A DNA stretch of 64,000 nt. Source: Spirochaetota bacterium (GTDB taxonomy: Bacteria; Spirochaetota; UBA12135; COTS27). Positions 1-64,000 of the stretch are shown piece after piece; within the stretch, counting starts at the first letter, position 1, and the number at the start of each line of letters is the position of its first letter. The position numbers were made by a program, and so were the translations under genes. The stretch covers positions 1,456,516 to 1,520,515 of the forward strand of contig AP019861.1 in the NCBI GenBank assembly GCA_013426755.1. The letters are read 5' to 3'. The notes beneath the pieces were generated by a model. The model saw nothing but the letters and a program-made list of their open reading frames with translations, was not told where the DNA came from and searched no databases.

Positions 1-774
1 GGGGGGGGGTAGTCAATTTGCCTGTGTTAGTATTAAGAATGCCTAGCAATTTGTTAAATCGCTGGTACAGTGAATTTATCGATGCCGTAGCATCTAAACG
101 GATTAAGTGTGCCGTAGTATTTTTGAGTATTTTTATTAGATTCATGTTCGTTGACCTCCGAAACATTATGAAATAATATTAATAGATAGTGTTACTTGAT
201 TAAATAATAGCATGATTTACAATTTTTTGTATTGAATGCCCGTGTATTATAATATAACCTTTTATGTTCAATTTGTCAAGTGATCAAGTGAATTGGCTAC
301 GATTCCTTAAAATCATAGCCAATTTTAGTCAATTGAAGCAATTTGGGGTAAATTACCCCTATTTTAGAACAACTCACTTCGTATTGAAATGAATATTATG
401 TGTTTATTTTTATGAAAAAGAATGTCTGGACAGTATTTTAGGAAAATTGATGGATTGAATGTTATAATTATAGCGTAGTAACGCCTGGTTATTGTATATG
501 ATTTTCTAGTGGAGGTATCGATCTAAGGCATTAGCAATAACTCTTCGGTTAGCAAACTATTTACGGTAAATCAGGTCAGCTATAAACAATGATGTTCGTG
601 ATATTATCATTGAAAGGAACTCAGAAGCAGGCTAGTTTTATAATAGCAGACTGATCTTCACTGATACTGGGGAGTAGTTAATATTAGAAAAGTAGCATTG
701 GGTCAGAAATTCAATTCAAAAATAACCGCACGACAAAACTGCAATCATATAAAAAATAAAGTAAATAAAAAAAT
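1..774. other. Gene-poor left edge
   Basis: I see no complete gene here. The window opens with nine G residues, which looks like a contig or assembly end. One forward frame is open from base 3 to a TAA at 174-176 (about 57 codons) and could be the 3' end of a truncated gene, but I recognise nothing in it. A small inverted repeat (CAATGAT at 587-593, ATCATTG at 606-612) lies in the presumed leader of the next gene. I recognise no riboswitch. Confidence 0.4.
460..468 (+). promoter_or_regulatory. Extended -10 promoter-like motif
   Basis: TGTTATAAT fits an extended -10 element (TGnTATAAT). No good -35 is visible 16-18 bases upstream. If it is used, the solute-binding protein mRNA would have a leader of about 300 bases. 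The same nine bases recur at 14060-14067 (with the TG just before it), at 40290-40298 and on the minus strand at 60530-60538. Confidence 0.35.
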
Positions 775-1662
775 ATGAACAATCAGTACAAAAACCAATC
801 TGAAAGACAATCACAACTCAAAATGATTAATCGATTAAGTAAAATTTCAATACTCCCAGCATTCGCTAAGCTACAAAACTGGGGGTCAATAGCATTCGTT
901 ATCGCAATAACAATGCTCATGCTTAGCTCTTGTGGAAAAAGCGACGTGCTTAAAATAGCCGTAGAAGGTGCGTATCCTCCATTCAGTCAAACGGAAGCAG
1001 ACGGCTCTGTGACAGGATTTGACATTGACATCGCCAATGCGCTTTGCAGTGAAATGAACGTCAAATGTGAACTCGTTACGCAAGAATGGGATGGAATGAT
1101 TCCTTCGCTTATCGCTAAGAAATATGACGCTATTGTTGCTTCGATGTCTATTACAGAAGAGCGACTAGAAAAAGTCAATTTCACAGATAAATACTACGCC
1201 TCGACAGCAAGTTTTGCTGGAACGCGCGGAGCACCGCAACTCACAGGGGACGTGAGCGACAATAAATCTGTTCTTAAAGGAAAACGTATCGGTGTCCAAC
1301 AAGCTACCGTATCAGACGCTTACATCACAGACAATTACAGTGACGTAGCTACGATCAATCGTTACAGCAAACAGGATGAAATCTACCTAGACCTTCAAGC
1401 AGGCAGAATAGACTATGTCTTTTCTGATACTGTGCCTCTCGTAGATGGATTTTTGAAAACGCCTGCTGGAGCAGATTATGAACTTCTTAGCCCAGGTTAT
1501 GCTGATGAGCAGTGGTTCGGCAGGGGTATTGGCATTGCTATTAGAAAAGGTGAAGAAGACCTTGTAGCCAAGTTTAATACTGCTATCGCAACTATTCGTG
1601 ACAGCGGAGCGTACGATGAAATTCAACAGAAATACTTTGAATTTGACATCTACGGCGATTAA
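775..1662 (+). CDS. Amino-acid-type ABC transporter substrate-binding lipoprotein
   Basis: This is a family 3 periplasmic solute-binding protein (SBP_bac_3 type), which captures a polar amino acid or similar small solute for an ABC importer. A long charged N-terminus precedes a hydrophobic stretch at about residues 38-50 and a lipobox LSSC with the lipidated Cys at 53, so the mature protein should be membrane anchored. The mature part starts with the family pattern LKIAVEGAYPPFS and contains GFDIDIANAL and the late GIGIAIRKG segment. No permease or ATPase gene is adjacent, so the partner transporter is encoded elsewhere. The 36 residues before the hydrophobic core are long for a signal peptide. 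An internal ATG at 823 (residue 17) would give a more normal one; neither start has a clear Shine-Dalgarno sequence. The ligand cannot be deduced. Confidence 0.88.
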   Translation: MNNQYKNQSERQSQLKMINRLSKISILPAFAKLQNWGSIAFVIAITMLMLSSCGKSDVLKIAVEGAYPPFSQTEADGSVTGFDIDIANALCSEMNVKCELVTQEWDGMIPSLIAKKYDAIVASMSITEERLEKVNFTDKYYASTASFAGTRGAPQLTGDVSDNKSVLKGKRIGVQQATVSDAYITDNYSDVATINRYSKQDEIYLDLQAGRIDYVFSDTVPLVDGFLKTPAGADYELLSPGYADEQWFGRGIGIAIRKGEEDLVAKFNTAIATIRDSGAYDEIQQKYFEFDIYGD

Positions 1663-1709
1663 ACTTAGCGTGTAATTCTCTTCGAACAGAGTCATTACCG
1701 CTAATTAGC

Positions 1710-1739
1710 ACCCATTAGTACAAATTAGCACTAATGGGT
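1710..1739. terminator. 10-bp perfect inverted repeat downstream of the solute-binding gene
   Basis: ACCCATTAGT (1710-1719) is followed after ten bases by its exact complement ACTAATGGGT (1730-1739). It lies 48 bases after the stop codon and is embedded in four copies of an AATTAGCA-like word. It could form a transcript hairpin, but no T tract follows, so an intrinsic terminator is not certain. Confidence 0.5.
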
Positions 1740-1767
1740 ACTATTGGGCACAAATTAGCACACAGCG

Positions 1768-1810
1768 AGCTAACTTTGTATTTGATTTATTTGAAAATAC
1801 AAAGTTAGCT
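1768..1810. terminator. 16-bp perfect inverted repeat before argJ
   Basis: AGCTAACTTTGTATTT (1768-1783) and AAATACAAAGTTAGCT (1795-1810) are perfect complements around an 11-base loop, giving the strongest simple hairpin I found in the window. It lies between the solute-binding gene and argJ, directly after another hairpin. No T run follows, so it may be a Rho-independent-like barrier, an mRNA stabiliser or an attenuator of argJ rather than a classical terminator. Confidence 0.6.
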
Positions 1811-1859
1811 TACTATCGTTGCTTACTTTTGTTATTTTATTCGCTTTTCAATTCGTTCT

Positions 1860-3416
1860 GTGGCTTGTGATGTGATTACTAAAAAAGCCGTATTTCGTTT
1901 TATCAAGCTTCGTACTGTAGCGGGTTATCTATGGGGAGGAATCAGCGCTGGTCTTAAAAATTCTGGGGCAAAAGACCTAGCACTGGTTATTTCAGAGCAC
2001 AATACAAGCACTGAGGGGATGTTCACTCAGCATGAATTACCTGGGGCGCCTATTATTATAGCCCAAGATCACTTAGCACGGCAATTCTCCCCCCACAGCG
2101 CCGTAACACGTGACAAAACCATTAAAGATAATTCGGTTATTAGAGGTACTTCATCTATTCGAGCATTGATTATCAATTCTGGCAATGCCAATGTATTTAA
2201 CGGCCGCCAAGGACTATTAGATGCGTATACAATGTGTCAAATAACAGCGGCAGAACTGGGTTTAGCAAAAGCAGAATGGGTTATTCCTGCTTCTACGGGG
2301 CTTATTGGGAAGCGATTACCTATGCATCGTATAGGCCGTGGCATTAAGCGACTGCGTAAGACGTTAGGCTCAAGCACAGAGCATATTAAGGATTTTGCAG
2401 AAGCCATCATGACAACTGATCGGCACCCGAAATACGTTTGCTTGGAGGTTAAAATAGGCACCAAGTCCGCTACAATGGTCGGTATTATTAAAGGAGCGGG
2501 CATGATCGAACCCAATATGGCGACAATGCTTTGTTATGTGATTTCAGATCTAGGCGCTTCTAGACAAGCACATAAAGCAGCATTTCGTTCGGCAATTGCT
2601 CAGACATTGAATACGTTATCGATTGATGGCGATATGTCCACAAGCGACATGGCAATATCCATGTTGAATCATAAAAGCGGGCTAATTGTCTCACAATCCG
2701 TGTTAAAAACAGCCTATCTTCGTGTGTTGGGAGCATTAGGTGAGCAGGTATTATTGGCTGGGGAGGGAAAGGTACGCCGTGTGTTATATTTTACTGTAGC
2801 AGGGGTTCATTCTAATAGAGTGGCGGATAAGATTGCTAAAAGCATGACGCGTTCTCTACTGGTGAAGACGGCTTTAGCTGGGGGCGATGCCAATTGGGGA
2901 CGAATTATCATGGCCATTGGAAAGAGCGGTAGCATAACTAAGAACGTTAAAAATCATAGAAAATTTGACACGACTTCTATTCCCACTCAAAAATCAGCTA
3001 AATCAATTAAAACAACTAAAATAGCGACCAACCAGGAAATAACGGCTTCATTGGAAGAGTGCCTTGTCATGAGTTTTTATGATAGATCAGATTATGAGAG
3101 ATTCTATGGAAAATACGGACATGATACGACATTCACTGCTAACGAACTTGCCACCCGTATTCAGAGTGATCTATCAAATGATAGATTAGAAGAGATGGGT
3201 ACTTCAAAGCATAGGTCTATTGAACGCTTACGTGCTGTGCATATCCGTGCAGACAAGCACCCTACCCTACGTGAAACTAAGCGATTGAAGCAACTTTTTG
3301 CCAGAAAACGTGTCTATCTTGTTATCAATCTCAACAATGGACAGCATCACAAATCTTTTGCTATGACAGACTTAAACGAAGCCTACGTGAAATTCAATAG
3401 TACCTATAGCACCTGA
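1860..3416 (+). CDS. argJ: Glutamate N-acetyltransferase / N-acetylornithine transferase ArgJ
   Basis: ArgJ moves the acetyl group from N-acetylornithine to glutamate (and in some species from acetyl-CoA) in arginine synthesis. Family marks are the NSGNANVFNGRQG segment, STGLIGKRLPM, the MTTDRHPK segment, KGAGMIEPNMATML with the self-cleavage Ala221-Thr222 and nucleophile Thr222, DGDMSTSDMA, and LVKTALAGGDANWGR near residue 345. The C-terminus ends as in the family (DLNEAYVKFNSTYST). The protein is 518 residues, against about 400 usually. The extra length is mainly a basic, low-complexity stretch after residue 355, with some at the N-terminus. The start is uncertain: the frame opens with GTG at 1860, no ribosome site is seen, and no ATG precedes the conserved region. 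No other arg gene is nearby. Family assignment is firm; activity with the insertion is inferred. Confidence 0.88.
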   Translation: MACDVITKKAVFRFIKLRTVAGYLWGGISAGLKNSGAKDLALVISEHNTSTEGMFTQHELPGAPIIIAQDHLARQFSPHSAVTRDKTIKDNSVIRGTSSIRALIINSGNANVFNGRQGLLDAYTMCQITAAELGLAKAEWVIPASTGLIGKRLPMHRIGRGIKRLRKTLGSSTEHIKDFAEAIMTTDRHPKYVCLEVKIGTKSATMVGIIKGAGMIEPNMATMLCYVISDLGASRQAHKAAFRSAIAQTLNTLSIDGDMSTSDMAISMLNHKSGLIVSQSVLKTAYLRVLGALGEQVLLAGEGKVRRVLYFTVAGVHSNRVADKIAKSMTRSLLVKTALAGGDANWGRIIMAIGKSGSITKNVKNHRKFDTTSIPTQKSAKSIKTTKIATNQEITASLEECLVMSFYDRSDYERFYGKYGHDTTFTANELATRIQSDLSNDRLEEMGTSKHRSIERLRAVHIRADKHPTLRETKRLKQLFARKRVYLVINLNNGQHHKSFAMTDLNEAYVKFNSTYST

Positions 3417-3431
3417 GCTGCATTTGAGAAT

Positions 3432-4061
3432 TTACTGCGGTAAATCTCCCTTAGTAGAAACCTTATTATTAAGGCTAGAAAGGTTTTTTTTGAGTTTTTG
3501 TCTTTTTAATGCCCTCCGCTTGGTCCACCAGCCTACTTTTCTTCGACGACGATTTTTCCAACGCACAATGATCACATAGGATAGAAAATAGGTCGCAGTG
3601 CCCGCTACAATAGCACAGAATAATGAACCAATAACAAAAGCGATAATTGTATCACGTCCTAAAGCAATGAGATCACTGAACGAAAATGCCGTGATTGACT
3701 GAGCAAGTGCTTCTCTAAAAGCCGCAATATCAATGTCTATCCAATTTCCAAGCAATATATCACCGACAATCAATTCAAATACATAAATCGGTACTAGCGT
3801 AATTGGATTGGTAACAAAAATAAGGAGGATACCAGCGATTTTACTGTATCCGAATTTGAGGGCAACGATTAAATAGGGGATAATCTGAAAGCCAAACGTA
3901 GGTCCTAGTCCAAAAGCAAGCCCCAATGCAAAACCCATAGCAATATTGTGAGGTGGGAGTGGTTCATTGAGTGCCCGACTAAACAATTTTCTTACATACC
4001 TGTAATATGTCCGCATTCTAGATGAAAAGGGGATATGATATAACAAACTGAGCATCATCAC
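3432..4061 (-). CDS. DUF2062 membrane protein
   Basis: This is a small inner-membrane protein of the DUF2062 family, whose function is not established. The family hallmark is clear: a Pro-rich N-terminal region, then GFALGLAFGLGPTFGFQ, an NPIT-x-VPIYVFEL motif around residue 87-97, and a last membrane segment (about 140-170). It has three likely transmembrane helices and a strongly basic cytoplasmic tail (KNRRRRKVGWWTKRRALKRQ). Length (209) is normal. Three start codons lie in a row (GTG at 4061, then two ATGs). The gene converges on argJ with only 15 bases between stop codons, and the putative argJ terminator overlaps its 3' end. Confidence 0.8.
   Translation of the reverse strand: MMMLSLLYHIPFSSRMRTYYRYVRKLFSRALNEPLPPHNIAMGFALGLAFGLGPTFGFQIIPYLIVALKFGYSKIAGILLIFVTNPITLVPIYVFELIVGDILLGNWIDIDIAAFREALAQSITAFSFSDLIALGRDTIIAFVIGSLFCAIVAGTATYFLSYVIIVRWKNRRRRKVGWWTKRRALKRQKLKKNLSSLNNKVSTKGDLPQ
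3458..3491 (+). terminator. Likely intrinsic terminator of argJ
   Basis: AAACCTT (3458-3464) pairs with AAGGTTT (3480-3486), and the arm runs into eight T residues (3484-3491). This is a plausible Rho-independent terminator 42 bases after the argJ stop, placed inside the 3' end of the convergent DUF2062 gene. Confidence 0.55.
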
Positions 4062-4246
4062 GTCAATAAAAAGATATATGATATAACAAAAGCAACTATC
4101 ATCACGTTAATAATCGGCTTAACGTTGAAACTTAACAAGTACAATTTTTTAAACAATCAGTCTCATATAGAGGTATAAATCTTATACGAATGACTGGCAA
4201 AACATACGCATTTTTTATAAATTTTAACAGTCATTAAATTGTGAAT
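4062..4246. other. Short spacer between smc and the DUF2062 gene
   Basis: AT-rich spacer with no gene. It contains an imperfect tandem copy of the DUF2062 start region (GATATAACAAA...ATCATCACGT..AATAA appears twice, about 4040-4110), another small duplication at a gene end. Confidence 0.4.
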
Positions 4247-7200
4247 TTAAGAGGTGGTGGTTTCGTTGAGGTGGTGATGTTTTGGGTTGGAGATTGTCGT
4301 CTCCTCAGTAGCAAATGACGGGTCTGTCTTAAGAGAGAAGATCTTTGACATACCCTCTCGCATACTGATACCGTAAAGATAATCAAAGGCATGAAATGTT
4401 TTTCTATTGTGAGAAATGATGAGAATTTGTGTCTGCCGTTGAAAAGCTTTGAGTAATTTCAAAAACCGTGAAATATTTTCATCATCTAGCGCTGCGTCGG
4501 CCTCATCTAGAATACAAAATGGAGAAAACTTTGTTTTAAATATTGCAAACATTAATGCAAGTGCAATAAGTGTTTTTTCGCCTCCTGAGAAGAGGTCTAT
4601 GTTCTGAACATCTTTTCCCGGCGGTTGAACGGAAATAATGATTTGATTTTGGTCTGGATTGGGATGTGATTTGAAAGCAAGATTGCCTGTCCCTCCTTCG
4701 AAGAGTTCCTTGACGATATGTTTGAAATTTTTAGCAATTTGCTTAAACGTCTTGGCAAAGATTTTCTTAGATTGCCTATTGACTTGCTGGGCAAGGACCG
4801 ATAGGTTTTTAAGGGAATTTTTAATATCAAGACGTTCTTTAGCGATACGGCTATATTCTTCTGCGATTTCTTCAAGTTCTTCTTCAGCAAGCGGATTTAT
4901 GTTGTTATGACCGGAGAGACGGTCGCGGCAGATTTGAATGAGTTTTGCTAATTGTCTAGGCGTGAGTGTTTTAAGATTGATACTTAGATTGGTTTTTTTG
5001 AGAGCAGAAGAATCCTTAGGCATGGATTGTGATTGCTCTGTTGGAGCAGAGTGGGTGGGCGCTGCTGCGGGAGGAGAGATTGGGGGTTTTGGGTTGCGAT
5101 CACTGATTTGATCGAGGATTTCTTGTGTGATGAAAGAATTTTTAATGAGAGTTTTAGTAGCTTCGGGGCGGGTGCGATAATCTAGGAGATTTTCATCTAG
5201 ATAAGTCTCGGTATGTTCTAGCAGAGTTTTGTACTCGTTAGCAAAAATATTTGTTTGAGCGGATAATTCGTAGCGTTGTTTATTTAATTTTTGATATTTT
5301 TGTTCGAGCGTACCGATGTTTTTTTTAAGATTTTTGAGTTTCGTATGGCTTAATTTTTCATTTTTACGAGTAGCGATCCATTTGGCGGTAGTTGTTTTGG
5401 CTTGAACGTTAGTTTTAGTGATCGCTACGGCTATCGCTTTTTTTTGTTCGATGAGACCGGCAATTGACGTTTTAAGTGTGGAATTGATTTTTTGATAATG
5501 GTCGTAATCTGCTTGTTGTTCGGTTTGATAATGTTTGACACGAGCGAGGTCTGTTCTTAGTGGAGCAATAGTTTCATTGAGGGCGGCTATTTTTTTTTCA
5601 ATTTTTGCTTGGGTTACGGTGAGTGTTTCTTTAGAAGCACCTATTTTTTTCAGATCTTTTTGGGCTTGCTTTAATTTGGATTGAAATTTTTGTGCTGTCG
5701 TGATCTTAGTTTGCAGGGTACTGAGAATAACGTCTTTTTTTCGGTAGACGTTTTCAATGACTTTCACGATCCCCGTAACATTGGAGTCTCGATCGATGAG
5801 GCTAGTGCACTTAGCTTTGAGCGCATTGATTTTTTGCGTTGTGGTTGCTTTGAGGGTAGAAAAACTTGTTTTTAGGGCTGTTTTATAGGCAGCTGGGTCT
5901 AGACTGAGAAGATTGCGGAGGTGGTTTTCTAGTGTTGTATGGAGTTCTTGGCTTAGCGTTTCTAGTTGGGAGCGAAGTTTTTCTTGGGGGTCTTTTTGTT
6001 TTTTTTCTTGTGCGAGTAATTTGCTTAACGGGAACAGTTTTTCTAGGTCTTTAAAGAGGAGTTCTGGAATAGCATCGAGGGTTTTGCGTTCTGAATCGAT
6101 GAGAGCATTATTTTTAGCAATATCCCCTTCCAGGGTGGCTATTATTGTTTCTTGATTTTTGCGGTTGTTCTGGCAGACGACTAGCGCAGAACGGATGCCT
6201 TCTAGTTCTTTGCGTGTGTGAGCAAGGATTTTTTCATGGTGTAAAGCAGATTTCTCAGTGGTCGCTACAGTCTGCTTCGAGGCATGAAGATTTTTTTCAA
6301 TTTGTTTAATACGTTTGGTCTGAGTGGCGAGTTCTAAGGTGCGTTCGCTGTGGCGTTCTGAGAGAAATTTTTGTTTTTCGTGTAGAACACTGAGTTCATT
6401 TTTAAATTTAAATGTTTCATTCTGCAGAATATCGCTAGCTTTTGCGGCGGACTGGTCTAACTGTTCTGAGCGTGTGGTCTGTTGTTTGATGAGAGTTGAG
6501 AGGGCTTGCAGTTTTTGATTGATTTGTTGAGTCTCGTTGTGATTAGTATTTTGTTTTTTCTCGATAGCTTTGAGCGTCTGGAGGTTCTGGAATAATTCTA
6601 AGTGTTTAAGAAGTTTTTTGATTTTAAAGTACCCTTGGCTGGCTTGGGTTTGTTTTTGCAGGGCATTTTTTCGTTTGGTGATGTTACTGTAAAGAATCTC
6701 TATATGTTTAAGATTTTCTGTCACTTTAAGGATTTTGCGTTCATATTCGCGGTGACGTTCGCGGTACTTAGAAATCGAAGCGGCTTCTTCGATGAGACGC
6801 ATGCGCTGAGTATTGCTACTTTCTAAGATTTTACTGACACTGCCCTGTGCCATGATAGAGTAATCCAGTCGTCCGAGTCCTGTATCGAGGAGGAGGTAAT
6901 GAACATCTTTAAGGCGACATTGTTCATTATTGATAAGGTATTCCATTTCACCTGAGCGATATAATCTGCGTGCAATAGAAACTTCCTGCTGGGGGAGTGA
7001 GAAAACCTTAGCACTGTTATCGAAGACAATCTCCACTTCAGCATAGTGATGTGATGTTGTCGTAGCTGAACCATTAAAGATCAAATCGTTCATTTTATCG
7101 CCACGCACTTCGGATACTTTCTGGGCGCCAAGCACCCATTTCACTGCGTCAACTACATTGCTTTTGCCACATCCATTGGGACCGATAAGAGCACCGATTC

Positions 7201-7273
7201 CAGGAAAGAACTCAATCGTTGTTCTTTCAGCAAATCCTTTAAAATTTTGAACTATAAGCTTTTTTAGAAACAA
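4247..7273 (-). CDS. smc: SMC-type chromosome segregation ATPase, apparently without a normal hinge
   Basis: This is the SMC ATPase of the bacterial condensin, which organises and segregates the chromosome. The N-terminal head has Walker A GPNGCGKSN and the family segment RSGEMEYLINN. The C-terminal head has the ABC signature LFSGGEKTLIALALMFA and Walker B ILDEADAALDD. Between them lie long Lys/Gln-rich coiled coils and a Pro/Ala-rich break (SPPAAAPTHSAP). The product is about 1008 residues, against about 1180 usually. Around the middle, where the globular hinge should be, I see only a short remnant-like segment (DSNVTGIVKVIENVYRKK). I take TTG at 7273 as the start because GGAGGG lies just upstream and homologues begin MFLKKL; an ATG at 7321 would add 16 residues. 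No scpA or scpB is nearby. Confidence 0.88.
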   Translation of the reverse strand: MFLKKLIVQNFKGFAERTTIEFFPGIGALIGPNGCGKSNVVDAVKWVLGAQKVSEVRGDKMNDLIFNGSATTTSHHYAEVEIVFDNSAKVFSLPQQEVSIARRLYRSGEMEYLINNEQCRLKDVHYLLLDTGLGRLDYSIMAQGSVSKILESSNTQRMRLIEEAASISKYRERHREYERKILKVTENLKHIEILYSNITKRKNALQKQTQASQGYFKIKKLLKHLELFQNLQTLKAIEKKQNTNHNETQQINQKLQALSTLIKQQTTRSEQLDQSAAKASDILQNETFKFKNELSVLHEKQKFLSERHSERTLELATQTKRIKQIEKNLHASKQTVATTEKSALHHEKILAHTRKELEGIRSALVVCQNNRKNQETIIATLEGDIAKNNALIDSERKTLDAIPELLFKDLEKLFPLSKLLAQEKKQKDPQEKLRSQLETLSQELHTTLENHLRNLLSLDPAAYKTALKTSFSTLKATTTQKINALKAKCTSLIDRDSNVTGIVKVIENVYRKKDVILSTLQTKITTAQKFQSKLKQAQKDLKKIGASKETLTVTQAKIEKKIAALNETIAPLRTDLARVKHYQTEQQADYDHYQKINSTLKTSIAGLIEQKKAIAVAITKTNVQAKTTTAKWIATRKNEKLSHTKLKNLKKNIGTLEQKYQKLNKQRYELSAQTNIFANEYKTLLEHTETYLDENLLDYRTRPEATKTLIKNSFITQEILDQISDRNPKPPISPPAAAPTHSAPTEQSQSMPKDSSALKKTNLSINLKTLTPRQLAKLIQICRDRLSGHNNINPLAEEELEEIAEEYSRIAKERLDIKNSLKNLSVLAQQVNRQSKKIFAKTFKQIAKNFKHIVKELFEGGTGNLAFKSHPNPDQNQIIISVQPPGKDVQNIDLFSGGEKTLIALALMFAIFKTKFSPFCILDEADAALDDENISRFLKLLKAFQRQTQILIISHNRKTFHAFDYLYGISMREGMSKIFSLKTDPSFATEETTISNPKHHHLNETTTS

Positions 7274-7299
7274 TCCACCCTCCAATTTACCCTCCAAAT
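7271..7299 (-). promoter_or_regulatory. Duplicated ribosome-binding site and TTG codons at the smc start
   Basis: Read on the minus strand, TTGGAGGGTAAA is followed by TTGGAGGGTGGA and then TTG. Each GGAGG is followed after five bases by a TTG in the same frame, so two equally spaced start sites (TTG at 7285 and at 7273) exist. The downstream one matches the usual N-terminus of the family. Confidence 0.55.
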
Positions 7300-7321
7300 G
7301 ACGTCTATTTCCCAACTGCAC

Positions 7322-7717
7322 AGTCTTTATTTATCATATATATAAGCGTACATAAATATAAGACTGCAGAAGATGTATATTCACAATGATTCGTGAGCAT
7401 GCTAGGCTGTGCAGTCAATTGCTTATCTAATATTAGAACTAGAAATTAAAGCTAGAAATTAGAATCAGAACCTTTATGGTTTAATCTATCCTCGGCGTAG
7501 CATTAATGCGTCTCTAGATTAGAATTAAGGTTACTGCAATTAAAATTCCTGCGCTACTAATCTAGTACAAATCGTATTAAATATTAGGTAATACTATAAT
7601 TATATCATTAAAGACGCTAGCAAGCCGTTAATTTAAAATCTGATCAGCCGCTAATAGCCATGATTATCTCGTATTAATCTTATCTTACATCCATTACTTA
7701 GTAGCCATGGTCTCATA
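7322..7717. other. Spacer upstream of smc
   Basis: 396 bases without a gene. AT-rich, with short partial repeats such as AGCTAGAAATTAGAAT near 7440-7460. It must hold the smc promoter. I see no convincing -35/-10 pair or hairpin. Confidence 0.35.
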
Positions 7718-9064
7718 TCAATCATTAACAGTCTTTCTATACAATGTTTTTCTACCAATGCCTAAGAGGTCTGCGGCTTCACTTTTATTGCCATTGCAGA
7801 ACTGGATAGTCTCATCTATGATCATCTGTTCAATATCTTTAAGTGAGCGTGAACCTATAGGAATTTGTAGTATTTTAGGGGGTGATTGTGATTTGAGAGC
7901 ATGGCGTAGTGTTTCTGGAATATTTTCAACGGTTAGCGTAGAATTTTGGCTGAGCGCTACCATTTTCTCAATGGTGTTCATAAGTTCGCGGACATTACCA
8001 GGCCACTTGTACTGCTCGAACGTAGAGTAGACTTGTGGCGTGATTTTAAGGTTTTCTTTTCGGTATTCTGCTAGATATTTATTGAAAAAATGGGCGGCTA
8101 GCAATGTGATATCACCTCGCCGTTCACGTAAAGGTGGAATATGAATATCTAACACATTGAGACGATAAAAGAGGTCTTCTCTAAAGGCGTTAGCGGAAAC
8201 TTGTTCACGTAGGTCTTTATTAGAAGCAGAAACGATACGAATTTTGACGTCTATAGAACGATGACTGCCGACACGCTCAATTTTTTTTTCTTGGATAACG
8301 CGAAGAAGTTTTACTTGAATCTGGGGAGAAATCTCACTGATCTCATCTAGAAAGATCATTCCACCATCGGCTGCTTCAAAACGGCCCATTTTCAATTCAT
8401 CCGCACCTGTAAAAGCGCCCTTTTCATGACCAAATAATTCACTTTCTAGAACGCTCTCAGAAAGTGCAGCACAATTAACCTTAATAAGCGGCTTGTCCTG
8501 ACCATAAATCTGATGTAAAGCATCACAAACAAGTTCTTTTCCTGTACCACTTTCACCGTAAATATGGATATTTCCATAGCCTACTGCGATGAGATTGATA
8601 GTTTGACGTAGATGTTCCATTGCCTTAGACGAGCCCAGCAATGTGTGGGAGAGTTCAAAATTCTGTACTTTTAGAACAAGTGCCCTATTTTTCTCCTCAA
8701 TACTCTTCACTTTAAGAGCACGGGCAATAATAAGTTCTAATTTCTCAAGACTAAGGGGCTTAGTTAGAAAATCATATGCTCCCATTCGCATTGCCTCGAC
8801 AGCAGTCTCAATATTCCCGTGCCCTGTGATAAAAATGATTGGAATAGACCGTTCGGTTTTAATGATCTCCTTAAACATATCAAATCCAGAGAGCCTAGGC
8901 ATTTGTATATCGGCAATAATCAAGTCCACGTGCTGACTCTCAAAGAGATATAGAGCTTCTTTCCCATCCGCTGAGAGAGTTATTTTATGTCCTAGCGGAC
9001 TGAGTGCACGTTTCAATCCTTCACGGATATTTTTTTCATCGTCTGCAATAAGAATGTGTGCCAT
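7718..9064 (-). CDS. NtrC-family sigma-54-dependent response regulator
   Basis: This is a two-component response regulator that activates sigma-54 RNA polymerase. The receiver domain (residues 1-120) has the acidic pair Asp8-Asp9, phospho-acceptor Asp52, Thr80 and Lys102. The AAA+ domain has Walker A GESGTGKE, the sigma-54 contact loop GAFTGA and Walker B GGMIFLDEI. The Fis-type helix-turn-helix is at the end (NKSEAADLLGIGRKTLYRK). At 448 residues it is full length. No histidine kinase is adjacent, so its sensor is elsewhere; the kinase at 61-63 kb has its own receivers. The GAFTGA motif implies that the organism has sigma-54. Target genes are unknown. Confidence 0.93.
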   Translation of the reverse strand: MAHILIADDEKNIREGLKRALSPLGHKITLSADGKEALYLFESQHVDLIIADIQMPRLSGFDMFKEIIKTERSIPIIFITGHGNIETAVEAMRMGAYDFLTKPLSLEKLELIIARALKVKSIEEKNRALVLKVQNFELSHTLLGSSKAMEHLRQTINLIAVGYGNIHIYGESGTGKELVCDALHQIYGQDKPLIKVNCAALSESVLESELFGHEKGAFTGADELKMGRFEAADGGMIFLDEISEISPQIQVKLLRVIQEKKIERVGSHRSIDVKIRIVSASNKDLREQVSANAFREDLFYRLNVLDIHIPPLRERRGDITLLAAHFFNKYLAEYRKENLKITPQVYSTFEQYKWPGNVRELMNTIEKMVALSQNSTLTVENIPETLRHALKSQSPPKILQIPIGSRSLKDIEQMIIDETIQFCNGNKSEAADLLGIGRKTLYRKTVND

Positions 9065-9240
9065 AGCCTGATCGTATAGATTATATAAGTTGGAAATTCA
9101 ACGTGTGTTACTGCTTAAAATCATTGTCTTCTTTATTCTTTAAATAACCTGTACTTTACTTACCTATCATTATATATCATTACTCACCATCCCATTTCTA
9201 TACACCTGTCATTATGCATCACTACTCACCACTCAATTTT

Positions 9241-9281
9241 GACTGAATCATCCCTTATATTGACTGAATCATCCCCTATAA
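9241..9281. repeat. 21-bp tandem pair upstream of the NtrC-type gene
   Basis: GACTGAATCATCCC occurs at 9241 and again at 9262, a 21-bp step, in the spacer between uppP and the response regulator. An AYCATTACTCACCA word is also repeated in 9180-9235. It may be a protein-binding pair two helical turns apart or just a slippage product. Confidence 0.4.
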
Positions 9282-9330
9282 ATTGCTAGTACAAGATTTC
9301 ACGGCTAGCAAAATTAATTCAGGAACAACG

Positions 9331-10290
9331 TCACTGCATTGTTACATAAACCATCGCAATCAGCCCCAATAAAACAAGATAATAAGCAAAATAATGAAAA
9401 ATATTTTTACGAAGTGCCGCAAAGGTTAACTGCAGAGCAGCCAGTCCAAATACAGCGCTCAGAACAATAACAATTAGTAAAGACCAGATGGCTTCTATAG
9501 ATTGTGGCGGATTCGTGCTAAGTTCAAGCCAAAAACTACCTCCAATCAATGGAATCACTATAAAAAAAGACAGTCGCGCCGCCAAAGCATGGGGCACTCC
9601 CAATAAAGACGCTACTGCAATTGTAACACCTGAACGTGAAACACCAGGGAAAATAGCCAATGCCTGTGCCATTCCTACGATCAGTGCTATGCGATATATA
9701 CGATTACGTAGCAGAGTCTTCTGCAGTAAAATCTTTTCAGGAGAATGATCGTGATTGGCAAGTTGTTTTTTATAAGGATTTCTTTTATTGTGGGCATACA
9801 TGCCGAATAAAAACAAGGACGTAACCCAAAATCCAGCGCCAATAAGGTATAAATTTTGAAAGCTAGCTGCAACAATTTCTTTCATTGTAAGTCCGACTAC
9901 TGCAGCGGGAATGCTGGCAATAATCACCACCACGATCCATCGCAAAGCACTTGCTCGCTCAGTTTCTGCTAAAACCAACTGATCAATACGCAAATTCTCT
10001 GTTAACACAGTACTGTTCTCTGCATGTTCTCGTTCTCGCACGTGATTTTGTAAGGGATCAGAAGGGCGATTAAAAATAAGGGAGCGTATTAAGTTAAAAA
10101 GTTCTGTTCTCAAATAAATAACCACTGCAATAAGCGTTCCCAAGTGGGCGGCTAAAACATAACGAAGGTTTTCTTCCTCTGAGAGTCCCAAGAAAATTTG
10201 ATACAAAGCCAGGTGTCCTGAGCTCGATATCGGAAGAAATTCACTCACACCTTGTAAAAATGCATAAAAACTCGACGCTCCTAAGCCCAT
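9331..10290 (-). CDS. uppP: Undecaprenyl-diphosphatase UppP/BacA
   Basis: This integral membrane phosphatase recycles undecaprenyl diphosphate to the monophosphate carrier used for peptidoglycan and surface polysaccharides; the family confers bacitracin tolerance when raised. Both catalytic motifs are intact: GVSEFLPISSSGHL (Glu17 and the Ser cluster 22-24) and FPGVSRSG. Several hydrophobic helices fill the rest. The protein is 319 residues, against about 270 usually. The surplus is a charged loop between the second and third membrane segments (roughly residues 70-110, rich in Glu, Asn and Arg). The ATG at 10290 immediately precedes the conserved N-terminus. It is monocistronic as far as can be seen, with about 190 bases to purA. 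Confidence 0.92.
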   Translation of the reverse strand: MGLGASSFYAFLQGVSEFLPISSSGHLALYQIFLGLSEEENLRYVLAAHLGTLIAVVIYLRTELFNLIRSLIFNRPSDPLQNHVREREHAENSTVLTENLRIDQLVLAETERASALRWIVVVIIASIPAAVVGLTMKEIVAASFQNLYLIGAGFWVTSLFLFGMYAHNKRNPYKKQLANHDHSPEKILLQKTLLRNRIYRIALIVGMAQALAIFPGVSRSGVTIAVASLLGVPHALAARLSFFIVIPLIGGSFWLELSTNPPQSIEAIWSLLIVIVLSAVFGLAALQLTFAALRKNIFHYFAYYLVLLGLIAMVYVTMQ

Positions 10291-10479
10291 CGTTTGCTTT
10301 ACCTATACACGCACCTTGATGAAAATACTATACAATGGTATATCAATCTTACCTTACTGCAAAAACCATCCGTAGCCACATGCTAGTACAGCAAACCAGT
10401 AGAACCCTAGGAATTGACACTACTTTAAGTTAAATACTCACTGGATAGCTGCTGATTTAAACACTACTTACGTTAAACG

Positions 10480-11799
10480 CTAGGGGCGTATTGAATGAGT
10501 ATTGATGGGAGGGGCACTAGTTCGTTCGATAAGCGCTGTTCGTTCTGGACCTATTGAGATCATAGTGATCGGACAATTAAGGAATTGTTCGAGAAAATCA
10601 ATAAATACTCGAGCTTTTGCAGGAAGGTCTTCATATTTTCGAGTTGTTTTATCGATAGGCTCTTTCCATCCTTGAAATTCCTTATAAATCGGTCGTGCAC
10701 AGGCTAAGTCTTTATGATTGACAGGAAACTCTGTCATACGATTGCCATTAATTTCATAATGAGTTGCCACTTTTATAATATCATACGCACTTAGGATATC
10801 TATTTTTGTAAGAGCAAGGGCGGTCATACCGCTGACCATAACAGCATAACGGGCTTGCACACCGTCAAACCAGCCACATTTTCGGGGACGTCCTGTGGTC
10901 GCTCCAAATTCATGACCGAGTTGCTGCATTTGTAGTAATTCGGTCTCTTCAAGCAATGTCGGCAGCGCTCCTTCACCGACACGCGTCGTGTAGGCTTTAA
11001 AGATACCGAAGACATTGTTGATCCATTTGGGACCAATTCCACTGCCACTTAACGCACCACCGCTTATCGTTGTTGAGGAAGTCACATAGGGATATGTTCC
11101 ACAGTCCAAATCCAAACCCACTCCCTGCGCTCCTTCTAGCAAAATTTGTTTCCCCGCTGTTAAGGCGTGATTAAGGTAATAGGTTGTATCGACAATATAG
11201 GGGGCAATTCGATTGAAATAAGCCTTCAATTGCTCCAAAATCTCTGCTAGCGTATAAGGAAATGGCTTTTTATAATAGGTTTCTATGAGATTTTTTTTGT
11301 TTTGAATATCCTGCGTCAACCTTTGTTCGAAGTGCTTCCAATCGGTCAAATCTCCGATTCTAAGTCCCATTCGTCCTACTTTATCGATATACGCAGGCCC
11401 AATGCCGCGCTTTGTCGTCCCAATCTTAGTCTGCGTGCTTTGTCCTTCATTCACTTCATCTAGCAATTTATGATACGGCATGACCATAAATGCCCGTGTA
11501 CTTATTTTAAGTCTATTTTCAACATTGATACCCTCATTTAGTAGAAAATCCAGTTCTCCGCACAATTGTTCGAGGTCTAGCACCATTCCATTTCCGAGAA
11601 CATTTACGCTGTGTTCGCTCAGGACACCAGAGGGAATTTGATGAAAGATATACGTCTTAGCGCCCCATTTTACGGTGTGTCCAGCATTGGCGCCTCCTTG
11701 ATAGCGTACCACGATATCATAACGGCGTGCTAAACAATCAACTATTTTAGCTTTGCCTTCATCACCCCATTGCCCGCCTAATAAAATATCTGCTCCCAT
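10480..11799 (-). CDS. purA: Adenylosuccinate synthetase PurA
   Basis: PurA condenses IMP with aspartate using GTP, the first committed step from IMP to AMP. The P-loop-like GQWGDEGKAK has the catalytic Asp13; the usual second Gly of the family's GDEGKGK is Ala17 here. His41 is present in GGANAGHT. Further family segments are GTTKRGIGPAYIDKVGRMG, EGAQGVGLDLDCGTYPYVTS, the RVGEG loop and the guanine-binding TKIDIL. Length 439 is normal. The start ATG at 11799 has GGTGG five bases upstream. No other pur gene is adjacent. An imperfect copy of the sequence just after the stop codon (CACTACTT.A.GTTAAA) lies about 50 bases further downstream. Confidence 0.95.
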   Translation of the reverse strand: MGADILLGGQWGDEGKAKIVDCLARRYDIVVRYQGGANAGHTVKWGAKTYIFHQIPSGVLSEHSVNVLGNGMVLDLEQLCGELDFLLNEGINVENRLKISTRAFMVMPYHKLLDEVNEGQSTQTKIGTTKRGIGPAYIDKVGRMGLRIGDLTDWKHFEQRLTQDIQNKKNLIETYYKKPFPYTLAEILEQLKAYFNRIAPYIVDTTYYLNHALTAGKQILLEGAQGVGLDLDCGTYPYVTSSTTISGGALSGSGIGPKWINNVFGIFKAYTTRVGEGALPTLLEETELLQMQQLGHEFGATTGRPRKCGWFDGVQARYAVMVSGMTALALTKIDILSAYDIIKVATHYEINGNRMTEFPVNHKDLACARPIYKEFQGWKEPIDKTTRKYEDLPAKARVFIDFLEQFLNCPITMISIGPERTALIERTSAPPINTHSIRP

Positions 11800-12267
11800 A
11801 AGCCACCAGGTTCTTTATCAATTTTCCTTTACTTTATAACAAGTTGTTCTAGCTTGTAATTTGAGTCTGTGACAACCTTTTTTCTTAGCCTGCTCGACTT
11901 CAATTGACCCGACTCTAATCTAAGAGACAATACTTGCAGAAAAGTCTGTATTTCTTTATCCACGCGACAATACCTGCAAAATAGTCTAAAAACCTCATCA
12001 ATATTGGTTTTTACCTCAGCTATTTTTAATGATTATCGAGCATTTATCCCCAGCTAGCATTGTCAACTACCCGTTTTCTATAAGATTTTTTATTGCGTCT
12101 CAATACAATTTCTTTACCTATTATATCATTGATTTATTTAAATGCCTAAGGTCTCTTGGTCTTATAAGCAAGTTGACATAGCAAGCATAGCAAGTTGACA
12201 TAAATTGTTGCTTTGACCGTATAAAGCACTGATTCAACTATGTAGATTATAAAATGATCCTCAGGTG

Positions 12268-12570
12268 TATGAATGGTTACCTGAAACTCATATAAACAGT
12301 TCAAGTCTATGAATGGTTACCTGAAACTCATATAAACAGTTCAAGTCTATGAATGGTTATCTGAAACTCATATAAACAGTTCAAGCGTATGAATTGTCAT
12401 CTGAAACCCATATAAACAGCTCAAGCATATGAATGGTTATCTGAAACTCATATAAACAGTTCAAATGTATGAATGGTTATCTGGAACTCATATAAACAGT
12501 TCAAATGTATGAATGGTTATCTGGAACTCATACAAAGAGTTCAAGCGCATGAATGGTTATCTGAAATTTG
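12268..12570. repeat. Eight-copy 40-bp direct repeat array (iteron-like)
   Basis: Copies begin at 12268, 12308, 12348, 12388, 12428, 12468, 12508 and 12548, exactly 40 bp apart, with scattered substitutions; the last is partial. Each unit contains TATGAATGGTTAYCTG followed by AACTCATATAAACAGTTC, in which GAACT and AGTTC form a small dyad in some copies. There are no spacers, so it is not CRISPR. It lies in the 789-base spacer between the 3' end of radC and the start of purA. Function is unknown; a protein-binding iteron array is one possibility. Confidence 0.9.
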
Positions 12571-12588
12571 GATGAAGATCAGAGAATA

Positions 12589-13290
12589 TTACAATAGATC
12601 GTTATACCGGAAACTGTAATAATCCTGTCCAATGATAATGTGATCAATGAGCTGCACCGCTAAGATATTCGCACATTCCTGAATGCGTCGTGTAAAGCGA
12701 ATATCGTCTTCACTTGGGAAACATTTTCCTGTGGGGTGATTGTGAACGATAATGATTCTTTTACAATTTAATTGAAACGCCAGTCCAAAAATGGTACATG
12801 GTTTCATTGACGCTGAGGTCTGATCGCCTACTGCAACATCTTTTGATTTTATCAATTCATTTCTATTATTCAAATAAAGTACTTTGACAATCTCGTTTGT
12901 TAGAAATTTTAAATAATAAAACCGTTTGTAGACTTCTTCAGGAGTTTTTATGACCATGGAATGGACACTTTTAGTACTTTCGGCGACTTCCTGGACCAGA
13001 TCTGAAATGTGATAAAGCAATACCTTAGTCTTATCCATCAGTGGCATCTTATTGATTTCTTTGCGTACAAAATCAATTCCCGACATTTCATGGAAATACC
13101 CATTGAGGCACGTATTTAAGCTTTCATCTAGGACTTGTTCTTCCTCAGGCGATATATTCTTTTCGCCATGACATAACTGCACAATGGTTTTAATAATTGC
13201 CTCTATTGACTTGATTCCTTCTGTTGATCTTAAATATCTAACGTCGTTTAACTGCTCGCAGTCTTGTTCTACGGTTGTCATTTTATTCAT
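12589..13290 (-). CDS. radC: RadC-like JAB/MPN-domain protein
   Basis: This is a RadC family member. The MPN(+)/JAMM metal-binding motif is complete: HNHPTGKCFPSEDD (His-x-His, then Ser and Asp) followed by LIDHIIIGQDYYSFRYNDLL as in the family C-terminus. The upstream half is helical and weakly conserved, as is usual. Length 233 is normal. Despite the name, a role in DNA repair is not established; radC-like genes are common in mobile and defence regions. It sits beside a tandem-repeat array and begins an accessory segment with tRNA-Tyr and two toxin-antitoxin-like pairs. Confidence 0.88.
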   Translation of the reverse strand: MNKMTTVEQDCEQLNDVRYLRSTEGIKSIEAIIKTIVQLCHGEKNISPEEEQVLDESLNTCLNGYFHEMSGIDFVRKEINKMPLMDKTKVLLYHISDLVQEVAESTKSVHSMVIKTPEEVYKRFYYLKFLTNEIVKVLYLNNRNELIKSKDVAVGDQTSASMKPCTIFGLAFQLNCKRIIIVHNHPTGKCFPSEDDIRFTRRIQECANILAVQLIDHIIIGQDYYSFRYNDLL

Positions 13291-14204
13291 TGCTGTTCAT
13301 CTCCACACACTTTTTTAACCACGTTCATGTTTTATATCAATATCTTTTAATACAGGTTAGTGTTCTTATTAAATTATTATTACATTTCTATATCTGACCT
13401 TCATTGATTTCATTGCTATTTATTTTATTGATTCATTGCGGCACCACGATGTTTATCACAATCCATTCGATGCTCATCACAATCCATTAATACAACCTGT
13501 AATTCATTTTTCTATTGACATCAATAACAGCTTTTCATTAAAACAAATTGTACTTTTTCATAAAAAACATTTCCCGTAAAGTTTCTTTTTCAAGCAATTT
13601 CTAGCAGAATTTTTTGACTTTTACACAAAAAATCAGCCACTTCAAGAATTTTAAGATAGCTCCTTAAACCAGATTAGAGACCTTATTGTTAAGGTTTTGT
13701 TATTAATTGAACGAACCTTCCCAGGGAAATAGCGTTCACACATTCCCACACATTCTCTATCTCAATTATTCTAAAAGTTGAGGCTACTTTTTTATTTTTT
13801 TGCCAACTCGTCCCACTACGTTAATATTCACAATTTAATAAAAAAACTGAATTATTTTCTGCCCATTTCATGCTCTCTCCGCACAATACGGCAACATCTC
13901 ACCTATGAGCACGCATTTACTATCTTTAATAGCTGGTTATTAAAGGATTTATGAGGTTAATAGGCATTATTCATACATTGTCTATGATACCAATTGCTAT
14001 GCTTTTAGGCTATATTTCTCTATTATTTCATTATTTGTTTTACATTTCTCTGTTTTGATGTTATAATATTGGACCTAGTGTGTTATTGCAACTAGGCTGC
14101 ACCTAGCACATTATTTGGATAGCTCATGTCGTAATGCCTCACATATCTACTAGTGGTGACGTTTTATCTGCTATTGTGCTAGTGTTCAAGATTCCAAAGT
14201 ATTT
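13291..14204. other. Long AT-rich spacer upstream of tRNA-Tyr
   Basis: 914 bases with no convincing gene on either strand. Seen here: a small direct repeat of GCTCATCACAATCCATT-like words near 13460-13490, and CCTAG/CTAGG arms at about 14072-14095 downstream of a promoter-like pair. It may hold decayed sequence or an unrecognised RNA. Confidence 0.35.
14039..14067 (+). promoter_or_regulatory. Strong sigma-70-type promoter, probably for tRNA-Tyr
   Basis: TTTACA (14039-14044), a 17-base spacer and TATAAT (14062-14067) with TG one base before it form a near-consensus promoter pointing to tRNA-Tyr, about 137 bases before the mature 5' end. It is the best promoter match I saw in the window. Confidence 0.6.
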
Positions 14205-14287
14205 GGAGAGATAGCAAAGTGGCCAACTGCATCAGACTGTAAATCTGACGTCTTTAGACTTCGAAGGTTCGAATCCTTCTCTCTCCA
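14205..14287 (+). tRNA. tRNA-Tyr (anticodon GTA)
   Basis: The acceptor arms GGAGAGA and TCTCTCC pair, followed by discriminator A. The anticodon loop CTGTAAA gives GTA (Tyr). A long variable arm (GTCT/AGAC) marks a class II tRNA as expected for bacterial tRNA-Tyr, and the T arm is GAAGG-TTCGAAT-CCTTC. The CCA end is not encoded. No other tRNA is adjacent. The neighbouring toxin-antitoxin-like genes make this a plausible integration neighbourhood, but I found no copy of the tRNA 3' end. Confidence 0.95.
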
Positions 14288-14563
14288 TTCGTTGTCTAGA
14301 AAATATAGACACCATCACTGATTTTTGAGTTTTTTAATAACGACGGGACTTTTGTCATCTTAAAGAAAGTAGCATAATTACATCTAAAATCCTAGATGCA
14401 TATCTGCGTAGTTCCCAATTTAGACGTTTTTTGGTACTAATCCAATTTTTATGAGGATGCCCTATTTTCTATCTATAAAAAAGTAAAATGGCTATACTAT
14501 CGTGACGTAGGTATTAGAGTACATTGAGTAAGTACAGCAACAGAAATAATGCAGTCTACCTCT

Positions 14564-15040
14564 TTAAAGAAATGATAGTTCGCATGGTGGCTTTCCAATT
14601 GTTAAGTTATATATTTTATTACTATTACTATGATTTATTAACTCATTATCAAACGTATAAAAGTTATTAACTCTATTTAAAATAGCAGTGGCAAGATGAA
14701 TAGCATCTAGTGGAGTAAAAGTATTTGATTTGCTTTTAAAACTAGCTGAATTGTATGCGTCTCTTAATTCTCTAGCCATATTCGCAGTTTTTATATCAAC
14801 AGATATTCGCTGCAAATTCTTCCTTTTTAATAAATCATCAAACTTTGATAAAATAGGTTTTCCTACTTTACAAGCAGCAACTTCAACTTGTGTTATAGTT
14901 GAAGTAATAACTGTGAGTTCTCTTTTCTTTACCTTATCTATAATCTGTTGTACTGCTTTGAGATCATCTGGATCATTTCTTCTTTCATTTTTCAACCAAG
15001 CAATAAAAATACATGCATCAAAATATACTATTCTTTTCAT
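14564..15040 (-). CDS. PIN-domain ribonuclease, VapC-like toxin
   Basis: This is a PIN-domain protein of the VapC type, a Mg-dependent RNase usually acting as the toxin of a type II pair. The acidic active-site set is present: Asp8 (YFDACIFIAWL), Glu53 (ITQVEVAAC), Asp112 (TPLDAIHLATA) and Asp131 (FYTFDNEL). Length 158 is within the family's usual size. The start codon lies 23 bases inside the upstream gene, so the two are translationally coupled. It lies just downstream of tRNA-Tyr on the opposite strand. I infer the toxin role from the fold and the coupling; the RNA target cannot be told. Confidence 0.82.
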   Translation of the reverse strand: MKRIVYFDACIFIAWLKNERRNDPDDLKAVQQIIDKVKKRELTVITSTITQVEVAACKVGKPILSKFDDLLKRKNLQRISVDIKTANMARELRDAYNSASFKSKSNTFTPLDAIHLATAILNRVNNFYTFDNELINHSNSNKIYNLTIGKPPCELSFL

Positions 15041-15902
15041 CCCACTCGTTCCTTAGCCTCCTTACAAAATCTTCAGATTGAAGTTCACCAGTCGCATTCG
15101 GTGCTATCCCAAATAAATTATCCCAATCAGGAAGATCAGTTTCTGAAGGATAAATATCTATTTCCTTAGCTTTTATTAAACATGGAAAATTTTGATTCTT
15201 TGAGTATATTGCCTCTCCAGTCACACAAACTTTCCTACCAATTCCTTTTATTACTAAATTCCGCAACTCTTTTGGAAAAACACACCTTATTTTTTCTGGT
15301 AAGCTATATGGATAAATATAAAAATAATTTATATCATCATGTAAATTGATCTGTTCTAACTCGCCTTCATAAGAAGTAATACAGCCTTCATAAGAAGTAA
15401 TACAGCTATCACTTCCTTTTAATAGTTTATCAATATTTTTTACAAAATTTTCATCAATATTCACCTCCTTATTATCAGGAAACTTAATCACAGCATTATA
15501 TCTATCATCTTTTCCTTTGCTAAGATGACTTAATTTTTTATAACTCTCAAGAATATCATATTCTAAATCAATTTTACTTTCCTTCTTACTACTTATTGAC
15601 ATTAAATTATTTTTCGTGTCCTCAATCAACAACTTTGATCTTTCATCATCTATCCATAAAACATTTAACAATATATTAAAAGGACTACGCTTATTAGCAT
15701 GAACAATTTTAAATACAGGGTCGTTAGAAAAATTTTTTTCAGTAGTTTTCTTAGGAAAGTTGGAATAAATTTTTTTGGCAGTTTTTTTAAATACTTTTTG
15801 TAAAGAAGACAAATACTGGATACAAACATTTAAATCGATATTGTCATCTTTATTATTATTCTTGGGAAAGATGCTACTTTCAATAATATTTTTACTTTTC
15901 AT
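15018..15902 (-). CDS. Long partner of the PIN toxin, probable antitoxin
   Basis: I do not recognise a named family. The 294-residue protein is Lys/Asn-rich at the N-terminus and ends with SETDLPDWDNLFGIAPNATG and then a charged helix (LQSEDFVRRLRNEWDE). I recall similar tails in proteins encoded upstream of PIN-domain genes; this would fit a toxin-binding C-terminus, but that is from memory. The gene overlaps the PIN gene by 23 bases and comes first in the operon, as antitoxins usually do. It is much longer than a normal VapB and has no obvious DNA-binding motif. A 7-residue segment (CITSYEG) is duplicated in tandem. Low GC and high Lys/Asn suggest acquired DNA. Confidence 0.6.
   Translation of the reverse strand: MKSKNIIESSIFPKNNNKDDNIDLNVCIQYLSSLQKVFKKTAKKIYSNFPKKTTEKNFSNDPVFKIVHANKRSPFNILLNVLWIDDERSKLLIEDTKNNLMSISSKKESKIDLEYDILESYKKLSHLSKGKDDRYNAVIKFPDNKEVNIDENFVKNIDKLLKGSDSCITSYEGCITSYEGELEQINLHDDINYFYIYPYSLPEKIRCVFPKELRNLVIKGIGRKVCVTGEAIYSKNQNFPCLIKAKEIDIYPSETDLPDWDNLFGIAPNATGELQSEDFVRRLRNEWDEKNSIF
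15364..15405. repeat. In-frame 21-bp tandem duplication
   Basis: CCTTCATAAGAAGTAATACA plus G occurs twice with no differences (15364-15384, 15385-15405). It encodes CITSYEG twice in the antitoxin-like protein. Identity of the two copies indicates a recent event. Confidence 0.9.
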
Positions 15903-16025
15903 AGGATAAACAGCCTTTATTTGTCTCTATCCTTTAAAGACTCACCAATACAACTAATTTTGAAAAATATAACTTTGATCTTATGTAACGAAAAAATACC
16001 TAAAAGTAAAAATTAAACGGTAGTA

Positions 16026-16382
16026 TTAATCATATGTAATTCAAAATTTAACTGTAATACATATTTTAAAGAAAATTGATTGACTTAGCAGCCAATCAAT
16101 GCGACCAATCAATACAACTCATTACTCATAATATCGTAATAATATTAAGATTTTAACATTAATTATACGCTAACACATTAAAAATTGCCTGTGCTATTTA
16201 TTAAAAACAGTGTAATTTATCATAATTCCACATCCCCTACCCTTCAAAAACTCCTACTACTAAACTTATCTCTCGTACTACTAAACTCATTCCTTAGCCA
16301 GTACAAGCCATTTTATAAGAAAGGGAAAACTGACGCTAATGCGCACCAATCGTACCCAGTGAATAAACATAGTCGTCACGGG
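16026..16382. repeat. Left ~350-bp direct repeat flanking the Panacea island
   Basis: This segment matches 17722-18066 in the same orientation with scattered substitutions and a roughly 15-base insertion near 16097. Shared landmarks are AATATCGTAATAATATTA, ACAGTGTAATTTATCATAAT and the end of the abrB-like gene. It ends exactly at the stop codon of the island's last gene. The right copy contains the intact abrB-like 3' end, so this copy is the derived one. Confidence 0.88.
16287..16381 (-). pseudogene. Detached copy of the abrB-like C-terminus
   Basis: Reading the minus strand in the ancestral frame gives FIHWVRLVRISVSFPFLIKW followed by LVLAKE and a TGA. The intact gene at 17964 ends FIHWVRLVCISVSFPFLIKW, LVLARERV and TAG. 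About 30 codons are still open, with a few substitutions. It is a gene fragment stranded on the far side of the island, with no start. Confidence 0.8.
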
Positions 16383-16384
16383 AA

Positions 16385-16960
16385 CTAATCCCTTGGTTTC
16401 CTAAACCTTTTGAGAAAATATAAGATGCTATTAAAAATTAGGGGAATAATTAATAGGGAGGGAATGATCAGTAACAGAGAAAGATTTCTACCATTATAAC
16501 TAATGAATGCAGACACAAGTACTGCAGATAGAAATATGATGCCTGCAAGATATAAACCTAATCTTTCAGTAGTCACGTCTTTATTTTTTATAACAATATG
16601 ACTATCTATAAGTTTTTTCTGCTTCTGCATTTGACGATTATGCTCTGATTTTTTTTCATGATCCTTTAATATTCGTTTTGGGAAACTTGCATCAACTCCT
16701 TGATACCCTTTCATATGAGTAGGAGACGGGATAGGTCCAGTAGACTCTTCGCGTATACTGGCGGAAAAAATCTTTAATTTATTTTTAACTTCATCAGGAA
16801 TTCCGTTAGCAGAGAACAATTTTAGATTCTTATTTATATCTTCTGCGCCAGAAAGATTCTGATTTTTTATGGGAAGATTTTGACTAGATTTTTTCTCAGT
16901 TTTCTTAGAAATCCTTTTTGAGATTTTCTTTTGCGTCGACTTCTTCTTACCTACCGCCAT
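16385..16960 (-). CDS. Membrane protein with basic N-terminus, candidate Panacea-paired toxin
   Basis: A 191-residue protein with a Lys/Ser-rich basic first 30 residues, a polar middle with HMKGYQGVDASFPKRILKDHEK, and two transmembrane helices near the C-terminus (about residues 137-157 and 162-182) ending in a basic tail. The layout resembles DUF2335-type small membrane proteins, but I cannot confirm this. It follows the Panacea gene in the same operon with a 60-base gap. Panacea-domain antitoxins are known to pair with very diverse toxins, including membrane-active ones, so a toxin role is my inference. The start is ATG at 16960 with AGGTGG just upstream; a GTG six bases earlier is possible. 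Confidence 0.6.
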   Translation of the reverse strand: MAVGKKKSTQKKISKRISKKTEKKSSQNLPIKNQNLSGAEDINKNLKLFSANGIPDEVKNKLKIFSASIREESTGPIPSPTHMKGYQGVDASFPKRILKDHEKKSEHNRQMQKQKKLIDSHIVIKNKDVTTERLGLYLAGIIFLSAVLVSAFISYNGRNLSLLLIIPSLLIIPLIFNSILYFLKRFRKPRD

Positions 16961-17026
16961 ATCCACCTCACTTTTTTAGCATTGTATATTAATAATCTAT
17001 ACAAAGCACCTACTAAACAAATTGAA

Positions 17027-17689
17027 CTACTTGTGATAACTTTTTAATCCTAATAATTTTGCAAAACTATCGCTAAGAGCAGCAAACCCGTTAAGAATAT
17101 TTTTATTGCCTAGTAGTCTTCCAAAATTAGAGTATATAGTCCCCAGTCCATTAACAAAAGCCTCATTTAAAGTAAGTTCATGAGTCTTTAAGTCATAGTT
17201 CTCTAAGTTGTAATCTTCTAGGTCAGGAAGCTCCTGCACAGATTGAGGTTTTCTCTCTTGCTTAAAAAATATCTGCATCAATGCTAGTGAGATTTCTTTA
17301 TCTTGTTCTGTCATTAAAAATGGAATTTCCTCATGCACCATACTACTTAATTGCCAGTTATCATAAGGACCCAATTTTTCAAAGACTGTCATAACTAAAT
17401 ACTGGGCATATAAGTCTATTTGTTTATCCATGCCTCGTGAGGTTCGGCGACTATTGTTAATAGACTTATCGTTATACGCTTTATAATGATTATAAATACT
17501 TTTAATGATCGGTCCCCGCTCAGTTGCTATAATCGGATCGTCAAACAAACGTTTATCAAAAACTGCAAGATGATATCCTTGACAGTAGTACAACAGCCTC
17601 TGCAGCTTCAAATTATCAATAAGATAATACCCATCTCTTTTATGGTGATTTAATCGAAGAAGATAATTCGCAATAGTAATTGCTTTCAT
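17027..17689 (-). CDS. Panacea (DUF4065/SocA-like) domain protein, probable antitoxin
   Basis: The N-terminal 130 residues follow the Panacea domain: an opening helix (AITIANYLLRL), then LKLQRLLYYCQGYHLAVFDK with the LxLQ-LLYY core, then a DDPIIATERGPIIKSIYNHY segment corresponding to the usual EAW-x-yGPVvpxvY. Such proteins neutralise many unrelated toxins. The C-terminal 70 residues are acidic and Leu-rich, ending LNGFAALSDSFAKLLGL, and may hold the toxin-specific part. The start ATG at 17689 has AGAGGG five bases upstream. It is first in a two-gene operon, and the pair is bracketed by direct repeats. No clear toxin domain is fused. Confidence 0.75.
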   Translation of the reverse strand: MKAITIANYLLRLNHHKRDGYYLIDNLKLQRLLYYCQGYHLAVFDKRLFDDPIIATERGPIIKSIYNHYKAYNDKSINNSRRTSRGMDKQIDLYAQYLVMTVFEKLGPYDNWQLSSMVHEEIPFLMTEQDKEISLALMQIFFKQERKPQSVQELPDLEDYNLENYDLKTHELTLNEAFVNGLGTIYSNFGRLLGNKNILNGFAALSDSFAKLLGLKSYHK

Positions 17690-17721
17690 AATTGCCCTCT
17701 AATAAATATTAAATTGTAACA

Positions 17722-18066
17722 TTAATTATGTGTAATTCAAAATTTAACTACAGTGTCTATATTTAAAGAAAATTCATTAACCTAGCAGCCAATTCATACA
17801 ACTCATTACTCATAATATCGTAATAATATTATGATTTTAACATTAATTATACGCTAACGCATTAAAAATTGCCCGTGCTATTTATAAAAAACAGTGTAAT
17901 TTATCATAATCCCACATCCTACCCTTCAAAAACTCTTACTACTGAACTCATCCCTTGTGGTTACTAAACTCGTTCCCTAGCTAGAACAAGCCATTTTATA
18001 AGAAAGGGAAAACTGACACTGATACACACCAGCCGCACCCAGTGAATAAACGCAATAATCACAGGG
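17722..18066. repeat. Right ~350-bp direct repeat, including the abrB-like 3' end
   Basis: Partner of the repeat at 16026-16382. Roughly the last 100 bases are coding (C-terminus of the abrB-like gene) and the rest is its downstream spacer. Recombination between the two copies would remove the two-gene island precisely and restore the ancestral gene end. Confidence 0.88.
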
Positions 18067-19154
18067 TCTAGATTGTAAATAATCGCAATAAGCGAAATCT
18101 CGTGAATCCCACCAGGAATCAATGCCAACACCCCAGTCAGAAAATCATATGCTGTCAATTTATATAAAACCCAAGCAAAAAAAATAGCTAAAATAATCAT
18201 AACGGACGTCACCAAAACACCCACCAAACAATCTCTAATAAGATCACCGAACTCAACCGCAGTAAGTCGCGAAGCAATTGAAACTGCAATCACAAATAAT
18301 GTCAGATTAAATAACCACTCAGGTGGCGCTACCGTAATATACCCCCATGCATACAGTAACGTAGCACTCAAACTTGTCACAATAAAACCACTTCCATGTA
18401 TTGCAATGTAATTATCCGCCAGCACTCCAAGCGTAAATGCCCCTCCTACCAACAATAACAACTGTCCCCATTTCACATAAAAACTCATAGAACTCACACT
18501 AGCTGGCGACACAGCAGCAATATCAATGACATTCTGAAAGTAAAGGGGCGTCAAAACAAGAATCATGATAATCCGAACAGAATGCACCATTGTAATGCGC
18601 TTAACGGGAAGGTCCCACTTCACCATATACGCAATTAGAAGCGAAAAGGCACCCGGTAACGCAGAAACCAACGCATCACTCCTACTAAACCTTAACAAAC
18701 GTAATAACACGTAAAGAAGAGGTACAAGCGTCAACATTGAACCTATAAGTACCATAAAAAGTGGGAAAATCACTTTAAGCCGCGTCAAAATCTCCACGTC
18801 AAACTTCGCCCCAATAAATATACCTATTACCATAATAGCGTATTGAAGAACGCGATGCGGCAATGCTACAAACGGTGTAATGACTTTTTTAGGAATAGAA
18901 TTTGCTTTTCTAAGAGCAATTACATTGCTATTACCTGCACTTTCTGTAATCGATTGAGTTTTACGGTCTAAGCGGTGCGCCCGGATAGAATAATAGAGAC
19001 TCACGACAACAATTGTAAATATAGGCCCCAGCATCCATGGAATTGGAAATTCTAACACAACACCTATGACCACTCCACTCCCAGCCACCGCAAGCGTCAC
19101 CCAATATTTTAATACAATTGAAATATGTTCACGCACATACGCTAAAATTGTCAT
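17964..19154 (-). CDS. AbrB-family (PF05145-type) membrane protein
   Basis: This is an integral membrane protein of the family called AbrB or ammonia-monooxygenase-like in databases; it is unrelated to the Bacillus DNA-binding AbrB, and its physiological role is not established. Its two-fold architecture is visible: an early PWMLGP segment, SRSDALVSALPGAFSLL in the first repeat with RITMVHSVRIIMIL after it, and the matching LTGVLALIPGGIHEISLIA in the second, each followed by an alpha-helical His-x-x-R-type element. About ten membrane segments are predicted by eye. Length 396 is slightly long because of a polar loop at residues 60-95. The start ATG at 19154 has GGAAGGG upstream. Its 3' end is duplicated across the neighbouring island. 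Confidence 0.82.
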   Translation of the reverse strand: MTILAYVREHISIVLKYWVTLAVAGSGVVIGVVLEFPIPWMLGPIFTIVVVSLYYSIRAHRLDRKTQSITESAGNSNVIALRKANSIPKKVITPFVALPHRVLQYAIMVIGIFIGAKFDVEILTRLKVIFPLFMVLIGSMLTLVPLLYVLLRLLRFSRSDALVSALPGAFSLLIAYMVKWDLPVKRITMVHSVRIIMILVLTPLYFQNVIDIAAVSPASVSSMSFYVKWGQLLLLVGGAFTLGVLADNYIAIHGSGFIVTSLSATLLYAWGYITVAPPEWLFNLTLFVIAVSIASRLTAVEFGDLIRDCLVGVLVTSVMIILAIFFAWVLYKLTAYDFLTGVLALIPGGIHEISLIAIIYNLDPVIIAFIHWVRLVCISVSFPFLIKWLVLARERV

Positions 19155-19278
19155 AGCCCTTCCTTAAAGAAAATTTATCTACTCACTAATACTCGTTATT
19201 GTATGATGCCCGTTATTGTATGATAATTTCACCTATTTTTTACGTGATTGGATTCAACTTAAAGAACTCTACCATTTA

Positions 19279-19527
19279 GACACGTTTTATGTTAAAACAT
19301 TGATATAATAGCCATAAATAATATTGATATAATAATATTGGGATAATAATACTGGTACAATGACACGTTTTATGTTAAAACATTGATATAATACCCATAA
19401 ATAATATTGATATAATAATACTGGGATAATAATACTGGTATAATGACACGTTTTATGTCAAAACATTGATATAATACCCATAAATAATATTGATATAATA
19501 ATACTGGTACAATGATACTAGTACAAT
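19279..19527. repeat. Three-copy 83-bp AT-rich tandem repeat
   Basis: GACACGTTTTATGT starts at 19279, 19362 and 19445, an exact 83-bp period. Each unit also contains several GATATAATA/GGATAATAATACTGG words of about ten bases. Degenerate relatives continue to about 19690. The many TATAAT-like words make promoter calling here meaningless. The whole 19155-19893 spacer holds no gene. Confidence 0.88.
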
Positions 19528-19893
19528 AATACTGATGTAATATATTATTGGTACAATATTACTAATCTAATAATGCTGATATGATCATATTGATATAAGC
19601 ATGATTATTTCATGTATTTTTATGTGATTGACTTCGTCTAAACAGATCTCTGCCATTTAGCTATGTTTTATATTAAAATATTGATGTATTGATATAATAA
19701 TACTGTTAACGATCATCCTTTAATCTTTATGAAAACTACTCACCACCCAAGAAAAAACCACTCACCACCCAAAAAAAATAGTAATCAAAAATTATCATCA
19801 AAGACCCGCTCCGCCTGTAAAATCAATGCTAAAAATAATCTCAATAAGACAATTGAGACATTTACAGCAACCTAACTAAAGGACTCAAAATCA

Positions 19894-20835
19894 ATGCTCA
19901 AAATAGCCTTAATAGACGATTACGGTAATCTAGCTAGCGGACTTAAAATCTGGGATCAATTGGACGCTAGCCGATTTAATCTAGATTTCTATGACCATCT
20001 GCCCAGTATTAACGTCTTAAAAGAATACGCCGTTATTATCATCATTCGTGAACGTACCGTTTTTACAAAAACAGTACTCGCACAACTACCCCATTTAAAA
20101 CACCTTGCCCTTACGGGGAGAGCATCAGGACAAGTTGATTTGTCTTACGCTAAAGAACAGAATATTGCTATTTCTATCACAAAAGGAAGTCGCACCACAA
20201 CAGCAGAATTAACCGCAGCACTCATTTTAGCTGGCGCTAAAAATATCATTGCTAATCATCTAGCCGTCCAGGCAGGAAACTGGCACAATGCCTTCGCACG
20301 CGAACTCAATGGAAGTGTACTTGGAATACTTGGACTCGGTAGACTAGGCTCTAAAGTAGCTGATTTTGGAACACTCTTCAATATGCACGTTATTTCCTGG
20401 GATTCAGGTCGTGAAAATTCTTACGCAGAAAAACACCATATTCAACGATTGCCACTAGCAGAACTTTTCAATCGTTCTGATTTTATATCTATTCACCTCA
20501 GACTAAACGAAGCCACACAAAATTTAATAACTTACAAACATCTCTCCCTCATGAAACCACAAACCATGCTTATCAATACTTCACGAGCTCACATCATTGA
20601 TCAAAATGACTTGTATACTATTTTAACTGAACGGACAGATATTACCGCAGCATTGGACGTTTACAATGAAGAACCTATACAAAAAACAAACCCGCTACGT
20701 ACCCTCCCCAATGTTATTCATTCTCCACATACAGGTTATGTAACGCAAAAGGTTTATGAAGAGGACTTTTTCAATAACGTCATCACGAATATTGAAAATT
20801 GGGCTGCTGGAAAGCCTTATTCATCTGCTCTTTAA
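19894..20835 (+). CDS. D-isomer specific 2-hydroxyacid dehydrogenase
   Basis: An NAD-dependent dehydrogenase of the SerA/GyaR superfamily, which interconverts a 2-oxoacid and a D-2-hydroxyacid. The Rossmann motif GLGRLG is at residues 147-152 with an acidic/polar residue at the end of the next strand (ISWDSGR, favouring NAD). The catalytic triad appears as Arg in INTSRAHIID, Glu in ALDVYNEEP and His in SPHTGYV. Length 313 fits. There is no ACT domain, so it is not a full SerA; the natural substrate cannot be deduced. AAAGGA lies ten bases before the ATG. Its stop codon is only three bases from that of the convergent transaldolase gene. Confidence 0.85.
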   Translation: MLKIALIDDYGNLASGLKIWDQLDASRFNLDFYDHLPSINVLKEYAVIIIIRERTVFTKTVLAQLPHLKHLALTGRASGQVDLSYAKEQNIAISITKGSRTTTAELTAALILAGAKNIIANHLAVQAGNWHNAFARELNGSVLGILGLGRLGSKVADFGTLFNMHVISWDSGRENSYAEKHHIQRLPLAELFNRSDFISIHLRLNEATQNLITYKHLSLMKPQTMLINTSRAHIIDQNDLYTILTERTDITAALDVYNEEPIQKTNPLRTLPNVIHSPHTGYVTQKVYEEDFFNNVITNIENWAAGKPYSSAL

Positions 20836-20838
20836 ATC

Positions 20839-21906
20839 TTAACCCATTCTCACACTGCCAGCAGAGGTTTTAAGGAGCAATTGGGACAATTTTTCACTAG
20901 CTTCATCAAAAAGCGCAATGCCTTCTCTAAGTTTTTCAGTCGCCATTCTATTTTGATTGAGACGCCAGCGAAATTGGGCTTCTGATAGCGAAATTTGACT
21001 CTCTACTGCACTTTCACTGTAACGTGGCTCTGTTTTTATCAATTCTACAATAGGTATAAAGGGTTGTTCTCCTTGACTGACTACTTCTTGATGAGCCAAT
21101 TGCTTTAAAAATTTAGGGGCAATAGTGAGCAGATCACATCCCGCTAAAGCCATAATCTGCTCAGTACTTCTAAACGAAGCCGCCATGATCTCAGTAGTAT
21201 AACCGTATTTCTTAAAATACCGATAAATCTCTATAACAGAACAGACCCCTGGGTCCTCAGCAATAGGATAAGGTTCTGTCCTCTGAGCATTCATTTTATA
21301 CCAATCGGTCACACGCCCAACAAAAGGAGAAATAAGTGTTATGCCCTTATCTGCAGCGACCATTGCCTGTTCGAGGCTGAATACAAGGGTAAGATTGGTA
21401 TGAATATCCATTTTTTCAAGTGTTTCTGCCGCCTGCAGTCCTTCCCACGTTGCCGCTATTTTGATAAGAAGCCGATTGGAAGCAATTCCTTGCTTTCCGT
21501 AAGCCGCAACAAATGACTTCGCCGCCGCTACCGTTTTTTCTTTATCAAATGAATAAATTGCTGGAACTTCTATTGAAATGCGACCAGGGACCTTTTCTAA
21601 CATCAATTGTCCTGTCGTGACGAACAATTGTTCTATTGCTAGGTTCACTGCCGTTTGTTTGTCCGCAGCTTTTTTAATAGAAGCTATCACCCGTGCTAAA
21701 ACATCCTCCATTAAAGTAGGATTTTTCGCTACACCCAAACGACTGCTTTCATTCGCAGCAGCTAACTGCGTGATCTTTTCAATGTTTTTATAGATAAGCG
21801 TAGGATTTGTCGTCACATCACGCGGAGCAAGGGTATCAATCTCTTCCCAATCCCCCGTATCCGCTACAATCACACTATGCTTAGCCAACGCTTCAAGTAC
21901 TGTCAT
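20839..21906 (-). CDS. tal: Transaldolase
   Basis: Transaldolase exchanges a dihydroxyacetone unit between sugar phosphates in the non-oxidative pentose phosphate pathway. The N-terminal DVTTNPTLIYK (including the catalytic Asp region), the Schiff-base Lys149 in LLIKIAATWEG, NLTLVFSLEQA and ISPFVGRVTDWY are all present, with ASFRSTEQIMALAGCDLLTIAPK near the end. At 355 residues it is a little longer than TalA/TalB (about 316); the surplus is a C-terminal helical extension. It is separate from other sugar genes and convergent with the dehydrogenase. Confidence 0.92.
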   Translation of the reverse strand: MTVLEALAKHSVIVADTGDWEEIDTLAPRDVTTNPTLIYKNIEKITQLAAANESSRLGVAKNPTLMEDVLARVIASIKKAADKQTAVNLAIEQLFVTTGQLMLEKVPGRISIEVPAIYSFDKEKTVAAAKSFVAAYGKQGIASNRLLIKIAATWEGLQAAETLEKMDIHTNLTLVFSLEQAMVAADKGITLISPFVGRVTDWYKMNAQRTEPYPIAEDPGVCSVIEIYRYFKKYGYTTEIMAASFRSTEQIMALAGCDLLTIAPKFLKQLAHQEVVSQGEQPFIPIVELIKTEPRYSESAVESQISLSEAQFRWRLNQNRMATEKLREGIALFDEASEKLSQLLLKTSAGSVRMG

Positions 21907-21994
21907 TACAACTCACTATTGTTAAGTCAATGTTATCAACTGCAGTAAATTGATTTTTTGTATAATTCGCTTCTCAATTCAAACATTTAAATCC

Positions 21995-22831
21995 TTAGGC
22001 GGCTTCCTGTTTTATTGGTTTTTCTGCCCTACATTGTGTTATGATAAGCAATTCAGTTTCTTTTCCTCTTTCCTTACAACTCACACTCCTAGGTGCCTCT
22101 ACTTCTATAACCTTAAATAGCCTGCCATAGAGAGAACGAATAAAATCAGTATTGCTGTTCGATATTAGAACAAAACTACCCCGTTTATGCCATTCTTTTG
22201 CTAATTCTGACAAACATTGCTGCAGTGAATCATTGAATTTCTCTGCGTGGTATTGATTGTAAGTCGCATGATATGGCGGATCACAGTATACGATTGAATT
22301 AGGCTCGATAACAATTTTATCAAATGAACGATATATTATATTCACGTTTTGTAGTACAACACTGCATGCTATCAAATTGGGAGCATCACAGATTGTAGGG
22401 TTTTTATAGCTTCCTAACGGAACGTTAAACTGATTTTTACTGTTTACCCTGTATAGACCATTATAACATGTTTTATTGAGATAAATCATCCGCGCAGCTA
22501 TTTCAAGATCATCTGTCAGATCATGCCAGGAACGTACTTTGTAATAATATTCCTTACTGTGCTTTTTAGCGTGTTGTTTTAATCGAGCAATTAAGTCATG
22601 CACACGCTGCTGCACCACCTTATAAGTAACCATTAACGACTGATTATTATCTGACAATGTCGCTTTCTTCACTCTACTCGCTATAGAAAAAAATAGTGCT
22701 CCACTCCCCACAAATGGTTCGTAGTAACGGTCTATTTCAGCAGGCAGATATTCTCCGATAACATGAGCTATTGCATTTTTTCCACCTACCCATTTTATAA
22801 ATGGACGGGCCTTTGTTACATCATTATTCAT
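21995..22831 (-). CDS. dam: Dam-type DNA adenine methyltransferase (D12 class)
   Basis: An N6-adenine methyltransferase of the D12/Dam family, which typically modifies GATC. The N-terminal PFIKWVGGK and YYEPFVGSGALFFSI form the AdoMet site, and DPPY is at 184-187 (VYCDPPYHATYN). Length 278 is normal. It starts nine bases after the stop of the type III restriction subunit, so it is probably in the same transcript. It could be the house methylase or part of the island; target specificity is inferred from family only. No ribosome site is visible close to the ATG. Confidence 0.9.
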   Translation of the reverse strand: MNNDVTKARPFIKWVGGKNAIAHVIGEYLPAEIDRYYEPFVGSGALFFSIASRVKKATLSDNNQSLMVTYKVVQQRVHDLIARLKQHAKKHSKEYYYKVRSWHDLTDDLEIAARMIYLNKTCYNGLYRVNSKNQFNVPLGSYKNPTICDAPNLIACSVVLQNVNIIYRSFDKIVIEPNSIVYCDPPYHATYNQYHAEKFNDSLQQCLSELAKEWHKRGSFVLISNSNTDFIRSLYGRLFKVIEVEAPRSVSCKERGKETELLIITQCRAEKPIKQEAA

Positions 22832-22840
22832 TTTATTTTG

Positions 22841-25417
22841 CTAATGCAGCAACTCCTTTTCAAAGTCTTTTTCAAACTCAATTTCCTTATTTTTATTGTA
22901 AAACCTAAGCCCTAGTAATTTGTAATCGTTCCCATCTAAAACTTCTAAATGATATTTACTTTTTATTTCTTTAAGAAAGTCTTCTTTTTCTTTATCATAT
23001 TTTATTAAATGATCTCCTTTGGGCTCAATAAAAACTTGATAAGATAATTCTTTTCCATTGTTTTTAGTTAAAAATAAAAGAAAGTCGGGTTCAAACGCTT
23101 TGCCGTCACTAAATCTATAAATTTTTAGTTCTCTATGGTTTCTCAATAATTTTATTTCTTTGTACTTCTTAGTGAGCTTCTTTATGTAAGATGTGAAAAA
23201 ACGAATAAAATTCTCTTCCTCACTAGTACCCCATAACTTATCGTGCAGGAAAAAATCTTTTATCTGATCAATGTCTATGCTTTTAAATTGCTTATTACTA
23301 GCATTAAACCGTAACTCTTTTGACTCTCTAAATATTTTATGAATATGTTCAGGATGAAACGCAATGGATCCTTTTTTATAAATGGCATTCTTTTTGATTT
23401 TATCGCTTATTTCTGGCAATATCTTATTAAGAGCACTCAGCTTTTCTTCACGTGATAAAAACTCTCTATTCGTTTCAAGAGTCATACGATAAAAATATTT
23501 ATCACTTAGCAAATCATTGACAGACTCTAAATTACCAAAGTATTTTTTAAGATTAGCAAAATTCCAAAAGTCTTTGTTTTGATTAAACGCTTTGTAAAAT
23601 ATTATTTTTTCTATATCTTTTAATAATACACGATGGTACGAGTCCTTTTCTGGATTTTTTAGAGCCCATTGATCCCCCAGGATATTTCTTTCTCTAATCT
23701 TATCAGTAGTTACTTTAAATGGATAGGATGATTTAATGCCATAATCCTCAAACGATCTTTTGTCTTTGTTATCATTGACTATTGGCTTATTTTTGAAGAC
23801 GACTCTTTTATTATAAAATGACTCTTCTGTTGTATCTTTTATTTTAACTCGCTCTTTTATAATAGTATTTTTTTCATCTATTAGCCCCTGCTCTACCATC
23901 ACTCTTTGCATTTCTTCCAAGTAACGGCTATTGTACTTACTGTGATAATGAAGTTCTTCTAAAATCTTTAACTCGTTCTCGGTATCTTCATCATATTTTC
24001 TAGTGAATATATCTTCTTCATCACTTGTTGAAAAAGGATAATACCTTGCTCCTCTACCGATAAGCTGTGCCTCACTTAATGTTGTACAGCCTGCTTTATA
24101 TTTATCACCTTTTTGCCAATTGCCATCTCTGGTGTCATACACACGGACTATGTCAAAAAGATTCAGTACGTCCCACCCTTCATTTAATTTATTTACTGCA
24201 AAAATAGCTCTAATAGGATTGCTATTGTCTTCTAAACTGTTAAGTAAAATTTGATTGTCTTTTTTTGATGCTTCATCATTAACGTTAATGATTTTTTCAT
24301 CAGAAAAATCTCTCTGCAGTTCAGCTATTAAATTTTGATAATTTGTTTCGTAGATATCGTCTAGGTAACTAAATGCGTCGACTAAAATCGTGTTTTCTTT
24401 TGGTAGAAAATTTATACTCAGCAATTTTTCTAATTGTTTAATATTTAAGTTTTTAATCAATCTTTTAAAGGTCTCTTCATTGGTATTAGACTGCTCTATT
24501 GTTTTTTGTGCTTTAAATAAAATGACAGGCTTCAAGGTTATACCATATTTTTCTGCTATTTTCAAGCGGTATTGCGATAACAACGCAGCATGCAGCATCA
24601 CTTGATCTAAACTAGAATCTAACGACAAAGTTTTTATTTCTTTAGAATATTTATCTTTTCTAAAATCAGGAAGATCGTATTTATATAAAATTTTATCTCT
24701 ATATTTATCGATTATATTTTGATTATTTAGATCAATGGTAGCCGTGAATTCTAGTAAAATATTTTCACGATCTTTATTAAAGATTCCTTGTACCGTTTCT
24801 TCCCAGTTCTGTTCATCTTCACTAAGCTGTCCTTTCGTTGCTACATTTAGATGATGGGCTTCATCGCTTAATAAAACAATTTTCTGCTCACTAAAATCTT
24901 CATCGGTGATTGCATTTTCTTTTATTATTCCTTTTAAGTTTCCGTGAAGTCCTTGTATAGTAGTGAAAAATATATTAATGTCTGATTCTATTGACTGATT
25001 AAAATTAGACACCTCGTTAATACGTACTTCTTGTCCTTCGAACAGTATCTGCTCATTAAATAAATATTTACTGCTATTTTTATTGAGAAAGTTATCTTTC
25101 GTTTTTTCTAAGATATTAGTTGAATTGACAAAAAATAAAAAATTTCTATATCCCTTCTCATACAGATATAGTATTAAACCCGCCATCATAAGCGTTTTAC
25201 CACTTCCCGTTGCCATATTAAAAAGTAGGTGAATAGGAGTTATTTTGTCTGGGGCATCTTCTAGATAATAGAAAAACCGATTAAAAGCCTTTCTTTGATA
25301 GGGGCGAATCTGAAATTTAGGATTGAGATTCTCTAAAACCGCTTTAGGTATTTCTTTTTTGATAGTATTATGTTTTTCTAAACTATCATATTCTTTATGT
25401 AGAAAATCGTTACTCAT
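22841..25417 (-). CDS. res: Type III restriction enzyme, Res subunit (helicase-nuclease)
   Basis: The Res subunit couples ATP-driven translocation to cleavage after Mod recognises an unmethylated site. Walker A MATGSGKT is at residues 68-75 and the DEAH box at 185-188 (LLSDEAHHLN). The later superfamily 2 motifs are seen as VNKLNEGWDV and LSEAQLIGRGARYYPF. The C-terminal PD-(D/E)XK nuclease is visible as AFEPDFLLFL and then VFIEPKGDHL. Length 858 is usual. No frameshift is visible. It should be read from the mod promoter, but mod, about 2 kb upstream, is now separated from it by the GxxExxY gene and repeat arrays, so it may depend on another promoter. Confidence 0.92.
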   Translation of the reverse strand: MSNDFLHKEYDSLEKHNTIKKEIPKAVLENLNPKFQIRPYQRKAFNRFFYYLEDAPDKITPIHLLFNMATGSGKTLMMAGLILYLYEKGYRNFLFFVNSTNILEKTKDNFLNKNSSKYLFNEQILFEGQEVRINEVSNFNQSIESDINIFFTTIQGLHGNLKGIIKENAITDEDFSEQKIVLLSDEAHHLNVATKGQLSEDEQNWEETVQGIFNKDRENILLEFTATIDLNNQNIIDKYRDKILYKYDLPDFRKDKYSKEIKTLSLDSSLDQVMLHAALLSQYRLKIAEKYGITLKPVILFKAQKTIEQSNTNEETFKRLIKNLNIKQLEKLLSINFLPKENTILVDAFSYLDDIYETNYQNLIAELQRDFSDEKIINVNDEASKKDNQILLNSLEDNSNPIRAIFAVNKLNEGWDVLNLFDIVRVYDTRDGNWQKGDKYKAGCTTLSEAQLIGRGARYYPFSTSDEEDIFTRKYDEDTENELKILEELHYHSKYNSRYLEEMQRVMVEQGLIDEKNTIIKERVKIKDTTEESFYNKRVVFKNKPIVNDNKDKRSFEDYGIKSSYPFKVTTDKIRERNILGDQWALKNPEKDSYHRVLLKDIEKIIFYKAFNQNKDFWNFANLKKYFGNLESVNDLLSDKYFYRMTLETNREFLSREEKLSALNKILPEISDKIKKNAIYKKGSIAFHPEHIHKIFRESKELRFNASNKQFKSIDIDQIKDFFLHDKLWGTSEEENFIRFFTSYIKKLTKKYKEIKLLRNHRELKIYRFSDGKAFEPDFLLFLTKNNGKELSYQVFIEPKGDHLIKYDKEKEDFLKEIKSKYHLEVLDGNDYKLLGLRFYNKNKEIEFEKDFEKELLH

Positions 25418-25430
25418 AATTTATTTTTAA

Positions 25431-26460
25431 CCACAGATAAACGCAGATTGAATTTTATATAATGAATTAACCACAGATGAATACAGATTAGATTTTATGA
25501 AGGGATGAACCGCAGATAAACACAGATAAACGCAAATTGAATTTTATATAATGAATTAACCACAGATGAATACAGATTAGATTTTACGAAGGGATGAACC
25601 GCAGATGAACGCAGATGAACGCAGATTAGATTTTATATAATGAATGAACCACAGATGAATACAAATTGAATTTTACGAAGGGATGAACGCAGATGAACGC
25701 AGATTAGATTTTATATAATGAATGAACCACAGATGAATACAGATTGGATTTCACAGAGAGGAACGAACCGCAGATAAACACAGATGAACGCAGATTAGAT
25801 TTTATATAATGAATTAACCACAGATGAATACAGATTGGATTTCACAGAGAGGAACGAACCGCAGATAAACACAGATGAACGCAGATTAGATTTTATATAA
25901 TGAATTAACCGCAGATGAATACAGATTGGATTTTATGAAGGGATGAACCGCAGATAAACACAGATGAACGCAGATTAGATTTTATATAATGAATTAACCA
26001 CAGATGAATACAAATTGAATTTTACGAAGGGATGAACCGCAGATAAACACAGATGAACGCAGATTAGATTTTATATAATGAATTAACCACAGATGAATAC
26101 AGAAAACACAGATGAACGCAGATTAGATTTTATATAATGAATTAACCACAGATGAATACAGATTAGATTTTATGAAAGGGATGAACCGCAGATAAACACA
26201 GATGAACGCAGATTAGATTTTGTATAATGAATTAACCACAGATGAATACAAATTGAATTTTACGAAGGGATGAACCGCAGATAAACACAGATAAACGCAG
26301 ATTAGATTTTATATAATGAATTAACCACAGATGAATACAAATTGAATTTTACGAAGAGATGAACCGCAGATAAACACAGATAAACGCAGATTAGATTTTA
26401 TATAATGAATTAACCACAGATGAATACAGATTAGATTTTATGAAGGAACTAACCGCAGAT
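25431..26460. repeat. Large 89-bp tandem array between res and the GxxExxY gene
   Basis: About eleven copies of an 89-bp unit. TATATAATGAATTAACC-like landmarks begin at 25456, 25545 and 25634 and so on. Each unit is a composite of CAGATRAAYRCAGAT motifs on a 10-bp beat (CCACAGATGAATACAGATT and CCGCAGATAAACACAGATG) joined by GATTTTATATAATGAATTAA and GATTTTAYGAAGGGATGAA. Some copies have small deletions, for example near 26100. There are no unique spacers, so this is not CRISPR. The motif orientation is opposite to the arrays around mod. Confidence 0.92.
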
Positions 26461-26812
26461 GAACGCAGATAAACACAGATAATTTATTTCAAATCGATCA
26501 TTCTTTTTATTTCTACTTTAGGATTACTAACAGAAAGGAACTAACCGCAGATGAACGCAGATAAACACAGATAGTTTATTTCAAATCGACCATTCTTTTT
26601 ATTTCTACTTTAGGATTACCAACAGAAAGGAACGAACTACAGATGAACGCAGATAAACACAGATAATTTATTTCAAATCGATCATTCTTTTTATTTCTAC
26701 TTTAAGATTACCAACAGAAAGGAACTAACCGCAGATGAACGCAGATAAACACAGATAATTTATTTCGAATCGATCATTCTTTTTATTTCTACTTTAGGAT
26801 TACCAAAATTGA
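26445..26812. repeat. 92-bp tandem copies of the GxxExxY gene's 3' end
   Basis: GGAACTAACCGCAGATGAAC (or a close variant) starts at 26445, 26537, 26629 and 26721, an exact 92-bp step. After each comes the reverse of a gene tail: on the minus strand it reads NPKVEIKRMIDLK and stop. Only the last copy belongs to the intact gene; three are detached tails of about 13-15 codons with their own terminal motif. Confidence 0.92.
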
Positions 26813-27157
26813 TTAACAAACCAAGTGTAATATTCGTTGCTTTTAGGTAATTTAATAATTGTGCCTGATGAATTTCAATTAGTGTTTTTATCGCTTTTAT
26901 CTCAATAATAATACTTCTCTCTACTAACAAATCGGCATAATAATCACCAACGATATTGTTTTTATAATTGACCTCAATTCGCTTTTGTTTTTCTACAAAT
27001 AGCCCCTTTGCTTGAAGTTCTATAAACAAACTATTTTCATAAACATTCTCTAAAAAACCTGCCCCTAATGTATTACTAACCTCGTAAGACGCCTCAATGA
27101 TTTTTTCACTAATTAAATTCAATTTGTGCTGCACTCCGTTCATCTGCAGTTTATTCC
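26721..27157 (-). mobile_element. Candidate GxxExxY element with terminal inverted repeats
   Basis: The GxxExxY gene is bracketed by imperfect 24-bp inverted repeats: GGAACTAACCGCAGATGAAC plus GCAG at 26721-26744, and on the other strand GGAATAAACTGCAGATGAAC plus GGAG at 27157-27134, matching at 19 of 24 positions. The start codon of the gene is inside one terminus (GCAG-ATG-AACG). The core motif is the same as in the surrounding arrays, which point inwards from both sides. There is no transposase. I read it as a small repeat-bounded element; mobility is inferred. Confidence 0.55.
26760..27143 (-). CDS. GxxExxY protein (PD-(D/E)XK-like)
   Basis: A 127-residue member of the GxxExxY family, named after the motif seen here as GFLENVY within LGAGFLENVYENSL. 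The second half has a PD-(D/E)XK-like signature: DYYADLLVERSIIIEIKAIK, with Asp in the first strand and Glu-x-Lys in the next. Nuclease activity of the family has not, to my knowledge, been shown. The ATG lies within a repeat motif shared with the adjacent arrays, so the repeat provides both the start codon and the first two residues. The 3' end has been copied in tandem three more times. It lies between mod and res on the same strand and interrupts that operon. Confidence 0.85.
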   Translation of the reverse strand: MNGVQHKLNLISEKIIEASYEVSNTLGAGFLENVYENSLFIELQAKGLFVEKQKRIEVNYKNNIVGDYYADLLVERSIIIEIKAIKTLIEIHQAQLLNYLKATNITLGLLINFGNPKVEIKRMIDSK

Positions 27158-27570
27158 CTTCATGAAATCTAATCTGTATTGATCTGTAATTTATTCTTTA
27201 TATAAAATACAATCTGCGTTCATCTGCGGTTAGTTCTCTTCATGAAACCTAATATAGTCAATCTATGATTAATTTTTTATATGAATGCAATCTGTGTTTA
27301 TCTGCGTTCATCTGCGGTTCATCCCTTTCGTATAACTCAATTTGCGTTCATCTGCGGTCAATTGATTTCATATAATCCATCTGTGTTTATCTGCGTTCAT
27401 CTGTGGTTCATCCCTTTCGTATAACTCAATTTGCGTTCATCTGCGGTCAATTGATTTCATATAATCCATCTGCGTTTATCTGCGTTCATCTGTGGTTCAT
27501 CCCCTTTGTATAACTCAATTTGCGTTCATCTGCGTTTATCTGTGGTTCATCCCTTTGATATAATTCAATC
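27158..27570. repeat. 89-bp repeat array between the GxxExxY gene and mod
   Basis: The same family as the array at 25431-26460 but inverted: the plus strand reads ATCTGCGTTCATCTG. CATCCCTTTCGTATAACTC landmarks at 27320 and 27409 give the same 89-bp period. The end of the mod reading frame (27486-27570) lies inside this array. Confidence 0.9.
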
Positions 27571-29597
27571 TGCATTGCTCTCTGGTTCTTTGTTCTTTCG
27601 TAAATTTGCTTATTCAGTTTTATTGTTTTCTTATATACGTTATATATTTTATCTTCTATCTCGTTATAGTTGAGATAAAGCATGTTTTTATCCAGGAGTT
27701 TTATTAGGATATGTTTTTGTTCTTTAAGGGCAAGGTTTTCAAAGTCATTTATTTTTTCTTTGAAAGTTTTGTCGCAAAATTGATACGACAGAAAACCATT
27801 TTTATTCATTTCTTCATGAACAGTGAGTAAGGTTTGGGTGTTCTTTGCTTCCTTAATTTTACGAATAAATTTTTGATTGTATTCGGCAAGTTCGAAAGTG
27901 ATAAAATTTTCCCTTTCTAGTTCTTTTAAACTTTTTGTATTCTCTTCTTTTATTAAAGTTGATGGTTTTTCTTTTTCTTCTTTGATGTGTTTCTGTATCA
28001 CTTTCTGCATTCTTTCCTGACACACGGCAATGTGTTCGTCTAGCTGCTCAATAAGAATAAATTTTCTATTTCCGCCGTCTTCTTTATTTAACTCTAAGAC
28101 AGCATGTCCAGTTGTTCCACTACCTGCATGAAAGTCCATAATAATATCATTTTTGTCGGTGGTTATTTTTAGAGTGTCTAGGACGGTGTAAAGAGATTTT
28201 GGGTAGCTAAAAATATTTTTTCCTAGTAATTTCTTTAGAAGATTTGTTCCAGACGCACCTGAATAAATAGGTTTATCCCATATAGTTTTTGCTTTTTCTC
28301 CCGGATGTTGATCTAATCTACTTTTAAGATAGATAGTCGATCTGCCATTTACTAGGCGAAAAGACAAATCATCAAAATTATTAATAATTTTATTCTTTCC
28401 CCATCTCCAGCATTTTTCATTACCTTCTTTATCAATAGGTAAGATTTCCTTATAACCTTTTTTTTCTTCTAATGAAAACTTATCACTATTACTATTATAG
28501 TAAATTGAAAAAAATAAATTAGGTCTGTCCTTTTTATTAGAATTACTACCAGTTCTCTGAAAACCAACTAATTTATATCTTCCTTTCGAATCTATTTTAT
28601 CGTATTCGCTTTTTTTATCTTCTGATAGTTCAAAATTTTTTAATGTTGCTCTCTCTTTACTTAGACTATAAACAAGCATAAATTCATTTGCGGTTGAGAA
28701 AAATTTATCATCCTGCCTCCCTCCACGATTATGTACTACCGTAATAATACCTAAACGATTGTCTCTACCAAAAACCTCATCCGCCAGACAACCTAAATAA
28801 AACAATTCATAATGATCTATAGCAATAGCAATAAATCCATCATCTCTTAAAAATTCTTTTGCCACCTCTAAACGATTTTTCATAAAGGTTAGCCAAGTGC
28901 TATGATTAAAAGAATTATTATAAGTAAAAATATTTGCCTCTCCTCCTGTATTATACGGAGGGTCGATGTAGATAAGTTTTACTTTGCCTCCATAAAGACG
29001 TTTTAAACTGTGGAGTGCTAAGAGATTATTGCCTTTGATAATAAGGTTTTTTTCGGTGATGTTTTTGAGATCGGTTTCATTAACTTTGTGTTCGCCGTTC
29101 TGATCAATCCTTTTAAAATTAGTCAAAACTTTTTTATCCAAGAGTCTATCTATCCGATCGGGGGCTAAAACTTCATTGTAAAAAACCTCATCTCTTTTAG
29201 CGTCTTCTTTCGTCTGTCCGCCTTGTAAAACACAGTCTTTGTATGGAAAGATAAGCGAGACGTCTCTGTTTTTTCTGAACAGATCATTGCCATCAATAGA
29301 TAAGCCGATATTTTGTTTAAACTTTGTATAGCTGTCCGGTAAAAACTCGTAGTGATTGATCCAATAAGTAAAAGTATCTTTATCAAAGACAGTTATTTCT
29401 TTATTATTTCTTTTGTAAATGCGAAAAAACTTTTTACGACAATCTCTATTGCCAAGCAAAAGTTTAATCAATGCATCATCTAGGTTAAGAGCACACTCGG
29501 TGATTTTATTCTTAAAGAAATGTTTACTTTCTTTTTTATAAAAACGATTGTCTTTCTTAAGAATGTTTTGTAAATTTTCTTTAAATTTATAGTCCAT
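27486..29597 (-). CDS. mod: Type III DNA methyltransferase, Mod subunit
   Basis: Mod recognises the target and methylates adenine, and guides Res. The order of motifs is that of the beta class: DPPY at residues 212-215 (YIDPPYNTGGEANIF) first, and the AdoMet-binding DFHAGSGTTGHAVLELN later. Between them is the variable target-recognition region. Length 703 is slightly long. The last 25 or so residues (from about QRDEPQINADERK to GMNHR) are simply the translation of the flanking CAGATGAACGCAGAT repeat, so the original stop has been lost or replaced. The gene is flanked on both sides by arrays in the same orientation, which makes deletion by recombination conceivable. No phase-variable simple repeat is seen in the frame itself. 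Confidence 0.9.
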   Translation of the reverse strand: MDYKFKENLQNILKKDNRFYKKESKHFFKNKITECALNLDDALIKLLLGNRDCRKKFFRIYKRNNKEITVFDKDTFTYWINHYEFLPDSYTKFKQNIGLSIDGNDLFRKNRDVSLIFPYKDCVLQGGQTKEDAKRDEVFYNEVLAPDRIDRLLDKKVLTNFKRIDQNGEHKVNETDLKNITEKNLIIKGNNLLALHSLKRLYGGKVKLIYIDPPYNTGGEANIFTYNNSFNHSTWLTFMKNRLEVAKEFLRDDGFIAIAIDHYELFYLGCLADEVFGRDNRLGIITVVHNRGGRQDDKFFSTANEFMLVYSLSKERATLKNFELSEDKKSEYDKIDSKGRYKLVGFQRTGSNSNKKDRPNLFFSIYYNSNSDKFSLEEKKGYKEILPIDKEGNEKCWRWGKNKIINNFDDLSFRLVNGRSTIYLKSRLDQHPGEKAKTIWDKPIYSGASGTNLLKKLLGKNIFSYPKSLYTVLDTLKITTDKNDIIMDFHAGSGTTGHAVLELNKEDGGNRKFILIEQLDEHIAVCQERMQKVIQKHIKEEKEKPSTLIKEENTKSLKELERENFITFELAEYNQKFIRKIKEAKNTQTLLTVHEEMNKNGFLSYQFCDKTFKEKINDFENLALKEQKHILIKLLDKNMLYLNYNEIEDKIYNVYKKTIKLNKQIYERTKNQRAMQIELYQRDEPQINADERKLSYTKGMNHR

Positions 29598-29624
29598 AAG
29601 TTATTGGTTTTAGCAAATCAATTA

Positions 29625-30010
29625 AAATTTAATTTATGTTCATCGGTGGCTCATTTCCTTCATGAAACTTAATCCGTATTCATTTGTGATTCATTCTTTA
29701 TATGAATACAATCTGTGTTTATCTGCGTTCATCTGCGGTTCATCCCCTTCGTATAACTCAATTTGCGTTTATCTGCGGTCAATTGACTTGATATAATTCA
29801 TCTGTGTTTATCTGCGTTCATCTGCGGTTCATCCCCTTCGTATAACTCAATCTGCGTTCATCTGCGGTCAATTGACTTGATATAATTCATTTGTGTTTAT
29901 CTGCGTTCATCTGTGGTTCATCCCCTTCGTATAACTCAATTTGCGTTTATCTGCGGTCAATTGACTTGATATAATTCATCTGTGTTTATCTGCGGTTAAT
30001 TGAGGTCAAT
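29625..30010. repeat. 89-bp repeat array upstream of mod
   Basis: Third array of the family, in the same orientation as 27158-27570. CATCCCCTTCGTATAACTC landmarks at 29741, 29830 and 29919 show the 89-bp period. It fills nearly all the spacer between mod and sucB, so the mod promoter must lie in it or at its edge (29598-29640). Confidence 0.9.
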
Positions 30011-30045
30011 TGGTTTCATACAATGCCGTCAAAGACGACACTCTT

Positions 30046-31326
30046 TTAGACATTGATAAGCAGACGACTGGGGTCTTCAATCATTTCTTTAATCCTGTAA
30101 AGAAATCGTACAGCATCAGCACCATCGATAAGACGATGATCATAGGACACAGCAACATACATCACGGGATGAATAACGATTTCATCATTGAAGACGACAG
30201 GCCGCTTGACGATGTTATGCATACCTAAGATGGCTGATTGAGGATAATTGACGATAGGAGTTGAGAGCATTGAACCGAATACACCGCCATTGGTAATGGT
30301 GAATGTTCCGCCATTGAGTTCTTCTAGGGCGAGTTTTCCTGCTTTGCCACGGAGGGCAAAATCTTTGATGTGCATTTCTATATCGTGAATACTCATTTTA
30401 TCTGCATTGCGTAAAACGGGAACGACTAAACCTTTGGGTGTTGCAACAGCTACACCAATATCAATATAATGGGGTTGAATAATTTCTTTCTCGTCCATGC
30501 GAGAATTGATAATAGGAAACTCTTTAAGTGCAAGAACTGTTGCTTTAACAAAAAACGACATATAGCCTAGACCAATGTCATATTTCTTTTTAAAACTTTC
30601 TTTATACTTAGCACGCAAATGCGTGATCTGATGCATGTCTATTTCATTAAAGGTTGTCAAAAGTGCGCCTGTTTGCTGTGACAAAACGAGGCGTTGGGCG
30701 ATCGTTGCGCGAAGTCTGGAGATTTTTATACGATTCTCAGAGCGATCAATGTCGTGAGTAGGTTGCTGGAGTTGAGGTGAAGGAGGACTAGAATCGGCAT
30801 GGGTAGGTGATTGAAGGAGATCAGCAGGGGCAGTAGGACTAGGCTTTGTAGCAAGTGCGGACTTGACGTGTTCTTGATGGATACGTCCTTGCGTATTGGC
30901 TAGCGAAGTACGACTGGCAATATCACTAGCACTAAGATCATGTTCGCGCATAAGTTTTCTAGCGGAAGGTGTGGGATGGAGAGGTGCTAATTTTTTGTCT
31001 GGGACTGGGGAGAGGTCTGCATTGAGTGGTGCTTGTTTAGGTTGGGGTGTAGTTTTTTGAATTGGAGTGGTAGTGGGAGATTTTTTGCTGCTAGCGGCGG
31101 TAACGACGGCGATTTTCTGACCGACTTTAACCGAAGTGCCAACATCAACAATAATCTCTAAGTGACCTGCTGTAGGAGCTCTAATTTCGAGTGCTGCTTT
31201 ATCGGTTTCAATCTCACCAATAACTTCATCGACATTGACGGTATCACCACTTTTTTTATGCCAAGTGGCTAATTCACCTTCACTAATACTTTCCCCTGCT
31301 GCTGGAACAACGATATCTGTACTCAT
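30046..31326 (-). CDS. sucB: Dihydrolipoyllysine succinyltransferase (E2 of 2-oxoglutarate dehydrogenase)
   Basis: E2 transfers the succinyl group from E1 to CoA in the TCA cycle. The N-terminal lipoyl domain has the lipoylated Lys43 in [12 protein letters not shown], then a Pro/Thr-rich linker, an E3-binding domain ([19 protein letters not shown]), a second Pro/Ser/Gln linker, and the catalytic domain ending in [17 protein letters not shown] with the His-x3-Asp-Gly site. I take ATG at 31326 as start because it places the lipoyl Lys at the usual position 43; a TTG 15 bases earlier is in frame. It follows sucA with about 95 bases between, so the two are probably one transcript. No E3 gene is in the window. 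Confidence 0.95.
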
Positions 31327-31421
31327 TTTTCTGTTTCTCAATCAATCATTATTAGACACGTACTTTAATAGCACGAATGATATTAAATTTATTTAAAGGT
31401 TGTTTTATGAAATTGATTTGC

Positions 31422-34370
31422 TTACTTGCTTGTGGTTATTTTAACCTTAGGTTGAGTTGTGCGACTGGCTTTATAAGAGGCGGCGTGCTCAGAAATTGGC
31501 TTTTTATTTTTATAAGCATGACTGGACGTTTTTTTTATAGGAGCGGCTTTTTTCTGAGGTGATGTTTTTGTGTCATCTCCATAAATGGCTGTATGAATGA
31601 CATTTTTCTGATTGCGTTTGTGAATCTCTAACATTCCTGAGGCTGTAGAAGAGGACAACTTCCTAGAAACACACGTTAAGTCGAGATAAGAAGCCTGGAG
31701 GAGTAAATAACTCCAAGCGCCCATGTTTTTAGGTTCTTCTTGAACCCAGGTCCATTTTTTGATATGGGCGTATTTCTTTTTTAACGCTAGGAGTTTGTGT
31801 TTAACAAGCGGATAGAGTTGCTCTAAGCGAATAATAGCAATATCTGATCTACCTGCATTTTCGCGCTCGGCTAAGAGTTCGAAGTAAATTTTGCCTGAAC
31901 ATAGCAGTACCTTAGTCACATGGGCAGGCGTAACGCTTGGATCGTCAATGACTTCTTGAAAGCGATGGTCAGTAAAATCACTGATTGGCGAAATAACCTG
32001 TGAGTGGCGAATCAAACTCTTAGGGGACATTACAATAGTTGGTTTTCTAAACGGTGAAAGAATAGGTCTCCTAAGCAAATGAAAGAAATTGGCTGGTGTG
32101 GTGACGTTAGTCACAAAGATATTATTGTCTGCACACATTTGTAAAAAGCGTTCGAGTCTGGCGCTGGAATGTTCTGGCCCCATTCCTTCATATCCATGTG
32201 GAAGCAATAGGATAATTCCACTGTATCGTTGCCACTTGCTCTCACCTGAGGTGATAAATTGGTCGATAACCACCTGAGCACAATTAGCAAAGTCACCGAA
32301 TTGTGCTTCCCAGATAACAAGCGCATGCGGACGTGCAAGTGAATAGCCATATTCAAACCCTAAGATCGAATATTCAGAGAGTTGCGTATTGAGAGCTAGG
32401 AAATTAGACCGTCCTACGACACAGTTTGCAAGTGGAACATATTTTTTTTCTGTCACCATATCTTTAAGGACAGCATGGCGATGGGAAAACGTACCCCTAG
32501 CGCTATCCTGCCCTGCTAGTCGGACAGAGCGTCTATTTGAAAGCAGACTTCCAAAAGCAAGCGCCTCTGCGAAAGCCCAATCAGAAATTCCCTTTTCAAA
32601 ATAATTTTGCTTTCTAGTATCAATGATACGTTTAACCTTACGATAAACATTGAAATCTTGAGGGAGTTTTGTAAGCTGTGTTGCTATTTTATCTAAGAGA
32701 GCACGTGAGACGGTTGTGTCGACAACCTCTTGCATATCACGTTCTGTGGCGACACGAATATCTTGCCAGTAGCGTTTAAGCGAGTCAATGTGAATATGTG
32801 TTTTGTATTCACGTGCTTTGTTTAATTTTTCATTGAGTACTTTTTCATAGAGCAGTTGTGTATCTTTAGCTTGCTGTTCTGAGAGAATTCCTTCACTCAG
32901 CAGGCGGTCTTTATATAAGGACAGAACATGTGGATGATCTTTGATGAGGGCGTAAATCTTTGGGTTAGTGAAATTGGGGTCGTCGCTTTCGTTATGCCCG
33001 TAACGTCTGTAACAGATCATATTGATCCAGACATCGATACTAAACTTCTGCCGCAAAGCAATCGCTAATTCGAAAGCGTATGCGACTTTAAGTGGGTCAT
33101 CACCATTGACGTGAAATATAGGCGAGTCGGTCACATGCGCTATATCGGTAGCAAAAAGACTTGAGCGTGTTTCTCGACTTGTTGCTGTGAAGCCGACTTG
33201 ATTGTCAATGACAACATGGATTGTTCCCCCGTTATTGTAACCTGGCAATTGAGACATATTGGCAAGTTCATAAACAACGCCTTGTCCTGCTACAGCTGCG
33301 TCACCGTGAATAAGAATAGGAACAATTTTACCGACTTGCTCGTTATAATATTTTTCACATTTAGCGCGTACCATTCCCGCTACAATCGGATCAACGGCTT
33401 CTAAATGAGACGGATTGAAAGCAAGGCTTAGATGAATAGATTTACCATTTTTCTCAATATCGGTAGACTGCCCTAAGTGATATTTGACGTCACCGTCGCC
33501 TTTAATGTGTTCAGGCAAAGTACCCCCTTCAAATTCAGTGAACAGTTGTGAGTATGACTTCTGCATAATATTGACTAGCACGTTAAGGCGGCCGCGGTGT
33601 GCCATTCCAAAGACGAATTCCTCGACACCCAACTCAGCACCACGATTAATGAGCCTGTCTAGTGCAGGAATCAATGCCTCGCCCCCTTCTAGACCAAAAC
33701 GTTTCTGCCCAATGTATTTTTTCTGCAAAAAATTTTCAAATATCACCGCACGGGTTAGAGATTCGAAGATATTCAATTTGTCTTGCTTTGTATAACGTGG
33801 ATCACCAAATGATGGTTCGAGTGCGTTGTAAAGCCAGACTCTAAGGTTAGCATCATTGCAATGCGTGAATTCTACACCCATTGTTTCCGTATAAGCAGAT
33901 TGCAGACAATGGAGAATTTGTTTAAGAGGAGCAGGTCCTATTTTAAGTTCGTTCCCTGCTTTGAAGACACGGTCTAGGTTTTCTGTTTTAAGACCGAAAT
34001 ACTCCAGGTCTAATTGGGCGTGCATAGCATTGGTATCGTGCGGTTTAGTGAAAGGATTTAGATTGGCGACCGTATAGCCGCGGGCACGATAGGCTTGAAT
34101 GAGTTTAGTAACGGCAATTTCCTTAGGATCAAGCGCGGTAGCTTCACTTTGCTGGGAGGAAGAGGGGAGCGGTTGATTGAGATTTTCACTAGATGGCTGA
34201 ATGATTTTATCTTTTTGATTGGCAACTGCTTCGCGCAATTGGAATCCTTCAAAGAAATACCTCCATTTCTCAGAAACACTGGCAGGGTCTGCTAAGTATT
34301 TTTCATAAAGCTCTTCTATATACGCATTATTACTATTAGAAAGGTACTGATAATCGATTAATTTTTTCAA
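31422..34370 (-). CDS. sucA: 2-oxoglutarate dehydrogenase E1
   Basis: E1 decarboxylates 2-oxoglutarate with thiamine diphosphate and passes the succinyl group to the E2 lipoyl arm. Characteristic segments: the N-terminal NNAYIEELYEKYLADPASVS, GMAHRGRLNVLVN, the thiamine site GDAAVAGQGVVYE and HVNGDDPLKVAYA, RYGHNESDDP, and WEAQFGDFANCAQVVIDQFI. I place the start at TTG 34370 (product 982 residues): AAGGAG at 34378-34383 is seven bases upstream and the new N-terminus MKKLIDYQYLS fits the family. After the conserved end there is an unusual tail of about 55 residues rich in Lys, Ser and Ala (for example KKAAPIKKTSSHAYKNKKP). The tail's function is unknown. Confidence 0.93.
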   Translation of the reverse strand: MKKLIDYQYLSNSNNAYIEELYEKYLADPASVSEKWRYFFEGFQLREAVANQKDKIIQPSSENLNQPLPSSSQQSEATALDPKEIAVTKLIQAYRARGYTVANLNPFTKPHDTNAMHAQLDLEYFGLKTENLDRVFKAGNELKIGPAPLKQILHCLQSAYTETMGVEFTHCNDANLRVWLYNALEPSFGDPRYTKQDKLNIFESLTRAVIFENFLQKKYIGQKRFGLEGGEALIPALDRLINRGAELGVEEFVFGMAHRGRLNVLVNIMQKSYSQLFTEFEGGTLPEHIKGDGDVKYHLGQSTDIEKNGKSIHLSLAFNPSHLEAVDPIVAGMVRAKCEKYYNEQVGKIVPILIHGDAAVAGQGVVYELANMSQLPGYNNGGTIHVVIDNQVGFTATSRETRSSLFATDIAHVTDSPIFHVNGDDPLKVAYAFELAIALRQKFSIDVWINMICYRRYGHNESDDPNFTNPKIYALIKDHPHVLSLYKDRLLSEGILSEQQAKDTQLLYEKVLNEKLNKAREYKTHIHIDSLKRYWQDIRVATERDMQEVVDTTVSRALLDKIATQLTKLPQDFNVYRKVKRIIDTRKQNYFEKGISDWAFAEALAFGSLLSNRRSVRLAGQDSARGTFSHRHAVLKDMVTEKKYVPLANCVVGRSNFLALNTQLSEYSILGFEYGYSLARPHALVIWEAQFGDFANCAQVVIDQFITSGESKWQRYSGIILLLPHGYEGMGPEHSSARLERFLQMCADNNIFVTNVTTPANFFHLLRRPILSPFRKPTIVMSPKSLIRHSQVISPISDFTDHRFQEVIDDPSVTPAHVTKVLLCSGKIYFELLAERENAGRSDIAIIRLEQLYPLVKHKLLALKKKYAHIKKWTWVQEEPKNMGAWSYLLLQASYLDLTCVSRKLSSSTASGMLEIHKRNQKNVIHTAIYGDDTKTSPQKKAAPIKKTSSHAYKNKKPISEHAASYKASRTTQPKVKITTSK

Positions 34371-34972
34371 AACATAACTCCTTATCTTATACAAATTAAG
34401 ACAATTGATATCATTAAGGACACGAGTCCTAGGGCTCAATATCAGGATTAAGTAAAATTTCTAACTAAAATCTCTTAATTTGATCGCTGGTTAAATAAGT
34501 TAAATCTATCTGTATAAGTGATAAATTGCCTATACTTACTCGGTTAGAATATTTAATTTATACATATTATATTATTAAAATTACGATAAGTCATTATTCC
34601 AAAAAGCTATTGCCTAAATTTGAACATTTCGTGAGCATTTTCAATTGAAACCTGGCTAGAAAAAATGATTATTCATAGTATTTTCATAGTATTTTATTAC
34701 AAACACAATCATTATTTTTTTAATCTATCTTAGCTTCAAAGTCTATAACAAGAAAAATTTTTATCAATTTATCCCAAATATCATAAAAAATACCCCCCAC
34801 AGTAAAAAATACTCCCCACAATAAAAAAATGATTGACATTGAAATAATTGACATTGCGACTTTCTGTTTTATACGATAAAAACTCTAGAAGCGGCTAGCA
34901 ATAGTTAATGTTATTATCACTGTTATTGTTACTTTCAATCGTTATTATTACTGCTATTGTTACTTTCAAACA
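34371..34972. other. Spacer between mreD and sucA
   Basis: About 600 bases with no gene. It contains a homopolymer-rich stretch (TACCCCCCACAGTAAAAAAT and a near copy about 23 bases later, 34790-34830), and a 31-bp imperfect duplication of a GTTATTATNACTG-TATTGTTACTTTCAA segment just after the mreD stop (34905-34972). Confidence 0.4.
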
Positions 34973-35479
34973 TTACTTTCGTAAAAATTTCCATATCATA
35001 GCTAGGCTATAAGGAAGTGCCGAAGCCGCCGTTGTCAATACCACCTCCAATAAGCCAATTTTCTTAAAATAAACAGAACTCACCTGCCCGTCATAAATAA
35101 ACAAGAGCAACATAAGTTCAATCATCATTTTAAATGTAGCAGCACCGAACATTAAGACCAGAAACAATGAAAAAATTAAATTCGTCCGAAGTTTCTCAGC
35201 CCAAAAGATAAGCGGAAATACAGAAAGAAAGTAACTTGTCATGTAAAATCCCATATTACTACTGCTGAGTATGTCGTATCCAAAACCTACGCCTACCGCA
35301 AGTGCTAGTCCAAAATTGATAGAGCCTACTAAAATAACGGTAATGATAATCGTATAGACTAGATTGATTTTGACACCACCTACCCTTAACGCTAAAGTAG
35401 AACTCTGTAAAACCATCAAACTTATGATGACGATTAAAATAATAGCCCGTAGTAAAATCTTTCTCCACTTGTACTTCAT
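34973..35479 (-). CDS. mreD: Rod shape-determining protein MreD
   Basis: A small inner-membrane protein of the elongasome, linking MreC to the peptidoglycan machinery. 168 residues with about five hydrophobic helices, a basic N-terminus (MKYKWRKILLRAIIL) and the family's NFGLALAVGVGFGYDILSSS segment in the middle, where the G-x2-YD pattern is usual. The sequence is weakly conserved in general; the call rests on size, membrane pattern and position directly after mreC (147 bases apart) in the order mreB-mreC-mreD. Confidence 0.85.
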   Translation of the reverse strand: MKYKWRKILLRAIILIVIISLMVLQSSTLALRVGGVKINLVYTIIITVILVGSINFGLALAVGVGFGYDILSSSNMGFYMTSYFLSVFPLIFWAEKLRTNLIFSLFLVLMFGAATFKMMIELMLLLFIYDGQVSSVYFKKIGLLEVVLTTAASALPYSLAMIWKFLRK

Positions 35480-35626
35480 TTTTCATCACAACTGCCTAGC
35501 GAAATACCTCTAGAACAGTCCTCTCTTACAGCAAAAGACTTCTATTATAGACTTCGTCTTGATAATAACACTAGAAACTGAAGTGGCTTCACTTAACATT
35601 TCTTCATAACGACTTATAGGAATGAC

Positions 35627-36577
35627 CTATTTTAGCGAAGTACGTATTCCTGAGAGAAATTGTTCGCGTGATTGCGGAGATTTTGTGGCGTAGAGTTCTT
35701 TTTCGGCATTAACACGCGATTGTTCTGCTGTTATAGGCGCATCTTCAGTCAAAATAAAAACTTCTCTAAGCGAATAAAAATCAATAACCGGTTTTAAATA
35801 AGCTTTCTGAAATAACCCATACTTAGCGTGATCGACTTCTACGACATTGCCGATTAAAATTCCCAATGGATAGCGTTGTCCTAAGCCTGAGGTATGGACT
35901 TCTTCATAAAGCAAATTTTCTAAGCCAATATCGATAAAATCAACTTCTAACAAAATATTGGCTCGAGACTGTCCGCGTGCAATCGCCAATGAATCATAGG
36001 TTGTCAAATTAACACTGATTTGTGTACGTTGATCAAGAATGGTACGAATTTCACTAAAATACTTGTCATGCTGTAAAATAAATCCGACCAGTCCAATTTT
36101 TTTGTTTTGATACGCTAGTACGGGACGATTGAGTTCGACACCCGCTTCAGAGCCCTTGTCAATAATCAAAGTTGTGAAGTGATTTTCAGGATCATATCCA
36201 ATAACACTAGCAAAAGTGACTGCAAAGTCCAATTCTTCTTTCAGGGCAAGTAATTCGGTCAATCTCTCGTTTTCAGTTTTAGAAATTAATAAATTGTCTA
36301 AAATAAGTTGCTGTCTAATAACTTGCCGTTCTAGTCGTGAAATACGGTCTTCTTGGTCTACTTTTTCTGTAAAAGCACGGTACAAGTTTTTTGAAAAATT
36401 ATTCACAGAAGCCATATTTTCATGGGAACTTCTAAGCAAATACCGATAGGTGCTCATGAAATAGCCTCTAAAATCCACACTATCGCTAGCATCTAGAAAC
36501 AAAAATGTAATTGGAAATAAAAACCCAATCACGATTATCTGTAGCAGATTGAAATAGCGTCTATCTCGCTTGGCCAT
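35627..36577 (-). CDS. mreC: Rod shape-determining protein MreC
   Basis: MreC is the periplasmic scaffold of the elongasome. One N-terminal membrane anchor (about residues 11-28), a coiled coil (about 60-110, RISRLERQVIRQQLILDNLL), then the beta-barrel region with family segments VIGYDPENHFTTLIIDKGSEAGV, VGFILQHDKYFSEIRTILD and GQRYPLGILIGNV. Length 316 is typical. It lies between mreB (492 bases upstream) and mreD. Confidence 0.93.
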   Translation of the reverse strand: MAKRDRRYFNLLQIIVIGFLFPITFLFLDASDSVDFRGYFMSTYRYLLRSSHENMASVNNFSKNLYRAFTEKVDQEDRISRLERQVIRQQLILDNLLISKTENERLTELLALKEELDFAVTFASVIGYDPENHFTTLIIDKGSEAGVELNRPVLAYQNKKIGLVGFILQHDKYFSEIRTILDQRTQISVNLTTYDSLAIARGQSRANILLEVDFIDIGLENLLYEEVHTSGLGQRYPLGILIGNVVEVDHAKYGLFQKAYLKPVIDFYSLREVFILTEDAPITAEQSRVNAEKELYATKSPQSREQFLSGIRTSLK

Positions 36578-37069
36578 CGCTTATTTTTATATATATGATA
36601 GGTTATCGTTATTACGAACTCAATTCTCTTAGGTTATTTCGTGTATTTTAGGAATGACGTATTTTAGGAATGATTATTGGCATTGCCTGGCAATAACTTC
36701 ATTTCTTCTGTAGTAAGGCTGCGATGTCTTATAAAGGGATCATCTAAAGATCGTCTAAAAATGCCGTCTATTTAGTAAAAAGAGTGCTTGCTTTTATACT
36801 CTTATGCTGATATGAGCGATTGAATATGAGCAATTGATGGCGTTATTTAAAATTGAGTTGCTTCGGTTAGGGCAACGAGATCATGCTTAGGCAGCACGGC
36901 AATTCTTATTTTATAGGAAATATTGCAGAAAGAAATATAGCAGAATAATATATAACTGTAATATAAAACAGACAACCTGAATAAACGAGAATGATTTAAC
37001 ATTGCCTGGCTTATGACAACCAGTCCTGTAAAGATTTGATATATAAATATTACCCCCGCATGGGCGTTA
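36578..37069. other. Spacer between mreB and mreC
   Basis: 492 bases without a gene. The palindrome ATTGCCTGGCAAT lies near 36682, and ATTGCCTGGCTTATG recurs near 37001, close to the mreB stop. GTATTTTAGGAATGA is repeated at about 36648 and 36658. The length of the gap suggests that mreC has its own promoter. Confidence 0.4.
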
Positions 37070-38098
37070 CTATATTTTGAGGTATTTTTTCTTGTGCTGC
37101 ATTTCTTTTAATTGTGCGAGATAAATGCCCGTTCCAACGGCGACACATTCGGTAGGATTATTGGCAATGACGACTGGGACGCCTGTTTCATGAGAGAGCA
37201 TCTTTTTAAAGCCCTTAAGTAGTGCGCCGCCGCCACTAACGACAATGCCATGTTCCATAATATCGGCTGAGAGTTCAGGGGGTGTCTGGTCGAGAACACT
37301 TTTAATGGAAAAAATAATCTTTTTCACAGGTTCCATAATAGCTTCTTTAACTTCGCGCAGTGTCATTTCTTGGCTCCGTGGAAGGCCTGAGATGGCATCT
37401 CGTCCTTTGGCTGCGTAAGTTTCTTTACTCTGGATATTCCATAAGTCTGCGAAAGTTGTCTTAATATCCTCAGCAGAGCGCTGGCCAATGACAACATTGA
37501 AAGCATCTTTAACAAAATCTACAACCGCCTGGTCGATTTCATTGCCGCCTACAGGAATACTCCGCTCAACAACAATACTTCCTAAGGAAATGACAGCTAT
37601 TTCGGTTGTTCCACCGCCAATGTCCACAATCATGTTTCCTAACGGCAAGGACGTAGGCATTCCAGCACCGATAGCAGCTGCTAGTGGCTCCTCAATCAAG
37701 TAAATTTCCCGTGCTCCCGCCTGTTCACAAGATTCCAACACAGCCCGTTTTTCAACCTCCGTAATACCCGTTGGAATCCCAATGACAACACGTGGATTGA
37801 GCAGTGTTTTGCGTGGTGAAATTTTATTAATAAAGTAGCGGATCATTTTTTCCACTATTTCAAAATCAGCAATCACGCCATCACGCAATGGACGAACCGC
37901 AATAATAGCCCCCGGTGTTCTGCCTAACATATATTTAGCATCGGTGCCTATAGAAATGACATGATTTGTCGCTTTCTCGATGGCAACCACACTGGGTTCA
38001 TTGAGAACAATTCCTTCATTTTCTAAGTAAATCAATGTGTTTGCAGTACCGAGGTCAATGCCGATATCTCTTGAAATCAATGATGAAAACATACTCAT
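37070..38098 (-). CDS. mreB: Rod shape-determining actin homologue MreB
   Basis: MreB forms membrane filaments that guide lateral wall synthesis. The actin-fold phosphate and adenosine motifs are clear: DIGIDLGTANTLIY, the NMIVDIGGGTTEIAVISLG segment, and HGIVVSGGGALLKGF. An amphipathic start (MFSSLISRD) fits membrane binding. Length 342 is normal. The first in-frame ATG is at 38098; a second is six bases further on. mreC and mreD follow. Confidence 0.97.
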   Translation of the reverse strand: MSMFSSLISRDIGIDLGTANTLIYLENEGIVLNEPSVVAIEKATNHVISIGTDAKYMLGRTPGAIIAVRPLRDGVIADFEIVEKMIRYFINKISPRKTLLNPRVVIGIPTGITEVEKRAVLESCEQAGAREIYLIEEPLAAAIGAGMPTSLPLGNMIVDIGGGTTEIAVISLGSIVVERSIPVGGNEIDQAVVDFVKDAFNVVIGQRSAEDIKTTFADLWNIQSKETYAAKGRDAISGLPRSQEMTLREVKEAIMEPVKKIIFSIKSVLDQTPPELSADIMEHGIVVSGGGALLKGFKKMLSHETGVPVVIANNPTECVAVGTGIYLAQLKEMQHKKKYLKI

Positions 38099-38384
38099 AC
38101 TATTTTGTTACTTTATTCCTTTACATATGATCTTAAATGGCAGCAAGCTAATATTATACAGTGTGATGCAGTGTTATATAATGTTGTATTCAATTAATAT
38201 TATATCCAATTCATGCTTCTAGTTCGTGCTTCTAATTCATCCTTCCAATTTATGCTTCTAATTCATGATTCTCTAAGCGGTCATAAGTGATTGCCATTAG
38301 TGATTGCCATTGGCTTACTTGTTTATCGGCTAGAATTTTCTATTCTTATAAAAGAGTATTCCTTTAAAGCAAGTCATAAACACA

Positions 38385-38490
38385 ATAAACACATTGAGTG
38401 CAATAAACACACTGAGCATATTGAGTGTAATAAGCATATTGAGCATATTGAGCGTAATAAGCACATTGAGTACACTGAGCACATTAACAC
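38385..38490. repeat. 27-bp tandem repeat upstream of mreB
   Basis: About four imperfect units of 27 bp built from CATATTGAG and GTAATAAGCA words (for example TATTGAGCATATTGAGCGTA at about 38434). All of 38291-38494 is open on the plus strand, giving a His/Ile/Glu/Asn-rich peptide, but this follows from the 27-bp period. I do not call it a gene. Confidence 0.75.
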
Positions 38491-38573
38491 TTAAATTATA
38501 TTCTTAAACCGATAATACAATTATTATAACCTACAATCTTACCCTATGTATCAATTGTAACATCAATTATGAT

Positions 38574-38774
38574 TTAATAAGTGAAATCGCAATTAAAACT
38601 GCCGCAATTGAAATTGTGATTAAAATCACAAATAAAATCACCCTTGAAATTACCATTAAAACTACCATTGAAACCACTCTTGAAATTACAATTGAAATCA
38701 CCCTTGAAACTGCAGCCAAAATTACTATCGAAACTGCGGTCAAAACTGCAATCGAGACTGAAATTGGGTTTCAC
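38574..38774 (-). repeat. 12-bp tandem repeat that keeps an open frame with Phe every fourth residue
   Basis: From 38604 to 38771 there are fourteen 12-bp units (for example ACCATTGAAACC and ACTCTTGAAATT). On the minus strand they keep a frame of 66 codons from a GTG at 38774 to a TAA at 38574, encoding Phe at nearly every fourth position (SFKG, DFNC, NFKS, GFNG). In that column the codon varies only TTT/TTC, with one Leu, while neighbouring columns change amino acid, which hints at selection on the peptide. No ribosome site is visible. It may be a repeat protein or plain repeat DNA. Confidence 0.5.
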
Positions 38775-38895
38775 AGCATAGACGTTTAACCAACTGCCAC
38801 AATAAATGATAAAACTCAGGTATAGATTGAGGTATGGATTAAAATATGAACTGAGTTCAAGTATAAATTAAGGCACTGCTTCAAGCATTTTAGTT

Positions 38896-39924
38896 TTAAG
38901 ATTCGAGATAAGAGGGCTGTTCCCACTTTAAGTCTTCTATTCCATTGAATACCTCTATAATATTATCAGAAGTCGTTTTTTCAATAATCTCAAAAGACTC
39001 TTTTATAGCAGAATTATAAACTGCTGTCGGACGTTTGGAAGTACTGCTCAGTGAAGTGGTGTCGGTAAGATTTTGCTTGTTGCGGTTAATTCCATTGTTA
39101 AAGGCAGAAGTCGTGGTATTTGCTGCCAATAAAAGCTGGTCGTGTTTGGCATTGATGTATTCGAGGTAAAAATTTGCTTTATCGTCTAAATGCAGATACT
39201 TCATGAGCGCGTATAACATCATTCCAGATTTTTGTATGGCGATAAAGTCTTTATCGTCATTGAAGAGGACTTGCTCTAAGGTGACGAGAACAGTTTCATA
39301 GTCTTTTTGGTGAAGATACACTTTGGCTAAATTGATCTGAAATTCGTAGTTATTCGGTTCTAGTTTTAATACCTTATGTGTATAGTACAGCATTTTATCC
39401 AGCCTATTTAAGTGTTCACACACTGCATATAATTTCTTATACAAACTCAAAGCTTCCGTATTATCATGGGCTTCTTTATCAAGCCGTGTGGAGACCCGTT
39501 CGAGATATTCTAATGCCTGCTCATAATACGCCACTCCCAATTGATAATAGACCTCACCTAGGATTTCTTCTGCAGTTTTTTTATAAGAACGATAATGCGC
39601 CTGCATATAGTTGGCTATGCGAAGCATTTCCATCAATTCATAATCGACTGGTTTTTCCAAATTTTTAGCACGCAAGTAATTTAATTGCAGTACCAATATA
39701 CGTTTATTAAACCATCTGTACTCTCTTAGCTCAGTAAGGGCTGTTTCAGTAGCTTCCCAATCTCCCGCTGCTATCATTGTTTCTACTGAGGAGAGTTTTT
39801 TATTGAAATCGCTCAGATAAATGATAAACAAGCCACCCCCTAGGATCCCTACAATCACAACTAGCGTTACGAACAGTACTTTTATATTGATCGCTGTTCT
39901 TATAATGATTTTATTGATATGCAT
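38896..39924 (-). CDS. Membrane-anchored TPR-like protein
   Basis: I do not recognise a specific family. A single N-terminal transmembrane helix (about residues 13-34) is followed by an all-helical region with TPR-like repeats: EILGEVYYQLGVAYYEQALEY near residue 130, and LEPNNYEFQINLAKVYLHQK, DYETVLVTLEQVLFNDD near residues 190-235. The C-terminal 80 residues are polar and Ser/Thr/Asn-rich. It probably faces the periplasm and acts as a protein-interaction scaffold. It is on the same strand as mreBCD and about 800 bases upstream of mreB, so a link to cell shape is possible but unproven. Confidence 0.7.
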   Translation of the reverse strand: MHINKIIIRTAINIKVLFVTLVVIVGILGGGLFIIYLSDFNKKLSSVETMIAAGDWEATETALTELREYRWFNKRILVLQLNYLRAKNLEKPVDYELMEMLRIANYMQAHYRSYKKTAEEILGEVYYQLGVAYYEQALEYLERVSTRLDKEAHDNTEALSLYKKLYAVCEHLNRLDKMLYYTHKVLKLEPNNYEFQINLAKVYLHQKDYETVLVTLEQVLFNDDKDFIAIQKSGMMLYALMKYLHLDDKANFYLEYINAKHDQLLLAANTTTSAFNNGINRNKQNLTDTTSLSSTSKRPTAVYNSAIKESFEIIEKTTSDNIIEVFNGIEDLKWEQPSYLES

Positions 39925-40426
39925 CCTGTTTTGCTACATTTTATCAATACATAGTTTACAAATCAAATGATTTTAAGTCATTGTCCGCTAATAAGATTTC
40001 GGATGAAGGCAATTTGGCACGTGTATGCAGACCCCTATTTATTTCATCTTATCTATCGTAATGCAGCTATTATACAATGATCATTATCCAAACAACGAGA
40101 ACAATGCTAGTAGAACTATTTTATGTTGATTACAACCATTCTGTGAAGAGTCATTCTATAATTTACTATTCTATAATTTACCTAAGTACTGGTGGGCTAT
40201 TTTTACTTGGAACTAGGCAATCTATGATTTACCTGCGACAAGTTTTTAAGTTATCTTATTTATTGATCCCGACAATAACGACAAAACAATGTTATAATTA
40301 GGCTGAGAACTCGTTATTCTCTGTACAATGGGTTGTTGAGCTGGTTTTATTAGCAAAATCATCGGTAAAAGCATCGATAGAAACTGTCAAGATTCACATC
40401 TAAAAAGCTGCATCTAGAAAGAGAAA
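39925..40426. other. Spacer between the divergent TPR and cysM-like genes
   Basis: 502 bases. A 74-codon open frame on the plus strand (40077-40301) has no ribosome site and an unremarkable composition, so I do not call it. An extended -10 element lies at 40290-40298. Confidence 0.4.
40290..40298 (+). promoter_or_regulatory. Extended -10 promoter-like motif for the cysM-like gene
   Basis: TGTTATAAT, with no good -35 (CGACAA at the 17-base position). It lies about 130 bases upstream of the coding start. Confidence 0.4.
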
Positions 40427-41590
40427 GTGGCGTCTATTATGAGTTTGAACTCCTCAGTCCGGTCTGCAAAGAACTCCAAAAAGCTTGATTCTGTGCCTTA
40501 TCCTATATCATTGTCTTCTGTTCCCTCTTATCCAGCTATAAAGGAGCCTTTCGATACCCTACCAAATTTTATTAACCGTGATAATAGAAGTGAATTGACG
40601 AAGCGAAGTCTAACCCACTGGTTCAAACCACCCTACCCACGCCAGCCGCAACCTAAACTCAGCCAGGGAATAGATTCCAGCTATGGAACGAGCCATTGTC
40701 ATCCCAATATACTAAGCCTAATCGGAAATACACCGCTAGTCAAACTCAGAAATATCGTGCCTAATCCCAATGTGACCGTTTACGCAAAAATGGAAAGTCA
40801 TAATCCAGCTGGCAGTGTCAAAGATAGACCCGCTCTCAATATGATCCTTCAAGCCAGGCAGCGTAAAATTCTTAACCCACAAACCACCCTCATTGAACCT
40901 ACGTCAGGAAATACAGGCGTTGGGCTTGCCCTCGTTGCCAGTGTATTAGGCTATCCGCTAGAACTTGTAATGCCAGAAAATGCCACTAGCGAACGCTCAA
41001 AAATCATGAAAGCATTCGGTGCGAAAGTAACCCTCACTCCCGCCACACATGAAATGGAAGGGGCTATTGATTACGCACACGAGAAAGTCAATCGGCTAAG
41101 CAATCAATACGTCATGTTAAACCAATTCGCCAATCCTGATAATTATCTAGCTCATTATCTTTCCACCGCCCCTGAAATTTGGTATCAATCACATAACAGC
41201 ATCACGCATTTCGTCTCGGCTATGGGAACGACGGGAACTATCATGGGCGTCAGTAAATTTTTCAATAAGCACCAGCTGGATGTTGAAATTATTGGTGTTT
41301 CTCCGACCGAAGGTTCTTCAATACCGGGCATTCGGCGCTGGCCTAAGGCTTATCTTCCTAAGATTTTTAATGAAACCGCCGTCGATAAAACCTGCGATGT
41401 TTCTATCATGCAAGCAACGACAATGGCGCGCCGATTGGCTTTAGAAGAAGGCATCTTCTGTGGAACAAGTGCAGGGGGCGCCGCTCACATCGCTATTGAG
41501 ATTGCTAGCAAAATTGAGAGCGGTGTTATTGTTTTCATCGTCTGCGACAGAGGTGACCGTTACCTTTCTACAGACCTCTTCACCTATTGA
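40427..41590 (+). CDS. cysM: Cysteine synthase, CysM-like
   Basis: A PLP-dependent beta-replacement enzyme that makes cysteine from O-acetylserine (or a related substrate) and a sulfur donor. The N-terminal SLIGNTPLVKL, the PLP Lys132 in NPAGSVKDRPA, TSGNTGVGLALVA, and the CysM-type EGSSIPGIRRWPKAYLPKIF are clear, with FCGTSAGGA near the end. CysM enzymes can use thiosulfate, and two rhodaneses follow within 1.4 kb, which fits sulfur handling. An extra 90 or so residues precede the conserved core; they are Ser/Pro-rich and of unknown role. The start may be GTG 40427 or ATG 40439; a purine-rich GAGAAAG precedes both. Confidence 0.9.
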   Translation: MASIMSLNSSVRSAKNSKKLDSVPYPISLSSVPSYPAIKEPFDTLPNFINRDNRSELTKRSLTHWFKPPYPRQPQPKLSQGIDSSYGTSHCHPNILSLIGNTPLVKLRNIVPNPNVTVYAKMESHNPAGSVKDRPALNMILQARQRKILNPQTTLIEPTSGNTGVGLALVASVLGYPLELVMPENATSERSKIMKAFGAKVTLTPATHEMEGAIDYAHEKVNRLSNQYVMLNQFANPDNYLAHYLSTAPEIWYQSHNSITHFVSAMGTTGTIMGVSKFFNKHQLDVEIIGVSPTEGSSIPGIRRWPKAYLPKIFNETAVDKTCDVSIMQATTMARRLALEEGIFCGTSAGGAAHIAIEIASKIESGVIVFIVCDRGDRYLSTDLFTY

Positions 41591-41775
41591 AACTGCTTGC
41601 CAAACTGTTAAATCTGTGCTTGCCCCCAATAGCCCAATAACCCACTGCAACCCAATGATATCTAGTAACCCGTCTTCCCACCTTGTTTTCCCTTGTTTTT
41701 CCTTGTTTTTATAAAGTTGTTTCAATGCTTATTTTATTTAAGTTGACTTTATTCATGAATTTTATTATATTGATA

Positions 41776-41897
41776 GTATAGTCATAGTATAGTCATAGTA
41801 TAGTCATAGTATAGTCATAGTATAGTCATAGTATAGTCATAGTATAGTCATAGTATAGTCATAGTATAGTCATAGTATAGTCATAGTATAGTCATAA
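41776..41897. repeat. 11-bp tandem array TATAGTCATAG
   Basis: Eleven nearly perfect copies of an 11-bp unit, followed by degenerate relatives to about 41930. It lies in the 469-base gap between the cysM-like gene and the first rhodanese. Near-identity suggests recent expansion, and copy number should vary between strains. The 11-bp step is close to one helical turn. Confidence 0.95.
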
Positions 41898-42059
41898 TAC
41901 AATCTATAATCATAATACAATCATTCTAAGAAAAAACGGTGTCCGTACCCTTTAAATCCGAAAATAAGCCCATCATCCACATCACTTTCACAATGTCAAC
42001 TAAATATAAAAAAACTCACATAAAACAAAACTAAAATAAAATTAGAGGAACAGAAAACC

Positions 42060-42566
42060 ATGAAGATTAGATTATTTCATTCAATCCAATCACAGCTGGC
42101 ACAACAAGTGTCCAATTATAATTTACTAGCATTTATGGGAATATTTGCTGTATTATCATTACTAGCGCTGCCCTTGTTACAGGGAGCAGAAGTGACGGCT
42201 AAGAGCAATAGCCATGAAAAAAAGGCTGAAACTGAGATCGCTCCACACATTGCTAAGATGTTAAAAGAGATCGAGACCGGCAAGGCTATTTTACTTGATG
42301 TTAGAGAACAAGAAGAATGGGACGCAGGACACCTTGAATTAGCAGACCTTGTCCCTCTCTCAAAGCTCAAAGAAGGCTATAAACCTAAGCTAGAAACCAG
42401 TAAAAAGCGTATTTATCTTCACTGTCGCTCTGGCAATCGCGTCAATACAGCTAAACCCCTCCTGCAGAAAAAAGGGTTCAAAGACGTCGTTGCCCTCAAA
42501 GAAGGCTTCAATCAATTAAGAGCAATGGGACTTAAAGCAACAGTCCCGTCTAACAAACAGCAATAA
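42060..42566 (+). CDS. Exported or membrane-anchored rhodanese-domain protein
   Basis: A single rhodanese domain (about residues 65-160) with the active-site loop HCRSGNR and catalytic Cys122, preceded by LDVREQEEWDAGHLELADLV. The N-terminal 45 residues contain a hydrophobic helix (about 24-41) ending ALPLLQGAEV, so it is exported or anchored with the domain in the periplasm. AGAGGAA lies eight bases before the ATG. The domain is closely similar to that of the next gene, so they are tandem paralogues. Sulfur transfer or stress function is typical, but the partner is unknown. Confidence 0.88.
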   Translation: MKIRLFHSIQSQLAQQVSNYNLLAFMGIFAVLSLLALPLLQGAEVTAKSNSHEKKAETEIAPHIAKMLKEIETGKAILLDVREQEEWDAGHLELADLVPLSKLKEGYKPKLETSKKRIYLHCRSGNRVNTAKPLLQKKGFKDVVALKEGFNQLRAMGLKATVPSNKQQ

Positions 42567-42648
42567 TCTATCATTGAACCTAGCGACGGCTACCTACTCG
42601 TCTGGCATCTATTCATCAATGTTCTTCATATTAAAGTAATTGCTATTC

Positions 42649-42969
42649 ATGGAAAAACATCTCGCTACGCTGAAAACCAAGCTAGAAAAAAATCAAGCCG
42701 TTCTGTTCGATGTTCGCGAACAAGAAGAGTGGGACGAAGGATACCTAAAAGACGCTTTCTTCGTCCCCCTCTCACAACTCAACTTAGGCAACATTCCAGC
42801 AAATACCGAAAAAACGAAAGATCAGGAAATCTATCTCTATTGTCGTAGCGGGCAACGCGTTTACATTGCACAGCCTATTTTAGAAGACATGGGCTTTAAG
42901 AAAGTGACTCCACTAGATGAAGGCTTTGAAGAATTACGTGATGAAGGTTTTGCTGCTGTTGAGCCCTAA
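42649..42969 (+). CDS. Cytoplasmic rhodanese-domain protein
   Basis: A 106-residue single-domain rhodanese with FDVREQEEWDEGYLKDAF and the loop YCRSGQR, catalytic Cys65. It has no signal peptide, so it is the cytoplasmic counterpart of the upstream paralogue 82 bases before it. I start it at ATG 42649; a TTG nine bases earlier is also in frame. Its stop codon lies in the first unit of a 20-bp repeat array. Confidence 0.88.
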   Translation: MEKHLATLKTKLEKNQAVLFDVREQEEWDEGYLKDAFFVPLSQLNLGNIPANTEKTKDQEIYLYCRSGQRVYIAQPILEDMGFKKVTPLDEGFEELRDEGFAAVEP

Positions 42970-43034
42970 TCATTACCGCAAAATCTTAATCATTGCTATT
43001 GAACCTTAATCATTGTCGTTGAACCCTAATCATT
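42951..43034. repeat. Four-copy 20-bp repeat seeded at the rhodanese stop codon
   Basis: GAGCCCTAAT-CATT, AAATCTTAAT-CATT, GAACCTTAAT-CATT and GAACCCTAAT-CATT begin at 42961, 42981, 43001 and 43021, exactly 20 bp apart. The first unit contains the last codons and TAA of the rhodanese gene, so the array is a tandem copy of the gene's 3' end. Confidence 0.85.
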
Positions 43035-43164
43035 AAGGCATAATAAAAATATAACAAAAAAGTCTTAATTTCAAAATCATGGTCACCTAAGCGTGAAATT
43101 GAACTTTAAAAAATGAAACCAAAGGTGAAATTAAACTTGAAAAGCGAAGTTTAAGCAAAAAAAA

Positions 43165-43632
43165 ATGAAAAGTTCAGCCTGCATTCGTTACATTGGAAAT
43201 AGATGTTTCGAAGCTACAACCACTTCTGCTAAGCAATCCCTAGTCATAGATGCAAGTACAGAAGCCGATCTTAGTCTCAGAAAAGGGACACGGCCTATGG
43301 AGAATGTACTTCTCGCACTAGCAAGTTGTGCCAGCGTAGACATTGTAATTATCTTAGAAAAAGCAAAACAATTTTACAGTACCTTTCATGTAGATATAGT
43401 AGCGTTGCGGCGTGACAGTATTCCTAACGTTTTCACACAAATTGACCTAGCGTTCCATTTCACTGCTCAATTAGAGACGTCTTCTAAAAATAAGTCCAAT
43501 CCGCTAGACTCTGCCAAAATCACCCGCGCAATAGAACTTTCTTTAACCAAATACTGCTCGGTCGCAGCAATGCTAAAAGCAGCAGGCGTCATTATTAACT
43601 ATAGCCTTCACATTCACCCCCCACAACCTTAA
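43165..43632 (+). CDS. OsmC-family protein
   Basis: An OsmC/Ohr-like protein, a family of thiol peroxidases acting on organic hydroperoxides. The key helix appears as PMENVLLALASCASVDIVIIL with its Cys, and the second redox Cys in LTKYCSVAAML. Length 155 is about right. There is a short Lys/Ser-rich stretch in the middle (TSSKNKSNPLDS). It follows the rhodaneses on the same strand with about 200 bases between, so it may belong to a sulfur/redox group but has its own spacer. Confidence 0.85.
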   Translation: MKSSACIRYIGNRCFEATTTSAKQSLVIDASTEADLSLRKGTRPMENVLLALASCASVDIVIILEKAKQFYSTFHVDIVALRRDSIPNVFTQIDLAFHFTAQLETSSKNKSNPLDSAKITRAIELSLTKYCSVAAMLKAAGVIINYSLHIHPPQP

Positions 43633-43649
43633 AAGCGAATTGCTTTTAA
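43629..43649 (+). terminator. Hairpin at the osmC-like stop
   Basis: TTAAAAGC (43629-43636) and GCTTTTAA (43642-43649) pair perfectly around a five-base loop, and the hairpin covers the stop codon. Its own 3' arm contains the T run, so it is a weak terminator candidate. Confidence 0.45.
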
Positions 43650-43807
43650 TCAGTATTGAATCCAGCAAAACCTAATCATTATCATTCAATCAGTATTGAA
43701 TCCAGCAAAACCCAATCATTATCTTTCAATCAGTATTGAATCCAGCAAAACCCAATTGTTATCATTTAATCGGTATTGAATCCCACAGAGTCTAATTATC
43801 ATTATTC
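43648..43807. repeat. Four-copy 40-bp direct repeat
   Basis: AATCAGTATTGAATCCAGCA starts at 43648, 43688, 43728 and, in a variant form, 43768. The period is exactly 40 bp, the same as the unrelated array at 12268. The array fills the gap after the OsmC-like gene. Confidence 0.9.
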
Positions 43808-43984
43808 AATCATCCATCATCATTCAATTACTATTCAATCAATTATTAATGCCTCTTAAACTCATTGACTTTATTTCACGATATTCACTTTATCATTATT
43901 CAATCATCTATCATCATTCAATTACTATTCAATCAATTATTAATGCCCCTTAAACTCATTGACTTTATTTCACGATATTCACTA
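43797..43984. repeat. 94-bp tandem duplication of a gene's 5' end
   Basis: Copy 1 is 43797-43890 and copy 2 is 43891-43984, with very few differences. Both contain the upstream region, ATG and the first 14 codons of the UbiA-like gene (ATG at 43849 and 43943). The first ATG opens a frame that ends after about 34 codons, because 94 is not a multiple of three. This duplication also explains why an in-frame start further upstream (43865) looks possible for the real gene. Confidence 0.92.
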
Positions 43985-45115
43985 GATGTTGCGATTGCAG
44001 CAGCAACATTAAGTTTGCTTCTTACAAAATTTCTTAATATTTCACTTCATTACAATTATTATATTCTTCTAGGTCTAGTCACATTGTGTGTCTACAGCCT
44101 CGATCACGCTATAGACAGCTATAAAGTAAAGCGTCAAGTAAAACATTGGCAAACTGGCAATTCCAATCACCCGCACACTAGTAAAACAACGACAGATCAT
44201 GAAACAATAGCAACAAAATTTATAACAGGGCGAGCCGTTTTCAAAGCCGCAGAACAAAAAACCAAGTTAAAACCTGGTTTTTATGAGTATTTTCATCGTC
44301 CGTTCGCAAATAAATTTTTAAACACATTCCTGCTATCACTAGGCAGTGTTATTGTTTTAGCCTATTTCACATATTACACTACGCCGGATCGTATTGTTAG
44401 CTATTTTATTTTTATAATGGGTGCTATGTTAGGACTCGTTATTGCAGGGTATTTTTATTTACTTGTTTTTCACGAGAAATCACTTGTACTGAGTAAGGAG
44501 ATTATCATTGCGTTTGTATTTACAGTAGGTGTATTCATCGCTCCGCTATCGTCTGTTATCGCTGCGGACGTGAATTGGACTGCATTGTACACTACACTAG
44601 AAAAATCACCGAATACCACAAATTCTCCTTCACATACAGTAACGCCAACTTTATCTGCTGCATTTCATTACCTTTATACCTTCACTCATACCCTTATTAC
44701 AAGTCCACAAAAATTATTATTAGAAACGGATAGACTTATCAAAATAGCTCAATTGTTTATCGTTTATTACTGCATCCTCTTCCACAATGCACTACTGTTC
44801 TCCTACTATCACTTCAATAAAGATAGAAAAGCAGGTGAAGTTTCTATTATCATGAGATTAGGACAGGAAAAAAGTCACTGGATGCTCAATGCATTTGGAT
44901 TTTTCACATTGATCATCATTTTATACGTACTGCAGAGCCATTTGAGTCTTTATAAATATTATTTTGTCGCCGCAATTATTGTCCAGACAATGCTACTCAA
45001 ATACATCAAAAACCCGTCTTCCCAGCAATTAAATCACGTTTTGGTTACGGTTATAGGCAATAGTTACTTTATCCTGCTTTATATCGTGTTTTACCTGATG
45101 GATTACTTGTATTAG
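43943..45115 (+). CDS. UbiA-like polytopic membrane protein
   Basis: About nine transmembrane helices. Two acidic motifs resemble those of UbiA prenyltransferases: VYSLDHAIDSYK (D-x3-D) near residue 55, and a second loop FHNALLFSYYHFNKDRKAGE near 300. The second motif is degenerate, so I call it UbiA-like rather than assign a reaction. A polar insertion of about 45 residues follows the first motif, and a Ser/Thr/Pro-rich one lies near residue 230. I take ATG 43943 (MPLKLIDFI) as start because everything upstream is a duplicated copy of this 5' end. The 3' end is also tandemly duplicated. Confidence 0.6.
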   Translation: MPLKLIDFISRYSLDVAIAAATLSLLLTKFLNISLHYNYYILLGLVTLCVYSLDHAIDSYKVKRQVKHWQTGNSNHPHTSKTTTDHETIATKFITGRAVFKAAEQKTKLKPGFYEYFHRPFANKFLNTFLLSLGSVIVLAYFTYYTTPDRIVSYFIFIMGAMLGLVIAGYFYLLVFHEKSLVLSKEIIIAFVFTVGVFIAPLSSVIAADVNWTALYTTLEKSPNTTNSPSHTVTPTLSAAFHYLYTFTHTLITSPQKLLLETDRLIKIAQLFIVYYCILFHNALLFSYYHFNKDRKAGEVSIIMRLGQEKSHWMLNAFGFFTLIIILYVLQSHLSLYKYYFVAAIIVQTMLLKYIKNPSSQQLNHVLVTVIGNSYFILLYIVFYLMDYLY

Positions 45116-45143
45116 TGTCTTACCCAATGGATTACTTGTGTTA
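45086..45143. repeat. 29-bp tandem duplication of the UbiA-like gene's 3' end
   Basis: GTGTTTTACCTGATGGATTA CTTGTATTA (45086-45114) is followed by GTGTCTTACCCAATGGATTA CTTGTGTTA (45115-45143). The second copy lies beyond the TAG. Confidence 0.85.
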
Positions 45144-45300
45144 TTTATCTGTTTAAGATTGGCTTGAAGTTAGAGACTACGAGTATCTGAGTTACTTCTT
45201 ACTGTGGCATTGTCTCACCGCTAGGATTTTCTCAAAAAACATCCGCAAAATAGCCAAGAAATACCTAGTCATCCCGATATTTATTAATAAAGCCCAATAC

Positions 45301-45430
45301 TGCATAATATTGCATAATACTGCACGATATTGCATGATACTGCATGATATCGCCTAATACTGCATGATATTGCCTAATACTGCATGATACTGCCTAATAT
45401 TGCATGATACTGCATGATACTGCATGATAC
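45301..45430. repeat. 13-copy 10-bp tandem array TGCATGATAC
   Basis: Units of exactly ten bases (TGCATAATAT, TGCATAATAC, TGCCTAATAC, TGCATGATAC) run from 45301 to 45430, with a degenerate unit just before. Variation is restricted mainly to positions 4, 6 and 10. A further 21-bp tandem pair (CTAGAAATAGATTAAGAAGA) lies at 45645-45686, just before the recombinase gene. The rest of the 597-base spacer is empty. Confidence 0.95.
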
Positions 45431-45712
45431 GGTGTGATTTTCCTGTGCCCTGTGCAGCGAACTTTACTGTGAGATTGTCTACCCAAAATCTATCTTTCCC
45501 TACCAAAGACCCATTGAACCACATTCGAAGAAAATATCCCTAATATCAAATACTCCTAGCCACACTTAAAAAAACCTTGAATAAACATCATAAAAACCCT
45601 AAAAATCCTAAAAAACTCTAAGAACTCCAAAAACTCCAAAAACTCTAGAAATAGATTAAGAAGATCTAGAAATAGATTAAGAAGAAATAGAAGTAACAGT
45701 AATTTAAGAAAC

Positions 45713-46804
45713 ATGACCCCCAATAGCTATCGATTGCAAGATTATCAAGACTACCTCGTCTTCGAAAAAGCACTCAGTCCCCTAAGTACCCAATCTTACA
45801 TGCGCGACATTAAGCACTTTATTGCATTCATACAGAAATTAGAACGAACTGGTCTTAAAAATCTGAAACTAGCGGATATTGAATTATTCTTAAAAGAACC
45901 TATTCCCACATCAAAACCTTATTCTAATACAAAAACAAAACTTCATTCCACTACAAAAACTCCAGCAACTAAGCAGCATCCCGCCTTAACGCGTACAACC
46001 CCCAAATCGCCAGACATCTTTTATAAAGAAACCTCGCTGGCACGAAAAGCAGCAACTTTACGCAGTTATTTCAATTTCTTATACCAAGAAGGAGAAATTG
46101 AAATAAATTTCTCAGACCTTATAGAAAGTCCCAAATTACCACAGAAACTGCCAACATTTTTAACTCAAGAAGAGATTTCAAATTTTCTTGCCGCTTTTCC
46201 TACCCAAACCAGACTAGACCAACGCGATAAAATGATCATTGAATATTTATACGCCCTAGGCCTTCGTATCAATGAATGCCGTACTTTAACTATTGGAGAT
46301 ATCAATCTTGCAGAAAAATTTGTTACCGTACGAGGAAAAGGTGATAAAACACGTCTATTGCCACTTCTAGAACGATTAGCCGAAGAAACAAAAACTTATT
46401 TAACGGAAATACGCCCCCATTTTAACCCTCATAAGTCCTTGCGAAAAAAATCAATTCAAGCATCCTCTTCAGACCGTTACAACACATCCATACCAGGTGC
46501 CAATACATCCATACCAGGTGCCACTAGTTTTCTCTTTCCAAGTCGAACAGGCACATCACTTTCACGCGTAATGGTATGGAAAATCGTCAAAAAACGCTTG
46601 TTAGCAGGTGGAATCACTAGCAATATCACTCCCCATACATTGCGGCATTCCTGTGCCACCCACCTTATCCAAAATGGAGCCGACCTACGCCTTATTCAAG
46701 AAATCCTAGGTCATGCCAATATTCAAACCACACAAATTTACACCCACATCATGAGAAATGATCTCAAACAAGCTGCCCTGCATTATCATCCTTTTTATCA
46801 TTGA
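45713..46804 (+). CDS. xerC: Tyrosine recombinase, XerC/XerD type
   Basis: A site-specific recombinase of the Xer type, which resolves chromosome dimers at dif or acts in integration. The catalytic set is complete: Arg185 (ALGLRINE), Lys in VRGKGDKTR, His308-x-x-Arg311 (PHTLRHS), His in LGHANIQTT and nucleophile Tyr343 (QIYTHI). At 363 residues it is about 60 longer than XerC/D. There is a Thr/Lys/Pro-rich insertion in the N-terminal domain (about residues 65-100) and a Ser/Asn-rich one (about 245-275) containing NTSIPGA twice. The core is Xer-like and ends soon after the Tyr, so I favour a housekeeping Xer over a phage integrase. XerC and XerD cannot be told apart here. Confidence 0.88.
   Translation: MTPNSYRLQDYQDYLVFEKALSPLSTQSYMRDIKHFIAFIQKLERTGLKNLKLADIELFLKEPIPTSKPYSNTKTKLHSTTKTPATKQHPALTRTTPKSPDIFYKETSLARKAATLRSYFNFLYQEGEIEINFSDLIESPKLPQKLPTFLTQEEISNFLAAFPTQTRLDQRDKMIIEYLYALGLRINECRTLTIGDINLAEKFVTVRGKGDKTRLLPLLERLAEETKTYLTEIRPHFNPHKSLRKKSIQASSSDRYNTSIPGANTSIPGATSFLFPSRTGTSLSRVMVWKIVKKRLLAGGITSNITPHTLRHSCATHLIQNGADLRLIQEILGHANIQTTQIYTHIMRNDLKQAALHYHPFYH
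46481..46522. repeat. In-frame 21-bp duplication in the recombinase gene
   Basis: AACACATCCATACCAGGTGC C and AATACATCCATACCAGGTGC C (46481-46501, 46502-46522) encode NTSIPGA twice, with one base different. Same period and same codon count as the duplication at 15364. Confidence 0.9.
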
Positions 46805-46809
46805 AATTC

Positions 46810-46959
46810 AATAATGCTATGGCATTTATCATTGAAATGGACAAGGCATAGTATTTATTATTGGAAATTGACAAGACATGATATTTATCATTGAAAATGG
46901 ACAAAACATGGTATTTGTTATTGAGAATTGATAAGGCATAGTATTTATTATTGAAACTT
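46810..46959. repeat. Five-copy 30-bp repeat downstream of the recombinase gene
   Basis: GACAAGGCATAGTATTTATT ATTGAAA-type units start at 46840, 46870, 46900 and 46930 (30 bp apart), with a degenerate one from 46810. The TTTATCATTGAAA word in each unit matches the last codons and TGA of the recombinase gene (46792-46808), so the array appears to have grown from the gene's 3' end. A 124-codon minus-strand frame through it is a repeat artefact. Further on (47090-47120) CGTAAAATAC-type 10-bp units occur. Confidence 0.85.
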
Positions 46960-47206
46960 AGTAGCGGTATGGTATAATTGTTTAAGCAGTTGTCTAAGTA
47001 ATTTTCTAAGTAATTTTCTAAGCAATAGTTGAAAGACGCCGTAAAGCACATAAAATACCATAAGACACCAATAAGACACCATAAAACTATCGTAAAATAC
47101 CGTAAAACACCGTAAAATACCCTAAGGCACAATATCACACCGAAAGGACGCCATAAGTTACTTTTTCTAAGGTTGTTTTTTTCTAGCCATATTTGATTGC
47201 CTATCT

Positions 47207-47283
47207 ATTGTTATATTATTGTTATATTATTGTTATATTATTGTTATATTATTGTTATATTATTATCATATTATTATCAGCCT
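47207..47283. repeat. Seven-copy 11-bp array ATTGTTATATT before larE
   Basis: Copies start at 47207, 47218, 47229, 47240 and 47251, with two degenerate copies after. The frame through it is open and would add a spurious Tyr/Ile/Leu-rich hydrophobic leader to LarE. I do not include it in the gene. Confidence 0.92.
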
Positions 47284-47291
47284 CGGATCCA

Positions 47292-48152
47292 ATGCAAGCC
47301 TCCCCAACGTCTAAGTTAAAAACCACCTCAGACTCGATGCGAGATTCTTTAGCCGAAAAAGAACAAAAATTACGGTATTTCATTAAAAACCTAGGACGAG
47401 TCCTCGTTGCCTATTCAGGAGGCGTAGATTCTTCCGTTGTTGCTAAAATAGCCAGTGAGGTCACAACCGCTCGAGCTGTCATTGCCAGATCACCCAGTTT
47501 GCCAGAACGCGATTACAATGCCGCTCTAGACCTTGCTAAAGAGCACAATATCACTCTTCACACCATTTACACACAAGAACTAGCCAATAACGACTATAAA
47601 GCCAACACGCCCAATCGTTGCTATCATTGTAAAAATGAACTTTACAGCACCCTTCAGAACCACCTAAAAACCAAAGATTATGACGCCATTCTAGATGGCA
47701 GCAACCTAGACGATAATAAAGATTACAGGCCAGGCAGAAAAGCAGCTATCGAACTCAATGTTCAGAGCCCACTTTTAGAAATTGGCTTCACAAAACAAGA
47801 CGTGCGAGCTCTAGCCTTAAAATTAAACCTCCCCAATCATGATAAACCCGCAGCTCCATGCCTAGCTTCACGCATTCCTTATGGGATTTCTGTGACTACA
47901 ACAGCCCTAAGAAAAATTGAAATTGCCGAAGATTTCCTCAAAACACGTTTCCAGCTCAAAGTTTTACGCGTACGCTATCACAATAACCTCGCTCGCATCG
48001 AAGTTCCACGTAAAGATATCACGACCCTATTAGAAAATAGTACCGAAATTCACAAAAAATTTAAATCCTTTGGCTTCCTTTACGTGACTATTGATCTAGC
48101 GGGATTTAGAAGTGGTTCTCTAAACGAGGTCTTTAATAACTCAAAATCATAA
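47292..48152 (+). CDS. larE: LarE-like ATP-dependent sacrificial sulfur transferase
   Basis: LarE adenylates and sulfurates the pyridinium dinucleotide precursor of the nickel-pincer cofactor of lactate racemase-type enzymes. The PP-loop is VAYSGGVDSS, with RSPSLPERDYNAA, NRCYHCKNELY and DGSNLDDNKDYRPGRKA after it. PAAPCLASRIPYG carries the Cys that I believe corresponds to the sulfur-donating residue of LarE. Length (286 from ATG 47292) fits the family. I chose this ATG because the upstream in-frame extension is only an 11-bp repeat; ATG 47337 is also possible. No larA, larB or larC is in the window. Confidence 0.87.
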   Translation: MQASPTSKLKTTSDSMRDSLAEKEQKLRYFIKNLGRVLVAYSGGVDSSVVAKIASEVTTARAVIARSPSLPERDYNAALDLAKEHNITLHTIYTQELANNDYKANTPNRCYHCKNELYSTLQNHLKTKDYDAILDGSNLDDNKDYRPGRKAAIELNVQSPLLEIGFTKQDVRALALKLNLPNHDKPAAPCLASRIPYGISVTTTALRKIEIAEDFLKTRFQLKVLRVRYHNNLARIEVPRKDITTLLENSTEIHKKFKSFGFLYVTIDLAGFRSGSLNEVFNNSKS

Positions 48153-48210
48153 CTCAAAATCCTCATCTTAACAATATACTACTACTCAGAAAATTAGCCT
48201 CATCTTGCCG

Positions 48211-48301
48211 TCCAGCAAATCAATGAGCACTATTTTGCTATCCAGCAAGACCAAATGAGCACTATTTTATCCTGCAGTCACTTATCGAAGTGATTGTAGG
48301 A
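48211..48301. terminator. 30-bp duplication and 14-bp hairpin between convergent genes
   Basis: TCCAGCAAATCAATGAGCAC and a near copy begin 30 bp apart (48211, 48241). Then TCCTGCAGTCACTT (48270-48283) pairs with AAGTGATTGTAGGA (48288-48301) through 14 pairs including two G-U, around a four-base loop. It is the only strong hairpin between convergent larE and the quinone oxidoreductase and may terminate both, though no T run follows directly. Confidence 0.5.
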
Positions 48302-48381
48302 CAGTCTAAAAACAGCCTAAAAATAGTCTTAAAATAGCCTAAACACGGCTGCAGAGTAGGAATATAAGATTTTTTTTATTA

Positions 48382-49377
48382 TCAGGAAGTGGCTATTTTT
48401 AACAGAATTTTGCCCATTGTCTTTCTAGCTTCGAGGTAACTTTGTGCAGCCGCTGCTTCTGTTAGAGGAAAAACTTTATCGATCTTTACATTAAGGTTTT
48501 GATTGCGGATCATTGTAAAGAGGTCTCTTGCACGATTACTGCGTTCGCTTTCAGTTAACATGTAATGTAATAACGTTGGTCGCGTCAAAAAGAGACTTCC
48601 TTTTTGACTTAATGTGAGAATTTCAAACGGAGGTACTTTACCACTTGCCTGTCCGTACATGACCAGCATTCCCCGTGGTTTTAATGAATTGATGCTCTGC
48701 TCAAACGTAGCCTGCCCTATCGCATCGTAGACGACATCTACTAAATCTCCACTCAGAAGAGTCTTAAGTTCTGCTAAAAATTGATAATCTTTATAGATGA
48801 TCACGTGATCTGCGCCTGCTGCAAGCGCTAGGTTACGTTTGTCTTCATTAGAAACCGTTGCAATAACCGTTGCTTGAGACGCTTTTGCCATTTGTGTGAG
48901 GAGTTGTCCTGTGCCGCCTGCTGCTGCGTGAATAAGTGCCACATTTCCCGCCTGCAGACGATAGGTATCGTGCGTAAGATAATGTGCTGTTAAACCTTGG
49001 ATTCCAAGCGCAGTAGCCGTAGTCGCTTCTATATCATCGGGAATTTTAAGGAGTTTATCCTTATGAGCGGTTGCAAATTCGGCGTAACTTCCACTACCGC
49101 CCATCAAAAAAACCACACGGTCACCCACCTTAAATGAGGTCACATGATTGCCTACTTGTGTTATAGTGCCCATTCCCTCCTGTCCTAGGGTAAGTGGAAA
49201 TAAATTGCCTGCGTAAATTCCCTTCCGATAGTAAACATCGATAAAGTTAACACCCGCATAATCTACCTTAATAAGCACCTCTTCGTCCGTAGGCTGCGGA
49301 ATCTTCGCATCCTCAGCTAATCTAAGACACCCTACATCTCCATATTCTGTTATTTGAATCGCTTTCATTCTCATCAT
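48382..49377 (-). CDS. qor: NADPH:quinone oxidoreductase-like zinc-independent MDR protein
   Basis: A medium-chain dehydrogenase/reductase of the quinone oxidoreductase (Qor) branch. The N-terminal domain has YAGVNFIDVYYRKGIY and LTLGQEGMGTITQVG. The nucleotide site is AAAGGTGQLLTQMAK, with the Qor-type HAAAGG. The zinc-binding Cys set is absent, as expected for Qor. Length 331 fits. Three possible starts lie close together (ATG 49377, 49374 and 49368); homologues usually begin MKAIQI, favouring 49368. Natural substrate unknown. It converges with larE. Confidence 0.9.
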   Translation of the reverse strand: MMRMKAIQITEYGDVGCLRLAEDAKIPQPTDEEVLIKVDYAGVNFIDVYYRKGIYAGNLFPLTLGQEGMGTITQVGNHVTSFKVGDRVVFLMGGSGSYAEFATAHKDKLLKIPDDIEATTATALGIQGLTAHYLTHDTYRLQAGNVALIHAAAGGTGQLLTQMAKASQATVIATVSNEDKRNLALAAGADHVIIYKDYQFLAELKTLLSGDLVDVVYDAIGQATFEQSINSLKPRGMLVMYGQASGKVPPFEILTLSQKGSLFLTRPTLLHYMLTESERSNRARDLFTMIRNQNLNVKIDKVFPLTEAAAAQSYLEARKTMGKILLKIATS

Positions 49378-49755
49378 ATCTATATAATCACATTCATATA
49401 TTACGATTTAATTTCTATATTTCTAAAACTCTATCACCATTAACATAGAATATTAGCACAGTCAGTACAATTGACATCATAACTCATTGTAATAGAAGCC
49501 GCGAAGTGAATCTTCACTGGATATTTACTAAACATTCACCACCAGTCCCCTAAATTTCAATCAAAAATAACCGCTTGATGCGTTCACAACAGGCAATTTT
49601 CACAATTAAATTACATTGCTGCTAAATAGCTATTTAGCACCGCACTTAGAACATGCTCTCTACATCGGGCTAGCAATTTAGGGCATTTTCTCTTATGTCA
49701 GCTATATTGTATCATCACTCTGCATATCCTAGCAATATTAACAGAGAACTATCAT
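49378..49755. other. Spacer between the LysM protein gene and qor
   Basis: 378 bases without a gene. AT-rich, with no clear hairpin, promoter pair or array. A TAGCTATTTAGCACC word near 49625 is the only local repeat. Confidence 0.35.
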
Positions 49756-51012
49756 CTAAAGACGTTCAAAAAATTCAAGTGGATTGACTGGCAATCCTTC
49801 GTAATGAAGAGAAAAAAACATCCCTTGTTGGGCGACTGCAATCGGATCGTCTTTGAGAACAGTTTCTTTGAGATTGACAGAAATTGTCTTAAGACCACTG
49901 TAAAACGAAAAAAAGCGTTCAGAATGCCTAACGACTACGGCTAGACCCAACCCTCGTAATTCGCCAATAAAAACAATCTTCCCACGCTCGCTAGCATAAA
50001 CAGTCTGCTCACGACCTATATGGTAATAAATACCGGGATGAAAGTTCTCCTTAGACAATTCATACCCCTTAATATGGGTTATTCCGATCTGCTGGTTATG
50101 AAATGGAACTGAAAAAGCAAGTTTATCTGCTCCAGCCGCTAAAACAGACCTGCTATCATTGACGCCCAGTGGAACGAGAATACCAAGTTCGGATGAAAAT
50201 TGATATCTGGTATTCGTTCCCGTCAATCGAACAAGATCGGCTATCCGTTTGTATTGACTCTTTAAATATGCTGAATAAAGCCAAACGTCGCTCGCATAAT
50301 CGATAGGAAGCTGCAATTTTTCACCCTTATAGAGCGTCAAGCCAATTTTACTCATCCGAGCACGCAATTGTACTTTTGTTTGCGTAGAAGTTCTAGCACG
50401 TTTAGCTATTAAAATTTCCTTCATTGCCTTTACTGACAGTGCATATTTCCTAGCAATGTGTGTAAGCGTCTCTCCATGACGCACTTTATGAACACGGTAA
50501 AGCGGCAATCTAATAAGTTTTGATGATCCTATACCGCCTAATGTCTTCTTAGCGCTTGGTTTATACTTATTGCTAGCAACGTTAGTATTATTACTATGAC
50601 TATTATGATTATTATGATTATATTTAAAGATCCGTGATAGCTGCAATTGATATTTTTTTGCCAGCGTCTCGTAAGTCTCGGGTTTCTCTAACCTGTAATA
50701 AATAAAATCTGCTTTATGATCGCTTAAATCTGCTAAACTGCCTAAGTAAGCTTCATGATCAGCCAAATCACTTAGCCGTTCTGCTCTAGCGTTAGCGTTA
50801 TTTAGCCTTTTATTTGTATTTTCAAGGGTATTTTTTCTAGCGTTGTCATTCTTTTTGTGATTGTTTTTACGAGCATGTTGTTTTGTGGCAGCATTACTGT
50901 TACTTAATACTGCTTTGTTCTTAGGACTAGCAGGCTGAACTTCACTCCACAGATACGTCCCTTTCAAAGCCAGAACACTTAAAATGATAATGATAACGAT
51001 TCGATAGCTCAT
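49756..51012 (-). CDS. LysM protein with a degenerate M23 (LytM-like) domain
   Basis: A secreted or anchored envelope protein: an N-terminal hydrophobic signal (residues 4-20), a long Asn/Lys/Ala-rich linker with many charged residues, a first weak LysM-like segment (YETLAKKYQLQLSRIF), a clear LysM (HKVRHGETLTHIARKYALSV) near residue 180, and a C-terminal beta-rich domain like M23 peptidases. There the usual H-x3-D zinc pair reads HPGIYY with no Asp, and the final H-x-H reads FSLHYEG, so the metal site is incomplete. Enzymatically dead LytM domains (EnvC, NlpD) activate amidases, so I suspect a regulator of cell-wall hydrolysis. The linker is compositionally like the other low-complexity insertions in this genome. 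Confidence 0.75.
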   Translation of the reverse strand: MSYRIVIIIILSVLALKGTYLWSEVQPASPKNKAVLSNSNAATKQHARKNNHKKNDNARKNTLENTNKRLNNANARAERLSDLADHEAYLGSLADLSDHKADFIYYRLEKPETYETLAKKYQLQLSRIFKYNHNNHNSHSNNTNVASNKYKPSAKKTLGGIGSSKLIRLPLYRVHKVRHGETLTHIARKYALSVKAMKEILIAKRARTSTQTKVQLRARMSKIGLTLYKGEKLQLPIDYASDVWLYSAYLKSQYKRIADLVRLTGTNTRYQFSSELGILVPLGVNDSRSVLAAGADKLAFSVPFHNQQIGITHIKGYELSKENFHPGIYYHIGREQTVYASERGKIVFIGELRGLGLAVVVRHSERFFSFYSGLKTISVNLKETVLKDDPIAVAQQGMFFSLHYEGLPVNPLEFFERL

Positions 51013-51200
51013 TGCTTATAAATATTCTAGTTTTAGACACGATTCCCAGCATATAATACAGCATCAATCGTAAAATAACCCCATAGTCTCACACAAATAA
51101 TGCTATTCGTAGAAATCATACAAATAATACAACTTACAGACAACATTACTAGTATTGTCGGAATAATACCTTCATCACTGATCCGTTTTTGACTAGTTTG

Positions 51201-51286
51201 TTAATAACGCAACCACTTTTTAGCTATCTTAAAAGATGGTTTGTTAATAACGCAATCGCCCTTTAGCCATCTTAAAAAATGGTATT
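51201..51286. repeat. 43-bp tandem copy of the MFS gene's 3' end
   Basis: TTAATAACGCAA starts at 51201 and 51244. Read on the minus strand, the gene ends PFFKMAKGRLRY and TAA; the downstream copy reads PSFKIAKKWLRY and TAA. The gene's last 13 codons and stop are thus duplicated just beyond it, with several substitutions. Confidence 0.88.
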
Positions 51287-52602
51287 AACATCATAATAGA
51301 TACCACAATAAGAACCAATGAAATAATCCCACAAACTCTCCCACTAAGCGTATACAAGCCCCAGAGACCAAAAAAGGGTGCCACCACCATGCGAAATCCC
51401 GTAAACCCACTATGAATTGCCATGTACGTGCCCACTTTGCTTGCAGGGGCCATCTGATTGACCCATAATTTCCATCCTACACTCCCACCCGCACTTGCTA
51501 TACCAAATAAAATCATTCCAATAACCAATGCTTTATAACTCGTTCCCATAAAAAATAACACCATGTAAAGACCTAGAATTGTATTGATAATAACGCGTAA
51601 TGTTAAAAAATTGATCTTATCAAAAATATAGCTCATTGGAACAGTCATCACCAATTGCACAGCCTTAGGCAGAACAATAAGTAGAAATATGACACGTTCT
51701 TGCGAGTAATTAAACCCAAATGTCGCTTCACTCAAGTAATTCGTTCGATACGGCAAGGTCCACAAATTCGCAAATCCTAACAACATCCAAGAGATTAATA
51801 TTGTAAAAAACAACCTGTCTTTCTTTAAAATCTCTAAAATCTCAGTAAAATTAAGCTCTTGCTTCCTCCCCTTAGGAAGTAAGCGCGGCAAAAAGTAAGA
51901 TAGCAACGTCGATATCATTAACAAAAAAATAGCAATATACACCACCATGTCATAACCATCACTTAATAACCCTATAGCATTGAAGCTATCTCCTAGCCTT
52001 TGAACGAGTCCTTCAATTCCCAGAGCCACCTCAGAAAAAAATGAAGTGCCTGCTGTAGAGCTATCCTCTGTAAACGTCTGTTCCACTCCCACCTTACTAT
52101 CAGTCGTTTTATCAGTCGTTTTAAGCTTAGCAATACCCAGAATATGTCTAAATAAAAACGCAAAAACAATACTTCCTACTGTAAGGGCAATACCTGATAC
52201 TGCAAAACGCCGCCCCCTACTTCGCTTAGGGTAACGACTGTAAAACTCTGCCATGAGTGGATGAATCCCTATAACAGGAAAAGCAATGACAATTGCTCCC
52301 ACCAAAAAAACAACCGTATTCGTCACAAATACCGTTAATAATAACCCTATCATAGCAATGAAATTAATAACCACCAGCACGTAAGGAAGTGTGATTTTTT
52401 TTCTAAACACCCACAATGAAAGCGGCACCGAAATAATAAATCCACTCTTAAGCAAAACTCCTAACAGCGTCTTCTCCCACGTCGAAGCACTCAGGACATT
52501 GATAAATACCAACATCATGACCACTTCTATAATAGGTATCAATGCACTTAAAAAGAAATTTCTAAAACTATCTAAGAGAACCAGGCGCGTGTAAATATTC
52601 AT
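51244..52602 (-). CDS. Major facilitator superfamily transporter
   Basis: A 452-residue protein with about twelve hydrophobic helices in two halves, separated by a polar loop (about residues 160-190, Asp/Thr/Ser-rich). The first cytoplasmic loop has VFRKKITLPYV and the next a basic AEFYSRYPKRSRGRRFAVSG. The seventh-eighth helix region has the weak MFS motif YIFDKINFLTLRVIINT. The substrate cannot be deduced from the sequence. It is followed by a short copy of its own 3' end. It lies between the LysM protein gene and menD on the same strand, with separate spacers. Confidence 0.78.
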   Translation of the reverse strand: MNIYTRLVLLDSFRNFFLSALIPIIEVVMMLVFINVLSASTWEKTLLGVLLKSGFIISVPLSLWVFRKKITLPYVLVVINFIAMIGLLLTVFVTNTVVFLVGAIVIAFPVIGIHPLMAEFYSRYPKRSRGRRFAVSGIALTVGSIVFAFLFRHILGIAKLKTTDKTTDSKVGVEQTFTEDSSTAGTSFFSEVALGIEGLVQRLGDSFNAIGLLSDGYDMVVYIAIFLLMISTLLSYFLPRLLPKGRKQELNFTEILEILKKDRLFFTILISWMLLGFANLWTLPYRTNYLSEATFGFNYSQERVIFLLIVLPKAVQLVMTVPMSYIFDKINFLTLRVIINTILGLYMVLFFMGTSYKALVIGMILFGIASAGGSVGWKLWVNQMAPASKVGTYMAIHSGFTGFRMVVAPFFGLWGLYTLSGRVCGIISLVLIVVSIMMLIPFFKMAKGRLRY

Positions 52603-52728
52603 CTGAGTACTAAGCGATTACATTGTTATTGTTGTTGTTATTATTGTTGTTATATTACTATTTTATTATCTGGCGTGCCGCTCTTAAAAAATCTTTACTT
52701 CGCTGCAAGACTTCACTGCAAGAAATGA

Positions 52729-52932
52729 CTACCACTCTTTAACGCTATCATCACATGCTGCGGTCACAAAACGACTGTACTCATTAAAGTTATCTTTGCT
52801 TTCTACGCTAAGTTCTAGCAGAAAAGACGACTACCACTCTTTAGCGATATAATCACGTGCTGCGGTCACAAAACGATTGTGCTCATTAAAATTGTCTTTG
52901 CTTTCTACGCTAAGTTCTAGTAGAAAAGACTT
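52729..52932. repeat. 102-bp tandem duplication of the menD 3' end
   Basis: The last 102 bases of menD (52831-52932) are repeated at 52729-52830. The period is 34 codons, so the extra copy is in frame after the TAG. It would add SSFLLELSVESKDNFNEYSR and a further 14 residues, ending in KEW and a second TAG. The two copies differ at a modest number of bases. Confidence 0.93.
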
Positions 52933-55071
52933 GTTACGAAAAAACGCAGACCGCAAATACGCCGCAACACCTTCCTTATCAGCCAAGCACATATAATCAA
53001 TCTCAAACGTCTTAGCAATATACTTAAAATCAATAGTATGCTTAAAGATAAATTCATCCCAGTAAGAACGCAAATAAGGTTTTATAGGAAGATGATTGAA
53101 TATTGTTCCTTCGTGATTGTTAATAACAATCAATCCCAGTACCCAGTCATTATTCTTAGTAAGCAGGAGAAGTGAATTGAGATCATGAAGAAAACTTAAA
53201 TCTCCGAGAACAACCATAACGTGGCTTGAAGCCATTGTTACTAGTGTACCTTGGCTGATTCCGGTGGCTATTGCTAAAAGTCCATCGATACCACTTGTAC
53301 CGCGTGCTGTGAAGATATTTTTGAAACCATTTTCCATTGGAAGCAATGCAAATGACCGTATAGGCATACTATTACCCAGAAATAACGACCACTGCGGAGA
53401 TTTTGTTGTCTTTGCTAAATGATTTCCTGCTAGTTTACTGTGATTTTTGTTATCTACCACATCTACTTTTTGACGTCCTGGTTGTTTCTTAGTTGGTTGG
53501 TTGTTATCAAACTTATTTTCACTGCGTAGCAGTAAGGAACTCTGCATAATTGTTCTTACAATGTCTAATTCACTAAAAGCCGTAAATTTGTACGTGCGAG
53601 TCCATAGCCGCAAATTCCTATTGAGCGCAGCAAGCTTCTTACTAGCAAGCCTATTATCAGTAACTTTCAAGGGGGAGTCCTTTATAGTTTCATCCGCAGT
53701 GCTAGCTGCAGTTTGATCTACACTCCTTTTTACTTGGTAGTTTGGCTGGAGCAGAAGTACTAGATATTCTAAAATTGACGGCAAATACCCTGCTACCTTC
53801 GAGACATGACATTTTCTATAAGGAGGCAAAATACAACCAGGATCGTAATGCGCTCCTATTCGCTCTAAATGAATGTAGTCATCAGGCGGGAACTCTCGAA
53901 GCCACGATAGAAACATATCATTAACCACTTCTCCGCCTATATGAACAATAGTCTTAAAGTGCAGTTGTTTACAAATATTCTCGTCTTTCTTATGAACGTA
54001 AGTATTTAATATAAGAGGAAAATTTTCTATAATACGATTATGAGAATAACGATCTACTGAATGACGGTCTACTGCATGTTCTCGTTCATCAAAGCCTAGT
54101 CCTCCGCTTAATGGCGAAGCGATGTCCATAAATATAGGTAGTTCCAAATACCTACTTATCGTTTTAATAAACGCTCCTACCTTAGTCTGTTCAGTGTATG
54201 CGAGCCCATCTAATGCGCCACTGACTAGTAAAATCTTTTCACCTTGCTTTTTTAAGGCTAGCAATTTTTTTGCCACACGTAAAAGCCATGCTTCATCGAA
54301 ATCACTGAGACGCCGTTCATCTCCATCATAACTTACTTCATTCGTCAGCCTATTTAAGGCAGTCGTCTTAGTTTTTAACAACGTCCGTTCTGTAATCACT
54401 TCATCAAAAATAGCACTCCATTTTCCAATAAGTGGCTTCCTAAACGGAACATTGAAATGGACAACACCTTTACTGCTAGGCTTATCTGCATTCTCACCGC
54501 TGGGTAGATCTGTAGTAGAAGGACTAGTTAGATAAGAACAACCTACTTTAATCGTTTTTAACAATGTCTTCAAATCAAACGGAGTTGCTAAGGTTGGAAC
54601 AACACTAGAATAGACAGCAAATTTTCCAAAAAAATTATCCTGCGGAATTGTTTGATTCGAGCGAACATTGTGTAATTCTGGCGGTCTATCTGCCGACAGA
54701 ACAAGTAACGGCAATTCACTTTTATACGCTTCCACTACGGCGGGCATTACATTAGCCACCGCTGTTCCCGATGTCAATATAACCGCCGCACCTCTGCCAG
54801 TCGCCTTAGCATACCCCACTGCATGATAACTCGCTCCCCGTTCATCTACATGAGAACAAAGCATCAAGCTATTTTTAATGAGTGCTAACGTATGCTTATC
54901 ATTCGTATTTTTTAGAGAGGTCTCAAACTTCTCACGGAGCGTTAGCAAAGCATAAACAAGCGGCGAACTCTGAGCGCCTACCGCATAGACAAAATAATTA
55001 ATTCCATTTCTTAACAAAGCTTCGATAACAATCCGACCCCGCTCCCACTCTGCTACACCTCGTAATCTCAT
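52831..55071 (-). CDS. menD: MenD, SEPHCHC synthase
   Basis: MenD is a thiamine-diphosphate enzyme that joins isochorismate and 2-oxoglutarate at the start of menaquinone synthesis. The catalytic Glu region HVDERGASYHAVGYAKATG, TSGTAVANVMPAVVEA, LSADRPPELHNVRSNQTI and the thiamine-binding GDLSFLHDLNSLLLL are all typical, with ARGTSGIDGLLAIATG before the last. At 746 residues it is about 180 longer than usual; the surplus is in polar, Lys/Asn-rich insertions (for example around residues 470-490 and 530-560). The start ATG 55071 has GGAAG five bases upstream, preferred over TTG 55083. No other men gene is adjacent. Its 3' end is duplicated in frame beyond the stop. Confidence 0.9.
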   Translation of the reverse strand: MRLRGVAEWERGRIVIEALLRNGINYFVYAVGAQSSPLVYALLTLREKFETSLKNTNDKHTLALIKNSLMLCSHVDERGASYHAVGYAKATGRGAAVILTSGTAVANVMPAVVEAYKSELPLLVLSADRPPELHNVRSNQTIPQDNFFGKFAVYSSVVPTLATPFDLKTLLKTIKVGCSYLTSPSTTDLPSGENADKPSSKGVVHFNVPFRKPLIGKWSAIFDEVITERTLLKTKTTALNRLTNEVSYDGDERRLSDFDEAWLLRVAKKLLALKKQGEKILLVSGALDGLAYTEQTKVGAFIKTISRYLELPIFMDIASPLSGGLGFDEREHAVDRHSVDRYSHNRIIENFPLILNTYVHKKDENICKQLHFKTIVHIGGEVVNDMFLSWLREFPPDDYIHLERIGAHYDPGCILPPYRKCHVSKVAGYLPSILEYLVLLLQPNYQVKRSVDQTAASTADETIKDSPLKVTDNRLASKKLAALNRNLRLWTRTYKFTAFSELDIVRTIMQSSLLLRSENKFDNNQPTKKQPGRQKVDVVDNKNHSKLAGNHLAKTTKSPQWSLFLGNSMPIRSFALLPMENGFKNIFTARGTSGIDGLLAIATGISQGTLVTMASSHVMVVLGDLSFLHDLNSLLLLTKNNDWVLGLIVINNHEGTIFNHLPIKPYLRSYWDEFIFKHTIDFKYIAKTFEIDYMCLADKEGVAAYLRSAFFRNKSFLLELSVESKDNFNEHNRFVTAARDYIAKEW

Positions 55072-55332
55072 CGCCACTTCCAATCTCTCACACGCCTACC
55101 TCAACAATCTCAATATCATCATTACATCTATAACCAACGCAATGCAGTAACGCAGTAATACAGAGCACATTGTTAGCCTTTACTGAGCCCATCTCTACGA
55201 ATGATTAAAATGCTTAGAATACTGAGAACGCTGTTCTAGTATTTAGCAGCCTCTTAGCAAATAGTTCGCACAGCTATAAATACTAATAAATCAATACCCA
55301 TAGACGCCAAACTGTTAGACGCCAAGCTATTT
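55072..55332. other. Spacer between ilvE and menD
   Basis: No gene. GACGCCAAACTGTTA and GACGCCAAGCTATTT stand 15 bp apart (about 55303-55332) and end at the ilvE stop, another small duplication at a gene's 3' end. Confidence 0.4.
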
Positions 55333-56250
55333 TTAAAGAAACGTAAGCCAATTGTGGGTATCAGGTGAGCTACCACGCAAAATAGAGAAAAAGCGCTTCT
55401 GCACAGCTGCTGTTATAGGACCGCGCTCGCCTTTACCTACCTTAAAACTGTCTACTCTAACAACAGGTGTGACTTCTGCCGCTGTTCCCGTTAAAAATAT
55501 TTCATCTGCATAATAAAGCATTTCTCGTGGCAGTGCTTCTTCACGAACAGTATAACCTAATTCTTTTAGAATCGTCATCACAGTACTGCGCGTAATGCCA
55601 GGCAAAATAGAATACGATTGTGTCGGCGTATAAACAACATTATCACGGACTAAAAACAGATTCTCACCCGACCCCTCAGCAATTCTTCCATCAACATCAA
55701 GGGCAATTCCCTCAGCAAAACCACGTTCCTCTGCTTCCATTTTAATAAGTTGTGAATTGATATAATTGCCACAGCTCTTAGCCAGAGACGGTATTGTATT
55801 AGGAGCGGGACGATTCCACGTCGACACACACACTGCTATACCTTTTTCAAGACCGACCTCTCCAAGATAGGTCCCCCAATTCCAAGCAGCAATGGTCACA
55901 TTGACAGGACATTTCTTAGGCGAAAGCCCCAATTCTCCAAAACCACGATACACAAGCGGTCTAATATACGCATGTCTTAGCTTATTGACACGCAATGTCT
56001 CTAAGATCGCTTCATTGATCTCAGTTTCACTATAAGGAATTGTCATTCGATAGGTCTTAGCGCTCTCAAACAAGCGGCGCGTATGCTCATGCAGACGAAA
56101 TACAGCACTTCGATCACCTACCTCGTAAAGTCGCACTCCTTCAAAAACACCACTTCCATAGTGCACCACATGTGAAAGGACATGAATCTTGCTTGCTTCC
56201 CAATCGACTAGATTGCCATCCATCCATATTTTATCTGCGCGAAATCCCAT
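55333..56250 (-). CDS. ilvE: Branched-chain amino acid aminotransferase IlvE
   Basis: A fold type IV PLP aminotransferase that completes valine, leucine and isoleucine synthesis or begins their breakdown. HYGSGVFEGVRLYE, the conserved RPLVYRG segment, the PLP Lys158 in SLAKSCGNYINS, ERGFAEGIALD, IAEGSGENLFLV and TGTAAEVTPV are all present. Length 305 is standard. The MDGNLVDWEASKIHVLSHV start matches the family, so ATG 56250 is secure. No ilv neighbours. Confidence 0.95.
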   Translation of the reverse strand: MGFRADKIWMDGNLVDWEASKIHVLSHVVHYGSGVFEGVRLYEVGDRSAVFRLHEHTRRLFESAKTYRMTIPYSETEINEAILETLRVNKLRHAYIRPLVYRGFGELGLSPKKCPVNVTIAAWNWGTYLGEVGLEKGIAVCVSTWNRPAPNTIPSLAKSCGNYINSQLIKMEAEERGFAEGIALDVDGRIAEGSGENLFLVRDNVVYTPTQSYSILPGITRSTVMTILKELGYTVREEALPREMLYYADEIFLTGTAAEVTPVVRVDSFKVGKGERGPITAAVQKRFFSILRGSSPDTHNWLTFL

Positions 56251-56260
56251 ATTTACGTGC

Positions 56261-56451
56261 GACCTACCTTTAAAAGATTGAAATAACCTAATAACTTAAT
56301 GACCACGTGGCTTAATAACCTAACAACTTAATGACCTAATGCCCAGACAATTTGATCTTTAACCGATTTAAGACCTACTTTTAAAAGATTAGAAAGACCT
56401 AATAACCTAATAGTAAAATAGTAAAACAATTTAATCTTTAATCGATTTAAG
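56261..56451. repeat. Imperfect direct duplication between acs and ilvE
   Basis: CCTACCTTTAAAAGATTGAA ..CAATTTGATCTTTAACCGAT and CCTACTTTTAAAAGATTAGA ..CAATTTAATCTTTAATCGAT are two diverged copies of one segment about 80-110 bp apart, with inner ACCTAATAACTTAATG words on an 8- to 12-bp beat. It fills the 236-base spacer. Confidence 0.6.
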
Positions 56452-56486
56452 TTTTAATATTGAATTGACTCATTTAAGTCTCAACA

Positions 56487-58421
56487 TCAAGCCTTAATAC
56501 TTCCAGCAACGATTTTCTGGACAATCTCAGGTTCTGCTAGCGTTGTAATATCGCCGAATTGTTCGCGTTCTCCCGCTGCGATCTTACGTAAAACGCGCCG
56601 CATAATCTTACCTGAGCGTGTTTTAGGCAAGCCAGGGACAAATTGAACCACATCAGGTACCGCAACACCCCCGATACTCTCTTTAATATGCAGTTTCATG
56701 TTTTTTCTAGTCGTTTCATCACTTTCTACATTGTCTTTAAGAATAACATAGGCATAAATAGCTTCGCCTTTAATATCATGTGGAAATCCAACGATAGCAA
56801 CTTCAGCAGCAAGTCCAGAAGAAATAAGGGCACTTTCTAACTCAGCCGTACCAAAACGGTGTCCAGAGACATTGAGGACATCATCCACGCGTCCTTCGAT
56901 CCAGAAATAACCGTCCTTATCGTAATGGGCACCATCTCCCGTAAAATATTTTCCAGGAAAGTCGGCAAAATACGTCTTCATAAACCTTTCATGATCACCA
57001 TAAACTGTACGCATCTGCCCAGGCCATGAATGTTTAATACAAAGCTTGCCACTAACGTCAGGATCTGTGATTTCATTGCCCGCTTCATCGACAATGACGG
57101 GTTGAATACCAAAAAATGGCCGTGTTGCCGAACCAGGCTTCGTTCCATTCGCAGCAGGAAGCGGTGCAATCATGATTCCGCCTGTTTCCGTTTGCCACCA
57201 CGTATCCACAATAGCACACTTTTCTTCACCTACCGTACGATAATACCACACCCAAGCATCCTTATTAATAGGTTCACCCACAGTACCCAGCACTCTAAGC
57301 GAACTTCTATCATGTTTTTTCACGTGCTCATCACCCGCTTTTACCAGCGAACGAATGGCTGTTGGCGCCGTATAAAAAACATTGACTTTGTATTTTTCTA
57401 TCATCTTCCAGTACCGACTCGCATCAGGATATAAAGGCGTCGATTCGAACATTACTGTTGTCGTCCCATTGGCCAGCGGACCGTAAATAATATACGAATG
57501 CCCCGTTATCCAACCAATATCCGCTGCACAGAAATAAACATCCTCTTCACGAATATCAAAAACATAACGATGTGTCATGCTCGCATATAGCAAATAACCT
57601 GCCTGTGTGTGCAGAACACCTTTCGGTTTACCTGTAGAACCTGACGTGTATAAAATAAATAACGGGTCTTCACTCTGCATCCGCTCAGCTTCACACGTCG
57701 AAGCCGCCGTTTCTAATAATTCATCAATAAAAACATCTCTGCCACTACGCATATTTATAGCAGCACCCGTATGCTTGAAGACAAATACACGGTCAATAAT
57801 ATCTACATCCTCGATGCCTTTGTCAACGGTATGCTTGAGCGAAACAGGTTTACCAGCACGCATTCCTTCATCGACGGTCACAACCACACGCGCCTGGCTA
57901 TCCAAAACACGCGTCCGAATAGCATCTTGCGAAAACCCTCCAAAAATCACCGAATGAATTGCCCCTATACGCGCACAAGCAAGCATAGTAAATGCAAGCT
58001 GCGGAATCATTCCCATATAGATCACAACGCGATCACCTTTTTTAACACCTTGCGTTTTCAAAACATTCGCAATCTTACAGACCTCTGCAAGAACTTCATT
58101 AAACGTATAAGAACGACTGAACGTCCCTGCGTCATTCTCCCAGATGATCGCAGCGTGATCACCTTTGCCCGCTTTAATATGACGATCGATACAATTGTAA
58201 GAGACATTGATCTCTCCGCCTAAGAACCATTTGATATCAGCCTTGTGATAGTCAAGTTCTGAAGTTTTTGTAAAATCCTTAAACCAATCCAGCCGTTTAC
58301 GTGCTTGATCGCCCCAGAATTCATCAGGCGACCGTACCGACGCCTCGTACAACTTCAAATACTCTTCATTGGTACAGTTAGTGCCCTCACGACTCTTATC
58401 AGGTATTGGATAGATATTCAT
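56487..58421 (-). CDS. acs: AMP-forming acetyl-CoA synthetase Acs
   Basis: Acs activates acetate to acetyl-CoA by way of acetyl-AMP. The order of motifs is canonical: the N-terminal WFKDFTKTSELDYHKADIKW FLGGEINVSYNCIDRH, the AMP-binding YTSGSTGKPKGVLHT, DTWWQTETGG, and the C-terminal VDDVLNVSGHRFGTAELESA and KTRSGKIMRRVLRK with the Lys that is acetylated in studied enzymes. Length 644 is standard. AGGGTG lies just before the ATG. It is alone on its strand segment. Acetate use fits the complete-looking 2-oxoglutarate dehydrogenase E1/E2 here. Confidence 0.97.
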   Translation of the reverse strand: MNIYPIPDKSREGTNCTNEEYLKLYEASVRSPDEFWGDQARKRLDWFKDFTKTSELDYHKADIKWFLGGEINVSYNCIDRHIKAGKGDHAAIIWENDAGTFSRSYTFNEVLAEVCKIANVLKTQGVKKGDRVVIYMGMIPQLAFTMLACARIGAIHSVIFGGFSQDAIRTRVLDSQARVVVTVDEGMRAGKPVSLKHTVDKGIEDVDIIDRVFVFKHTGAAINMRSGRDVFIDELLETAASTCEAERMQSEDPLFILYTSGSTGKPKGVLHTQAGYLLYASMTHRYVFDIREEDVYFCAADIGWITGHSYIIYGPLANGTTTVMFESTPLYPDASRYWKMIEKYKVNVFYTAPTAIRSLVKAGDEHVKKHDRSSLRVLGTVGEPINKDAWVWYYRTVGEEKCAIVDTWWQTETGGIMIAPLPAANGTKPGSATRPFFGIQPVIVDEAGNEITDPDVSGKLCIKHSWPGQMRTVYGDHERFMKTYFADFPGKYFTGDGAHYDKDGYFWIEGRVDDVLNVSGHRFGTAELESALISSGLAAEVAIVGFPHDIKGEAIYAYVILKDNVESDETTRKNMKLHIKESIGGVAVPDVVQFVPGLPKTRSGKIMRRVLRKIAAGEREQFGDITTLAEPEIVQKIVAGSIKA

Positions 58422-58967
58422 TTCACCCTGCCCTCTTTAATATCATTGTTTAATAACATTGTCAATAACACTATTTTTAACAACATTATCTTTAATATTA
58501 TTGCTAACCATTAATAAAATTAAAATAAAACAACACTCCCCCAACATTCCAACTCATCTAACCTACCCCACTGTACCCATTTAACCATTATCACACATTA
58601 TCACGAATTATTACATTACAACAATGACTCCACTACTAAGCGACTATATCAATATCTACAAAACTATTATATCAATATGAATACCCAACTATTTCAATAT
58701 GAATACCCAACTATTATAGGGCAGCATAAGTGCAGAACTATTATATCCGTGTGTTACCCCCTATAATCTTAATGTTAAGTGGCGTATTATACTAATATTA
58801 TTTTACGATGTTCTATATAAAAAGCAATGAATAAATTGTTTTTAATTAATAACTTTCCAGCACTGGACTAAACGGGGATTACTTGTACTGAGCATGTGTT
58901 CATTGTAGTTTTAACATTTACTTACTGTATATTTGGTATTATATTTAGCATATTTATTCATTATTTT
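58422..58967. other. Spacer upstream of acs
   Basis: 546 bases with no gene. TAATAACATT-type words near 58440-58510 and a 22-bp tandem pair CAATATGAATACCCAACTAT (58673, 58695) with a trailing partial copy are the visible structure. A promoter for acs is expected but I see none with confidence. Confidence 0.4.
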
Positions 58968-60422
58968 TTATTTATTTTTTAGCCTTTTTTTGGGCGCTTG
59001 CTTAGCTGCGGTTTTAGCTGTGGTTTTAGATGCAGAGGGCTTTTTTTTAGCAGCAGGAACTTTTTTAGTAGCTTGGTTCGTAACAGCAGTGGAAACCTTA
59101 TTGTAATACTCAATATAGTTTTTCTTACTGATCTCCCTTGCCTCACCCATATCTTCACCTTTTTCAATAATATTCAAATAATAGTAAACGGTTGGGTCCA
59201 CACCCCCCCCTGCTTTATGACACTGTCTAAAAAGCGCCTTAGCTTTAAAAAAATCATTCTTAACATATAAATCTAAGGCTTTCTCGAAATCTTTTTTGGT
59301 TTTGTTCTTCACGTCCCTAATTTTATCAGGATCCATAAAGAACAACTCATATAAATTAATAATTTCTTTTTTGCCAGCGACACTAGAACGAAAGACAAGA
59401 CGATAATTTTTACCGAAAACTTTATGACTCTTTATCTCCTGATAAATCTTCTCAGGTATCACCAGTGATATTCCAAGTTGCTTGGTAAGGGCTTCAAAGC
59501 GAGCCGATGCATTGACAACATCGCCAATAACTGTCGTATCGAGACGACTTTTTGACCCAACCACTCCCAGTATTGCTGTCCCTCTGTTAATCCCTATGCC
59601 CACGCGAATAGGAAATGGAATATCCTTGTCTTTTTTATCACGGTTAATACCATGCAGACGCTTCAAAATTTCGTCTGCAGCATTGATTGCATTGATAGGT
59701 TTACTGATAAAGATAGCCATAATAGCATCACCTATGTATTTATCAATAAAACCGCCATTATCAAAAATAGCTGTCGAGAACCCATCAAATAATTTATTTA
59801 AAAATCTAAACGTCTTGTCTGCCCCTATTTTTTCCGATATCCCCGTAAAACCGCGTATATCCAAAAATAAAATCGAAGCATCTAACGGCTTAGACTGATT
59901 GGTCTCTACGGACTCGTAATTGCGGAGTCGCAACGAATCAAGAAACTGCTTGGGCACGAACCTTTGAAATGACCTCACTTGTTCACTCAATTTCTTCAAT
60001 AGATCATAACGCTCCAAACCACGCTTAACCGTGAGAACGAAGTCTTCTTCATCCCATGGTTTGGTCAAATATCGAAACAAATCAGCATTATTAACGGCAT
60101 TGACTGCTGATTCCAACGCCGCTTGACCTGTAAGAAGAATCTTGATAACTTGCGGAGAGCGATCGTGCACAGCAACTAATAGTTCATCGCCTTTCATACT
60201 TGGCATGATCTGATCTGAAATGATCATCACCAATTCGTCATTGTTTTCATCGATCTCATCTATGATTTCTAACGCCTCTTCGCCACTTTCAGCATATTCA
60301 CACACGTACTCAGAATTCACAGCGCGTTTTAACTGCTTTACTACAGAATTCAATACTATTTTTTCATCGTCTACACAGAGAATGTATTTTTTTATCTTCT
60401 TCTCTTTCTTATTACCAGCCAT
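58968..60422 (-). CDS. Receiver domain fused to a class III adenylate cyclase
   Basis: A response regulator with a cyclase output. The receiver (residues 8-130) has Asp19-Asp20, phospho-acceptor Asp70 (IISDQIMPS) and the TKPWDEEDF loop. The class III cyclase domain (about 180-350) has the metal Asp188 in LFLDIRGFTGIS, IDKYIGDAIMAIF with the second metal Asp and the Lys typical of ATP use, and LDTTVIGDVVNASARFE with the purine-selecting Asp and transition-state Asn/Arg. I therefore predict cAMP as the product. A TPR-like helical segment and a very basic Lys/Ala/Pro tail (about 30 residues, like histone H1) follow. It is the last gene after a kinase and a near-identical stand-alone receiver. 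Confidence 0.9.
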   Translation of the reverse strand: MAGNKKEKKIKKYILCVDDEKIVLNSVVKQLKRAVNSEYVCEYAESGEEALEIIDEIDENNDELVMIISDQIMPSMKGDELLVAVHDRSPQVIKILLTGQAALESAVNAVNNADLFRYLTKPWDEEDFVLTVKRGLERYDLLKKLSEQVRSFQRFVPKQFLDSLRLRNYESVETNQSKPLDASILFLDIRGFTGISEKIGADKTFRFLNKLFDGFSTAIFDNGGFIDKYIGDAIMAIFISKPINAINAADEILKRLHGINRDKKDKDIPFPIRVGIGINRGTAILGVVGSKSRLDTTVIGDVVNASARFEALTKQLGISLVIPEKIYQEIKSHKVFGKNYRLVFRSSVAGKKEIINLYELFFMDPDKIRDVKNKTKKDFEKALDLYVKNDFFKAKALFRQCHKAGGGVDPTVYYYLNIIEKGEDMGEAREISKKNYIEYYNKVSTAVTNQATKKVPAAKKKPSASKTTAKTAAKQAPKKRLKNK

Positions 60423-60529
60423 TTTTAATACAACATCCCCACAGAAAAATCAATCTTTCATCTCAATTAAAACACACACTCAAACATACCATGCACATAA
60501 CAAATCGATATAGCCAACCGCATAACTGC

Positions 60530-60538
60530 ATTATAACA
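60530..60538 (-). promoter_or_regulatory. Extended -10 motif before the receiver-cyclase gene
   Basis: TGTTATAAT on the minus strand, about 110 bases before the cyclase ATG and just after a large hairpin. No clear -35. It suggests that the cyclase can be transcribed separately from the kinase and receiver. Confidence 0.4.
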
Positions 60539-60546
60539 TTTTCATT

Positions 60547-60586
60547 GAAAGAGCAATTGTTTCCTCAACCTAACAATTGTTCTTTC
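60547..60586 (-). terminator. 15-bp inverted repeat over the receiver gene's stop codon
   Basis: GAAAGAGCAATTGTT (60547-60561) and AACAATTGTTCTTTC (60572-60586) pair along 15 positions with one G-T pair, around a ten-base loop. The stop codon of the stand-alone receiver lies in the loop. No T run follows on the minus strand, so it could be an mRNA-processing or attenuation structure as well as a terminator. Confidence 0.55.
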
Positions 60587-61014
60587 AATTTCTTCAATAG
60601 ATCATATCGTTCCAATCCACGTTTAACTGCCATAATAAAATCTTCTTCATTCCATGGCTTAGTCAAATAGCGAAACAAATCGGCATTATTGACGGCATTG
60701 ACCGCTGACTCCAACGCAGCTTGTCCTGTAAGCAAAATCTTGACCGTATCAGGATAACGGTCATGCACAGAAACCAGGAACTCATCACCCTTAATACTTG
60801 GCATGATCTGATCTGAAATCACCATCACTAATTCATCATTGTTCTGTTCAATCTCATCTATAATTTCATTCGCTTCCTCAGGGCTCTCAGCAAATTCATA
60901 GACGTAGTCAGGACCTAGGGCGCGTCGCAATTGCTTGCTTATAGAGTTTAAGACAATCTGTTCGTCATCTACACAAATGACGCATTTTTTTGCTTCTTTT
61001 TTCTTATCACCCAT
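60565..61014 (-). CDS. Stand-alone receiver-domain response regulator
   Basis: A 149-residue receiver with no output domain: VDDEQIVLNS at the start, phospho-acceptor Asp68 in VISDQIMPS, and LLTGQAALESAVNAVNNADL and RYLTKPWNEEDF near the end. It is a close paralogue of the receiver in the next gene; long stretches are identical. It probably competes for, or passes on, phosphate from the upstream kinase, as a sink or relay. It lies 153 bases after the kinase gene and 142 before the cyclase gene, all on one strand. Confidence 0.9.
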   Translation of the reverse strand: MGDKKKEAKKCVICVDDEQIVLNSISKQLRRALGPDYVYEFAESPEEANEIIDEIEQNNDELVMVISDQIMPSIKGDEFLVSVHDRYPDTVKILLTGQAALESAVNAVNNADLFRYLTKPWNEEDFIMAVKRGLERYDLLKKLKEQLLG

Positions 61015-61167
61015 TTACATACGATGCTCCACCATTTTATGATTCGTCATTTTATATTTCACTATTTCTCATATTCTATTTGATCATTTATATATTTTAG
61101 ATCTGATCATTTATATTATTGTTATCCAATAAAGATCAATAACACCCCTTAACCTATCACAATCACA

Positions 61168-63381
61168 TTAAGACGAAGCCGAAACAGTTTTTTGAACGGC
61201 TTTTCGAACAGGAAGCCCCACTGTAAACACGGTGCGACCAGGTCTGCTTGTAACACTGATTTTTCCTTCATGCTTATCAATAATCTGCTTGCAGATACTA
61301 AGTCCAAGTCCCGTGCCTTCGCCCCTTGGCTTTGTCGTAAAGTACGCATCAAAGATCTTACTGAGATTTGCAGCCGGGATCCCCCCACCACTGTCTTCAA
61401 CTTCAACAACAACCGCGTTATTCTTTTTATTTTTGACACGAATAGTAATTGTTCCCTCACCTTTCATTGCTTGGACAGCATTATTAATGAGATTGGTCCA
61501 CACTTGATTGAGTTGTTCACCACTCGCTACAATATCTGGAATATTCTCATCGTACTCTTTAACAACTTTTATAGCACGTTTGATCTTATTGTGTAAAATG
61601 ATAAGCGTATCCTCGATGCCATCAACGATGTTAATCTCAACCAAATCATCCACCTCAACGCGAGCGTAATTTTTAAGCGCACGGATCAATTGTGAAATCC
61701 GTTCGATTGCAATTTTTATATCACGCACGTGAACTTGTGCCATTCCCAATTGATATAGCGAATCGTGAACAGCATCTTTGCTTTTACCCGCTTTATAAAG
61801 AGGGAGCACCGCTTCAATGTTATCTAAATTGAAACCTATTGTCGCTAACGAACGGCTATAGGTATCGGCATCTTTTATGCCTGATTTTTCCATTTTTTCT
61901 TCGATGGCTCTTCCTATTAGCCGCTGGTCGCGTGTTGTTATTTCTTTCGCACCGTAGCTGATGATGTTTTTGCAGGATTTGATATAAATTTTATTTTGCT
62001 TGTCATTCAATAAGGCAAACGCCGAGACAACATTGTCTAAAAACAACCCATAATCTCTGTCAATCTCACCGATAGCACCTTTAATAGCGCCCGCTGGCGT
62101 ATTGACTTCGTGGGCAATCCCTGCTATAAGTTGCCCTAAGGCAGCCATTTTCTCAGATTCTAGCAATTGTGTTTGCGTGTTTTTAAGGTCGGCAAGAGTT
62201 TTCTGCAGGTTTTTATTGGCTGCTGCTAAAGCCGACGTACGCTGTGTTACTTTTTTTTCTAGATTCATACTGTAATCAAGGATCACTTGGGCGAAATTAT
62301 TGAATGTATGGATCATTGAGCCGATCTCGTCTCTCACGTCAATTTTTACCGGTTCATACTTTTTAGTCAATTTGCCACCTAGCTTCTCTATTTTATTTGA
62401 AAAACTAACTAGCCTCCTGATTGGAGTAATGAGCAGGAAACTAAGCAACAACCCAAAGCCTATTGTTCCAACAATAAGTCCAATCGACGCCTGGATAAGA
62501 AAGTTTTGAATATTGCCCTGACTTTCTGTAACAACCTCACGTTGTCTTTCATCGAGCCGACTGATCACGTCATCAAGAATTTCTTCAACGCCCTGCCCTG
62601 TTCCACGGGTATAAGAGTCCGCTTTTTTGTAATCTTGATTTTCCTGATAAAAATCTATAGCCTCCGAAAACGTACGCATCAATTCTTCATGCTCACGCTG
62701 AAATGTCTTCAGGTCTTCGGTGTAGGTCTCTGCTGCGGGATTTTCATAAACTTGTGCTAATTCCGTATAAATCGTTAAACTTTGCTCGTTAATTGAATTG
62801 ACATAATAGAGCAATTCCGATTCATCGTGTCCACGCAGGAACAAGTTTTTAGTGTCTATGGATTGGGCTGCGTAAGAAGTTTTGACAGATTGGATCTTTA
62901 AGCGCAGATCGCTCAGAACTTGAATATTGTTATTGATATTACTTAGATTTCTTCCGATCACAACAACCGCTATTGGAATTGTTGCCAGAATAATGACAAA
63001 CCCAAATATCAAAATCCAAATAGTGCGCCGAATTACACTGCTCTGTCTAACAAAACGATCATTGGCTACAATTGAAGTGGAAACATCTGCTTCGTATTTC
63101 CTTTCAATAGGTTGACTATGCTTAAGTTTGACTTTCTCATCCGCCTTCTTAGTAGGAGGTTTCTTAGGAAGTTTCGTAGAGACAATTGTTAATTTTGTCA
63201 ATTCTTCTCTGTTTTTCAATGTCTTTTTACTCAGTGGACTGCTCTTCAACCCACTCTTCGATCGGCTCTTCAAACTACTTTTGCGACTAGACTTAGCGAG
63301 TTTTGCCGTTGTTTTACTTTTCGATCGACGTTGTTCTCTACCAGCGGCTTTTTTGGGTGAGGATTTCTTAGGCAAAGCCAT
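61168..63381 (-). CDS. Membrane histidine kinase with basic N-terminal extension
   Basis: A sensor kinase of 737 residues. The first 90 are unusually basic, rich in Lys, Ser and Arg. A transmembrane helix (about 114-136), an extracytoplasmic helical sensor region (about 137-285), a second membrane helix (about 288-310), a HAMP-like linker and a coiled coil follow. The phospho-accepting His424 is in LIAGIAHEVNTPAGAI. About 150 helical residues then precede the ATPase domain, which has the N box NQVWTNLINNAVQAM, DSGGGIP, and GEGTGLGLSICKQI. The HEVNTPAGAI variant occurs in kinases with long inserts. Two receiver genes follow, so this is most likely a three-gene phospho-signalling unit ending in cAMP synthesis. 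The signal is unknown. Confidence 0.9.
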   Translation of the reverse strand: MALPKKSSPKKAAGREQRRSKSKTTAKLAKSSRKSSLKSRSKSGLKSSPLSKKTLKNREELTKLTIVSTKLPKKPPTKKADEKVKLKHSQPIERKYEADVSTSIVANDRFVRQSSVIRRTIWILIFGFVIILATIPIAVVVIGRNLSNINNNIQVLSDLRLKIQSVKTSYAAQSIDTKNLFLRGHDESELLYYVNSINEQSLTIYTELAQVYENPAAETYTEDLKTFQREHEELMRTFSEAIDFYQENQDYKKADSYTRGTGQGVEEILDDVISRLDERQREVVTESQGNIQNFLIQASIGLIVGTIGFGLLLSFLLITPIRRLVSFSNKIEKLGGKLTKKYEPVKIDVRDEIGSMIHTFNNFAQVILDYSMNLEKKVTQRTSALAAANKNLQKTLADLKNTQTQLLESEKMAALGQLIAGIAHEVNTPAGAIKGAIGEIDRDYGLFLDNVVSAFALLNDKQNKIYIKSCKNIISYGAKEITTRDQRLIGRAIEEKMEKSGIKDADTYSRSLATIGFNLDNIEAVLPLYKAGKSKDAVHDSLYQLGMAQVHVRDIKIAIERISQLIRALKNYARVEVDDLVEINIVDGIEDTLIILHNKIKRAIKVVKEYDENIPDIVASGEQLNQVWTNLINNAVQAMKGEGTITIRVKNKKNNAVVVEVEDSGGGIPAANLSKIFDAYFTTKPRGEGTGLGLSICKQIIDKHEGKISVTSRPGRTVFTVGLPVRKAVQKTVSASS

Positions 63382-64000
63382 TTTTACTTCTCTACTTTAA
63401 TTGTTCAGTTGTTCAATTGTATTAATAATTTTTATTCGTTAGACCATTTCTCTATCTCAATCATTTATCCTTTAACCCTACCCGAAATCAACTTTCAAAC
63501 CTTTATTTACAGATCTTTACAACCCTTATTTATCAATCTTTACTTATAACCCATCTTCGTTTAACCCATCTTCGTTTGATTTGCGGTCTTTATTCAATTC
63601 CTCAAATGGGTCAAATAATCGTTATATACCTAAATGCAGTGTCGTATTGTTGTTTAAGGCATTGTGTCGGGGCACATATTCATTATGTAGCATTGTCGCA
63701 AATTATAACATCATCATTGGGCACAACTTATTATCATTAACACCGTTTTGCCCAATCGAACTGCAGTATTATATTCGCAACATTATAACTCGCAACATTA
63801 CACCCACAAAGTCCATTAATTATAACATCACATCACAAAAACCTTGAAATTTTATCATTTTATCTGCAATTTTTATCATTTTTATCTTATCATTTTTATT
63901 TCTAAGTACTTTACTAAAAATCTCTTATCAATTTAATCTGACCTTCCTAATCTCATTTTTTATCTCCTCTACATTCACCTTTCGTCCAATATCCTTCACA
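63382..64000. other. Spacer at the right edge
   Basis: 619 bases, no convincing gene on either strand. A 15-bp tandem pair (CCCATCTTCGTTTRA) lies near 63549-63578, CATTATAACTCGCAACATTA-type words recur near 63770-63800, and TTTTTATCATTTTTATC words occupy 63845-63900. The kinase promoter should lie here; I cannot point to it. Confidence 0.35.

Follow-up and report, generated by a model that had tools for sequence, protein, structure and literature searches.

The SMC protein encoded in the 64,000-nucleotide stretch of spirochaete DNA analysed here (hereafter the window) has complete ATPase heads and no globular hinge, a result confirmed by profile searches and structure prediction. Hinge loss is a trait common to the phylum, seen in every spirochaete relative examined closely. 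We put at roughly 60% the probability that, early in the history of the phylum, the chromosomal Smc of the spirochaete Smc-ScpAB condensin exchanged its globular alpha/beta hinge for an all-helical apex, two such tips packing together and holding the arms without a hinge gate; the dimerisation in this reading is something we infer.

Results

The smc gene occupies positions 4247..7273 on the reverse strand, where all parts of it described below also lie, and encodes 1008 amino acids, the assignment being based on the open frame, the family score and the head motifs. Its start is a TTG codon at 7273, with GGAGGG immediately 5', and 4247 marks the stop side; the longest frame begins further out, with a GTG at 7321. 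The protein passes the NCBIfam model SMC_prok_B (TIGR02168) with 580.5 bits against an equivalog cut-off of 567.35, and it has the layout of a bacterial SMC, with Walker A, signature and Walker B located in two half-heads, one at either end of a long coil. The N-terminal ATPase head (residues 1-166; 6776..7273), delimited by alignment to solved SMC heads and by the strands of the model, carries the Walker A sequence GPNGCGKS (residues 31-38; 7160..7183). The head-proximal helix (796-857) and the C-terminal ATPase head together span residues 796-986 (4316..4888), as judged by head alignment and model, and include the ABC signature FSGGE (residues 895-899; 4577..4591) and the Walker B sequence ILDEAD (residues 921-926; 4496..4513). 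These three motifs, read directly from the sequence, bear out the preliminary description, which had called the heads complete. An alignment to known structures of bacterial SMC heads (3zgx, E 8e-94) takes in both halves, and a structure search with the model matched SMC, Rad50 and MukB chains, covering heads and arms. Elsewhere in the window, the frame 1860-3416 resembles ArgJ, and its C-terminal tail seems longer than usual.

The Pfam SMC_hinge profile gave no match to the window SMC, even at E≤10, and exceeded its cut-off nowhere in the 2.68-Mb genome to which the window belongs; the sole trace there (E 0.44) lies outside smc and is interrupted by stops. In profile-profile comparison with hhalign, a hinge profile built from four hinges recognised a haloarchaeal hinge, included as positive control, at 99.8%, and the spirochaete centres at only 0.4% (0.6% with the window-led alignment). 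A full-length, single-chain AlphaFold2 model (15 sequences, mean pLDDT 73.4) was free of beta-strands from residue 120 to residue 861, the heads (3-119 and 862-982) being the only parts with strands. The region that separates them comprised helices at residues 168-229, 252-413, 416-456, 460-508, 527-724, 772-787 and 796-857; residues 509-526 and 725-771 were loops. The preliminary description had proposed that the globular hinge is missing and that the centre is coiled coil apart from one short segment: Pfam, hhalign with its control and the model uphold the former, and the model is helix-only in the centre, with low confidence at the apex (pLDDT <50 at residues 413-433 and 489-530). It had named as contrary outcome a hinge that is intact and merely diverged within the 150 central residues; the model, hhalign and Pfam were used to look for one, and none was found.

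With 1008 residues, compared with 1183-1186 in three hinge-bearing bacterial SMCs, the protein is indeed short by the approximately 170 residues first estimated, as far as total length is concerned. Short length alone is no proof of hinge loss, because a mycoplasma SMC of 979 residues still has its hinge (Pfam E 1.2e-27). The better measure of size is the inter-head span, which is 690 residues in the window SMC vs 874-887 in three full-length Firmicutes SMCs, with a phylum median of 620 (45 SMCs measured).

The hinge-profile search was applied in identical form to 247 genomes of the phylum and 14 control genomes. The profile matched in 12 of the 14 controls and exceeded its cut-off in 10; the two silent genomes were those of E. 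coli and Sulfolobus, neither of which is known to have a canonical SMC. Among the phylum genomes, matches at E≤1 occurred in 45/247, and only one (G115) contained a protein over cut-off, identified as the Wadjet component JetC (L032:1-3255, reverse strand; PADLOC E 3.8e-161). This plasmid-defence condensin has a real hinge match, and the chromosomal SMC of the same spirochaete has none. SMC-family matches were found in all 60 relatives, over cut-off in 53; in G002, G015 and G053 the best match reached only E 1e-7 to 1e-9. Per 100 amino acids, the spirochaete SMCs had a median of 5 glycine plus proline residues and a maximum of 12, which overlaps the 9-20 counted in a set of ten SMCs with a hinge. 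The absence of the hinge belongs to the phylum and is no peculiarity of this organism.

Most families of phylum SMCs present a conserved island at the tip, F....F...G.h..K......I, and the centre pattern of the aligned proteins is exemplified by ILFDKTGIHAEKENLD. Conservation was counted over 48 non-redundant sequences of the 61 aligned SMCs, with L024 numbering. The 25 most conserved inter-head columns formed three groups, two by the heads (209-227 and 677-734) and one at the tip (487-508), where the lysine was kept in 42/48 sequences, the glycine in 37/48 and the phenylalanine in 36/48. Tip hydrophobicity was above that of the arms in 47/48 SMCs (0.34 vs 0.27), a count taken over related and hence not independent sequences. 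Both landmarks were located in 48 relatives, counted with duplicates; in 43 of these the motif lay 284-288 residues from the head landmark, two records of a single gene gave 313, and the other three gave 361. The longer SMCs L007, L014 and L029 (at least 1015 aa as read) keep the tip motif at 361 residues from the head landmark vs approximately 286, a step of 75. A recognisable tip motif was found neither in the Borrelia proteins L141-L146 nor in L067, L075, L076 and L080. Both L075 (1096 aa) and L076 (1105 aa) have a different central segment in which the typical tip motif is missing, and L076 is the only one of 61 phylum SMCs to contain CXXC.

The conserved tip surface would also suit a docking site for another protein, supplying dimerisation or DNA binding in trans. 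We consider this improbable, as no other protein of the window's genome has a hinge over cut-off and the search for a candidate partner found none.

When the corresponding part of L103, a named relative, was modelled from 14 sequences, the prediction reached a pLDDT of 90.3 and contained helices only (2-158, 162-170, 174-195 and 201-289), with no strand. Structure searches with the tip model returned coiled coils and helical hairpins only, the best being an Smc coil (5xg2, E 2e-4), and the VIA rows were generically helical. A narrow tip alignment, used after a broader one had been dropped as too variable, found 14 loci in named genomes. One of these is titled 'uncultured bacterium' and the other 13 carry the names Spirochaetes, Spirochaetota, Spirochaetia or Brevinema, by which the phylum is fixed. 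At E≤0.001 a tip profile built from relatives matched in 139 of the 247 phylum genomes, some of these being weak coil matches, and it found no match in the window's genome, nor in G001-G004. The window SMC used alone as query against genome contigs matched 37 stretches, with no relative among them. An origin of the tip through a single deletion of the hinge and approximately 95 C-arm residues, by which the old hinge boundary GF..GVK.IL would have become the tip, is not claimed here: the hhalign overlap was 0.4%, and full-length profile alignment was ambiguous in the arms, posteriors being mostly <0.4 between the head-proximal parts.

In the window SMC, residues 414-526 (5696..6034) form a helical apex in the position of the hinge, consisting of the two helices 416-456 and 460-508 and the loop 509-526; the model is of low confidence here, and the same order of helix, turn, helix and break recurs in the confident model of L103. 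The central segment singled out in the preliminary description, GIVKVIENVYRKK, corresponds to residues 501-513. It overlaps a degenerate tip motif, VIENVYRKKD (residues 505-514; 5732..5761), which full-length alignments place on the phylum motif ...G-I-H-x-x-K-E, so that NVYRKKD (508-514) sits on GIHxxKE and the near-invariant lysine is retained; an alignment of the fragment by itself gives another register. Since the tip profile misses the window's genome, the assignment of the same tip to it is based on position and helix order, and we regard the window apex, with moderate confidence, as a version of the phylum's helical tip that has diverged further than any other.

A hinge that is present but so extremely diverged as to fall below all sequence methods is, on these data, very improbable. 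The Pfam profile does miss some diverged hinges, 2 of the 12 matching controls having scored under its cut-off, and the window apex is modelled at low confidence, but the apex of L103 is confidently all-helical, the hhalign values stand far from that of the control, the inter-head span is too short, and the glycine and proline content is low despite the overlap noted above.

The apex is carried by an N-terminal coiled-coil arm (residues 168-413; 6035..6772), modelled as helices 168-229 and 252-413, and a C-terminal arm (residues 527-724; 5102..5695), also taken from the model, with an arm length of approximately 240 residues as estimated from model and head landmarks. The second arm is interrupted by a Pro/Ala-rich linker (residues 725-771; 4961..5101) predicted to be disordered (pLDDT 27-48 in its blocks). 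The break reported there in the preliminary description is real; it is missing from L062, the sole aligned same-family relative. The linker lies approximately 85 residues ahead of the head landmark LFEGG and is lineage-specific. By alignment, the distance from motif to head landmark is 344 residues in the window SMC, a surplus of approximately 60 in the C-arm, compared with 279-283 in 10 of 11 relatives with ordinary-length arms, 273 in L062, and 392 and 401 in the two long proteins L075 and L076, respectively. The alignment places the surplus in part at residues 576-617 (42) and in part at 725-744 (20), so the linker explains only a portion of it.

The partners of Smc are retained. ScpA (E 2.6e-20), ScpB (E 1.5e-40) and ParB are encoded in the window's genome and in each of the 44 relatives at least 90% complete; over all 60 relatives, the counts are 53, 52 and 57, respectively. 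Two parS-like sites, 55 bases apart and each two mismatches off the consensus, are located at 15848-15918 of the first contig of the window's genome (G000:C1), approximately 20 kb from parB, and the total of such sites is four vs one for a reversed control pattern. Given these partners, the system is otherwise an ordinary Smc-ScpAB, and together with the parS-like sites they make loading and kleisin bridging look ordinary.

Borrelia genomes were recognised by plasmid contigs whose sequence identity linked them to records of B. turicatae and B. turcica. The Borrelia SMC has 818 residues, no hinge match and no recognisable tip motif. Within the Borrelia family (f36), 6/10 genomes have an SMC frame of 821-835 aa, and the other four (G133, G179, G243 and G241, B. 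turcica being among them) have weak coil matches only and no headed SMC. As far as the accessible text of the 2023 Hi-C study extends, the B. burgdorferi Smc gives rise to long-range contacts and not to alignment of the chromosome arms, a lack ascribed tentatively to the missing ScpB (PMC10406323). It could also be that the unaligned arms reflect reduced rather than equivalent SMC function. Since most spirochaetes searched have ScpB, they offer a cleaner test of hinge loss than Borrelia.

These contacts bear on an arrangement in which the apex does not dimerise at all, the SMCs meeting only via ATP-bound heads and kleisin in an open clamp or bridge and not in a two-contact ring. The missing hinge (Pfam, model), the retention of ScpA and ScpB, and long-range contacts with unaligned arms in Borrelia (PMC10406323, accessible part) would all fit such a clamp. 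We nevertheless hold it to be unlikely: a conserved, more hydrophobic tip island at a nearly fixed distance from the head suggests that the apex has a job, and the reason given in the available text of the Borrelia paper for the lack of alignment is the missing ScpB.

Discussion

The favoured reading, a helical apex in the hinge's stead, would work as follows. The N-arm helix would climb to the apex, turn, and return as one or two shorter helices; after the conserved break (F....F...G.h..K in most families), the chain would continue as the C-arm. Two helical tips may then pack as a helical bundle which holds the arms together, closing the ring without a hinge gate, and DNA would enter via the head/kleisin end. 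With the heads, the kleisin ScpA, the kite ScpB and the loader ParB retained, both the ATPase cycle and the loading step most likely follow the ordinary Smc-ScpAB scheme. A precedent comes from B. subtilis, where, according to the accessible part of the report, an Smc whose hinge was swapped for the unrelated Rad50 zinc hook supports growth, its authors holding the fold of the dimerisation domain irrelevant to chromosome segregation (PMC5344682). A different apical dimeriser can therefore work. The wider claim, that spirochaetes harbour phylum-wide natural hinge-free condensins in which the tip dimerises or need not, DNA passes no hinge gate, and loading and loop extrusion proceed, is tentative, and we would give it slightly less than even odds.

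Compared with known systems, the window SMC shares with bacterial Smc (Smc-ScpAB, TIGR02168) the heads, motifs, equivalog score and genomic ScpA, ScpB and ParB, and differs in its missing hinge and shorter inter-head span. As in Rad50/SbcC, a coiled-coil apex replaces the hinge, but no CXXC zinc hook occurs in the centre of the window SMC, and its heads score as SMC. MukB and JetC are likewise long-armed SMC-like ATPases, yet the Pfam matches of the window SMC at E≤10 include neither a MukB nor a DUF3584 family. The engineered Smc(Zh) of B. subtilis resembles it in that another apical element replaces the hinge fold, the spirochaete tip being natural and phylum-wide; the estimated arm length is also near the 238-residue mode given in the accessible part of that report (PMC5344682). 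A further similar case is an SMC of oceanic Actinomycetes, reported in 2025 as new biology, with heads and coiled coil and without hinge or CXXC (PMC12153180). The likeness is by description, and that protein belongs to another phylum and is known from environmental sequences only; the accessible text contains no word starting with 'spiroch'. In the open-access literature searched, no report of hinge loss in spirochaete SMCs was found.

Significance

Textbook accounts of SMC complexes count the hinge among their defining parts, as the site of dimerisation and of DNA binding. In recent work it is reported to be a gate as well (PMC9467508, PMC12647877). Spirochaetes, which have dropped the hinge and kept the heads, the kleisin, the kite and the loader, thus provide every hinge model with a natural knock-out experiment. 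In the Borrelia study, the word hinge does not occur and Smc is described as "canonical" (PMC10406323), and this label is an assumption which the absence of the hinge corrects. If the wider claim of natural hinge-free condensins is true, it could partly explain the unaligned chromosome arms of B. burgdorferi. The hinge may be inessential for this ancient SMC machine.
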